Shown: one piece after another, positions 1-39,570 of the stretch
How the letters are laid out: every line of letters starts with the position of its first letter
Position numbering within the stretch: the stretch's first letter is position 1
Assembly: GCA_021824565.1 (NCBI GenBank)
Contig: JAKAKL010000107.1
Span: 1-39,570, forward strand
Length of the DNA: 39,570 bases
Source: Bacteroidota bacterium
GTDB lineage: Bacteria > Bacteroidota > Ignavibacteria > Ignavibacteriales > Ignavibacteriaceae
Direction: 5' to 3'
The notes under the pieces: model-generated
The model's input: only the letters and a program-made list of their open reading frames with translations
Told to the model about the DNA's origin: nothing
Databases searched by the model: none
Made by a program: the position numbers and the translations under genes

Positions 1-917
1 AAGCCCCCGCTGGCCCCCTCCTCCGAATAAGAATTAAAAAACCAGGCTGTAGCAGCTCCAAGCGAGCCGTCCGCAAAAGCCTTTAGTGATCCTGTCTTTA
101 ATTTTTCGCTGCCGGAATTATATTTTATTCCTCCGGCAACAAGTTTTTTATAATCCGCAATCGGCAGACGCGTGTAGATCCTGCATGAAAGCTTTCCTTC
201 GACTTCCAACTTTTTGTAAATATCTAAATCTTTCCACAGCGTTATATCTTGAACGCTTGTTACGCCCAATTTGCGTGCATGATCAAGAGCTTTTAATGCG
301 GCGTTAGTATAGTCTTCATCTGAAGGAGAAGGGATGATTGAATATACAAGAGACATTGCATTATCTTTTAATATTCCTGTAGGCTCGCCATGAGAATTTT
401 TTTCAATTACGCCGCCTTCGGGATTCGGGGTGTCTTTCGTTATTCCGGCAAGCTTCAATGCCAGCGAATTCGCAAGTCCTAAATGTGCATCTATTCTATT
501 GATGAAAACCGGAGTATCATGAGAGAGATCATCAATCGCTTCTTTAGAAGGAAGAATCTTTTCTGTCCATGATTCGTGGTTCCAATTGCCGCCGGTTATC
601 CATTTACCTCTATTGTTATGGATATAAGTTTTTAGCATGGATTTAAATTCTTCCAGCGATTTTGCAGGACGCAAATCCAGTCCTAATAAATAAAATCCAC
701 CATAAATGAAATGAGTGTGGTTATCAATTAGCCCAGGAAGCATAAGCTTTTTTTGAAGATCAATTATTTCAGTTTGTTTATCGGCAAAAGATTTAGCATC
801 ATTGCTGCCGCCGACAAAGATTATTTTATTTTGAGAAATTACTACGGCTTCGGCGTAAGGCTGGCTTTTATTGGAAGTAAATATTTTTCCGTTAACAAAG
901 ATTTTTTTTTGATTCAT
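1..917 (-). CDS. Amidohydrolase of the YtcJ (Amidohydro_3) family, 3' end cut by the window edge
   Basis: Reading the minus strand from an ATG at 917 gives about 305 residues with no stop before base 1, so the gene is partial. The N-terminus is a small beta-sandwich (NGKIFTSNKSQPYAEAVVIS) followed by the metal-binding motif LPGLIDNHTHF, then ITGGNWNHESW, GGVIEKNSHGEPTG and FADGSLGAATAWF. All four are hallmarks of YtcJ-like metal-dependent amidohydrolases, which hydrolyse amide or imine bonds of small molecules. The substrate cannot be told. No signal peptide is visible, so it is probably cytosolic, although relatives can be exported. No Shine-Dalgarno precedes the start, as is common in this lineage. 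The first repeat array lies about 280 bp upstream of the start. Confidence 0.88.
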   Translation of the reverse strand, partial: MNQKKIFVNGKIFTSNKSQPYAEAVVISQNKIIFVGGSNDAKSFADKQTEIIDLQKKLMLPGLIDNHTHFIYGGFYLLGLDLRPAKSLEEFKSMLKTYIHNNRGKWITGGNWNHESWTEKILPSKEAIDDLSHDTPVFINRIDAHLGLANSLALKLAGITKDTPNPEGGVIEKNSHGEPTGILKDNAMSLVYSIIPSPSDEDYTNAALKALDHARKLGVTSVQDITLWKDLDIYKKLEVEGKLSCRIYTRLPIADYKKLVAGGIKYNSGSEKLKTGSLKAFADGSLGAATAWFFNSYSEEGASGG

Positions 918-1194
918 TTAATTTGTGCGACCGGGACTTTGATTGTTTTTTTGCAAATCGTTTAAATACTGGTTCATTATTTATAATTGTTCATTACAGA
1001 TTTGACCAAATCGTTTTTACAATAATAAAGTAATAAGGTTTTAGTTACTACATTGATTTTTATTACTAAGGTCAGACCATTCAAATAAAACATTATTAAA
1101 TGAGTTAACCTTAGCAACCGTCAATCAAGCCAAACGCATTGACTTAATGACCTTAGATTATGTCTTAACAGTTATTGTCATTGATTTTTATTTC

Positions 1195-1496
1195 GGTTCA
1201 ACGTCCTATCCAGAATGTTCATTGATCATTAAAAATGCTGAACATCCTATCCCGAAGGTTCATCATTGGCAGAAAAAGGTTCAGCAGCCTATCAGGAATG
1301 TTCATGGATCACTAAAAAATGTTCGACATTCTATCCGCCGGGTACATCGATGGCGGAAAAAGGTTCAATCTTCGACTTCCATGGTTCATCAATGGTCAAA
1401 AAAGGTTCAGCATCCTACCCTGGAGGTTCAGAGATGGCTGAAAATGGTTCAGAAATGAACAAAAAAGGTTCATCATCCTACCTTCCGGATAGGTCA
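1195..1496. repeat. Degenerate tandem array, 21-bp period, GGTTCA anchor (array 1)
   Basis: The hexamer GGTTCA or a one- to three-base variant recurs at 1195, 1216, 1237, 1257, 1278, 1299, 1320, 1341, 1362, 1383, 1404, 1425, 1446 and 1467, with a last AGGTCA at 1491. All steps are 21 bp except one of 20 and the last of 24. The roughly 15 bases between anchors vary but alternate between a type with a CATCCTAYCC-like core and a type with ATGGCNNAAAAA, so there is a weaker 42-bp period. The array lies between the start of the amidohydrolase gene and the end of the lipoprotein gene. Its frames stay open only because 21 is a multiple of three. I do not recognise the family. Confidence 0.85.
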
Positions 1497-1540
1497 GTGA
1501 ACTTTTTATATAGGCTTATTGCTCAAATTAAGCTATTTTA

Positions 1541-1714
1541 TCATTTTGCCGGGGTTGTTGTCGTTTTTGGAGTTGATTTACGGGTAAAACGTAAGGCAAG
1601 CTCATCAATCACATCTTAAAAGCCTGCCAATTCTTCACCTGCGTCTTTTGCCTCGCTGTTTATTTTAAGAGGACCATCTTCTTGATTGAAGAATAATTTC
1701 CAGCTTTCCAATAT
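1541..1714 (-). pseudogene. Coding remnant of an unknown protein, with two internal or terminal stops
   Basis: Directly after the stop of the lipoprotein gene, and in the same frame on the minus strand, the translation reads ILESWKLFFNQEDGPLKINS then EAKDAGEELAGF, a stop at 1616-1618, then DVIDELALRFTRKSTPK, TTTTPAK and a stop at 1541-1543. The composition (mixed charged and hydrophobic residues, A/T-ending codons) looks like genuine protein rather than chance translation of AT-rich DNA. The stop in the middle and the lack of a proper start suggest the 3' tail of a decayed gene. It could also be a short TTG-started peptide (from 1711), or chance. I do not recognise the family. Confidence 0.35.
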
Positions 1715-2773
1715 TTATTCAGAACCGAGTAAAAGTTGAATAGATAACTGGCTTGAACTATTGTTTGGTAAGTTAACGTTTGTAATAACCGATTGTGTAT
1801 TTAAATTTATTACAAAAATTGTATTTAGTTTGTCGCTTACATATGCGGTTATTCCGTCCGACTTTAAGACTATGCTGTTGGTTGACTCTCTAACCGTGTT
1901 ATTACTTACATCGATAGAACCAACAAGTTTGTTCGTATTAGTTTGATAAATATACACTCTGGCTGAAGAGATTGTATTAGGTAAGCCAGGGTCAGTCATA
2001 TATAGATACTTACTATCATGACTTAAAGCAAGCGATGCGTTATAATTTGAGGAGAGAAATGCAACAACAGTATCAAAAGCTACCTCTAACACCGGTCCGC
2101 CTGCAAAGTAAATATATTTTCCGTCTGGGGTTATTTTCATATTATGAAATGGAATCCCGATTGAATTATAATATTTAAGCACTCGTTTATTCTTATAATC
2201 ATATGAATAGAGTTTATTAGATTTTGTCAAAGTGTAAAATATGGGTAAAGTAGGGTCGAAAGTCAGAATTAAATTACCACTTTGATAATTGTAAATATTT
2301 AATGTGTCGAAGAAAGAAATAGTATTATTAACCGTATCAATAGTTCCTACTACACTAAGGGTATCATTAGGGATAGGGGAAATAATTAAAGGTATTCCCT
2401 CCGGCTCTATGAATATACCACCTGGTCTATCTGAAATAATCGATCTAGCTTTTGTGACAGAGTTGATTGAATATATTATACCTTCTGAATTATTGTTGGC
2501 TATACCATCTGTTACGTATAGAATTTGACCGCCCTTTGTTATTGCTAAACTTTTAATAGAATTAAATCCTGTGAGAGAGTCTATTACTTTGTTACTATCT
2601 GTATCAACAATATATATCTGTTTACCGCCTATTCTTCCTGCATATAAATAGATCCCATTATTTTGTTGTAAAGATCTTGGACCATTAACGGAATCTTTGC
2701 AACTATTTATCAATATACTAACAATGAAGCCAATGAATAGGACTCGTGCGGTATTATAGATATTTAGAGACAT
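1715..2773 (-). CDS. Lipoprotein with YVTN-like beta-propeller repeats
   Basis: The protein has 352 residues. The N-terminus has a hydrophobic stretch ending in a lipobox-like ILINSC with Cys25, so it is probably lipidated and placed in the cell envelope. The body shows blade-like repeats of the YVTN/PQQ-propeller kind: YLYAGRIGGKQIYIVDTDSN, ILYVTDGI, KITPDGKYIYFAGG, ALSHDSKYLYMTDPGLP and VLKSDGITAYVSDKLNTIFV. This is the pattern of a seven-bladed surface propeller whose ligand or partner is unknown. The start is well supported by a strong GGAGGA eight bases before the ATG. It is followed in frame by the coding remnant at 1541-1714. Confidence 0.75.
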   Translation of the reverse strand: MSLNIYNTARVLFIGFIVSILINSCKDSVNGPRSLQQNNGIYLYAGRIGGKQIYIVDTDSNKVIDSLTGFNSIKSLAITKGGQILYVTDGIANNNSEGIIYSINSVTKARSIISDRPGGIFIEPEGIPLIISPIPNDTLSVVGTIDTVNNTISFFDTLNIYNYQSGNLILTFDPTLPIFYTLTKSNKLYSYDYKNKRVLKYYNSIGIPFHNMKITPDGKYIYFAGGPVLEVAFDTVVAFLSSNYNASLALSHDSKYLYMTDPGLPNTISSARVYIYQTNTNKLVGSIDVSNNTVRESTNSIVLKSDGITAYVSDKLNTIFVINLNTQSVITNVNLPNNSSSQLSIQLLLGSE

Positions 2774-3036
2774 AATTCTAATCCTCCGTTAATTGATATA
2801 ACGGTACACAAAAAATGCCAAGAACATCTCTTCTATTTTTTAGCTTTAATAAAACACTACCGCTCTTATTTATATTAAGCTGATAAGAACGTTTTATCTA
2901 TTTAATAAAGATTAAAATTATAAAGTCCTATCGTAGGTCGATTATATTATGATTCTTTTCCTCCCAGCTGTTATTGCGTCTTCTCAGCTCACTCCGCGAG
3001 AAAGAGATGCTTCACGAAGAGACCGCAGAGATAAAT

Positions 3037-4746
3037 TTATTTTAGTAAAACCATCTTCTTTATTGATATATAATCTCCGGCTTTCAATTGATAGAAGTAA
3101 ATGCCGCTTGATAATTGCCTGTGGTCTGTTGTTTGTTGTCTGTCGGAAGAGAACTGAACCGAATGTTCTCCGGCAATTTGATATTTATCTACAAGCACTG
3201 CAACTCCTCTCCCAAGTATATCATATATTTTTACTGTTACATGTTCAGCTTTTGGGATTTGATATTTGATAATTGTCGATGGATTAAACGGATTTGGGTA
3301 ATTCTGAAATAACTCTGTTGCGTCCGGAATTGTCTTATGTTCCGGTTTTACACCGGTTAATGAATCAAGCTTATATATCCGACTAAAAAGTCGTAGTCCT
3401 CCAGTCATTACTTCACCAATAACTTGATCCATATTAACTATTAATTCATTTCCACCGTTATTCAGAAGGTCATAAAGGGTAGCCCCATAGTAAACACTGT
3501 TCTGATTTGCCATCTCATTCTGCTTTGCGAATATTAGAGAATACTTGTGATGGTTCGGACTGCCGGTAAACTTAAAGATCAGCACTGTCTGGTCAAGACA
3601 AATAAATATTTCCTGTTTTCCATCTCCGTCAATATCCTTTGCGAAGCAGTTACCGGCGAAGAATGAGAATATTCCTATTATATCAAGCTGCGCTACCGGG
3701 TGATAGGAGTTATTGCCGTCAGACTCGAAACAAGTGCATCTTGTAATGCCAAGCCCGCTGAAGTAAGCGTCTCCGATAACCCAGAACTCCGGCTTGCCGT
3801 TGCTGTCAATATCATTTGTAGTAAAATTAAGATAAGCGTTATAGGTTTTGACCTTAGAAGTCCACACAGCTTGATATTGATGCTCGCCTTCAGCTTCGAT
3901 TATAAATGCATCGTCGTTTACATCTCCGAAGAGAATGTCTGTCTTACCATTCATGTCAAAATCTCCCACAGAGAAATCACCATCTGAAGACATAACAGGC
4001 CGGTAGGTAAAAACTGAATCAAACTTCTGGGTTGTTGGATTATACTCATCAATACAAACGTCACGGTCACTCCAGTAAGCAACATCCATTCTTCCGTTCT
4101 TATCGAAATCATAAAATAATGGATTTCTTACAGGTTTTTTATACCTCCCGAATGAAGTATAATATTGAGTCGCTAAACTTTCATTAGAGAGCTTATTAAA
4201 TATTTTACCTGTTATATCACAATTACTTGATAATACGATTTCATTGTTATCATCCTTATTTAAGTCCACAATTGAAATTGGATCAACCATTGAATCAGGG
4301 TATTGAAATACTTTATTAAAAATATTATCAGTACTAAGCTCATAAACTGTTGTAGGTGTGTATTCTGTATAATAATTCTTTTCTTCACCATATAATTCGG
4401 GTTTACCATTCTTATTTATATCACCTATCACAGGTGCCGCAGAATTTTGACTGCTTAATGGCACTTCCTGCCAGAAATGATATTTACTGCTGTAAAGAGA
4501 TGTGTCAAGCGTTCTTGCATCTATTCCGCTGCTGTCTATCGCTACTTTGTTTGCTGCGTTCGGTACCGGGTACTCTAAAGACTTAGTAAGCATTTTGCCG
4601 TTTGGATAAACTATCTGAATTTTATTATCGCCTATAAAAGCAGGCTTAATATTCTGCTTCTTTAGTTCATCTGTTATTTTCTGCTTTATGCTTGTTTGCG
4701 CAAATACCTGGACAAAGAGAAATAAAAATACAACGCACGATTTCAT
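3037..4746 (-). CDS. FG-GAP/VCBS repeat protein with T9SS type A C-terminal sorting domain
   Basis: This 569-residue secreted protein begins with a signal peptide (MKSCVVFLFLFVQVFAQ). It then carries six or so calcium-binding FG-GAP-like loops: GDINKNGKPELYG, VDLNKDDNNEIV, YDFDKNGRMDVAYW, GDFDMNGKTDILFGD, NDIDSNGKPEFWVIGD and KDIDGDGKQEIFI. These usually build an extracellular beta-propeller. The last 80 or so residues are a type IX sorting domain: NYPNPFNPSTIIKYQIP, VKIYDILGRGV and SSGIYFYQLKAG, ending in KKMVLLK. The protein is therefore exported by Sec and then by T9SS, and anchored to or released from the surface. The sorting domain holds an odd hydrophilic insert, DRQQTTDHRQ, in a loop that is normally a few residues long. 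Confidence 0.9.
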   Translation of the reverse strand: MKSCVVFLFLFVQVFAQTSIKQKITDELKKQNIKPAFIGDNKIQIVYPNGKMLTKSLEYPVPNAANKVAIDSSGIDARTLDTSLYSSKYHFWQEVPLSSQNSAAPVIGDINKNGKPELYGEEKNYYTEYTPTTVYELSTDNIFNKVFQYPDSMVDPISIVDLNKDDNNEIVLSSNCDITGKIFNKLSNESLATQYYTSFGRYKKPVRNPLFYDFDKNGRMDVAYWSDRDVCIDEYNPTTQKFDSVFTYRPVMSSDGDFSVGDFDMNGKTDILFGDVNDDAFIIEAEGEHQYQAVWTSKVKTYNAYLNFTTNDIDSNGKPEFWVIGDAYFSGLGITRCTCFESDGNNSYHPVAQLDIIGIFSFFAGNCFAKDIDGDGKQEIFICLDQTVLIFKFTGSPNHHKYSLIFAKQNEMANQNSVYYGATLYDLLNNGGNELIVNMDQVIGEVMTGGLRLFSRIYKLDSLTGVKPEHKTIPDATELFQNYPNPFNPSTIIKYQIPKAEHVTVKIYDILGRGVAVLVDKYQIAGEHSVQFSSDRQQTTDHRQLSSGIYFYQLKAGDYISIKKMVLLK

Positions 4747-4809
4747 ATAATCCTTCTTAATTATTTTGGATGAAGTAACTAAGTAACCGGAACTATGAGC
4801 GCGTTATTT

Positions 4810-5190
4810 TCAAATAAGAAAGACTTCGTGATTGGATTTATCTAAGAGTTTTGAAATGGAATGTTTTTGTAAGTATGAATTAAAATTGTCAAAGATTTGA
4901 TGTCCGAGGATAATATCGACTAAAAGCTTGAGTCTATTTTGCAGCTTCCGCTTACGCAATGTGAATTTAATATCTGCAGAAGATACTTTCTCGTTTACGT
5001 TATGAAATGCCAACGAAGAGGAAGTAGAAATATAATTTATTGATAAGCGCAAAGAAGAAACATTAATTTGAAGTTTAAAGGGATTATTATTAATGTCGTT
5101 TCTCTTACTGGAATTTGCTGCTGCCATATTTAAGAATAAAGAAGAATAGAACAGCAGTATAAAAAAATATTTTGAAATCCTTTTTATCAT
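4810..5190 (-). CDS. Small secreted protein of unknown function
   Basis: The frame encodes 126 residues. The first 25 (MIKRISKYFFILLFYSSLFL then NMAAA) form a plausible signal peptide with an Ala-X-Ala cleavage site. The mature part is basic and predicted mostly helical toward the end (KFTLRKRKLQNRLKLLVDII). I recognise no family. It sits 63 bp upstream of the FG-GAP gene on the same strand and could share its transcript. It is short and has no clear ribosome binding site, so a spurious frame is possible. Confidence 0.5.
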   Translation of the reverse strand: MIKRISKYFFILLFYSSLFLNMAAANSSKRNDINNNPFKLQINVSSLRLSINYISTSSSLAFHNVNEKVSSADIKFTLRKRKLQNRLKLLVDIILGHQIFDNFNSYLQKHSISKLLDKSNHEVFLI

Positions 5191-5453
5191 GTTCCCGAAA
5201 ATAATTTCAAAAAAACATAGAATAATATTGTTAAATAATCAAGGAAAAATAAAAGCTTGATAAAAAACTAATTTTAGTATAACACTGAGAAGAACTTTCT
5301 TTTATTACTTTTACAGCTAGATATCTTTTAAGCAGAATTAAGTCAATATTAGACTTTGATGTTTGAAGAATTTATATTTGACACCTTAAAATGAATATAA
5401 AAGATTAAAGAATCATTGATAAATTTTATATCAATAATTCTAAAAAGGTATTG

Positions 5454-6503
5454 ATGGTTACTGAAGCAAAAATTTTAATCGCTGAAGATGAAAATATTAT
5501 TGCGATAGATATTTCAAAAACGCTGCAAAGATTGGGATATAAAGTTCTGGGCACAGCGAGAACGGGAAATGATATAATAAAAAAAGCGGAAGAAATGAAA
5601 CCCGATCTCGTGTTAATGGATATTATACTTGACGGCAAGATGAGCGGTATAGATGCGGCAACAACAATAATGAACAGGTTTGATATTCCAGTTATATATT
5701 TGACTGCTCTTGCCGACGATGAGACTTTGCAAAAAGCCAAAATTACCGAACCTTTCGGATACATAATAAAACCTTTTGATGAAAGAACTCTTCACTCTTC
5801 GATTGAGATGGCGCTTTACAAGTATAAAATTAATCTGCAGCTTAAAGAGCGTACATTAGAACTGGAGAGCGAAAGAAATAAATCCAATGAGCTTCTGCAT
5901 AATATATTCCCGGCAGAAATAGTGAGAGAGCTAAAAGCTGAAGGAGCCATTAAGCCGCGCGAATTTTCTTCTGTCACTCTTTTATTTACGGATTTCCAGG
6001 GCTTTACTTCTATGGTTTCTAATATGCCGCCGCAAACTTTGCTGCATGAACTAAACGATATTTTTAGAGACTTTGATACTATTCTCGACAGTTACGAACT
6101 AGAAAAGCTAAAAACAATGGGTGATTCTTACATGGTTGCCGGAGGTTTGCCGCAGGAGAGTGAAGATCACGCTGTTAGAATAGTCGGCGCCGGACTTGAG
6201 ATGCAAAAATACATTGAAGACAGAAATAATATTTCAAAATATAAATGGGCGATGCGCGCAGGCGCTCATTCGGGAAACGTTGTCGCAGGCGTTGTGGGAT
6301 TGAGAAAGTTTACTTACGATGTTTGGGGCAACACCGTAAACATTGCAAATCTTATGGAGCGGTACAGTTTGCCCGGAAAGATTACAATTACAAATACAAC
6401 TTATGAATTAATAAAAGATAAATTTCAGTGTGAGTTTAAAGAAAGAGTCCACGTAATCGGGAATGGGGAAATGGATACTTATTTTGTAGTCGGTAAAAAA
6501 TAA
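5454..6503 (+). CDS. Response regulator receiver fused to a class III adenylate/guanylate cyclase
   Basis: I use the ATG at 5454 (349 aa); a TTG lies one codon earlier. Residues 5-120 are a receiver domain with the acidic pair E11/D12, phospho-acceptor D56 (LVLMDIIL), T84 and K106 (IIKPFDE). A helical linker or coiled coil (residues 125-150) leads to a class III cyclase domain from about 170 to 345. The two metal-binding aspartates are present (D180 in FTDFQGF, D224 in KTMGDSYM), as are the adenine-selecting pair K220 and D289 (YDVWG) and N296. The arginine normally four residues after that Asn is leucine (L300 in VNIANLME), so catalysis may be weak or altered. It presumably makes cAMP in response to phosphorylation by an unlinked histidine kinase. 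It is convergent with the HhH gene. Confidence 0.88.
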   Translation: MVTEAKILIAEDENIIAIDISKTLQRLGYKVLGTARTGNDIIKKAEEMKPDLVLMDIILDGKMSGIDAATTIMNRFDIPVIYLTALADDETLQKAKITEPFGYIIKPFDERTLHSSIEMALYKYKINLQLKERTLELESERNKSNELLHNIFPAEIVRELKAEGAIKPREFSSVTLLFTDFQGFTSMVSNMPPQTLLHELNDIFRDFDTILDSYELEKLKTMGDSYMVAGGLPQESEDHAVRIVGAGLEMQKYIEDRNNISKYKWAMRAGAHSGNVVAGVVGLRKFTYDVWGNTVNIANLMERYSLPGKITITNTTYELIKDKFQCEFKERVHVIGNGEMDTYFVVGKK

Positions 6504-6517
6504 AGCAAACATTCAAC

Positions 6518-8533
6518 CTATAACTTCCAGTCGATCTGCATACTTATTTTATTATCAAGATTTCCATCAATTGTTAGATACCCGCTGCCGAGAGTTTTTT
6601 CTTTAGGCTTTAGAGTTTCAGAATATTTTATAGAAAATTCGAGCTTTTCATAAATATTATAGTTAAGCATAAAGTATAAACGCGTACCTTCTCCGGTATA
6701 AATGTTACTTGTTAGATAACCGGGCAAATCATTTTCATATTCATAAACAGCAGAGTTGATTGATTGCGCTTTAAAAAAGCAGATACGGCTTGAAATTTTC
6801 AGCCGATCAAAAAGATAATAATTTATTTCCTGTGAAATAAGAAATCCGTCTTCGTATGAGCTAATTTTCTTTATAGAAAAATTATTATACGAAAAACTTT
6901 CTTTCAGCTTTAAGCGCGGTGAAATGTTATATGTTAATTCAAACTTGGTTAGATATTTTGTGCCCGGTACGACGCTCGACAAATTATTTATATCAGATGA
7001 AACGTCTTTAATTTCCCGCCTTATTCTTGCATGAAAATTAATTCCTTTTGAGAGAGTTGATGAAAGGTCAAACAAGAATTCGTTGCCCGAGGACGGCAGC
7101 GGATTATAGTAAGTAGCATAAGGGAAATAATATTGATCGAAATAAAAATTTACCGTGCCGAAAACAGTACTCCACTTAAAGCCTGAATAATATCCCAGCT
7201 CATTATTTGTAGCTCCGGTTCTTTCACCGAAACCCGCGCCGTGAAGGTTAACATAATTGTAGGGATAGTTTCTGAATGAAGTAACAAAAGTAAAATATTT
7301 AGAAGCAGCAATTTGAACCGACGCCAGGGAAGAAACTGCTTTTGAATCAAATGCGGATTCTCCGTTTATGCAAACATTTTCCAGATATAAATTATAGAAT
7401 AAAGAATAGTAATTAAAATTGCTTCCCGATTTCTTAAAATCGGATTGAGTGAACGCATTTGAAAAAGACGAATGAAAATATAAAATCCCGGCGTTGATAT
7501 TTTTGTTGAAGTCAAAGCTTAAACTAATTCCCAAAAGCGATTCCGAGGCTTTATCGATTGAGTTGATCTCATTAAGCGTTCTGTGGAAGCCGCCGAGCGG
7601 AGTAGAAAGAATTTGATCGCTTAGAGAATCTATCTTTGCATCGAAACTGTTTCTGGAAAAGAATGTAGTAATATGAAAATCGTTGAAAGAAAAGGCGCCG
7701 GTGATTCCTCTGAAAAAATTACATTCGTATGAACTGCTGTACGGGCGCGAGCTAAAATAATTTTTTGCAACCGGGAAAACGGCGCCGCTTCCTTTTGATA
7801 TGCCGTAGCCGCCGCTTAATGCTAGTCCATTGCCAAACTGGAGCTGGTAGTCCCCGACAATAATATTATCGATTACTCCAGCGTCTTTAAGTTCAAGGTA
7901 AAAGGAAGAAAAATCTGTAAGTGATTTTTCGCCGGCGTCTTTTTCTGCAAGAAGCCCGGCTTGATAATTATTTCCGTAATTAATTTTAAGTCTGTTATAA
8001 ACATGATAAGGCGATCCGGCAAATTTATTATCAATAAAGCCTTCTCTTTTTTGCAAATCAGTTGAAAGCCTGCTTCTAAAAGTCAGCTTTATTTTTTTGC
8101 CGAAGTTATAAAATATGTTTTGACTGTCTTTATTTTGCTTCACTTGTTTAATATCTGCTTTTATGAAAGGAAGAAGTTTAGTGACCAATTCGGCAGAAAT
8201 ATTTTTTACGGAATATAACTCTGAAGTTGAAAAAAATGGTCCGAAAGTTTCTCTCTGTTTGACGATTATTTCCGCTGTTTGAAGATCAATGTAAGGTATT
8301 GCTTGAAGCTCGTTAATTCCGGCGGAATTAATATCAACCGGGTTGTTCATAAGATTTTCAAAATAGTCAATCGAAGATTCTGTGCCTGACTGATCGGCTG
8401 ACTCTTTTATAAAATCAGTAATTATATCTTCAAAGTCATAGTCGCTTGAATCTGTCTGAGCGTTTAAGGAGAAGCTTATTGAAAAAATTAAAAAGAAAGT
8501 CGATCTAAATAATTTATGTAGATTACCAGTCAC
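6518..8533 (-). CDS. Secreted helix-hairpin-helix protein with a beta-barrel-like C-terminus
   Basis: This 671-residue product has a signal peptide (STFFLIFSISFSLNAQ). Helix-hairpin-helix motifs of the ComEA kind follow at about residues 65-130 (DINSAGINELQAIPYIDLQT and FGPFFSTSELYSVKNIS). About 500 residues of alternating aromatic and polar beta-strands come next, typical of a Bacteroidota outer-membrane protein. The HhH part could bind DNA or act as a protein-interaction plug; this is unproven. The start is a GTG at 8533 that overlaps the end of the upstream PorV-like gene by 11 bp, so the two genes are translationally coupled and probably work together in the outer membrane. Confidence 0.75.
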   Translation of the reverse strand: MTGNLHKLFRSTFFLIFSISFSLNAQTDSSDYDFEDIITDFIKESADQSGTESSIDYFENLMNNPVDINSAGINELQAIPYIDLQTAEIIVKQRETFGPFFSTSELYSVKNISAELVTKLLPFIKADIKQVKQNKDSQNIFYNFGKKIKLTFRSRLSTDLQKREGFIDNKFAGSPYHVYNRLKINYGNNYQAGLLAEKDAGEKSLTDFSSFYLELKDAGVIDNIIVGDYQLQFGNGLALSGGYGISKGSGAVFPVAKNYFSSRPYSSSYECNFFRGITGAFSFNDFHITTFFSRNSFDAKIDSLSDQILSTPLGGFHRTLNEINSIDKASESLLGISLSFDFNKNINAGILYFHSSFSNAFTQSDFKKSGSNFNYYSLFYNLYLENVCINGESAFDSKAVSSLASVQIAASKYFTFVTSFRNYPYNYVNLHGAGFGERTGATNNELGYYSGFKWSTVFGTVNFYFDQYYFPYATYYNPLPSSGNEFLFDLSSTLSKGINFHARIRREIKDVSSDINNLSSVVPGTKYLTKFELTYNISPRLKLKESFSYNNFSIKKISSYEDGFLISQEINYYLFDRLKISSRICFFKAQSINSAVYEYENDLPGYLTSNIYTGEGTRLYFMLNYNIYEKLEFSIKYSETLKPKEKTLGSGYLTIDGNLDNKISMQIDWKL

Positions 8534-9404
8534 TATTGTCTTCCGCCGTAGTTGAATTAAAACTTAAGATCAATCCGAATTGATGAGTTAATCCTAACTC
8601 CTGATGCGTAAACACGGCATAATCAAAGCGGAAGGGTGAATAATTTATTCCAATGCCGGCAGAAAATTTCGAGGGTTCATTTGCGAATCCAGTCCTAAGT
8701 GAAAGATATTTTATCAAGTTATATTCAAGCCCGAATTTGACGGAAGCATTTTGAATAATATCTTTTTCTAAGGCAAGATGAAGAGTGAGATTTTTTAAAA
8801 CGTCATAGCTGAAACCGGTGTTAAAAACAACAGGAATCTGGTTGTCATCATTACCGAATGATGCGCGGTTTATATTTTCTAAAAAGAATCCCCATCTTAA
8901 AAAATTATTTAGATTCGCTATGCCTCCAGCATTTATATAGAATGCCGAGGCATGCCCGTAATTTTTAATTGAAACGGTATGAAGGTTAAAGGAAACTCCG
9001 GCTAAGAATTTATCTTGATAGTTAAAAGAATAACCGGCTGTAAATTTATTTTCTCTGTAGAGATCAAAGCCGTATGTCATTGCGCCGAGCGCAATCGATC
9101 CAAAAGAGAAAGGCTCAGAGTAAGCTGCAAAAGCGTTTGACATTTCTGATAAGCCGAACGGAGCGGGAGAGTAATATATTCCTATTTCTCTCCATTTAAT
9201 TTGAGATAAGCCGGCGGGATTATTGTAAAGAGCAAACACATCGCCGCATTTTGCCAAATCTGAATTTGAAAGTGAGACTTGTTTAGCCCCGGGATTTATC
9301 TGCGGGAAATAAACGGTACTCCACAAGATCACTAAAAAAATAAAAAATATAGTTCGCAAATTTATGTACCCCAAAATTTGTTGTTCCATAATACCGAAAT
9401 TCAT
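8523..9404 (-). CDS. PorV/PorQ-like (FadL-type) outer membrane beta-barrel protein
   Basis: The protein has 293 residues with an N-terminal hydrophobic export signal (TIFFIFLVILWSTVYF). Next comes the segment SNSDLAKCGDVFALYNNPAG, the typical start of PorV/PorQ and related barrels, where the NPAG motif follows the mature N-terminus. The rest is amphipathic strands (FKFGLEY-like, LSLRTGFANEP, FRFDYAVFTHQELGLTHQFG). In Bacteroidota such barrels take part in T9SS cargo attachment or hydrophobic uptake. Which of these applies here cannot be decided. A second in-frame ATG lies five codons downstream. The gene is divergent from porD, with only 39 bp between their starts. Confidence 0.7.
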   Translation of the reverse strand: MNFGIMEQQILGYINLRTIFFIFLVILWSTVYFPQINPGAKQVSLSNSDLAKCGDVFALYNNPAGLSQIKWREIGIYYSPAPFGLSEMSNAFAAYSEPFSFGSIALGAMTYGFDLYRENKFTAGYSFNYQDKFLAGVSFNLHTVSIKNYGHASAFYINAGGIANLNNFLRWGFFLENINRASFGNDDNQIPVVFNTGFSYDVLKNLTLHLALEKDIIQNASVKFGLEYNLIKYLSLRTGFANEPSKFSAGIGINYSPFRFDYAVFTHQELGLTHQFGLILSFNSTTAEDNSDW

Positions 9405-9443
9405 ATATTAAATCAACATTAATTTGCGCTTAAGGAAAATGTA

Positions 9444-10322
9444 ATGAAAAAAATTTTGCTCCTTGTTGTTCTACTATCAACTATTTCTTTCTCCCAAGAA
9501 TTAAATTGCACCGTCACTGTTAACATGGATAATCTTACAAATGCAAGCAGAGATTTACTTTCCGATTTTAAACGTGCTATTTCAGATTACATGAACAAAA
9601 CACGCTTTACTTCGGAAGATTGGGAAGGAGATAAAATAACATGCTCTCTTAATATTTTGTTTCTGACAGGAACAACCGATTTTAATTACACGGCGCAAGT
9701 AGTCGTGACAAGCCAGAGACCGGTCTACAACTCGGAAAAAAATACATTGATGCTTAGTATTAACGATCCTACGTGGGCTTTTATTTATCAAAAAGGTCAG
9801 AGTTTATTTTCGAATCAAAACACATTTGATCCGCTAACCGGATTTCTCGACTATTATGCGAATGTTATAATTGGCTTTGATGTAGAATCCGATGAGGAAT
9901 TCGGCGGAACTCCTTTCTTTAATAAAGCGCTTAATATTGTTAATATGGCAACGTCGTCCACGTTTTCAAAAGGGTGGATTAGAACCGGCGGAGGCTATAA
10001 TAGGCAAGCTTTAGTTGAAGATTTGTTAAGCGATAAATATAGACCTTTCCGTCAGGCGTTCTTTCAGTATTATTATGGTATTGATATTTTTCCGATCAAT
10101 AAAAAAATCGGACAGCAAAAAATAGTATATCTTATAAATACAATTTATTCTATGCGCGATAAAATTGATTTTCTCAGCATACTTATTAAAACTTTTTTTG
10201 ATGCGAGGAGCGGAGAGATCGTACAATATTTATCCGACTATCCGGATAAAAGTATTTTTACAATCTTAAAAAAGATAGACCCGCCGCATACTGCGAAATA
10301 TGACGCAGCGATGGGATTTTAA
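9444..10322 (+). CDS. porD: Type IX secretion protein PorD (DUF4835 family)
   Basis: The 292-residue protein has a signal peptide (MKKILLLVVLLSTISFSQ) directly followed by ELNCTVTVN, the usual N-terminus of DUF4835. Later landmarks are WEGDKITCSLNILF, DPLTGFLDYYANVIIGFD, GGTPFFNKA, GWIRTGGGYNRQALVEDLL and the FRQAFFQYYYGID block. DUF4835 members are annotated as PorD, a periplasmic or envelope component linked to T9SS in Bacteroidota. This fits the T9SS cargo protein encoded 5 kb away. AAGGA lies about eight bases before the ATG. The stop overlaps the convergent HEAT/cyclophilin gene by four bases. Confidence 0.85.
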   Translation: MKKILLLVVLLSTISFSQELNCTVTVNMDNLTNASRDLLSDFKRAISDYMNKTRFTSEDWEGDKITCSLNILFLTGTTDFNYTAQVVVTSQRPVYNSEKNTLMLSINDPTWAFIYQKGQSLFSNQNTFDPLTGFLDYYANVIIGFDVESDEEFGGTPFFNKALNIVNMATSSTFSKGWIRTGGGYNRQALVEDLLSDKYRPFRQAFFQYYYGIDIFPINKKIGQQKIVYLINTIYSMRDKIDFLSILIKTFFDARSGEIVQYLSDYPDKSIFTILKKIDPPHTAKYDAAMGF

Positions 10323-12328
10323 AATAATGTAATTGTTAAAACTTTATCGTTCTGATCAATTATTTTCACAACATTCGTTCCCTCAATAACTTCGGCAAAG
10401 ATAGTGTACCTGCCGTTTAGATGAGGATAAAAACCGGTTGTAACAAACCATTGGGAGCCTTCGGTATCTTTACCGGCGCTTGCCATTCCAACCATGCCTG
10501 CCGAATATTCCAGAGGAGAGAATTCAGAATTTATTTCATAACCTGGACCGCCCCATCCGGTTTCTTCAGGATCTCCGCCTTGAATTACGAATCCGGGAAC
10601 AACTCTATGAAATTTATTATTGAACAATATTTTTTTCTCTGCCAGATAGCAGAAGTTGCCGGCTGTAATAGGCGCATATTGCGGTAAAAATTTAATTGTA
10701 AATTTTCCCTTGTTAGTTGCTATTTCAGCTTTTGAATATTTGAATGATTTGTTCCATAAATCGTCAAAATTATTTTTTGATTTTATAATTCCTCTGGTCG
10801 GTAATTTTAGCTCATTGAACCCGAACATTTTTATTGAATAATCACTAGAGTTAACAATAATATTAAGTATTCTTTTTTCGAAAACCGGATTTATCTTGCC
10901 GGCAAGACCGGATAGCGACATTAAGCTTTCAACGTAATCACAATTATTTAGAAATTTACTGCACGTTTTAAAAATTATCGTCCGAAGCATGCTCTCATTC
11001 TGTGTTACAAAGTTAGAATCAAGCCCATCAGCAGCTATTGAAATCAAAGCTGGGGAATTGGACTTTAAGGAATTGAAAATAATTTTCTTTAACTCCGGAT
11101 TTTCTCCAAACCGCTTTTGAAATTCAAGCAGGGAAGTAAGCACCGTAATTTTGTCGCTTTCATTTGCCTTAGGAAAAGAATTAACTAAATAATTAAAAGC
11201 GGCTTCCGAAGAATCATATCTTGCACAGCTTCGGTACAAAAAATCTTTTGATATTTTATTATCAAAATCTTTCAGCATATTATCGAATGCCTCCGGGAAT
11301 AATTTCAAATAACTTATAAATAACTCGCCTTTAGTGTTCTCAGGTAATGAACCGGTTAAAATCTTTTTGAAAAGTATTTTTCGCAAATAATTTTTTAAAT
11401 CATTGTCCACCGAAATATCGTGTATGGAAATAGCCGCTTCCCGTGAAATATTTGGATTTTTATCATCTAATAATTTTAAGTAATCGTTTAGATCATTTTG
11501 ACTGCGATAATTGTAAAAACACAGAGACTGCGCCGCCGCTATTCGTATTGAAAATTCGGGAGCAGATATTGTCTTCTGAAAAAGGTTATAATCTTCGGGA
11601 AAATATTTTATTTTTTTTAGATAAGATAATAAATAAAAATTTCCGGCTTCAATATATTCATTTCCCCTAATGGAAGAGTCCAAATTCTTTAACAGAATTG
11701 CCGATGATTGATTCCTAAACGTGCCGTTGTCATCAATTCTATATAATGCAAAAGCAGCTTCATAAAATCTTTTCGCATTAGAATTAAAATATGATAATTC
11801 ATCCTTTAAGATTTTTTCATTTATTCCTTTATTTAAAATTCCTCTGATAAAATAATTATACAAGGCAATTGAAATACCGTCATAGGACTTGCGCTTTTGA
11901 TCGATATAATTTCTTGTTATGATTTCATAGCTGTTTTTATTTCCGGTCCTGCCAACCGCTTCCAGCACCTCATGCGAAATATTCTCATCCTTATTGTGGT
12001 CTTCAATATTTGTAAGAAGATATTTTGTAGACTGGTCGCAGCTTCCAAGTTCTCCCAGAGCAAAGCAGATTTCTTTGTGGTACTTCAAAAAGTTGAGTTT
12101 AAAAATATCATTTATCCATGACGTGTCTTCGCTCTGAGCTATTGAAAGTAAAGCAGCGTTAACCTTTTTCTCATTCGATGAAAAAAGATATTTGTGAATT
12201 ATATTTTTATTGAATTTTTTTGTGAAAGTCGTTTCTACAAGGTCTTTATCTCTTCGCGAATATTGGGGAATAATTTCAGAGATTTGAAGTAAGGTAAATG
12301 AAAATAAAAATATTACAAAAGTTTTCAT
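10319..12328 (-). CDS. Secreted HEAT-repeat protein fused to a cyclophilin-type peptidyl-prolyl isomerase
   Basis: The 669-residue protein has an N-terminal signal peptide (MKTFVIFLFSFTLLQI). About 450 residues of helical HEAT-like repeats follow, for example KEICFALGELGSCDQSTKYL, VLEAVGRTGNKNSYEIITR and EAAISIHDISVDNDLKNYLR. Residues 536-669 are a complete cyclophilin domain. The active-site residues R575, F580 and Q583 (FHRVVPGFVIQGGDP) are present, as is the GMASAGKDTEGSQWFVTTG segment. It should catalyse cis-trans isomerisation of proline bonds in the periplasm, with the HEAT solenoid as a substrate- or partner-binding platform. Its neighbours suggest a role in folding outer-membrane or T9SS clients, which is an inference. 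Confidence 0.87.
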   Translation of the reverse strand: MKTFVIFLFSFTLLQISEIIPQYSRRDKDLVETTFTKKFNKNIIHKYLFSSNEKKVNAALLSIAQSEDTSWINDIFKLNFLKYHKEICFALGELGSCDQSTKYLLTNIEDHNKDENISHEVLEAVGRTGNKNSYEIITRNYIDQKRKSYDGISIALYNYFIRGILNKGINEKILKDELSYFNSNAKRFYEAAFALYRIDDNGTFRNQSSAILLKNLDSSIRGNEYIEAGNFYLLSYLKKIKYFPEDYNLFQKTISAPEFSIRIAAAQSLCFYNYRSQNDLNDYLKLLDDKNPNISREAAISIHDISVDNDLKNYLRKILFKKILTGSLPENTKGELFISYLKLFPEAFDNMLKDFDNKISKDFLYRSCARYDSSEAAFNYLVNSFPKANESDKITVLTSLLEFQKRFGENPELKKIIFNSLKSNSPALISIAADGLDSNFVTQNESMLRTIIFKTCSKFLNNCDYVESLMSLSGLAGKINPVFEKRILNIIVNSSDYSIKMFGFNELKLPTRGIIKSKNNFDDLWNKSFKYSKAEIATNKGKFTIKFLPQYAPITAGNFCYLAEKKILFNNKFHRVVPGFVIQGGDPEETGWGGPGYEINSEFSPLEYSAGMVGMASAGKDTEGSQWFVTTGFYPHLNGRYTIFAEVIEGTNVVKIIDQNDKVLTITLF

Positions 12329-12342
12329 ACAGAACTGCCTTT

Positions 12343-12372
12343 ATAAAAAATAAGCCTCGTCAGAGGCTTATT
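12343..12372 (-). terminator. Rho-independent terminator of the bCerS-like gene
   Basis: The perfect 10-bp inverted repeat AATAAGCCTC/GAGGCTTATT (12349-12358 and 12363-12372) has a four-base loop. On the minus strand it is followed by a T-rich run (12343-12350). It lies just past the stop of the acyltransferase gene and before the HEAT/cyclophilin gene, separating their transcripts. Confidence 0.85.
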
Positions 12373-12380
12373 TCGGTTAT

Positions 12381-13502
12381 CTAAATTTTCTTTTCGTAGA
12401 TTCGATATTTTTTATACAACTCTCCGTTCATTGCATCAGCGCCACGGTTCATCATATCATTATCTTCCAGAATCCAGCTTGCCTCGCCAAGGTCAATTCC
12501 ATTTTGATGCGCGCGGTTAACAATTTCCCAGTAAAAGACTGCGTCCAATCCTTTCTTTTGAAAGTCGGAAATTAAACCGAGAGTTAAAATTCTGCACCAT
12601 TTTATTTTCTTCTTCTGCGTATAAAGCTTTATAATTCCAAACGGGAAAAGCTTTCCATCAAGCTGTTTGAAAATATAATTATAATCAGGCATTACAAGAG
12701 CAAAACCTACAAGCTTATTGTCGATCTCTCCGAATAAAACAAGAGACGGTTCAACAAGCGGCTTTAAATCTTTTGCCATACCGTCAAGTTCTTCATCGGT
12801 CATCGGAACGAAGCCCCAGTTTGGCGCCCAGGCTTTGTTATAAACATATTTTACTTTTTCAACTTCTTTTTTAAAATCTTTCATGTTAAGCTGCGAAATT
12901 TTTATCCCAGATCTTTTCTGAGCTATTTCAGCAACTCGTTTAATTTTTTCGGAGCCGACTACTTTTTTGTTTTCAAGTTTGTAAGCATACAAATCTTTTG
13001 CTTTATAGAATCCATAATTATCACAGAGAGGTAAATAATATTTTGGATTGTACGTCATCAATAATCTCGGCGGATCATCAAAGCCATCAATCAGCATAGC
13101 AACTTCATCGTTCGTTGACGGATTGACCGGTCCACGCATAGATTCCAATCCTTTGCTTTTGAGCCAATCTTTTGCCGCATCAAAAAGCGCGTTAGCAACT
13201 TCATGATCATTTATACACTCAAAAAAACCAAAGAAACCGACTTTGTCTTTATGATATTGATTATGAAGATCATTTTTTATTGCTGCAATTCTTCCTACTA
13301 ATTCACCGTTGCGTTCTGCAAGGAAATATTCTGCTTCGGAATGCTTGAAGAAGGGATTTTTCTCTTTACTTAAGATTTTTTTCCTATCCATAATTAGCGG
13401 TGGAACCCAGTTTGGGTCTCCTTCATAAATTTTCCATTGAAATTTGATGAACCGCATTAAATCTTTCTGATCCTTGACTATAGAAATTTTTATTGAACTC
13501 AT
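12381..13502 (-). CDS. GNAT-fold acyltransferase, probable bacterial ceramide synthase (bCerS/YghO-like)
   Basis: The 373-residue protein has a YghO-like GNAT pattern. Landmarks are FIKFQWKIYEGDPNWVPPLI near the N-terminus, then AEYFLAERNGELVGRIAAI, MRGPVNPSTNDEVAMLIDGF and PPRLLMTYNPKYYLPLCDNY, and a C-terminal LGLISDFQKKGLDAVFYWEI acyl-CoA-binding-like stretch. In bacteria, members of this family are reported as the N-acyltransferase that makes ceramide from sphinganine or keto-sphinganine. The family match alone would leave the substrate open. The adjacent Spt and CerR-like genes make ceramide synthesis the best reading. It lies 79 bp downstream of spt with a hairpin between them, so it may be expressed partly on its own. 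Confidence 0.75.
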   Translation of the reverse strand: MSSIKISIVKDQKDLMRFIKFQWKIYEGDPNWVPPLIMDRKKILSKEKNPFFKHSEAEYFLAERNGELVGRIAAIKNDLHNQYHKDKVGFFGFFECINDHEVANALFDAAKDWLKSKGLESMRGPVNPSTNDEVAMLIDGFDDPPRLLMTYNPKYYLPLCDNYGFYKAKDLYAYKLENKKVVGSEKIKRVAEIAQKRSGIKISQLNMKDFKKEVEKVKYVYNKAWAPNWGFVPMTDEELDGMAKDLKPLVEPSLVLFGEIDNKLVGFALVMPDYNYIFKQLDGKLFPFGIIKLYTQKKKIKWCRILTLGLISDFQKKGLDAVFYWEIVNRAHQNGIDLGEASWILEDNDMMNRGADAMNGELYKKYRIYEKKI

Positions 13503-13527
13503 CTTTGATGACCCTTATATATTGAAT

Positions 13528-13556
13528 AAAAAAAAGCATATCTAAAATAGATATGC
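13528..13556 (-). terminator. Terminator hairpin between spt and the bCerS-like gene
   Basis: The inverted repeat GCATATCTA/TAGATATGC (13536-13544 and 13548-13556) has a three-base loop and is followed on the minus strand by an eight-T run (13528-13535). It is a textbook intrinsic terminator at the end of the spt transcript. The downstream acyltransferase would then need read-through or its own promoter in the short remaining gap. Confidence 0.85.
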
Positions 13557-13581
13557 CTGTATAGTTAACAAATGCTCAATA

Positions 13582-14772
13582 TCAAATTAATCCTATTTTT
13601 TTCCCGGTGTCTGTAAAGATTTCTAAAATCTCGTCAAGGTGGGAATCTTCATGAGAAGCCATGTAGCTTGTTCTCATCATCTGTCTTCCTTGAGGAACTC
13701 CTGGAGAAATAAATACGTTTACAAAAACACCCGAGTCAAATAACATCTTCCACATCTTAAACGCAAGTTCATCGTTGCCTACAATAACCGGAACGATTGC
13801 AGTTCTTCCGTCAAGCACAGTAAAACCTGCTTTCTTTAAACCGGTTCTCATTTTTTCTGCATTGCGTATTAAGCGAGTAACTCTTTCGGGTTCGCTCTGA
13901 AGAATTTCCAAAGCAGCGATAGCAGCTGCTACTGCAGCAGGCGTTGGAGATGCGCTAAATATTAATGCCGGAGAATGATGTTTTATGTAATTTATAACTT
14001 TGCTTTCACCGGCAACAAATCCGCCGAGAGATGCAAATGTTTTGCTGAAAGTTCCCATAGTCATATCAATTTCATTTTCGAGATTGAACTCGCTCGCAGT
14101 TCCTCTTCCGCCTTTGCCAATTACTCCAACAGAGTGCGCATCATCTATCAAAATTCTTGCTTTATATTTCTTAGCTATTTTGTTTAAATGATCAAGATCG
14201 ACAATCTCGCCTCCAGTGCTAAAAACTCCGTCGCTGACAATCAGCTTAGCCGCATCATCGGGAAGCTTGGCGACTACCCGTTCGAGATCTTCCATGTCAT
14301 TATGTTTATAGCGGACAAATTCGGCGGTAGCTCCTTTAGCCATCAAATTTCCTGCTATTATGCAAGCATGATTATCCTTATCTGAAATTACATAATCACC
14401 GCGCTGTACTAAAGTCGGGATTATTCCTTGGGCAGTTTGATAACCGGTGCTGAAAAGCAGCACAGCTTCTTTATTAAAAAATTTTGCTAATTTATCTTCA
14501 AGCTCAATGTGAAGATCAAGAGTGCCTGTCAAATAACGCGAACCTGAGCAGCCGGTTCCATATTTTTCTACTGCTTTGATAGCAGCTTCCTTAACTTTAG
14601 GGTGTGCAGTAAGTCCTAAATAATTATTTGATCCCGCCATAATAACTTTTCTGCCTTCAATCTGTACAACAGGTCCTTCATTTTCTTCGATTGGTCTGAA
14701 GTACGGGTACAATCCTAACGCTTTTATTTCATCAGCTCTAGTAAAATCATAACATTTTGTGAATAAATCCAA
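13582..14772 (-). CDS. spt: Serine palmitoyltransferase (alpha-oxoamine synthase family)
   Basis: The 396-residue PLP enzyme matches alpha-oxoamine synthases over its full length: [35 protein letters not shown]135 in DNHAC that stacks on PLP, D210-D211-A-H213 in [13 protein letters not shown], and the Schiff-base K244 in [15 protein letters not shown]. The N-terminal [19 protein letters not shown] resembles Bacteroidota Spt rather than BioF or Kbl. Spt condenses L-serine with palmitoyl-CoA to 3-ketosphinganine, the first step of sphingolipid synthesis. Kbl (2-amino-3-ketobutyrate CoA ligase) is the main alternative. The CerR- and bCerS-like neighbours support Spt, and no threonine dehydrogenase gene lies next to it. 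Confidence 0.82.
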
Positions 14773-15044
14773 CGCGCCTCCGCGAAAAAATTAAAAATTG
14801 ATGTTAACTAAAAGGGATAATGATAGTTAACTATTTTGAAATAGCTAATAAATGTATCCTGCTTTTTTAACCCCAGATTCACTTTCGATTTAAAATAGTC
14901 GGAAGCGAAACAAAATTGCTTTAAGATTTTCAACTTTTTAACAATAATGTAATTACTTTATAAAAAATAATTATAAATTTTCTTAAATTTAATGTGAAAA
15001 TGTAAAATTAAATACCCTTAAAATCAAATAAACAATTTAATGAT

Positions 15045-16037
15045 ATGGAAATAAAAAACACGGCATTAGTTACAGGAGCTTCGGGCTTTGTTGGCAGTCA
15101 TCTGGTAGACTATCTTTTAGAAAATGGATTTAACGTTAGATGTATAATTCGGAAGACAAGCAGTCTCAAATGGCTTGAAGGCAAGCCTGTGGAGCTTTTT
15201 GACTGCGGCTTAAATGACAAAGACGGTCTGCGAAAAGCATTCAACGGCGTAAATTATGTTTTTCATGTTGCCGGCGTTGTAAAATCAAAAACGCCTGAAG
15301 GATATTTTGCCGGCAATGTGGCAACTACAAAAAATATTCTTGAGGTAGCGCTTGAATTTAAAAATACAATAAAAAAAATTCTTATTGTCAGCAGTCAAAC
15401 TGCAAGTGGACCTTCGCATGGAAATAATCCGGTTAATGAAAATGATGAATGTTCGCCGATTACAACTTACGGAAAAAGCAAATTAGCCGAAGAGAAAATC
15501 GCGAAAGAATTTATGGATAAACTTCCGATTACTATTTGCAGAGCTCCTGCAGTATTTGGAGAACGCGATACTGAAATATTAATTTTCTTTAAAACTTTTA
15601 ACAAAGGACTGATGACAACCATCGGCTTTGATAAAAAGCTTTTAAGTTTAATTCACGTCTGTGACCTGGTTGAAGGATTTTATTTAGCGGCGCTATCAGA
15701 AAAATCTGCTGGACAAATTTATTTTATTAGTTCCGAAAAATTTTATTCGTGGGATGAAGTTGGAGATGTTACTTCTAATGTTTTAAATAAAAAACCGCTC
15801 AAAGTAAAAGTGCCTCATTCCGTAGTGTTTATTCTTGCCGGTATTGCTCAGTTCTTTGCGGCATTTAGTAAAAAGCCTGCAACTCTTAACATCGAAAAGG
15901 CAAAAGATATTACGCGGTCGTACTGGATTTGCAGCACCGAGAAAGCTATTAGCGATTTGGGTTATCATCAGAAAATATCAATCGAAGAAGGAATTAAACG
16001 CACTTGCGAATGGTACAAACAAATGGGATGGATATAA
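15045..16037 (+). CDS. cerR: NAD(P)-dependent epimerase/dehydratase-family reductase, probable CerR (3-ketosphinganine reductase)
   Basis: This is a 330-residue extended SDR. It has the Rossmann motif TGASGFVGSHL at residues 10-20, the FHVAGVV segment, catalytic-type Ser116/117 in IVSSQTASGP, and Y142-X3-K146 in TYGKSKLAEE. Further on come ICRAPAVFGERDTEI and the substrate region SLIHVCDLVEGF. Extended SDRs of this type next to spt act as CerR, reducing the keto group of the sphingoid intermediate. The sequence alone could fit another sterol- or sugar-type epimerase, so the assignment rests on the divergent spt gene 272 bp away. The AT-rich gap between the two genes presumably holds both promoters. 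Confidence 0.72.
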   Translation: MEIKNTALVTGASGFVGSHLVDYLLENGFNVRCIIRKTSSLKWLEGKPVELFDCGLNDKDGLRKAFNGVNYVFHVAGVVKSKTPEGYFAGNVATTKNILEVALEFKNTIKKILIVSSQTASGPSHGNNPVNENDECSPITTYGKSKLAEEKIAKEFMDKLPITICRAPAVFGERDTEILIFFKTFNKGLMTTIGFDKKLLSLIHVCDLVEGFYLAALSEKSAGQIYFISSEKFYSWDEVGDVTSNVLNKKPLKVKVPHSVVFILAGIAQFFAAFSKKPATLNIEKAKDITRSYWICSTEKAISDLGYHQKISIEEGIKRTCEWYKQMGWI

Positions 16038-16112
16038 CTTTTCATATTTTTTTCATCACTTTGTCATTTTAAAAATATCTGTATTTTCTTTTGGATAAAT
16101 TGCAAACAAATT

Positions 16113-16808
16113 ATGCCGCCGGACATACAAGAAAAAAAAGAAACCTTAAGAAGCATTCCGTTATTTTCAGAATTAAGCGTTGAACAGCTTAGGAAAATAA
16201 CGTCTGTTTCAAAAGTACTCGAGTTTAAGAAGAATGAAATTCTTTTTAACGACGGTGATATCTACACCGGCTTTTATATTATTCTAAAAGGTACTATAAA
16301 AGTTTTTAAGATTTCCACAGCAGGAAAAGAATCTGTGCTGCACATTATTAAGCCGCTAAAGACATTTGCAGACGTACCTTTGTTTGAAGGCGGGAATTTT
16401 CCCGCCGCAGCGCAGTCTTTAGAAGACAGCACCGCTATTTTTTTTCCGAAAGAAGAATTTCTAAAGATTATGAGCGAAGACAAAGACATAAGTATTAAAA
16501 TGCTCGCCGGCTTTGCTAAAAGACTTCGCTCTATGGTAAACAAAATTGAAGATTTCTCTTCAAAAGAAGTTATTAATCGTTTAGCAAAATATTTGTTGAA
16601 AGAAATTAAATCTAATAAAACCGATAAACTTCCCGAACCTCACATAAGACTTGATGTGCCAAAGTCTACAATTGCTTCCTATCTCGGCACTATTAACGAA
16701 ACTCTTTCCCGTACATTAAAAAAACTCCAGGACGATAAAATAATTAAAGTCTCTGGGAAAAAGATATTTATTATTAATGTTAAGCAGTTGAAAAAACTAG
16801 CTGAATAA
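16113..16808 (+). CDS. Crp/Fnr-family transcription regulator, DNR-like
   Basis: The 231-residue protein has a cyclic-nucleotide-binding fold at about residues 15-130 and a Crp-type winged helix at about 160-225. The recognition helix reads INETLSRTLKKL, with E196, S199 and R200 matching the E..SR pattern that reads TTGAT/TTGAC half-sites. There is not a single cysteine, so it is not an Fe-S FNR. The cAMP-contacting Arg-Ser is replaced by FPAAAQSLEDS, so cAMP is unlikely as ligand. This fits the heme/NO-sensing DNR group or an orphan Crp. It probably controls the operon beginning at 16900 through the palindrome at 16833-16844. Confidence 0.85.
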   Translation: MPPDIQEKKETLRSIPLFSELSVEQLRKITSVSKVLEFKKNEILFNDGDIYTGFYIILKGTIKVFKISTAGKESVLHIIKPLKTFADVPLFEGGNFPAAAQSLEDSTAIFFPKEEFLKIMSEDKDISIKMLAGFAKRLRSMVNKIEDFSSKEVINRLAKYLLKEIKSNKTDKLPEPHIRLDVPKSTIASYLGTINETLSRTLKKLQDDKIIKVSGKKIFIINVKQLKKLAE

Positions 16809-16831
16809 CATTAAATTAAATCGTACACCAA

Positions 16832-16845
16832 CTGACTTAAGTCAA
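16832..16845. promoter_or_regulatory. Candidate Crp/Fnr-type operator, CTGAC-TTAA-GTCAA
   Basis: TGACTTAAGTCA (16833-16844) is a perfect 12-bp palindrome and matches the FNR/DNR layout TTGAY-N4-RTCAA apart from the outermost left base. A TACAAT that could serve as a -10 element lies at 16863-16868. This would put the operator centre near -38 to -41, the usual class II activator position. The site is 56 bp upstream of the DUF2249 gene and directly follows the regulator gene. Confidence 0.7.
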
Positions 16846-16899
16846 AGGATTACGCTCAGACATACAATATTTTTTCGATAAAAAAGAAAGGAAATAATT

Positions 16900-17136
16900 A
16901 TGAGCGCTTTGATTAAAGAATTGGATATACGCCCGGTTGCTCCGCGTGAAAAACATCCTACTATTTTTGCAACATTTGATTCGCTGCAAAAAGACGAAAC
17001 ACTTCAGTTGATTAACGACCACGATCCTATGCCGCTTTATTATCAGATGCATGCTTTGAGAAACGAACAATTCCACTGGGATTATGTAGAAAGCGGTCCT
17101 GAAGTTTGGAAGGTAAATATTACTAAAACAATTTGA
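16900..17136 (+). CDS. DUF2249 single-domain protein
   Basis: The protein has 78 residues, all one DUF2249 domain: ELDIRPVAPREKHPTIFATF, then DHDPMPLYYQMHAL and FHWDYVESGPEVWKVNI. DUF2249 is a small SirA/TusA-like alpha-beta fold of unknown biochemistry, often encoded with DNR-type regulators and NO-related genes. An AAAGGAAA-type ribosome binding site precedes the ATG. It is the first gene after the palindromic operator and probably the first gene of the operon. Confidence 0.88.
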   Translation: MSALIKELDIRPVAPREKHPTIFATFDSLQKDETLQLINDHDPMPLYYQMHALRNEQFHWDYVESGPEVWKVNITKTI

Positions 17137-17157
17137 AATTAATTTGAAAGAAGAGCG

Positions 17158-17982
17158 ATGATTACAAAAGCTTTGAGGATTTCTAAAATGCTAAATGATT
17201 ATCCGCAGACTCTCGATGTACTTTTAGAAACAAGCCCGCATTTTAATAAACTTAAAAATAAAATTCTCAGGAAAACGCTGGCTTCAAGAGTAAACGTAGA
17301 ACAAGCCGCAGGTATTGCTGGAGTTGATCTAAACGCTCTTCTTTTCAAACTTAACAAATCTATAAATCCCGGTTTTGAATTGTTAAATCAGAATGCAGAG
17401 ACAAATATGAAAGTATCAGACGAAGTAAATGACCACTACGGCTTTATTGAAAATATCGACAACGACAAATTAATTAGCCTTGATGTTAGACCGATAATCG
17501 ACTCCGGGAAAGATCCTTTTCTCGAAATTATGACAAAGGTAAAATCATTAAAGGATGACGAAATCTTTTTGCTGATAAATTCCTTTGAGCCCATTCCGCT
17601 TTATTCCATGCTTGGCAAAAAAGGCTTTGAACATAAAACAACAAAAGAAGAAGAAGTTTATAAGATTTATTTTTATAAAAAAAGTGAAAATAATTTAAAT
17701 GATAAAGAAAATAATTCTTCAAAGCTTGCCGATGAGAACTTATATGATTACGATACCATCAAAGAGCTTGATGTGCGCGGCTTAGAACCGCCTGAACCAA
17801 TGGTAAAAGTTCTTGAAACGCTACAGTCGATTGATAATAAAACAATACTTGTTGTTCATCATCATCGTGAACCGCTTATGCTTTATCCAAAGCTTGAAGA
17901 AAGAGGATTCACTGCTGTTGCCAACAAGATTAAGGATGATTATTTCAAAATAATTATAACTAAGAAAGAGGAAGCTGCTTAG
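17158..17982 (+). CDS. DUF1858-DUF2249-DUF2249 three-domain protein
   Basis: The protein has 274 residues. Residues 1-65 resemble the DUF1858/ScdA N-terminal helical domain (KMLNDYPQTLDVLLETSPHF, TLASRVNVEQAAGIAGVDLN). A central DUF2249 copy starts at LDVRPIIDSGKDPF and a second at ELDVRGLEPPEPMVKVLETL, the latter with a histidine cluster VVHHHREPLM. DUF1858 domains occur with di-iron repair proteins (ScdA/Ric) and Fe-S enzymes, which suggests nitrosative or oxidative damage responses. The lead DUF2249 gene is 21 bp upstream and the next gene starts one base after this stop. Confidence 0.82.
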   Translation: MITKALRISKMLNDYPQTLDVLLETSPHFNKLKNKILRKTLASRVNVEQAAGIAGVDLNALLFKLNKSINPGFELLNQNAETNMKVSDEVNDHYGFIENIDNDKLISLDVRPIIDSGKDPFLEIMTKVKSLKDDEIFLLINSFEPIPLYSMLGKKGFEHKTTKEEEVYKIYFYKKSENNLNDKENNSSKLADENLYDYDTIKELDVRGLEPPEPMVKVLETLQSIDNKTILVVHHHREPLMLYPKLEERGFTAVANKIKDDYFKIIITKKEEAA

Positions 17983-17983
17983 T

Positions 17984-19255
17984 ATGCAGTCGGAAGCTCT
18001 TATATCGGCGTATGCGCCGCCATTTAAAATAGTGCTAAAATATTTTATTGCTGCAGTAATTGCATTTGTCCTTCTGAATTTTTTGCTTGTTGTAAATTAT
18101 GCCGATATAAACGGCTTCCATTTCCAGCCTAAGATATTGGCAATTACTCATATCGCAACTCTCGGCTGGATTACAATGTCTATCTTTGGCGCGATGTTTC
18201 AACTTGTGCCGGTAGTTCTTGAAGTAAAGCTTTACAGTGAAAAGCTTGCTGAAGTTCAATTCTGGATTTTTCTCACCGGCATAATAGGATTAGTATCTTG
18301 CTTTTGGAATTTTGACACCGGCATTCATCTCACTTATTCCGCTATTGCGCTTAACGCAGCTATTTTAATTTTTTCTTATAACATTATTATTACTATGACC
18401 AAAGTTAAAAAATGGAACATAACCGGATTATATCTGGCGGCATCTATTTTTTATCTTATTACAACAGGTATCGCCGGACTGCTCCTAAGTATAAACTTAG
18501 GATTTCCGTTTATTAACATTAGTCATCTTCTGTATTTAAATCTTCATGCGCACATTGCTCTTGTAGGATGGGTTTCGTTGGTCATTATGGGAGTTTCTTT
18601 TAAACTTATTCCTATGTTCAGTCTTTCGCATCATTATTCAAACAAAAGCGGAGTGGTTGCGTTTGTGCTGATAAATACCGGCTTGCTGGGCTTATCGACA
18701 GTCATGCATTATGAAAACACGACAATATTATTTTATGTGTTTGCTGTTATCACCGCGTTGGGGATTTTCTTTTTTCTCCATCAAATGTATCTCATCTTCA
18801 AAAACAGAATGCGCAAAAGAGCCGACATTGGAATTTTGTTCTCTAAAACATCGTACATATTGCTTGGGATTTCAGCTTTGTTTGGAATTGCAATTGCATG
18901 CACAAATATTTCTTATCAAATGAATGTAACTTTGATTTACGGCTACATAATTATTTTTGGATTTATCTCAATGATCATTGTCGGGCAGATGTACAAGATA
19001 ATGCCTTTCCTTGTGTGGTACCATAGATACAGCAGTAAAGCAGGCAGAGAGCCTGTTCCCATGTTAAAAGAAATGTTTTTAGAAAAGCCTGCCTACGCCG
19101 GTTATTATATTATGATCACCGCTTTAGCCGGAGCAATTCTCTCATTTGCTTTTCAAATTACAATATCATTGTTGTTCTCATTTGTGCTGATGTTCATTGG
19201 CTCTTTGATATTCTTATTTAATTTTACTTACATTCTTATAAAGGCAAAAAAATAA
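17984..19255 (+). CDS. Multi-pass membrane protein related to heme-copper oxidase subunit I / NnrS
   Basis: The 423-residue protein has about 12 predicted transmembrane helices and no signal peptide. Histidines occur in helix contexts seen in heme-copper oxidase or NnrS proteins: KILAITHIATLGWITMSIFG and LHAHIALVGWVSLVIMGVSF. I do not see the paired His plus Tyr set of a complete CuB site, so it may bind heme without being an oxidase, or handle NO. Its stop overlaps the ATG of the next gene by one base (ATAATGG). With the small membrane protein at 19564 it may form a two-subunit complex. Assignment to a fold is fair; the activity is unknown. Confidence 0.68.
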   Translation: MQSEALISAYAPPFKIVLKYFIAAVIAFVLLNFLLVVNYADINGFHFQPKILAITHIATLGWITMSIFGAMFQLVPVVLEVKLYSEKLAEVQFWIFLTGIIGLVSCFWNFDTGIHLTYSAIALNAAILIFSYNIIITMTKVKKWNITGLYLAASIFYLITTGIAGLLLSINLGFPFINISHLLYLNLHAHIALVGWVSLVIMGVSFKLIPMFSLSHHYSNKSGVVAFVLINTGLLGLSTVMHYENTTILFYVFAVITALGIFFFLHQMYLIFKNRMRKRADIGILFSKTSYILLGISALFGIAIACTNISYQMNVTLIYGYIIIFGFISMIIVGQMYKIMPFLVWYHRYSSKAGREPVPMLKEMFLEKPAYAGYYIMITALAGAILSFAFQITISLLFSFVLMFIGSLIFLFNFTYILIKAKK

Positions 19256-19551
19256 TGGCAGCTAAAGATGAAATAATGGAAGTGCTGAAAGGTGTTATTG
19301 ATCCTGAAATCGGATTGAACATTGTTGATCTCGGATTGGTTTACGATATTGAGACAAGCAGCAACGAAATTGTCGTAACGATGACACTAACAACGCCCGG
19401 ATGCCCGATGCACAGCAGTATTTCTTTGTGGACGGAAAACGTAATTAAAAAGTTGGAACCCGAAGCTTCGGTGAAAATTAATCTTGTGTGGGAGCCGAGA
19501 TGGACTCCTGCTTTGATGAATTCAGATGCGCGAAGAGAATTAGGTATCTAA
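19255..19551 (+). CDS. MIP18/SufT-type (DUF59) metal-sulfur cluster assembly factor
   Basis: The protein has 98 residues and covers the whole DUF59 domain. Motifs are VIDPEIGLNIVDLGLVYDIE, then VTMTLTTPGCPMHSSISLW with the conserved cysteine, and VKINLVWEPRWTPALMN. Members help mature Fe-S proteins (SufT, the MIP18/CIA2 relatives) or, as PaaD, assist an oxygenase. In this operon, between a heme-copper-like protein and a ferredoxin, Fe-S assembly or repair is the likely role. It overlaps the previous gene by one base, so the two are translationally coupled. Confidence 0.88.
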   Translation: MAAKDEIMEVLKGVIDPEIGLNIVDLGLVYDIETSSNEIVVTMTLTTPGCPMHSSISLWTENVIKKLEPEASVKINLVWEPRWTPALMNSDARRELGI

Positions 19552-19563
19552 AAAGGAGTAATT

Positions 19564-20019
19564 ATGTTTTCAACTGTTAGATATTTTATTAAGACAAGCA
19601 TAATTTTTTTACTTGTCGGAATTTTAACCGGGCTTTATATGTCGCTGACAAAACATTTCTCTATGGAAGGAATTTCTCCGGAACTAATTTCGGCACACAC
19701 TCATCTCATTTTAGTCGGCTCTGTAATGATGATGATAATGGGAGTGGCGTTGTGGTTTTTCCCGCGAGCTGAAAAGGATGATAAAAAATATAACCCGGAT
19801 TTAATACTAATTACTTATTGGACTATGACAATCTCCACTTCATTAAGATTTATCTTCCAGGTTTTAAGCACTTATGCAGATTCTCCTTTTGTAGAATACA
19901 CAATTTCCATTGCATCAATATTTCAGGTCATTGCTATAATTTTATTCTTTTACTCAATGTGGGGAAGAATCAGACCGGTTGGCAGCCAGTACCGCGAAGC
20001 TAAAGGAGAAAAATTTTAA
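19564..20019 (+). CDS. Small four-helix membrane protein, heme-copper oxidase N-terminal-like
   Basis: The protein has 151 residues with four predicted transmembrane helices. The stretch ISAHTHLILVGSVMMMIMGV followed by ALWFFPRAEKDD resembles the helix of cbb3/NorB-type subunits that carries a heme-ligand histidine, and the position after it where LWxxPR recurs. It is far too short to be a complete oxidase subunit and looks like a duplicated or split half of the fold. AAAGGAG lies a few bases before the ATG. Its stop overlaps the ferredoxin start by one base. It probably partners the larger membrane protein at 17984. Confidence 0.65.
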   Translation: MFSTVRYFIKTSIIFLLVGILTGLYMSLTKHFSMEGISPELISAHTHLILVGSVMMMIMGVALWFFPRAEKDDKKYNPDLILITYWTMTISTSLRFIFQVLSTYADSPFVEYTISIASIFQVIAIILFFYSMWGRIRPVGSQYREAKGEKF

Positions 20020-20288
20020 TGGCGCTCATTATCACTAATGACTGCATTAACTGCAATGCGTGTTTTATTGAATGCCCGGTAGAAGCCGTCTACAAACCTT
20101 CGGAGCAGAAATTAAGCGAGCAGGAGAAAAAAGAATTCTATATGTCGGAAGAACATTATTTCATAGATTTAAATTCATGCGACGAATGCACCGTTTTTAA
20201 TGTGCCGAGGTGCATCGCAATATGTCCGATGGACTCAATCAAAACAATGGAACAAATAAAAAAGATAGGAAAAGAAAATGTCATTTGA
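20019..20288 (+). CDS. 2x[4Fe-4S] ferredoxin
   Basis: The protein has 89 residues. The first cluster motif is CINCNACFIECP and the second CDECTVFNVPRCIAICP, in which the spacing between the second and third Cys is widened by an insert. A charged linker (EQKLSEQEKKEFYMSEEHYF) separates the two, as in the YfhL-like or alvin-type ferredoxins with long second clusters. It is a low-potential electron carrier, presumably feeding or receiving electrons for the membrane proteins or the DGC protein of this operon. The downstream gene begins 11 bp inside its 3' end. Confidence 0.88.
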   Translation: MALIITNDCINCNACFIECPVEAVYKPSEQKLSEQEKKEFYMSEEHYFIDLNSCDECTVFNVPRCIAICPMDSIKTMEQIKKIGKENVI

Positions 20289-20682
20289 TGAAGACGCTGA
20301 TAAATTAGATTATAATGAATTGCCGATTGTCTATTCTTGCTCGGGATGCAGCAATATAGCGCAGCTTGCTAATAATATCGCGGTAAAGATGGATAGGGAA
20401 GGAGTGGCTGAGATGTCATGTATCGCAGGGGTCGGCGGGCATGTAAAGCCTCTCGTTAAGAAAGCTAAATCCGGCAGACCTGTAATTGCAATTGACGGCT
20501 GCATTTTGCATTGTGCAAAAGCTTGCCTGGAAAATGAAGGCGTTAAACCGGACATTCACTACACCTTAACCGAATTCGGGTTAAAGAAAACTTATCATAC
20601 CGAATATTCAAACGACACGGTGGAAGAGATTTATTCTCACATCGTTTCCGAAGTAGATACAAAAATTGAAACTACTGCATAA
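20278..20682 (+). CDS. DGC-domain putative zinc-binding protein
   Basis: The protein has 134 residues and matches the DGC family (PF08859 type). It has C21-S-G-C24 near the N-terminus, C48 in EMSCIAGVGG, and the naming motif D73-G-C75 in AIDGCILHCAKACLE with C79 and C83. The cysteine set suggests binding of zinc or another metal; the biological role is not known for the family. AGGAAAAGAAA precedes the ATG and the start is inside the ferredoxin gene, so the two are co-translated. It is the last gene of the 16900-20682 operon; I see no strong terminator after it. Confidence 0.82.
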   Translation: MSFDEDADKLDYNELPIVYSCSGCSNIAQLANNIAVKMDREGVAEMSCIAGVGGHVKPLVKKAKSGRPVIAIDGCILHCAKACLENEGVKPDIHYTLTEFGLKKTYHTEYSNDTVEEIYSHIVSEVDTKIETTA

Positions 20683-20958
20683 GAGGACTCACGGGAAACT
20701 TATTCTTAAAACCGATCTTGCTTTGCTTACTAACTCAACTTTCGCTCGTTTGCAAAAACTAAACACGCCATCAAGCTTTGTGTAAGACAGCCAATAATCT
20801 ATATGCAATTTTAATCTATTAACAATTCTCCTTAAGGCTTTTAAGAATATTTATATTCCTTTCTTGACATGTTAGATCTAAAAAATTTAATTATGTCCAA
20901 GATGGTAAAATAAAATTAAAAGCTGTATTTACCTTTTTATTTTTTTTATAATCCTATC

Positions 20959-21094
20959 GCGGCTGATGTTTTGCCGCAGCGCCTTACCATCACTAAAATA
21001 TTAGTCGTGGAAATTTTGCTTTACAGCAAGGTGCGCCCGTTGTGTTCTTTCTTGCGGGTTTCCGCAATGATACTGCAATGTTAGTTATGCATTG
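20959..21094. other. Chain of five short hairpins in a GC-richer patch, possible structured RNA or folded DNA site
   Basis: Within 136 bases there are five consecutive inverted repeats: GCGGC/GCCGC (20959-20977), ACTAA/TTAGT (20992-21005), TTGCT/AGCAA (21016-21029), TTGCGG/CCGCAA (21052-21067) and CAATG/CATTG (21076-21094). A further long-range pairing GCGCCTT (20979-20985) with AAGGTGCGC (21028-21036) could enclose the second and third. The patch is more GC-rich than the intergenic DNA on either side and holds no convincing frame. I do not recognise a known RNA family or attachment site. The flanking 20683-20958 stretch shows nothing I can name. Confidence 0.5.
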
Positions 21095-21318
21095 TGTGGG
21101 CTTTTACGATTTATTTTTTCCTTACTTATTTCTATTTGCGAAGTATTTTTAAAGGGAGGCAAGTAAACATTATTAAAATTCCGGGATCATTTACATTTCA
21201 ATTTTGTATCTTTATTCATATAAAGAAGTCCTCTTCTTCATATTTCATTTCCTACAATACCAATCGCCCTTCTTTTGGAATTTTCCAATTTGTAAAACTT
21301 ATAATATGTGACAATCAA

Positions 21319-21666
21319 TCACATCAGAAAGCCGTAAAACATTGTAGGAGTGACGAATGCTCACATCGGAAAGCCGTAAAACATTGTAGGAGTGACGAAT
21401 AATCACATCGGAAAGGCGTAGAACATTGTAGGAGTGACGAATAATCACATCGGAAAGCCGTAAAATACCGTAGGAGTGATGAATGCTCACATCGGAAAGC
21501 CGTAAAACATTGTAGGAGTGACGAATGGTCACATCGGAAAGGCGTAAGACTTTGTAGGAATGACGAATGGTCACATCAGAAAGGTGTAAATGATTGTAGG
21601 AATGACGATGAAATACATCGGAAGGGCGTAAAACATTGTAGGAGTGACGGACACTCACATCGGAAA
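21319..21666. repeat. Tandem array, exact 42-bp period (2 x 21), eight full copies plus a partial one (array 2)
   Basis: Units start at 21319, 21361, 21403, 21445, 21487, 21529, 21571, 21613 and 21655, each exactly 42 bp apart with no insertion or deletion. The first half reads TCACATCGGAAAGCCGTAAA and the second ACATTGTAGGAGTGACGAAT. The halves share GGANNGNCGNA 21 bp apart, so the unit is itself a diverged 21-bp duplication. Most copies differ at a few bases, chiefly at the two or three bases between units. The minus-strand frame across it (repeated RHSYNVLRLSDV) stays open because 42 is divisible by three; I do not regard it as a gene. Confidence 0.92.
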
Positions 21667-22098
21667 AACATGACAGATTTAAGAAATTGTCTCGCGCAGA
21701 ATAATTTGACTGGCTTGCAATGAAGGAAAAATAAAAGATAAGAAGAAATGAAATTGAACATCGTATTAAATAAAATAACGTAAAAATTTCTGTGTGACAT
21801 ATTCATAGATTTATCTTATCGTTTATACTTAAGTGAATGCGTTGCCCTCGATTGAAATACCAGTCCCTTACTGGAAACTTTTTCTAAATGACGCTGAAAG
21901 TGTCCTAAATTTTATAACAGAACGAAGTCCCTCGTTTAAAGTCATAACAATTAAAATATAACTCTGAAAGAGAGAAAGAATTAATTTCTTAATAAAATAT
22001 TTTCTCTTAACAATCGGATATGTATCACATTTAAGTTGTAAAGTTATTTTATAAATATTCGATAATAATAATGGATTATGTATCTGAGTGAGGACCAT
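21667..22098. other. Gene-free stretch upstream of the TonB-like gene
   Basis: This 432-bp AT-rich region lies between array 2 and the TonB-like gene. I see no long frame with a plausible start and no clear hairpin. It presumably holds the promoter of the gene at 22099. Confidence 0.5.
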
Positions 22099-22485
22099 AT
22101 GAATTTTATTAAAGCTGCAATCTTAGTAATAGCTGCTGCTATGCTTTTTACTAAACCAATCTATTCGCAGCAGCAACCCGATCCGTATTTAGCGTTTGCG
22201 CAGGTCATGCCCCAGCCGGTCGGTGGCTTAACAGCAATTTATAAACGTATTACTTATCCGGATGCTGCAAGAAGCGCGCATGTCGAAGGCAAGGTTTATC
22301 TTTTAATATATATCGATGAAGAGGGAAAAGTCGATAATGTAAAAGTGCTAAAAGGAATCGGCATGGGCTGCGACGAAGCGGCTGTAAGAGCTGTGAAGGA
22401 AGAAGCATTCACGCCTGCTACGAACAACGGAGTAAAGGTTAAGGTGAAACTTGCGATGCCTATCAACTTCCAGTTAGGCGGATAA
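22099..22485 (+). CDS. Secreted TonB C-terminal-domain protein
   Basis: I choose the ATG at 22099, which follows GAGTGAGGACC; an upstream ATG at 22078 would add seven residues. The product is 128 residues. A signal sequence (AAILVIAAAMLFTKPIYSQ) is followed by the TonB_C fold: GGLTAIYKRITYPDAARSAH, VEGKVYLLIYIDEEGKVDNV, KGIGMGCDEAAVRAVKEEAF. It has no proline-rich spacer and no membrane anchor other than the signal peptide. It is therefore unlikely to be a full energy transducer and more likely a periplasmic TonB-domain protein, common in Bacteroidota. Confidence 0.85.
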   Translation: MNFIKAAILVIAAAMLFTKPIYSQQQPDPYLAFAQVMPQPVGGLTAIYKRITYPDAARSAHVEGKVYLLIYIDEEGKVDNVKVLKGIGMGCDEAAVRAVKEEAFTPATNNGVKVKVKLAMPINFQLGG

Positions 22486-22564
22486 AATTTTTAATAACAT
22501 TTGTTAGCGAATGAAACTGAAGGGGATTGAACTTTATCGAACATTAGTTGAATAATATAAAAAG

Positions 22565-22597
22565 AAAGCCCTGGTACACTTTATACCGGGGCTTTTT
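22565..22597. terminator. Bidirectional terminator between the TonB-like gene and tRNA-Arg
   Basis: A 12-bp stem AAAGCCCTGGTA/TACCGGGGCTTT (22565-22576 and 22584-22595, one G-T pair) has a seven-base loop. On the minus strand it is followed by a T-rich run just past the tRNA 3' end. On the plus strand it ends in TTTTT, so it can also stop transcripts from the TonB-like gene. Confidence 0.8.
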
Positions 22598-22599
22598 AG

Positions 22600-22673
22600 T
22601 GCACCTGTAGGGATTCGAACCCCAAACCTTTTGATCCGTAGTCAAATGCTCTATCCAGTTGAGCTACAGGTGC
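22600..22673 (-). tRNA. tRNA-Arg (anticodon ACG)
   Basis: The minus strand folds into a standard 74-nt cloverleaf. Acceptor arms GCACCTG/CAGGTGC pair over seven bases with A73. The D arm is GCTC/GAGC and the anticodon stem TTTGA/TCAAA encloses the loop CTACGGA, so the anticodon is ACG. The T arm carries GGTTCGAATCC. CCA is not encoded. A34 is expected to be edited to inosine so that the tRNA reads CGU, CGC and CGA. Confidence 0.96.
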
Positions 22674-22872
22674 AAATTGAGTTGACAAATATAAATATCC
22701 CGCCTCGTTAAATCAAAAATCTCATTTGGAAATTTAGAAAATAATTTTACTTAAATTATCAATTACATATATAAGGATGTTTGTAACTCATTATTTTGCA
22801 TTTGTTGCATTTACATTTCAAACAGTTTATTTTTTACAACAAAATTTTATAATTTTTAGATAAGGAATAACA

Positions 22873-23751
22873 ATGTTTAAAGGAGTTGGAACAGCTTTAT
22901 TAACTCCATTTGATAATAATCTTGAAGTGGATTATGCTTCGCTAAGAAAAGTTTGTAAGCTTCAAAATGAGGGTAATGTTGACGCAATAATTGTTCTCGG
23001 CACCACGGGAGAGTCGCCCGTAATAAGTGTTGAAGAAAGAAAAAAAATTTTATCGACAGTAATTGAAGAAACCAAACACATACCTGAAATAATAGTCGGC
23101 ACCGGCACAAATGATACCCGGAAGGTAGTTGAGTTAAACAAGATTGCAGAAGAATTAAAAGCCGATGCTGTTCTGATTGTTAATCCTTATTACAATAAAG
23201 GAACCCAGGAGAGCCTTGTAGAGCATTATAAATATATTTCAGAAAGAACTTCTCTTCCGATTATTCTTTACAATGTTCCATCACGGACAGGAATGAACAT
23301 GCTGCCGGAAACAATTGTAAAAATACATGAAGCATGCAAAAACGTTGTTGGAGTAAAAGAAGCGTGCGGAAACATTTCTCAGATAGCTCACTTAATGTCG
23401 ATCAAGCCTGACACGCTTAAAGTCTTTTCCGGTAATGACGATCAAACGCTGCCGATTATGGCGCTCGGTGCGGACGGAATCATTTCAGTATTCTCCAATG
23501 TATACCCGAAAGAATTGAAGAAGATTACTACGGCTGTTTTCAATAACGATTTAAAGTCAGCTCAGGAATTCAATAATAAATATTTAAGCATGATGAATGC
23601 GCTTTTCGTCGAGACGAGTCCTTCGCCGTTAAAATACATTGCAAACAAGTTAGGGCTTTGCGAAAATATTCTTCGTCTTCCTCTTGCGCCTGTATCCAAA
23701 AAGAATGAAGCATTTCTTGATAAAGAAATGGAGAAGATGAAAAGTTTATGA
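22873..23751 (+). CDS. dapA: 4-hydroxy-tetrahydrodipicolinate synthase
   Basis: The 292-residue TIM-barrel enzyme condenses pyruvate with aspartate semialdehyde in lysine/DAP synthesis. Landmarks are T44-T45 in VLGTTGESPV, Y133 in ILYNVPSRTG, R138, and the Schiff-base K162 in VGVKEACGN. Full length and all active-site residues are present. AAGGAATAACA precedes the ATG. It is the first gene of a six-gene operon and overlaps dapB by four bases. The 190-bp leader after the tRNA shows no lysine-riboswitch-like fold that I can see. Confidence 0.96.
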   Translation: MFKGVGTALLTPFDNNLEVDYASLRKVCKLQNEGNVDAIIVLGTTGESPVISVEERKKILSTVIEETKHIPEIIVGTGTNDTRKVVELNKIAEELKADAVLIVNPYYNKGTQESLVEHYKYISERTSLPIILYNVPSRTGMNMLPETIVKIHEACKNVVGVKEACGNISQIAHLMSIKPDTLKVFSGNDDQTLPIMALGADGIISVFSNVYPKELKKITTAVFNNDLKSAQEFNNKYLSMMNALFVETSPSPLKYIANKLGLCENILRLPLAPVSKKNEAFLDKEMEKMKSL

Positions 23752-24413
23752 CGACTAAAAAAATAAAGTTCGGCATAATAGGTGCATCCGGACGGCTTGG
23801 AAGCGAGGTTGCAAGCGTCATGAACGAAGCCGGGCATGAACTTGTTTTCCAGTATGATATTGATGGAGAGAAAATTTCAGGAGAACCGGAATTACTGATT
23901 GACTGCTCTCTGCCGATTGTTTTTGAAAAAACTTTAATTTATCAGAAAGAATATAAAACTCCGCTCATTGTAGCTACTACAGCTCTATCGGATCAGCAGA
24001 TAGGATCATTAAAAGAGATTTCAAAAAAGCACGCCGTAGTTCAAAGTTATAATTATTCAACAGGCATTCAAGTATTGCTTAAGCTTACTAAGATCGCATT
24101 TGAAACTTTGAGAGATTGGGATGTTGAAATTACTGAAACACATCACCGATTTAAGAAAGACAAACCTTCAGGTACGGCAAAGATGATCCAGGAGATTGTA
24201 AAAGAAAAGAACGTGAATGTTTCATCTTTAAGATTAGGCAACGTAGCCGGCGACCATACGATAAGTTTTGGCGGGCTCGGGGAAGTTTTATCAATCACTC
24301 ACAGCGCAACTTCAAGAAGAACTTTCGCGGAAGGGATTCAGCGCTCGGCAGAATTTATTAGAAATAAGAAAAACGGATTTTATTCTTTCACCGATGTAAT
24401 TTTTGGAAAATAA
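23748..24413 (+). CDS. dapB: 4-hydroxy-tetrahydrodipicolinate reductase, short form
   Basis: The 221-residue protein reduces the DapA product with NAD(P)H. It has the nucleotide-binding GIIGASGRLGSEV near the N-terminus and the catalytic segment ETHHRFKKDKPSGTAK with H132/H133 and K136/K137. The C-terminal SATSRRTFAEGIQRSAEFI is also present. At 221 residues it is shorter than the usual 240-270; the loss falls in the region between the Rossmann motif and the catalytic part, where the segment after the first strand is cut down. It overlaps dapA by four bases and is separated from dapH by 15 bp. Confidence 0.93.
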   Translation: MTTKKIKFGIIGASGRLGSEVASVMNEAGHELVFQYDIDGEKISGEPELLIDCSLPIVFEKTLIYQKEYKTPLIVATTALSDQQIGSLKEISKKHAVVQSYNYSTGIQVLLKLTKIAFETLRDWDVEITETHHRFKKDKPSGTAKMIQEIVKEKNVNVSSLRLGNVAGDHTISFGGLGEVLSITHSATSRRTFAEGIQRSAEFIRNKKNGFYSFTDVIFGK

Positions 24414-24428
24414 AAATAGAAAGCAAAA

Positions 24429-25127
24429 ATGGATTCATACGAAATAATTAATTACATAGCTAACTCGAAGAGAAAGACGCCGGCAAAGATTTACCTTCAA
24501 GGAAGATTAGATCAAGTCAACTTCGGCGGAATGGAATATTTCGGCGGCAGCGAATCCGGAATTCTTTTTTGCGAATATAACGATTTCCAAAATTTTTATG
24601 AATCCAACAAAGCGAACATTGAAAAATACAGAATTGAAATAGACAGAAGAAACTCTGCCATACCATTAGCCGACCTGTCAAAGTATAATGCAAGAATAGA
24701 ACCGGGAGCGGTAATAAGAGATTTAGTTGAGATCGGAGACAACTGCGTTATAATGATGGGAGCAGTATTAAATATTGGCGCAGTGATCGGTGAAAAAACC
24801 ATGATTGATATGAACGTTGTTGTCGGAGGAAGAGCGATAGTAGGGAAAAACTGTCATATAGGCGCTGGAACTGTTTTAGCCGGAGTGATTGAACCGCCGA
24901 GCGCTGATCCTGTTATTGTTGAAGATGATGTTTTAATCGGCGCAAATGCAGTTGTACTTGAAGGCGTAAAGATAGGCAAAGGTGCTGTAATAGCTGCCGG
25001 ATCGGTTGTTGTGAAAGATGTAGAACCAAATTCTGTTATGGTTGGAGTTCCTGCTAAGATGATTAAGAAAGTCGACGAGAAGACTAAAAGCAAGACGCAG
25101 CTAATTGATGATTTAAGAAAGTTGTAA
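24429..25127 (+). CDS. dapH: Tetrahydrodipicolinate N-acetyltransferase (left-handed beta-helix)
   Basis: The 232-residue protein has an N-terminal domain typical of DapH ([20 protein letters not shown]) followed by hexapeptide repeats (residues ~90-210). These include [40 protein letters not shown] and [20 protein letters not shown]. It acetylates tetrahydrodipicolinate with acetyl-CoA, which places this organism on the acetylase branch of DAP synthesis and matches the M20 deacetylase at the end of the operon. The N-acetyl-DAP aminotransferase is not in the window. Confidence 0.94.
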
Positions 25128-25139
25128 CGGAAACGTAAA

Positions 25140-26345
25140 TTGAGCATAGTAGTTCAGAAATACGGCGGCAGCAGCGTTGCCGATGTAGATAAAATAAAAG
25201 CAATCGCCAAGAAAATTTGCGAGGTAAAGAAATCAGGCGACGATATTGTTGTTGTTGTATCTGCGATGGGAAAGACGACTGACTCATTAATTGAGCTTGC
25301 AAAATCTATTTCGCACGATCCGCAAAAACGCGAAATGGACATGCTTCTAAGTACAGGAGAGAGAATTACAATGTCTCTTCTATGTATAGCTCTGAATGAA
25401 TTAGGAATTGATTCAATTTCATTAACCGGATCGCAGGCTGGAATTATTACCAATGACCGTCATAACGATGCAAGAGTAATTGAGGTAAGACCGTTCAGAG
25501 TTTTAGATGAGCTTGCAAATGATAAAGTAGTTGTTGTTGGAGGATTCCAGGGAGTAAGCTACAAGAGAGATATTACGACTTTAGGCAGAGGCGGTTCGGA
25601 TACTTCTGCAGTTGCGCTGGCTGCCGGATTAAGCGCGGAAAGATGTGAGATCTATTCCGATGTGGACGGCGTTTATTCTGCCGATCCAGGCGTTGTAAAA
25701 GGTTCAATTCATCTGCCGGTGCTTTCTTACGAGATAATGCAGGAGATGAGCGAAGCCGGCGCTAAGGTTTTGAATGCTCAGGCGGTTCAGTTCGCAAAAG
25801 AAGCTAAGATAGCAATATACGCTAGAAAATCTTTTGGAGGAGAAAAGGAAACAATAGTAAGGCAAATGCCAGCGGGACTTTCAAAAGGAATTAAAGCAGT
25901 TGTTCATGAAAACGAAATCATCAGAGTGATATTATACGGGGGCAATGCTCAAAATAATCTTAATTCTTTGCTCGAATACCTAGAAGGAAAACAAATTAAA
26001 CTGAAGGAGCTAAACTACAGCTTAAATAATGATTCTTCGAGGTGTTCATTCCTAATTTCAGGCAAGAATATTCTAAACTGGAATACAATTAAAGAAGAAT
26101 TACTGATGCGCTACGGCAGTGAAATAAAAATAGAGCACGGCGTCGGAGCTGTCTCCTTAATTGGAGATGGAATTAATAGCGATAATTTTATTTTAAATGA
26201 GTCGATAAAAATACTTGAAAAATATTCAGTGAAAATATTCGGAGTTTCTATAACATCGTTTAGGATAACATTCCTATTATCTAACGATAAAGTAAAAGAG
26301 AGTGCTGCGATGCTTCACAAAAAATGGATCGAAGAAATTTCTTAA
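25140..26345 (+). CDS. Aspartate kinase, first of two tandem copies
   Basis: The 401-residue enzyme starts at a TTG (25140), 12 bp after dapH; the next residues [12 protein letters not shown] are the universal aspartokinase N-terminus, so the start is secure. Catalytic landmarks are [34 protein letters not shown] and [14 protein letters not shown]. Two ACT domains occupy the last 150 or so residues. Aspartokinase makes aspartyl phosphate, the entry to lysine, threonine, methionine and DAP. The C-terminal ACT half is clearly diverged from that of the second copy, which suggests different feedback ligands. Confidence 0.93.
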
Positions 26346-26374
26346 ATTACTCAAAGGAAAAACTAAAAAGGAAA

Positions 26375-27565
26375 ATGAAAAACTTAATTGTCCAGAAATA
26401 CGGAGGGAGTTCGGTAGCTGATTCGGAAAAGCTAAAGAACGTGGCAAAGAAAATTGCAGCAAGAATTAAAAAGAACAATAAGCTTGTTGTTGTGGTTTCT
26501 GCTATGGGAAAGACAACGGATAACCTGATAAAACTTTCCAAAGAGATTTCAAGCAACCCTGTGCCGAGAGAGCTTGATATGCTGCTAACAACAGGTGAGC
26601 AGGTTTCAGCTTCATTGCTTGCAATAGCTCTTAATGAAATAGGTATAAAGAGTAAATCTTTGAATGCTTTTCAAGCAGAGATATTAACTACAGGAGATTT
26701 TAATCAAGCGCGAATAAAAAATCTTAAGGTGAAAAAGATAAAAGCGCTTCTTAAAGATTTTGATGCTATCATTGTAACAGGCTTCCAGGGAATTACAGAG
26801 GAAGGCGAGATAACAACACTTGGAAGAGGCGGTTCGGATACTTCCGCTGTTGCGCTTGCAGCGGCATTAAGCGCAAAGTGCGAAATATACAGCGACGTTG
26901 CCGGAATATATACAACCGATCCAAGGCTTCATCCGGCGGCGAAAAAATTAAAGAATGTTACTTACGATGAAATGCTTGAGATGTCGAGCCTTGGAGCAAA
27001 AGTACTCCACAGCAGATCGGTAGAAATAGCAAAGAAATTTGGAATAACAATTTATTGTGGTTCAACATTTTCAGACGAGGAAGGAAGTTATGTTATGAAA
27101 AAAAATATTGAGCAGCCGGTTGTTACAGGCTTAAGCGTAATGGATAATCAAACACAGGTAACTTTATCAAATCTGCCGCTGGATTATACTTTAGTCCATC
27201 AGATATTTGAGAAGGTAGCTAAAGAAGGTTTGAACGTTGATATGATCTCGGTTATAAGCAACGGAGGTTTAAATATTTCCTTTACGGTTATTGAGGACAA
27301 AAAGTCGCATATATCTAAAGCGCTTTCACAAATTCTTAAAGGGATGAAAGGATTGAACATTGATTACAGTTCAGGCTATTCAAAAATTTCTATTGTGGGG
27401 ATCGGCATGAAATCGAGCAGCGGTGTTGCTTCGAAATATTTTATGGCGCTTGAAGGAATCCCTGTAAAGCTTGTAACCACATCAGAAATTAAAATCTCTT
27501 GTCTTGTCGAAGAAAAATTTAAAGACAAAGCTGTTAAAGCATTAGTAGCTGCTTTTGAATTATAA
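26375..27565 (+). CDS. Aspartate kinase, second tandem copy
   Basis: I start at the ATG at 26375, 29 bp after the first aspartokinase and preceded by AAAAAGGAAA; it gives [16 protein letters not shown], aligned with the family N-terminus. The upstream in-frame ATG at 26324 would overlap the first copy and add a non-homologous tail. The product is 396 residues. It has [58 protein letters not shown] and two ACT domains ending in KLVTTSEIKISCLVEEKF, the lysine- or threonine-binding pattern of LysC. The close similarity of the catalytic halves points to an old tandem duplication. Confidence 0.93.
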   Translation: MKNLIVQKYGGSSVADSEKLKNVAKKIAARIKKNNKLVVVVSAMGKTTDNLIKLSKEISSNPVPRELDMLLTTGEQVSASLLAIALNEIGIKSKSLNAFQAEILTTGDFNQARIKNLKVKKIKALLKDFDAIIVTGFQGITEEGEITTLGRGGSDTSAVALAAALSAKCEIYSDVAGIYTTDPRLHPAAKKLKNVTYDEMLEMSSLGAKVLHSRSVEIAKKFGITIYCGSTFSDEEGSYVMKKNIEQPVVTGLSVMDNQTQVTLSNLPLDYTLVHQIFEKVAKEGLNVDMISVISNGGLNISFTVIEDKKSHISKALSQILKGMKGLNIDYSSGYSKISIVGIGMKSSSGVASKYFMALEGIPVKLVTTSEIKISCLVEEKFKDKAVKALVAAFEL

Positions 27566-27588
27566 TCATATTTAACACTGGAGAAATT

Positions 27589-28692
27589 ATTTCACCGAAG
27601 GAATTAAGACATACTCTGCATCAGAATCCGGAGCTGTCGTTTCATGAATTTGAGACGACGAAGCTATTAAAAAAAATAATCGAAGAATTGCCTGGCAGCA
27701 GTGTGCTTACAATTCACTCACCTTACAGAACAGGGATTCTTGTTGAATATAAAGTGAATGAAAAAGACTTTCTCTTGTTTAGAGCCGATATTGATGCTCT
27801 GCCAATTCACGAAGAAAATCAAATTGCTTTCAGATCAAAAAATAATTTCATGCATGCCTGCGGACATGACATTCACACTTCTATCCTTTATAATTTCTTG
27901 ATCCACGTTTTAGAAAATAAAATACAGCGGAATATTTTATTTCTGTTTCAGCCCGCAGAAGAAAGCGGCGGAGGAGCGATGGAATTTTTTAAGACCGGAA
28001 TCTTCGACAAGTTTAAAGTCAGCAATGCATTCGCACTTCACGTTACGGACGAATACCCGCAAGGCACAATAGCAAGTTCAAAAGGCGTGCTGTTCGCTTC
28101 TTCACTTGAAATAAATATCGACTTCAACGGCGTAAGCTCTCACGTCGCCTTTCCGCAGGAAGGGAAGAATGCCTTTAACGCTTTAAGATTATTTCTCGAT
28201 TCTGTAGAAAAAATTCCGAAAGATATTTCGGAGCCGTTTATTTTCGGCGCGGGGAAAATAGAAGCCGGTGAAATTAGAAATATAAATCCGGGTCATGCAA
28301 GAATTGAAGGAACGTTACGCTGCCTATCAAGAAATAAAACTCATAGCTTTTATAACAAGCTTCTGAATATCCTTGAAGGCGTTAAGACTGCAACTGGAGT
28401 TGATTATTCAGCTGAGAAAGGCGCGGATTATCCTGAAGTATTAATTGATGAAAAGCTTTTTGAAAAAGTAGTCCCGGCGTTATCTGGGAAATTTAATTTT
28501 ATTGATTGCGGTTATAAAATGACCGGCGAAGATTTCGGATATATTTCACATCAATATCCTTCTTTCATGTTCTGGCTTGGTACTTCCAACGGCGAGAAGT
28601 TCGGACTGCATAATCCAAAATTTCTTCCGGATGATTCTTTAATTGAATTGGGGAAGGAAGTTTTCGTTTCCATTCTGAAAGCAATTTCCTAA
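27589..28692 (+). CDS. M20-family amidohydrolase, probable N-acetyldiaminopimelate deacetylase, with apparent ATT start
   Basis: The family N-terminus is encoded as KELRHTLHQNPELSFHEFET from 27598, but no in-frame ATG, GTG or TTG precedes it; the first TTG (27688) would remove it. An ATT at 27589 lies five bases after a GGAG (27580-27583) and gives 367 residues. Metal-binding parts are HACGHDIHTS and QPAEESGGG, with the dimerisation domain in between and MTGEDFGY near the end. With dapH in the same operon, removal of acetyl from N-acetyl-LL-DAP is the likely role. It is convergent with rqcH, with a 5-bp gap. A sequencing error in a true ATG is the alternative to a rare start. Confidence 0.85.
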   Translation: MSPKELRHTLHQNPELSFHEFETTKLLKKIIEELPGSSVLTIHSPYRTGILVEYKVNEKDFLLFRADIDALPIHEENQIAFRSKNNFMHACGHDIHTSILYNFLIHVLENKIQRNILFLFQPAEESGGGAMEFFKTGIFDKFKVSNAFALHVTDEYPQGTIASSKGVLFASSLEINIDFNGVSSHVAFPQEGKNAFNALRLFLDSVEKIPKDISEPFIFGAGKIEAGEIRNINPGHARIEGTLRCLSRNKTHSFYNKLLNILEGVKTATGVDYSAEKGADYPEVLIDEKLFEKVVPALSGKFNFIDCGYKMTGEDFGYISHQYPSFMFWLGTSNGEKFGLHNPKFLPDDSLIELGKEVFVSILKAIS

Positions 28693-28697
28693 AACTT

Positions 28698-30329
28698 TTA
28701 TTCTTTATTCAGCATCTCGCATCCGGCAGGAATTTCCGGTTTGACAATTAAAACATCTTCCTTAAGCATGGCGACCTTGCCGGGTTCCATTCCTTTTTTC
28801 TTTACGACATATTTCTTCAGTGAATATGAAACCGGTGCAACGCCTGAAGTCTTTGCCTTGCTGTAAAAAGCAGCAAGTGCAGCAGCTTTTTTCAAAATGT
28901 TTTTAGGCACCGCTTCTTTTGTATTATCAACTCTCAACACAACGTGAGAACCGGAGACGCTTCGCGCATGGAACCAGTAATCGTTTTGTTTCGCAAATTT
29001 AGTAGTAAGTAAATCGTTGTTCGCGCTGTCCTTTCCTACAAAGACAGAATATTTTCCATCGATTACAAAGTTCCTAAATTTATTTTTGATGTCATCGGTC
29101 TGTTCATGCTGTTCGTTTGCGGGCATGTTAATTTCTTTCATTATGTTTTTTAAGTCTTCGGTTGTTGTTGATGCTGAAAAGATTTCTTTGCTCCTTTTCA
29201 GTTTATCTAATTTATTCGTCAGCGCCTTTATAAGTTCGCCGGCTCTTTCAAATTTATATCTCTCGGTTTTCGCTTTGCCGAAATAAGCTTCCGCATTTTG
29301 TCTCGGGGAGATAGTTTTGTCAATTTTAATCTCAACCGGTTTGTTGTCATCGTAAATATCCTCAAGCTTTATTTTATCGGCTCCTTTCCCGATGCTGTTA
29401 ATATTGATAAGAAGGAGGTTCGCAATTTTATTATACTCATCCTCTCTTGATTTCGACTGGAGAACGACATGGTAATTATTAAGCCGGTCTACAGTTTTTT
29501 CTATCTCCTTCTCAAGAAATTTGTCAATTTTATTTTTGAGATTTATAAAATTATTTTGATAATATTTTGTGCGAAGAAAATAAAGCATCGCTTCGTTTAC
29601 ATTATCAAATTCATTAATATCCTTTACATTACTTTTGGCAAATGTCTTAATAGATAATTTTTCTCTGCCAATCTCAGTATCATAATAAACAGCAATGTCC
29701 CCGGTGAATATTTCATCAATTATTCCGTCAAATATATTTTGTACTGAGTTATCCGCCGCATTTTCTCTTCTAAATTTTAATTCATTTAAAATATCTTTGC
29801 CGAGAAAAGGGAAATTCTTTTTCGCTTCAGCCAGATAATCAATTTCATTTGTAAGATTCAACTGGACTTCATTTTTTAAAGAAATAAATTTTGTATCATT
29901 TATCTCCGATCTTAATTTTGCGAGTGCCTGGCTGTTAATCTTTTTGAAGCTTTTCATATTGCCGGCGTTGTCAACTAATATGACATTAGAAAGATTTCCT
30001 CTTATAAAAAAATAAAGTGACGATGATTCCAATTTGATTTTTATTATTCTATCATGATCTGAAATTTCAAATGAGATTATTTTGGAAGGCAGATGTGTTT
30101 CAAAGAATTCAGCGGTATTTTTTTTCGCGCGAGTAAAAGATTCCCTTACAATCATATATTCAAAATTAGGCGCGGCAGAAACTTCTACAGCTTTTTTATC
30201 GCCATTATTACTTACTTCGAAAACCAGTTTATCTTTTTCCTGGGTATATGCAGAGTGAAGCGTATAATCTTTTAAAAGAGAATTGTTTTCGAGGATAAGA
30301 CGATTTAGAATAAAATAATTCTTGAACAT
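28698..30329 (-). CDS. rqcH: NFACT-family protein, RqcH (ribosome quality control)
   Basis: The 543-residue protein starts at an ATG with MFKNYFILNRLILE, the NFACT N-domain. It runs through a coiled-coil middle (EKTVDRLNNYHVVLQSKSRE, FERAGELIKALTNKLDKLKR) to the C-terminal NFACT-R domain: NDYWFHARSVSGSHVVLRVD and KTSGVAPVSYSLKKYVVKKK. RqcH binds obstructed 50S subunits carrying nascent chains and recruits tRNA-Ala to add C-terminal alanine tails. The usual GR-SN motif of the N-domain reads IRGNLSNVILVD here. Older databases call it fibronectin-binding protein A or DUF814. Confidence 0.87.
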   Translation of the reverse strand: MFKNYFILNRLILENNSLLKDYTLHSAYTQEKDKLVFEVSNNGDKKAVEVSAAPNFEYMIVRESFTRAKKNTAEFFETHLPSKIISFEISDHDRIIKIKLESSSLYFFIRGNLSNVILVDNAGNMKSFKKINSQALAKLRSEINDTKFISLKNEVQLNLTNEIDYLAEAKKNFPFLGKDILNELKFRRENAADNSVQNIFDGIIDEIFTGDIAVYYDTEIGREKLSIKTFAKSNVKDINEFDNVNEAMLYFLRTKYYQNNFINLKNKIDKFLEKEIEKTVDRLNNYHVVLQSKSREDEYNKIANLLLININSIGKGADKIKLEDIYDDNKPVEIKIDKTISPRQNAEAYFGKAKTERYKFERAGELIKALTNKLDKLKRSKEIFSASTTTEDLKNIMKEINMPANEQHEQTDDIKNKFRNFVIDGKYSVFVGKDSANNDLLTTKFAKQNDYWFHARSVSGSHVVLRVDNTKEAVPKNILKKAAALAAFYSKAKTSGVAPVSYSLKKYVVKKKGMEPGKVAMLKEDVLIVKPEIPAGCEMLNKE

Positions 30330-30429
30330 CTGGATAATTTACTTTCAAGTACACAGTGAATCCCTAAAACTTCTGAGAATGGATTTGCGTTTTTACATGA
30401 ATGACATATAAGGTTTTCAGAATTCACTC

Positions 30430-30460
30430 AAAAAAAAGAGCCGCGGCTCTATACCGCGGC
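30430..30460 (-). terminator. Rho-independent terminator of the peptide transporter gene
   Basis: The 7-bp GC stem GCCGCGG/CCGCGGC (30440-30446 and 30454-30460) with a seven-base loop is followed on the minus strand by CTCTTTTTTT. It lies about 50 bp past the transporter stop and before the rqcH start. Confidence 0.83.
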
Positions 30461-30512
30461 ATTAAATATTGAACAAAATATTTTTATAATCAATAAAATA
30501 TTATTACTGCTG

Positions 30513-31907
30513 TTATGAAACTCCGTGCATCATACTCAATAATTTCTTATAGAGGAAGAACAATATAATGGACGAAACGGCAGCCATAATTACAAATATC
30601 AAAAAGAAAGACGGAAGATCTTTAACCGCAAATCCAAGCAGATGATGAACTGTAATGGTACCGTCCTGGTTGATAGGATATAATGTGCTGAGCTGTCCAG
30701 CGAGCCAATCAGCAGCAGCATTAGCAAGGAACCAAACTCCCATAAGCAGCGACATAAATCTTGCCGGGGATAATTTTGTTACTACAGATAAGCCAATCGG
30801 GGAGAGGCATAATTCTCCAAAAGTATGAAACGAATATGCAAGCACAAGCCACATCGGACTTACCTTTACGCCCGTCTGCGCAATTCCTCCGCCTATAACC
30901 ATTACAACATATCCGAGCGCTAATATCATTAATCCCATCGACATTTTAAGAGGCGACGATGGCTCCATATCTTTCGTCCCGAGCTTTGTCCAGAGCGAAG
31001 CAAACACCGGCGCGAAAATAAAAATTATGATCGGGTTAACTGATTGGAAAAAACTTGCCGGGATTAAATAATTGCCAAGCCAGCTTATAACTCTATCGGT
31101 CTGCGACTCCGCAAAGAAAGTCAGCGAAACTCCGGCTTGTTCATAAGCAGCCCAGAAGAAAATAACGAAGAAAGAAACAATAAAGATAACAGCAATCCTT
31201 TCTTTTTCTATTTTAGTTAGAGGTTCTTCTTTAACATAATCCTTGCTCTTTTTATTTCTTGAAGTCGGAACCATTCCAACAGCTTTGCCGTCGGGCGTAA
31301 CGAGGTTTTTATTCTTACCTAAATAGAATGTAATAACGCCTATTATCATTCCTATTCCAGCCGATAGAAAGCCCCACTTAAAATCTGCCGGGTTGCCCGT
31401 ATCGCCGAGACCGCCGCAAACTAAAGGAGCTAAGAATGCTCCGAGATTTATTCCCATATAAAAGATCGTGAAAGCCGAATCACGCTTATGAATTTCTTCA
31501 TCGGGATAGAGCGAGCCGACCATAGTTGAAATATTCGGTTTGAAAAATCCGTTTCCTATAATTAACAAAGTCAGACCGAGTATAAAAAATATCTCTGCGA
31601 AGCCTTTGTTAGAATAAACCTGCCCGCTGAAGGCAAGCGCAAATTGTCCGGCAGCCATTACAAGCCCGCCGAATATAATAGAACGTCTGTTTCCCCAGTA
31701 TCTATCAGCTATATAACCGCCGAGAAGAGGAGTTAAATAAACAAGCCCTGTATAATATCCATATATAGAAGAGGTGAGTGAGTTGTCGTAAAGAAGTGCT
31801 TTGATCATGAAAAGTGAAAGGATTGCTCTATTGCCGTAATAACTAAAGCGCTCCCACATTTCAGTAAAGAAAAGAACATAAAGTCCTTTCGGATGCTGCT
31901 TAAACAT
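30513..31907 (-). CDS. POT/PTR2-family proton-coupled peptide transporter
   Basis: The 464-residue membrane protein has about 12-14 transmembrane helices. The N-terminal PKGLYVLFFTEMWERFSYYG holds the ExxERFxYYG proton/peptide motif of POT transporters, followed by GGYIADRYWGNRRSI and NGFFKPNISTMVGSLYPDEE. A long cytosolic loop (TPDGKAVGMVPTSRNKKSKD) splits the two halves. It imports di- and tripeptides driven by protons. GAGGTTCCTTA precedes the ATG. The third repeat array lies immediately upstream, in the divergent gap toward the MFS gene. Confidence 0.93.
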   Translation of the reverse strand: MFKQHPKGLYVLFFTEMWERFSYYGNRAILSLFMIKALLYDNSLTSSIYGYYTGLVYLTPLLGGYIADRYWGNRRSIIFGGLVMAAGQFALAFSGQVYSNKGFAEIFFILGLTLLIIGNGFFKPNISTMVGSLYPDEEIHKRDSAFTIFYMGINLGAFLAPLVCGGLGDTGNPADFKWGFLSAGIGMIIGVITFYLGKNKNLVTPDGKAVGMVPTSRNKKSKDYVKEEPLTKIEKERIAVIFIVSFFVIFFWAAYEQAGVSLTFFAESQTDRVISWLGNYLIPASFFQSVNPIIIFIFAPVFASLWTKLGTKDMEPSSPLKMSMGLMILALGYVVMVIGGGIAQTGVKVSPMWLVLAYSFHTFGELCLSPIGLSVVTKLSPARFMSLLMGVWFLANAAADWLAGQLSTLYPINQDGTITVHHLLGFAVKDLPSFFLIFVIMAAVSSIILFFLYKKLLSMMHGVS

Positions 31908-32023
31908 TAAGGAACCTCGTAAAATTTGTTTACAATAATTGGAGGTAAAAATATGGTATTATTTTTTCTTTTCATAATAAAGATTAGCAAGTTTAGGAGA
32001 TGCATCATCACGTCGGATTTTTA

Positions 32024-32385
32024 TGTTTTAATGTAAGACTGGAAAATGTCTTTGCAAGTTTTAAAAATTCAATTGTAAGTTACGAAGAAGTCTTTGCAAG
32101 TTCCGAAAATTCAATTGTAACTCTCCCGCTGTTCAATTGTTAAAGGCATCATACTCATTGCAGCTTCTGAAGGAGTTATTGCAGGTATAAAAGATTCAAT
32201 TGTAGGTTCCGAAGTATCAATTGTAAACAATCCCGTTCTCATTGCAAGACCCGGAGAACTCATTGCAGCTTTTAAATAATGTATTGTAAATAGTTGATCA
32301 AGTCTTTGCAGGTTTCAAACAATGCATTGTAAGCGATCAATCAAACATCGCTAATGTTGAGCGAGCGTTTGCAGAAGCAGACATA
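32024..32385. repeat. Degenerate tandem array, 21-bp period, YATTGYA core (array 3)
   Basis: The TTG (or its variant base triplet) of a YATTGYARG-like core recurs at 32031, 32052, 32073, 32094, 32115, 32137, 32158, 32179, 32200, 32221, 32242, 32263, 32284, 32306, 32327, 32348 and 32369. These are 17 units, with every step 21 bp except two of 22. Typical units read TTGCAAGTTCCGAAAAT and TTGTAGGTTCCGAAGTA; TTGC and TTGT forms partly alternate. The rest of each unit is variable. The array fills most of the divergent gap between the peptide transporter and the MFS exporter. I see no stable hairpin within units and no frame worth calling. Confidence 0.88.
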
Positions 32386-32547
32386 TAATTTCCCTAAAAG
32401 CGGTAATCGTTCGCAAAAAATTTACCATTCTTCCGTGGGAATGCAAATATCTTTTCAATATTTTCGTTTGACCAAGCATCGCTGAAATCACTTTATTTTT
32501 TAGATTAAGATTACTTTTTCAGTGATGAAGTTTTTATTTTTGCGCAT

Positions 32548-33789
32548 ATGGAATATACACTGGATAAAACAGGCGTCTACGCATCTCTAAAGATAAAAGA
32601 TTTTCGATGGTTTGTATCAGCTCGTTTTGTATTAACATTTGCTATCCAGATGCAGTCTGTCATTGTCGGCTGGCAGATATACCAGTTGACTCACGATGCT
32701 TTGTCTCTTGGTTTGATCGGGCTGTCGGAGGCAATTCCATTTCTAAGTATTTCATTATTTGCGGGACATGCGGCAGATCGAATAAAGCGGAAGAAAATTA
32801 TTCTTCTTGCTAACGCAGCATATATATTCAGCGCTGCAGCGCTATTACTTGTTTCAACTGAGTATAAAATTATCCTTTCTACTCACGGCGTTTTTCCAAT
32901 TTATATTATAATAATTATCTCTGGCTTAACGCGCGGTTTTATGTCGCCCGCACAAGGAGCGTTTGTCGCACAGCTCGTTCCAAGAAAATTATTCGGCAAT
33001 GCATCTACATGGAACAGTCTTGCATGGCAGACTGCGGAAGTAGTCGGACCAGCGACAGGAGGACTGGTTTACGGTTTCTTTGGCGTAGGCAGCGCATACA
33101 CAATCGTTGCAATTATGAGCGTTATCGGTCTCATTCTTTTTTCATCTGTAAAAGACAAGCCTTTGCCGGAACGAAAATCGGATGAAACAATTTGGCAAAG
33201 CCTTTCGGAGGGATTAAAGTTTGTTTTCCAAAATCAGATAATACTAAGCGCAATTACGCTCGATATGTTTGCCGTATTTTTCGGTGGCGCCGTGTCTGTT
33301 CTTCCGATCTTTGCGGATCGTGTTTTACACGCAGGCGCTAAAGGCTTAGGACTGTTAAGGGCTGCTCCTGCTGTAGGCGAAATAATCATGTCTATAATTC
33401 AAGTTAATAAACCAATGTTCAAGAATGCCGGGCGTAATCTATTAGTTTGCGTTTTCGGGTTTGGCGTTTCAATTATTCTGTTTGCAGTCTCAAAGGATTT
33501 TTATCTTTCTATGCTTTTACTTTTTGCCAGCGGATTATTCGACAATGTAAGTGTAATTATCCGTGCGACAATAATTCAATTATTTACTCCGGATGAAATG
33601 CGCGGTCGTGTTTCCGCTGTTAACGGAATCTTTATTGGCTCTTCTAATGAACTCGGCTCATTTGAATCAGGCTTAGCTGCAAAGCTTATGGGATTGGTTC
33701 CTTCTGTTATTTTTGGAGGGACAATGACTTTAATAGTTGTGGCAGCAGTTAGAAGTTTTGCTCCAAAGTTAAAAACACTTCAAATGTAA
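32548..33789 (+). CDS. MFS transporter of the EntS-like (MFS_3) group
   Basis: The 413-residue protein has 12 predicted transmembrane helices. The N-terminus LKIKDFRWFVSARFVLTFAI leads to the first helix pair, and GHAADRIKRKKIILLANAAY is the A-motif-like loop between helices 2 and 3. Later come RKLFGNASTWNSLAWQTAEV, VGPATGGLVYGFFG and FTPDEMRGRVSAVNGIFIGS, typical of EntS/MFS_3 exporters of siderophores or drugs. The substrate cannot be inferred. The lipoprotein gene follows after 31 bp on the same strand and may be co-transcribed. Confidence 0.88.
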   Translation: MEYTLDKTGVYASLKIKDFRWFVSARFVLTFAIQMQSVIVGWQIYQLTHDALSLGLIGLSEAIPFLSISLFAGHAADRIKRKKIILLANAAYIFSAAALLLVSTEYKIILSTHGVFPIYIIIIISGLTRGFMSPAQGAFVAQLVPRKLFGNASTWNSLAWQTAEVVGPATGGLVYGFFGVGSAYTIVAIMSVIGLILFSSVKDKPLPERKSDETIWQSLSEGLKFVFQNQIILSAITLDMFAVFFGGAVSVLPIFADRVLHAGAKGLGLLRAAPAVGEIIMSIIQVNKPMFKNAGRNLLVCVFGFGVSIILFAVSKDFYLSMLLLFASGLFDNVSVIIRATIIQLFTPDEMRGRVSAVNGIFIGSSNELGSFESGLAAKLMGLVPSVIFGGTMTLIVVAAVRSFAPKLKTLQM

Positions 33790-33820
33790 AAAAATTGTTA
33801 AATAAAATCAGGAGACTTTT

Positions 33821-34273
33821 ATGAAATATATTGTAATATCTTTATTAATATTATTTGCCGGCTGCAACCCGGGTTCTAATAATGTAATCTCAAACTCAAG
33901 CCAAAGCCAGCAGGTGAATATTAATTTCGGTGTTATGCAAAACTTATATTATTACATACCTGACAGCACCCGGGTTCTATTTTATGCTGTAAATAATTCT
34001 GATTGCACCGTAAGATTATTACCAACGGACACATCCGGAATATTCATTCTCCAAACTCAAAACAATAATGCATGGACGGACGTTAAAGAGATAATAAGAA
34101 TGGACAGTCCGTATTTAAGTCTGCAAAGCAGACAAACATATTATGATTCGCTATATATTCCGCAGCCCGGAACATATAGAGTAAGAGCGTTAACATCAAA
34201 AATTTGCGATAGCGGGAATTATCCAGACACTTTATATTCGACTATATTTTATGTTCTGACACAAACAAAATAG
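33821..34273 (+). CDS. Small lipoprotein of unknown function
   Basis: The protein has 150 residues with a clear lipobox LFAGC (Cys15) after a short hydrophobic signal. Then comes a Ser/Asn/Gln-rich tether (NPGSNNVISNSSQSQQ) and a beta-rich domain of about 110 residues (YYIPDSTRVLFYAVNNSDCT, IPQPGTYRVRALTSKICDSG). The domain recalls immunoglobulin-like surface modules with PGTYRVR near the end; two cysteines could form a disulfide. No specific function can be given. A good AGGAGA precedes the ATG. Confidence 0.75.
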   Translation: MKYIVISLLILFAGCNPGSNNVISNSSQSQQVNINFGVMQNLYYYIPDSTRVLFYAVNNSDCTVRLLPTDTSGIFILQTQNNNAWTDVKEIIRMDSPYLSLQSRQTYYDSLYIPQPGTYRVRALTSKICDSGNYPDTLYSTIFYVLTQTK

Positions 34274-34661
34274 TTTATTTTTTATTATTACAATTGTTGA
34301 AACTTAAAGCAGTCTTTTATATTTTATCAACAAGAAAACGTCTTTGGTTAGAATAAAATACTTAGCCAAAGATTTAATTCTTAACTTGTTAGTGTCAGAT
34401 ATTAAGTAATCTATTTTCAAATAATTTTTCGCAGAAGGACAAGCGAAGTAATTTTGCGAAATATCAAAAAATGGAGCGCTATGAGAAACGGGCCTTAGCC
34501 GCAGAATATATACAGTCTTAAGTTATAAGTAAAATCAAAGTAATGCGGGTTTTATTTATAATCACTACAGCCGATTAAATAATTGTTAAACTCATGGTAT
34601 TTATTCGAGAGAATTATTAAATTAAATAACAAAATCAACATTAATAAAATGCGGAGATTAT
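34274..34661. other. Gene-free stretch upstream of ssb
   Basis: I see no frame, tandem repeat or strong hairpin in these 388 bp. AT-rich DNA close to the ssb start presumably holds its promoter. Confidence 0.5.
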
Positions 34662-35099
34662 ATGGCTTTTTCATTAAATAAAATTATGCTTATCGGCAAC
34701 TTAGGAAGAGATGCCGAAATAAGATTCACAACCAATAACGTATCGGTTTCCAATTTTACTTTGGCAACCACTAACAGTTACAAAGGTAAAGACGGCAACT
34801 GGGTAAATGAAACAACATGGCACAATGTTGTGGCGTTTAATTTATCGGATTACTTTAAGGAAAACCTTAAAAAAGGAAAAAAGGTTTACGTTGAAGGAAG
34901 ATTAACTAAACGCGATTACACGGACAAAGACGGTATAAAAAGATATTCAACCGAAGTTGTTTCGGAAAGGATAATTCCGCTTGAGGCTTCAGGCTCAGGC
35001 GAAGGTAACGGAATATCATATACCGACGAAAGCAGCTCCTCCGGCAGCGTCAATGAACCTGATGTTCATGCAGACGAAAATAATGACCTGCCGTTCTGA
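34662..35099 (+). CDS. ssb: Single-stranded DNA-binding protein
   Basis: The 145-residue protein has the OB fold in residues 1-108 (NKIMLIGNLGRDAEIRFTTN, VSNFTLATTNSYKG, TTWHNVVAFNLSDYFKENLK, KKGKKVYVEGRLTKRDYTDK). A flexible Gly/Ser/Glu-rich linker follows, then the acidic tip NNDLPF that docks partner enzymes. It coats single-stranded DNA in replication, repair and recombination. GCGGAGATTAT precedes the ATG, and a strong hairpin terminator follows the stop. Confidence 0.95.
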   Translation: MAFSLNKIMLIGNLGRDAEIRFTTNNVSVSNFTLATTNSYKGKDGNWVNETTWHNVVAFNLSDYFKENLKKGKKVYVEGRLTKRDYTDKDGIKRYSTEVVSERIIPLEASGSGEGNGISYTDESSSSGSVNEPDVHADENNDLPF

Positions 35100-35119
35100 T
35101 AAACTAAATGTTATCTGTT

Positions 35120-35155
35120 TGTAGGAACATCGTAAAGGTGTTCCTACATCTTTTA
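35120..35155 (+). terminator. Rho-independent terminator of ssb
   Basis: A 12-bp stem TGTAGGAACATC/GGTGTTCCTACA (35120-35131 and 35137-35148, one G-T pair) with a five-base loop is followed by TCTTTT. It lies 20 bp past the ssb stop, so ssb is transcribed separately from the operon that starts at 35184. Confidence 0.85.
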
Positions 35156-35183
35156 TGTAAAACAACACAGGATAATTTTATAT

Positions 35184-36473
35184 TTGTTCTTCAACTGGTA
35201 TTATAAATTAATATTATTAGTCGTTTTCTTTTTTCTTTCCGCCTTTTTCTCAGGCTCTGAGATAGCATTATTTTCTTTAGACAGAAAAAAAATAAAGAAT
35301 AAGCTGTCGTCAAATCCAATTATAAGCCGGTATTTATTGAATCTTCTCGATCACCCGAGAAGATTGCTTGTAACAATTTTAATAGGCAATACAATTGTGA
35401 ACGTAGGAGCCTCGATTGCCGCAGTTTCGCTTGCACTGGATTATTCCGCAGTATCAATGCTCTCAGCTAATGTAGTTTTAACTATAGAAATAATTCTTTT
35501 AACAGTCTTAATTGTAATCTTTGGAGAGTTAGTCCCAAAAGTTTGGGCAGCTAAAGATCCATTACTGCTTGCCAAAGTGGTTGCCATACCTTTATACTGG
35601 ATAAGCGTGATCATGTTTCCGGTTGCAGAGACGATTACAGAATTGATCAAGCTATCTGTTTCAAAGTTAAAGTTCGACAAAAGGAAGACGGCAATTTTAC
35701 CTGAAGAGATCAGCGATCTTGCAGACATAAGCCAGGAGAGAGGAACAATAGAAGAAGAAGAGCAAGGTCTTATAAACAGCATTGTGAGCCTAAAATCGGT
35801 TACGGTCCAGGAAATTATGACTCCGCGGGTTGATATAATTTCATCCGACGTTGAAACTAATTTTAATGAGCTTCTTGAAATAATTACTTCAACCGGGCAC
35901 AGCCGCATTCCTCTTTATGAAAACGACCTCGACAATATTACAGGATTTATTTACGCAAAAGATATTCTTCCTTACTTAAAAAACGATGAACTAAAGAAGC
36001 AGACCTCAATAAAAAAAATATCTCGCAAAGCTATGTTCGTTCCGCGTACAAAAAGAATCAACGACTTGATGTATGAATTCCAGGAGAAAAAAATGCAGAT
36101 AGCGATTGTAGTTGATGAATACGGAGGGACAGCAGGAATAATTACGATGGAGGACATTCTTGAAGAAATTGTCGGTGAGATAAGAGACGAATCGGATCAG
36201 GAAGAAGTATCATTCACGAAGCTGGGCGATACGAATTTTTTAGCACTTGGCAAAATTCCAGTGAATGAACTTAATGATTTGCTCGAAACTGATTTCTCAT
36301 CTGAAGATGAAGATTATGAAACTCTTGGAGGTTTGGTATTGAACAGCGCCGGTCATATTCCGAAAGAAGGTTATTCTTTTGTTTTAAAAAATCATAAGTT
36401 TACAGTTAAAGAAGTTGCGAATAAAAGAATAAAAAAAGTTCAGATTGAAAAAATGCCGGATGAAAATAACTGA
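35184..36473 (+). CDS. CNNM/CorC (HlyC) family membrane protein with CBS pair
   Basis: The 429-residue protein starts at a TTG. A DUF21/CNNM domain with about four transmembrane helices covers residues 5-190 ([53 protein letters not shown]). A CBS-domain pair follows ([35 protein letters not shown]) and then a C-terminal CorC_HlyC domain ([35 protein letters not shown]). Members are Mg2+/cobalt-linked transporters or regulators; in Bacteroidota the gliding protein GldE is a relative. The next gene overlaps it by one base. Confidence 0.87.
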
Positions 36474-36823
36474 TGAAAAAAGGCTGTTTCATAAAATCAA
36501 TAATTATTTTAACAATACTCGTTGCGGCGATTGCATATATTGTAAGGCACAGGTTTAACGAACTGATCTTGCTGCCCGGCAGATATTTTATCAGTAAAGG
36601 TTTAAACGAAAATATGGACTACATAAAGCCGTCTCCCGAGAAAGATTCGCTTAAAATTTTAATACGCGATTATGTAACCGGGCTGAAACATATAAATAAA
36701 ACTTCAAGCAAATCTATTGAAGCATTTGCAGACTCGTTGAGATTTATTGTTAGAGACAGCGTTATTAACAAAGATGAATTAAATCAGATTAAAGAAATTA
36801 TTAAACGTCAAGCTGAAAAATGA
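36473..36823 (+). CDS. Small single-pass membrane protein of unknown function
   Basis: The protein has 116 residues. Residues 7-23 form one hydrophobic helix (FIKSIIILTILVAAIAYIV) after a basic start, so it should sit in the membrane with its C-terminal helical part in the periplasm. I recognise no family. It overlaps the upstream CNNM gene by one base and the downstream MCE gene by four, so it is part of the same translated unit. It could be a small partner of the MCE protein. Confidence 0.7.
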   Translation: MKKGCFIKSIIILTILVAAIAYIVRHRFNELILLPGRYFISKGLNENMDYIKPSPEKDSLKILIRDYVTGLKHINKTSSKSIEAFADSLRFIVRDSVINKDELNQIKEIIKRQAEK

Positions 36824-37734
36824 AAGATCAAAGAAAAACTGAGATTAAAGTCGGACTAATTTTTATTATAGGAATAATAGTTTTTATCTGGATTCTCGGA
36901 TGGGCGAAAAATTTAAGCATCGCTTCAAAAGAAAAAACTTTGACTATTCGATTTGACAACGTTGCCGGTCTTGAAGTTGGAGACAATGCAACTATTAACG
37001 GAGTTCGCAAAGGTCATGTTGAGGATATTTCAATTAAAGACGATAAAGTTTTTGTGAAGCTTTTGCTTGACAACGATGTTGATTTAAGAAAGGATGCAAA
37101 GTTCGCTATTTCAATGACTGATTTGATGGGAGGTAAAAAGGTTGAAATCTCTCCAGGAGATTCTTCTGAACCGCTCAACTACGACCAGATTCATGAAGGA
37201 ACTTTTTACTCTGATATTGCATCGGTTATGTCGATGCTCGGATCGTCGCAGAATGACCTTCTCGAAACAATTAAAGACGTAAAAATAACTCTTAATTCAT
37301 TAAACAAATATTTAACAGATCAGCAGTTGAATGAAGATATTAAGTCGTCGGTTTCAAATTTGAGTGAGCTTACAAAAAAATTGAATTTGATGATCGATGA
37401 AAACAGAGAGAGCATAAAGAAACTTACCGCGAACAGCGTTGAATTGACAAACGACGCAAAAGAATTTATTGCGAATAATAAATCCAATATGTCGCAGACA
37501 ATAAAAGAAGCTGTAGATGTATTGAGGAATACCGATTCATTAGTCGTAAAAGTAAATACTCTAGCTGATGAAATTAAAAACAAGCAGAACAATATAGGCA
37601 AAGTTTTATACGATGAAAAAGTTTATAAAAATCTGACTGAGTCTTTGCAGCAAGTAAATGAACTTACCAAGATCATAATTAAGCAGCTTAAGGAAAAAGG
37701 ATTCAAAGTTGATGCAAAAGTGGATTTATTCTAA
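36820..37734 (+). CDS. MlaD-type MCE-domain protein
   Basis: The 304-residue protein has one N-terminal transmembrane helix (VGLIFIIGIIVFIWILGW). An MCE domain follows at about residues 40-115 (LTIRFDNVAGLEVGDNATIN, GVRKGHVEDISIKDDKVFVK, MGGKKVEISPG). A long helical, coiled-coil-like tail ends in QQVNELTKIIIKQLKEKGFK. MCE proteins form hexameric rings that pass lipids between inner and outer membranes. The usual MlaE permease and MlaF ATPase genes are not next to it here. The gamma-glutamyltranspeptidase gene starts inside its 3' end. Confidence 0.88.
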   Translation: MKDQRKTEIKVGLIFIIGIIVFIWILGWAKNLSIASKEKTLTIRFDNVAGLEVGDNATINGVRKGHVEDISIKDDKVFVKLLLDNDVDLRKDAKFAISMTDLMGGKKVEISPGDSSEPLNYDQIHEGTFYSDIASVMSMLGSSQNDLLETIKDVKITLNSLNKYLTDQQLNEDIKSSVSNLSELTKKLNLMIDENRESIKKLTANSVELTNDAKEFIANNKSNMSQTIKEAVDVLRNTDSLVVKVNTLADEIKNKQNNIGKVLYDEKVYKNLTESLQQVNELTKIIIKQLKEKGFKVDAKVDLF

Positions 37735-39421
37735 TAAAATTATTTTCTGCATTTTACTTTTATTTTTTTTCTTATTTAAAAATTTAAATGCAGCAGTTAT
37801 AAAAGAAGCGGCGGGGAAAAACGGAATGGTTGTTTCAGCCAATGCGCTAGCAACTGAAGTAGGATTGGAAATATTAAAGAAAGGCGGAAATTCAATTGAT
37901 GCCGCGGTTGCAGTCGGATTTGCTCTTGCAGTTACTTATCCATACGCCGGAAACATTGGCGGCGGCGGATTCATGGTGATACATTTGAAGAATGGGAAAA
38001 ACACTACAATCGACTTTAGAGAGAAAGCTCCGCTTAAAGCTACAAAAAATATGTTCCTTGATAAGAATGGAAATTTTAATCCGAAGCTTAGTCAGGAAGG
38101 AACTACTTCAGCAGGAGTACCGGGAACTGTAGCAGGGCTTATCTACACTCTAAAAAAATACGGCACTATGAAATTAGCTGAGGTAATCCAGCCAGCCATT
38201 AACCTTGCTGAAAACGGTTTTTTACTTGACTATGCTACAGCCGAGTCTTTCAAAAATACGCTTCATGATTTTAAAAGATATCCTTCTTCATATAAAATAT
38301 TTTCTAACAACGGCATTCCATACAGGACAGGAGAAATCTTTAAACAGGAAGATTTGGCTAAAACTCTTGAGCTGATAAAAGATGAGGGAAGGGACGGATT
38401 TTATAAAGGAAAAACCGCGCAGCTATTAATAAAACAAATTCAATCTCTCGGCGGTTATATCACTCAAAAAGATCTTGACGAATATGAGCCGGTAGAGCGA
38501 AAGCCGGTATATGGTACTTACCGCGGCTATAAAATTGTATCTATGCCGCCGCCCAGCTCAGGCGGAATAGCTTTGGTTGAGATGTTAAATGTGCTTGAGA
38601 ATTTTCACTTTACGCAAGATGAATGGGGAAGCAGCAAGTATTTTCATGAATTAGCTGAGACGATGAAATTTGCTTTTGCAGACAGAACAAAATATTTAGG
38701 TGATCCGGATTTTTATCCGGTGCCTGAAAAAGGATTGCTCTCCAAACAATATGCAGAATCGATTTATAAAAAAATTGGAAGCAAAGCTATTCCCGCGAAA
38801 GAAATAAAGGCGGGAAATCCTTTGAAATTCCAGGAGAGCATGGAAACAACGCATTATGATGTTTACGATAAAGATGGAAATGCTGTCTCTGTAACCACTA
38901 CAATTAATTCTGCATACGGTTCTAAGATTGTTGTAGATGGCGCAGGCTTTTTATTGAATAATGAGATGGATGATTTTAGCTCAAAGCCAGGAGCGCCAAA
39001 TCAATTTGGTTTGCTTGGAAGCGAAGCCAATTCTATTCAACCGCAGAAAAGAATGCTAAGTTCAATGACACCAACCATAGTCTTAAAGAATGATAAGCCC
39101 TTTCTTATTATCGGCTCTCCAGGCGGCTCAACAATAATTACAGTTGTCCTCCAGGTAATAATGAACTGCATCGATTTTCACATGAATATAAAAGAAGCAA
39201 TTGAAGCCCCGAGAATACATAATCAATGGCTGCCGGATGAAATCTACGCAGAGCCCTTCGGATTAAGTTCTGATGTGCGAGATAATTTAATAAAAATGGG
39301 ATATAAATTCGGTAAAGATAGAACTTTAGGATTAGCTGAAGGAATTAAGATAGATCAAAGTGATGGAATTATTTTTGGATCATCGGACCCAAGGGGAAAC
39401 GGTTTAGCGAAAGGTTTTTAA
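37712..39421 (+). CDS. ggt: Gamma-glutamyltranspeptidase / glutathione hydrolase
   Basis: I use the ATG at 37712 (569 residues), one codon after a TTG; AAGGAAAAAGG lies about 12 bp upstream. It has a signal peptide (IIFCILLLFFFLFKNLNA). The large-subunit part carries KGGNSIDAAVAVGFALAV and GNIGGGGFMVIHLKNG, and the small subunit begins at the autoproteolytic nucleophile in ETTHYDVYDKDGNAVSVTTT (Thr379 from this ATG). MLSSMTPT and IGSPGGSTIITVV complete the donor site. It is a periplasmic N-terminal nucleophile hydrolase of gamma-glutamyl compounds. It overlaps the MCE gene by 23 bp. Confidence 0.95.
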   Translation: MQKWIYSNKIIFCILLLFFFLFKNLNAAVIKEAAGKNGMVVSANALATEVGLEILKKGGNSIDAAVAVGFALAVTYPYAGNIGGGGFMVIHLKNGKNTTIDFREKAPLKATKNMFLDKNGNFNPKLSQEGTTSAGVPGTVAGLIYTLKKYGTMKLAEVIQPAINLAENGFLLDYATAESFKNTLHDFKRYPSSYKIFSNNGIPYRTGEIFKQEDLAKTLELIKDEGRDGFYKGKTAQLLIKQIQSLGGYITQKDLDEYEPVERKPVYGTYRGYKIVSMPPPSSGGIALVEMLNVLENFHFTQDEWGSSKYFHELAETMKFAFADRTKYLGDPDFYPVPEKGLLSKQYAESIYKKIGSKAIPAKEIKAGNPLKFQESMETTHYDVYDKDGNAVSVTTTINSAYGSKIVVDGAGFLLNNEMDDFSSKPGAPNQFGLLGSEANSIQPQKRMLSSMTPTIVLKNDKPFLIIGSPGGSTIITVVLQVIMNCIDFHMNIKEAIEAPRIHNQWLPDEIYAEPFGLSSDVRDNLIKMGYKFGKDRTLGLAEGIKIDQSDGIIFGSSDPRGNGLAKGF

Positions 39422-39448
39422 TAATAAATTTAAATTGGAAAATTAATA

Positions 39449-39570
39449 ATGGTTTTCGGGATAGGCGTTGACATAATCGAAATTGATAGAGTTAAAGAAA
39501 GCGTCGATAAATACGGCGACCAATTTCTAAATAAAATTTATACGGAAAAAGAACTGGAATAATGTATAAG
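39449..39570 (+). pseudogene. acpS: acpS (holo-[acyl-carrier-protein] synthase), interrupted by a stop near the window end
   Basis: The ATG at 39449 opens MVFGIGVDIIEIDRVKESVD and then KYGDQFLNKIYTEKELE, the standard AcpS N-terminus with the metal-binding D8. At 39560-39562 a TAA stands where family members have Tyr (the EL-x-Y-C segment), and TGT (Cys) follows directly. The frame is therefore AcpS with one codon changed to stop, not an unrelated short gene. AcpS transfers phosphopantetheine to acyl carrier protein and is normally essential. A base error at the contig edge is the most likely cause; a true inactivation is possible if another phosphopantetheinyl transferase exists. Confidence 0.8.

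Follow-up and report, generated by a model that had tools for sequence, protein, structure and literature searches.

We identified, within the window (the whole 39,570-nucleotide stretch of DNA analysed here), a predicted operon of seven packed genes spanning 16900-20682 on the + strand, with the gene for an FNR-type regulator and a palindromic operator located 5' of them. On balance, this operon is probably a denitrification-associated module, with DrpA, DrpB, a 12-helix heme-copper oxidase (HCO)-homology membrane protein and a DUF59 protein as its core, in which membrane heme proteins and their partners protect or repair metalloenzymes hit by NO, and which does not act as a respiratory reductase. 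The locus comprises the following features:

16113..16808, + strand: Crp/Fnr-family regulator, 231 aa, without Cys, ETLSR helix
16833..16844, strand not applicable: operator TGACTTAAGTCA, core of cTGACTTAAGTCAa, perfect palindrome
16900..17136, + strand: DrpA-like protein, single DUF2249, 78 aa (PF10006, 2.5e-30)
17158..17982, + strand: DrpB-like protein, DUF1858-DUF2249-DUF2249, 274 aa (Pfam domains)
17984..19255, + strand: 12-helix heme-copper-oxidase homologue (COX1-like), 423 aa, without the catalytic His set
19255..19551, + strand: DUF59 / FeS_assembly_P protein, 98 aa (PF01883, 9.2e-19)
19564..20019, + strand: 4-helix single-unit HCO homologue (COX1-like), 151 aa (PF00115, 6.2e-11)
20019..20288, + strand: two-[4Fe-4S] ferredoxin, YfhL/FdxA-like, 8 Cys, 89 aa (PF13237, 1.7e-9)
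20278..20682, + strand: DGC-domain protein, 134 aa (PF08859, 9.6e-38)

Profile matches to Pfam families recovered the seven-gene order and all of the domains given in a first-pass annotation of this DNA, the gene overlaps at 19255, 20019 and 20278-20288 proved exact, and the predicted structures of the 423-aa and 151-aa proteins contain the expected 12 and 4 long helices, respectively. The interval delimited in that annotation (16832-20682) begins 3' of the regulator gene. Scans for sigma-70 promoters and for terminators gave numbers near shuffle level (11 against a shuffled mean of 14.1, and 4 against 2.7, respectively).

The operon had been described as consisting of mostly unknown parts with undescribed chemistry; this does not hold for its first two genes, which match DrpA and DrpB, a Thermus pair whose part in regulating nitrate respiration was examined in knock-out mutants (PMC6282519). 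The DrpA-like protein is 57% identical over 70 aa to a DUF2249 protein encoded behind nar in T. thermophilus JL-18, and the DrpB-like protein is 32% identical over 274 columns to a protein of the same strain, the Thermus pair sharing both domain architectures, and their order, with the pair found here. On two Thermus plasmids (JL-18 and TF28), drpAB is followed by genes for a 4-helix protein, a protoglobin, a 12-helix protein and a DUF59 protein; homologues of our 4-helix, 12-helix and DUF59 genes are therefore also found behind drpAB, whereas the protoglobin gene is particular to the Thermus run and the ferredoxin and DGC genes are absent from it. This run comes after narGH-narI and a transporter gene in JL-18, and is not directly behind nar in strain TF28. 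No narG was detected beside the drp genes here, the longest ORF in the window being 671 aa. We refer to the first two genes of the operon as 'Drp-like' and do not class them as a nitrate sensor. The literature searched, which lay mostly outside subscription journals, yielded no joint mention of DUF2249 with DUF59, a single paper naming DUF1858 with DUF2249, and two naming DUF2249 at all.

Comparison of gene neighbourhoods, based on the best 80 of 406 loci retrieved (some on cut contigs), revealed conservation of the arrangement, with DrpB, 12-helix and DUF59 genes contiguous in 75/80 loci. In Ensifer canadensis the module lies between norCBQD-hemN and nnrS-nirK, with a separate NnrS-family gene near the module; in Aliarcobacter an ORF resembling the DrpB C-terminus accompanies the 12-helix and DUF59 genes; and in the haloarchaeon Natrinema a 12-helix homologue is found near DUF2249 and ric. 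Among 18 loci, 8 encode a DrpA-RIC fusion (names assigned by profile for representatives), and a separate RIC gene is nearby in 4 more. NosZ, NOR or RIC occur within the fetched stretch in only 28 of the best 80 loci, and in 22/44 of those that are 15 kb or longer. At the level of whole genomes, NosZ was identified in 17/19 genomes with the 12-helix gene compared to 82/277 without it (Fisher p 2.7e-7), an association that partly reflects genome relatedness; a search for NirS gave no match in the 19 genomes, and none in the control genomes either, so that it carries no information. The connection of the membrane module to NO and denitrification genes, proposed at first pass, is thus well supported by NosZ co-occurrence, operator copies (see below) and nar or nor-nir neighbourhoods. 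The genome to which the operon belongs returned no match for NosZ, qNOR, cNOR, NirK or NrfA; with no NosZ, NirK, NrfA or heme-copper NO reductase detected in it, protection suits the module better than respiration. RIC is present in this genome away from the operon, and ScdA_N and hemerythrin (RIC/ScdA/YtfE) domains were found in none of the eight proteins of the locus.

Heme-copper oxygen and NO reductases possess six metal-binding His residues, including the CuB/FeB ligands. Both membrane proteins of the operon are predicted to adopt the heme-copper oxidase fold but lack the corresponding active site, such that the earlier label 'heme-copper-like' is borne out for the fold and fails for the catalytic center. 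The AlphaFold model of the 12-helix protein (pLDDT 94.8, pTM 0.94) aligned along its whole chain with cbb3 CcoN (Z 38.7, rmsd 2.6, 391 aligned residues) and with NorB of cNOR (Z 36.2), but the active-site His set of these enzymes is absent: among 76 sequences His56 and His188 are the sole invariant His (76/76, with His190 in 66/76), and the aligned family has neither a conserved third-unit His nor a CuB/FeB ligand set. Both invariant His are retained in the Thermus, Ensifer, Aliarcobacter and Natrinema homologues. A canonical oxidase or NOR was rejected on this His content. For the 4-helix protein (pLDDT 81.4), the fold match is weaker than for the 12-helix protein, with a VIA Z of about 14-15 when compared with the final four helices of COX1/qNOR, and a Foldseek E not below 0.001; both His of its His45-x-His47 motif are kept in 24/24 sequences. 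Its similarity to styrene oxide isomerase (8pnu), a 4-helix heme enzyme, offers a structural lead for heme binding, although at Z 11.3 it falls in the range, under about 13, where matches between helical bundles may be due to chance.

These properties bear upon the idea that the 12-helix and 4-helix proteins form a divergent NO reductase fed by the ferredoxin. In its favour, besides the HCO/NOR fold itself, neither cNOR nor qNOR was matched in 15 of the 19 genomes that carry the gene (although in genomes other than the operon's own, NOR types remote from cNOR could have escaped detection), and the only other PF00115 candidate in the operon's own genome is one ordinary, aa3-like HCO. Given the His content described above, and that the gene coexists with qNOR in 4/19 genomes, we consider such an enzyme very improbable.

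NnrS is a 12-helix heme membrane protein. Membership of that family was rejected for both proteins: although it is likewise of the 12-helix type, the 423-aa protein has no PF05940 match at E 1, and the 151-aa protein scores 17.4 bits against a cut-off of 28. Both proteins presumably fall in the HCO homology (HCOH) class, having an HCO-like fold, 4 or 12 helices and a reduced His set; Pei et al. (2014) reportedly named such 4- and 12-helix homologues and linked them to denitrification. As here, HCOH proteins comprise 4-helix single-unit and 12-helix three-unit types, with two conserved His in the latter and a denitrification context, and neither the operator, nor the ferredoxin and DGC additions, nor the grouping with DrpB and DUF59 as a trio is known from that work. 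NnrS itself belongs to NO regulons (PMC1274295).

The regulator carries Pfam cNMP_binding (3e-20) and HTH_Crp_2 (1.6e-15) domains and an E-x-x-S-R recognition helix (N-E-T-L-S-R), as expected of the FNR type, and contains 0 Cys, as stated at first pass; one Cys is present in two of the eight other regulator sequences aligned. One His is aligned in 9/9 sequences, a paralogue from the same genome included; CooA-like heme ligation through this residue (His77) was dropped, numbering being its sole support. The palindrome TGACTTAAGTCA occurs as a single copy in the window, 55 bases before the first ATG. Pairing of regulator and operator was corroborated among the best 80 of 406 loci, where the exact operator accompanies a regulator at least 50% identical in 20/20 cases, a more distant one in 0/9 and none in 0/51 (45 of these 51 have >300 bases upstream); in a second set it was exact in 7/7 loci, three being contigs among the 20. 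The site has the form cTGAC-TTAA-GTCAa and differs from HcpR1 wyTTGAC-N4-GTCAArw by one mismatch (C for T) in 19/20 sites, the L087 site having a perfect TTGAC. Hence the 'DNR-like' designation stands for an FNR-type regulator and not for its site, which is near the HcpR1 type (TTGAC-N4-GTCAA); the DNR box (TTGAT-N4-ATCAA) was rejected as the poorer fit (motifs from PMC1274295).

Across the genome of origin and seven relatives, 30 copies of the palindrome were detected versus 3 for a reversed control, 12 of which were set aside as lying within long ORFs of one genome, in apparently repeated segments. Of the 18 left, 8 precede drpA and 10 are located 57-223 bp 5' of other ORFs, in units holding qNOR (2), nos, ferredoxin, NADH-dehydrogenase-like/aconitase or 4-helix genes, among others. 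The relaxed operator TTGAC-N4-GTCA is not enriched in the genome of origin (6 versus 15 for the reversed control), indicating that the signal is carried by the exact 12-mer only. At the level of sequence, then, gene order, conservation across phyla, a dedicated FNR-type regulator with its operator, and operators before nor/nos units in relatives are all evident. FNR-like boxes serve oxygen control too, and the cytochrome c-like and NADH-dehydrogenase-like genes adjoining operator copies would suit a low-oxygen electron-transfer module with no specific NO role, its denitrification link being a by-product of anaerobic lifestyle. This we find hardly likely, given the fusion and clustering with RIC, and given that two other phyla have the module embedded in nar or nor-nir clusters and that it neighbours ric in the haloarchaeon. 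The HcpR1 and DNR regulons have similar content to that found here (ferredoxin, ndh, norB; PMC1274295). The exact operator allows prediction of NO-linked regulons in these Ignavibacteria-like bacteria.

In the Thermus study, drpAB is treated as a bicistronic nitrate-sensing operon, with DrpA periplasmic and DrpB soluble and partly membrane-bound; knock-outs render nar and dnr expression nitrate-independent, drpAB mutants are altered in nar transcription and nitrate reductase activity, and the double mutant produces a nitrate reductase of poor activity (PMC6282519). The changes in nar transcription and nitrate reductase activity fit a sensor as well, and to that extent count against protection or repair. 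By analogy with the proposal made there for DrpA/DrpB with DnrS/DnrT, the Drp proteins and a membrane heme protein might serve as sensors of N-oxides or redox state and modulate the Crp/Fnr regulator, which lies upstream on the same strand in all 20 operator-bearing loci (no more than 0.4 kb away in 18 of them, 1.4 kb in one and 5.6 kb in another). We regard this signalling role as rather unlikely: 60 of the best 80 of 406 loci keep the 12-helix gene without a close upstream regulator (9 distant, 51 none; some contigs cut), DUF59, the RIC fusion and the ferredoxin fit metal-cluster work better, and a poorly active nitrate reductase suits maturation or repair.

Under the protective role that we favour, the cysteine-free regulator would respond to NO, or another N-oxide, and switch on the operon at cTGACTTAAGTCAa. 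One heme b may be held by the 12-helix protein via His56 and His188; the 4-helix protein, perhaps as an oligomer, may bind heme via His45-x-His47; the ferredoxin would supply electrons, with the Drp, DUF59 and DGC proteins working alongside. The module would thereby shield iron-sulfur and heme enzymes from NO or restore them after damage, a job equal to that of RIC/YtfE, which is fused to DrpA in other Bacteroidota, and would not be a respiratory NO or O2 reductase. The main known players in NO protection of Fe-S enzymes are RIC/YtfE, Hcp and flavohemoglobin. Most parts of the module are already known singly, and their conserved association is the added element; this steady gene company suggests that the 'nitrate sensor' pair works with a probably heme-bearing membrane protein against NO. 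More tentatively, DrpB, the 12-helix heme protein and DUF59 might constitute one conserved membrane complex for the repair or remetallation of Fe-S and heme enzymes damaged by NO, present across Bacteroidota, Deinococcota, Alphaproteobacteria and, in part, Campylobacterota. If so, the published pair DrpA/DrpB would gain a new reading, in which the Thermus 'nitrate sensor' phenotype arises secondarily and drp there is an operon of six genes, not two, while the RIC repair system would gain a membrane partner.

The remaining genes were matched less often among the best 80 of 406 loci (ferredoxin 14, DGC 3, 4-helix protein 25), and consequently lie outside the universal core. The ferredoxin matches NF033683 at 5.7e-14, under the cut-off of that profile, and each of its 8 cluster Cys is kept in at least 6/7 sequences. 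In the DUF59 protein, Cys50 is among the residues kept in at least 18/19 sequences. Finally, a DGC homologue in one relative (G224) was found downstream of a qNOR gene.

The open reading frames, domains, gene overlaps and palindrome of the operon proposed in the first-pass annotation were all borne out in the window sequence. Seven genes lie on a single strand in the order DUF2249 (DrpA-like), DUF1858-DUF2249-DUF2249 (DrpB-like), 12-helix COX1-like protein, DUF59, 4-helix COX1-like protein, eight-cysteine ferredoxin and DGC, with overlaps at 19255, 20019 and 20278-20288 (window coordinates). The window is an entire contig of 39570 bases, from a genome of 4.59 Mb in 148 contigs.

16113-16808: regulator gene, directly 5' of the interval 16832-20682 given to the module in the first-pass annotation
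16900-20682, + strand: seven-gene operon

Homologs of the 12-helix gene were identified in 19 of 296 genomes sampled across the phylum, own genome included, and in tblastn searches DrpB, the 12-helix protein and DUF59 occurred together in all 18 of the others. The closest named relatives of the 12-helix protein belong to MAGs labelled Bacteroidetes (73-76% identity), several of the next being labelled Ignavibacteria, which would make the own genome Ignavibacteria-like. Gene-neighbourhood conservation, which had been proposed as a check, was examined in the best 80 of 406 relatives from a species-wide contig set (four contigs being taken, by their lengths, as identical to contigs already retrieved), where this core trio is contiguous and co-oriented in 75 of the 80 loci; three of the remaining five loci break off with their contig at the 12-helix gene. 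Within these best 80 of 406, DrpB was present in 80, DUF59 in 76, DrpA in 47, the 4-helix gene in 25, the Fe-S repair protein RIC in 21, a ferredoxin match in 14 and DGC in 3. Also identified was another multi-helix heme-copper oxidase (HCO)-like protein of ~398 aa (family f34, with a HAHSH motif by eye), which replaces the 4-helix gene after DUF59 in two Bacteroidota loci (L031:10464-11654 and L030:6756) and has matches in 6 of the best 80 of 406.

An exact TGACTTAAGTCA palindrome separates the regulator gene from drpA, both in the window and in 7/7 relatives possessing the regulator. Among the best 80 of 406 relatives it was found upstream of drpA in all 20 loci whose regulator shows 50% identity or more, and was absent from all nine loci with a more distant regulator (one, L110, carries a one-mismatch copy) and from 51/51 loci without a regulator, 45 of which include more than 300 bases upstream; the retrieved stretches of these 60 other loci contain no copy anywhere. 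Alignment of the operators revealed that all 12 positions and the following A are invariant, with partly conserved flanks, including the C immediately 5' (0.95) and an A-rich stretch 12-15 bases upstream. Genome-wide searches of eight genomes recovered 30 sites vs 3 for a reversed control. Twelve of the 13 sites in one relative (G294; L071-L075) fall within long ORFs with nearly identical flanks, all on one strand and 11 of them within ~80 kb; these copies likely represent a repeated protein segment, not operators, and were left out of the operator count. Of the remaining 18 sites, eight precede drpA and ten lie 57-223 bp from an ORF start (two of the distances, 57 and 104 bp, were calculated by hand). 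A relaxed operator pattern showed no enrichment in the own genome. The genes behind the additional operators were as follows:

G224 and G074: units holding qNOR
G132: nos unit
own genome: ferredoxin, and an NADH-dehydrogenase-like/DUF2249/aconitase unit, adjoining a second Crp paralogue
G074: 4-helix gene
G124: DUF6448-cupin-DGC unit, the site also lying inside an overlapping mechanical ORF
G224: DUF1858-like ORF
G124 and G132: DUF4149-like gene, slightly under the Pfam cut-off

In the own-genome locus (L070, G000:C125, 1998-9278), two further operators accompany this second regulator paralogue, which is 52% identical, and the run comprises NADH-dehydrogenase-like, DUF2249-like and aconitase genes together with genes judged by eye to be carboxymuconolactone-like, DUF488-like, ferredoxin and cupin. 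The NADH-dehydrogenase-like gene of this locus is split into ORFs of 66 and 402 aa, corresponding to a single 463-aa ORF in a relative.

The structural model of the 12-helix protein (pLDDT 94.8, pTM 0.94) matched cbb3 CcoN with a Z of 38.7 over 391 residues and cNOR with a Z of 36.2. All 76 sequences share His56, in helix 2, and His188, in helix 6, with His181, His190 and His216 kept in 67, 66 and 64 of the 76, respectively. At the canonical HCO ligand positions in helices 7 and 10, the 12-helix protein has no conserved histidine. The 4-helix model (pLDDT 81.4) resembles the four C-terminal helices of COX1 and qNOR at a Z of ~14-15, where values up to ~13 can arise by chance for helical bundles; lower-scoring matches were styrene oxide isomerase and MAPEG proteins, and Foldseek on its own yielded nothing under an E of 0.001. 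His45 and His47 of this protein are invariant (24/24 sequences).

NosZ was detected in 17/19 genomes with the 12-helix gene vs 82/277 without (Fisher p 2.7e-7, a value that overstates independence because the genomes are related). Among the same 19, qNOR-type genes occur in four, NrfA in seven and NirK over threshold in three (G263, G124 and G281), while in G033 a weaker NirK-like gene, under threshold, adjoins the module. DrpA-RIC fusions were found in 8 of 18 neighbourhoods (one Pfam-confirmed), and separate RIC genes in four others. Profile searches confirmed the names NosZ, qNOR, RIC, Rrf2, NosD and NosL for one representative each (two for RIC). The own genome yielded no match for NosZ, qNOR, NirK or NrfA, and possesses one RIC and one ordinary HCO, aa3-like by eye from its COX2- and COX3-like neighbours.

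Homologous loci were also identified on plasmids outside the phylum, with blastp identities measured against the eight window proteins only. In Thermus thermophilus JL-18 the order is narI, transporter, DUF2249, DrpB-like, a 144-aa match to the 4-helix protein (25% identical), a protoglobin-domain gene (18227-19066 of the plasmid record, L164), a 12-helix homologue (33%) and DUF59. Thermus strain TF28 has the same six genes, not immediately 3' of nar, with a 99% identical protein at the protoglobin position. Ensifer canadensis shows norCBQD, hemN, DUF2249, a 12-helix homologue (25%), DUF2249-DUF2249, DUF59, nnrS, nirK and Crp/Fnr; Natrinema has DUF2249 and ric close to a 12-helix homologue (25%); and an Aliarcobacter plasmid carries an ORF resembling the DrpB C-terminus (36% over 75 aa), along with a 12-helix homologue (36%) and DUF59. 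All four homologues retain His56 and His188, and none retains His190; those of Thermus, Ensifer and Aliarcobacter matched no Pfam family at E 0.01. A tblastn database search recovered relatives from these three genera with E values between 1e-28 and 1e-17; the 30 matches listed do not include the E. canadensis record.

The Thermus cluster has been reviewed (PMC7694296). Sections of PMC6282519 describe DrpA and DrpB of T. thermophilus as dependent on DnrT; without them nar expression is independent of nitrate, and nitrate reductase is poorly active in the double mutant. The same sections call the drpAB message bicistronic and describe RT-PCR spanning drpA-drpB but none that reaches beyond drpB. 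In JL-18 the following gene begins on the final base of drpB, so the Thermus operon is likely longer than drpAB. Excerpts of other papers report that denitrifying Haloferax mediterranei induces four DUF2249 genes (PMC11218638, which cites Pei et al. 2014 for association with the HCO superfamily), that a Bradyrhizobium DUF1858 gene and hemN2 are NnrR-dependent (PMC6710368), and that HcpR1 sites read wyTTGAC-N4-GTCAArw, with targets including ferredoxin, ndh, nrf and norB (PMC1274295).

These findings strongly support assignment of the operon to nitric oxide and denitrification. The operon is real and conserved, and its individual parts are already known, such that the first-pass description of mostly unknown parts is not supported; the useful additions are their linkage and the exact operator. 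As judged from sequence, we favour a role in protection or repair, in preference to sensing or catalysis, given the DUF59 and ferredoxin partners and the RIC fusion, the aconitase and NADH-dehydrogenase-like genes that follow the same operator, and retention of the module in a genome that gave no match for the denitrification enzymes tested.

Elsewhere in the window, at 21308-21666, a 42-bp unit (GTGACGAATAATCACATCGG...) is repeated 8.5 times in tandem with 83% matches, 3' of the operon and where no clear gene was seen. Translations inspected by eye place a tandem pair of aspartate-kinase-like genes (25140-27565) after dapA- and dapB-like genes.
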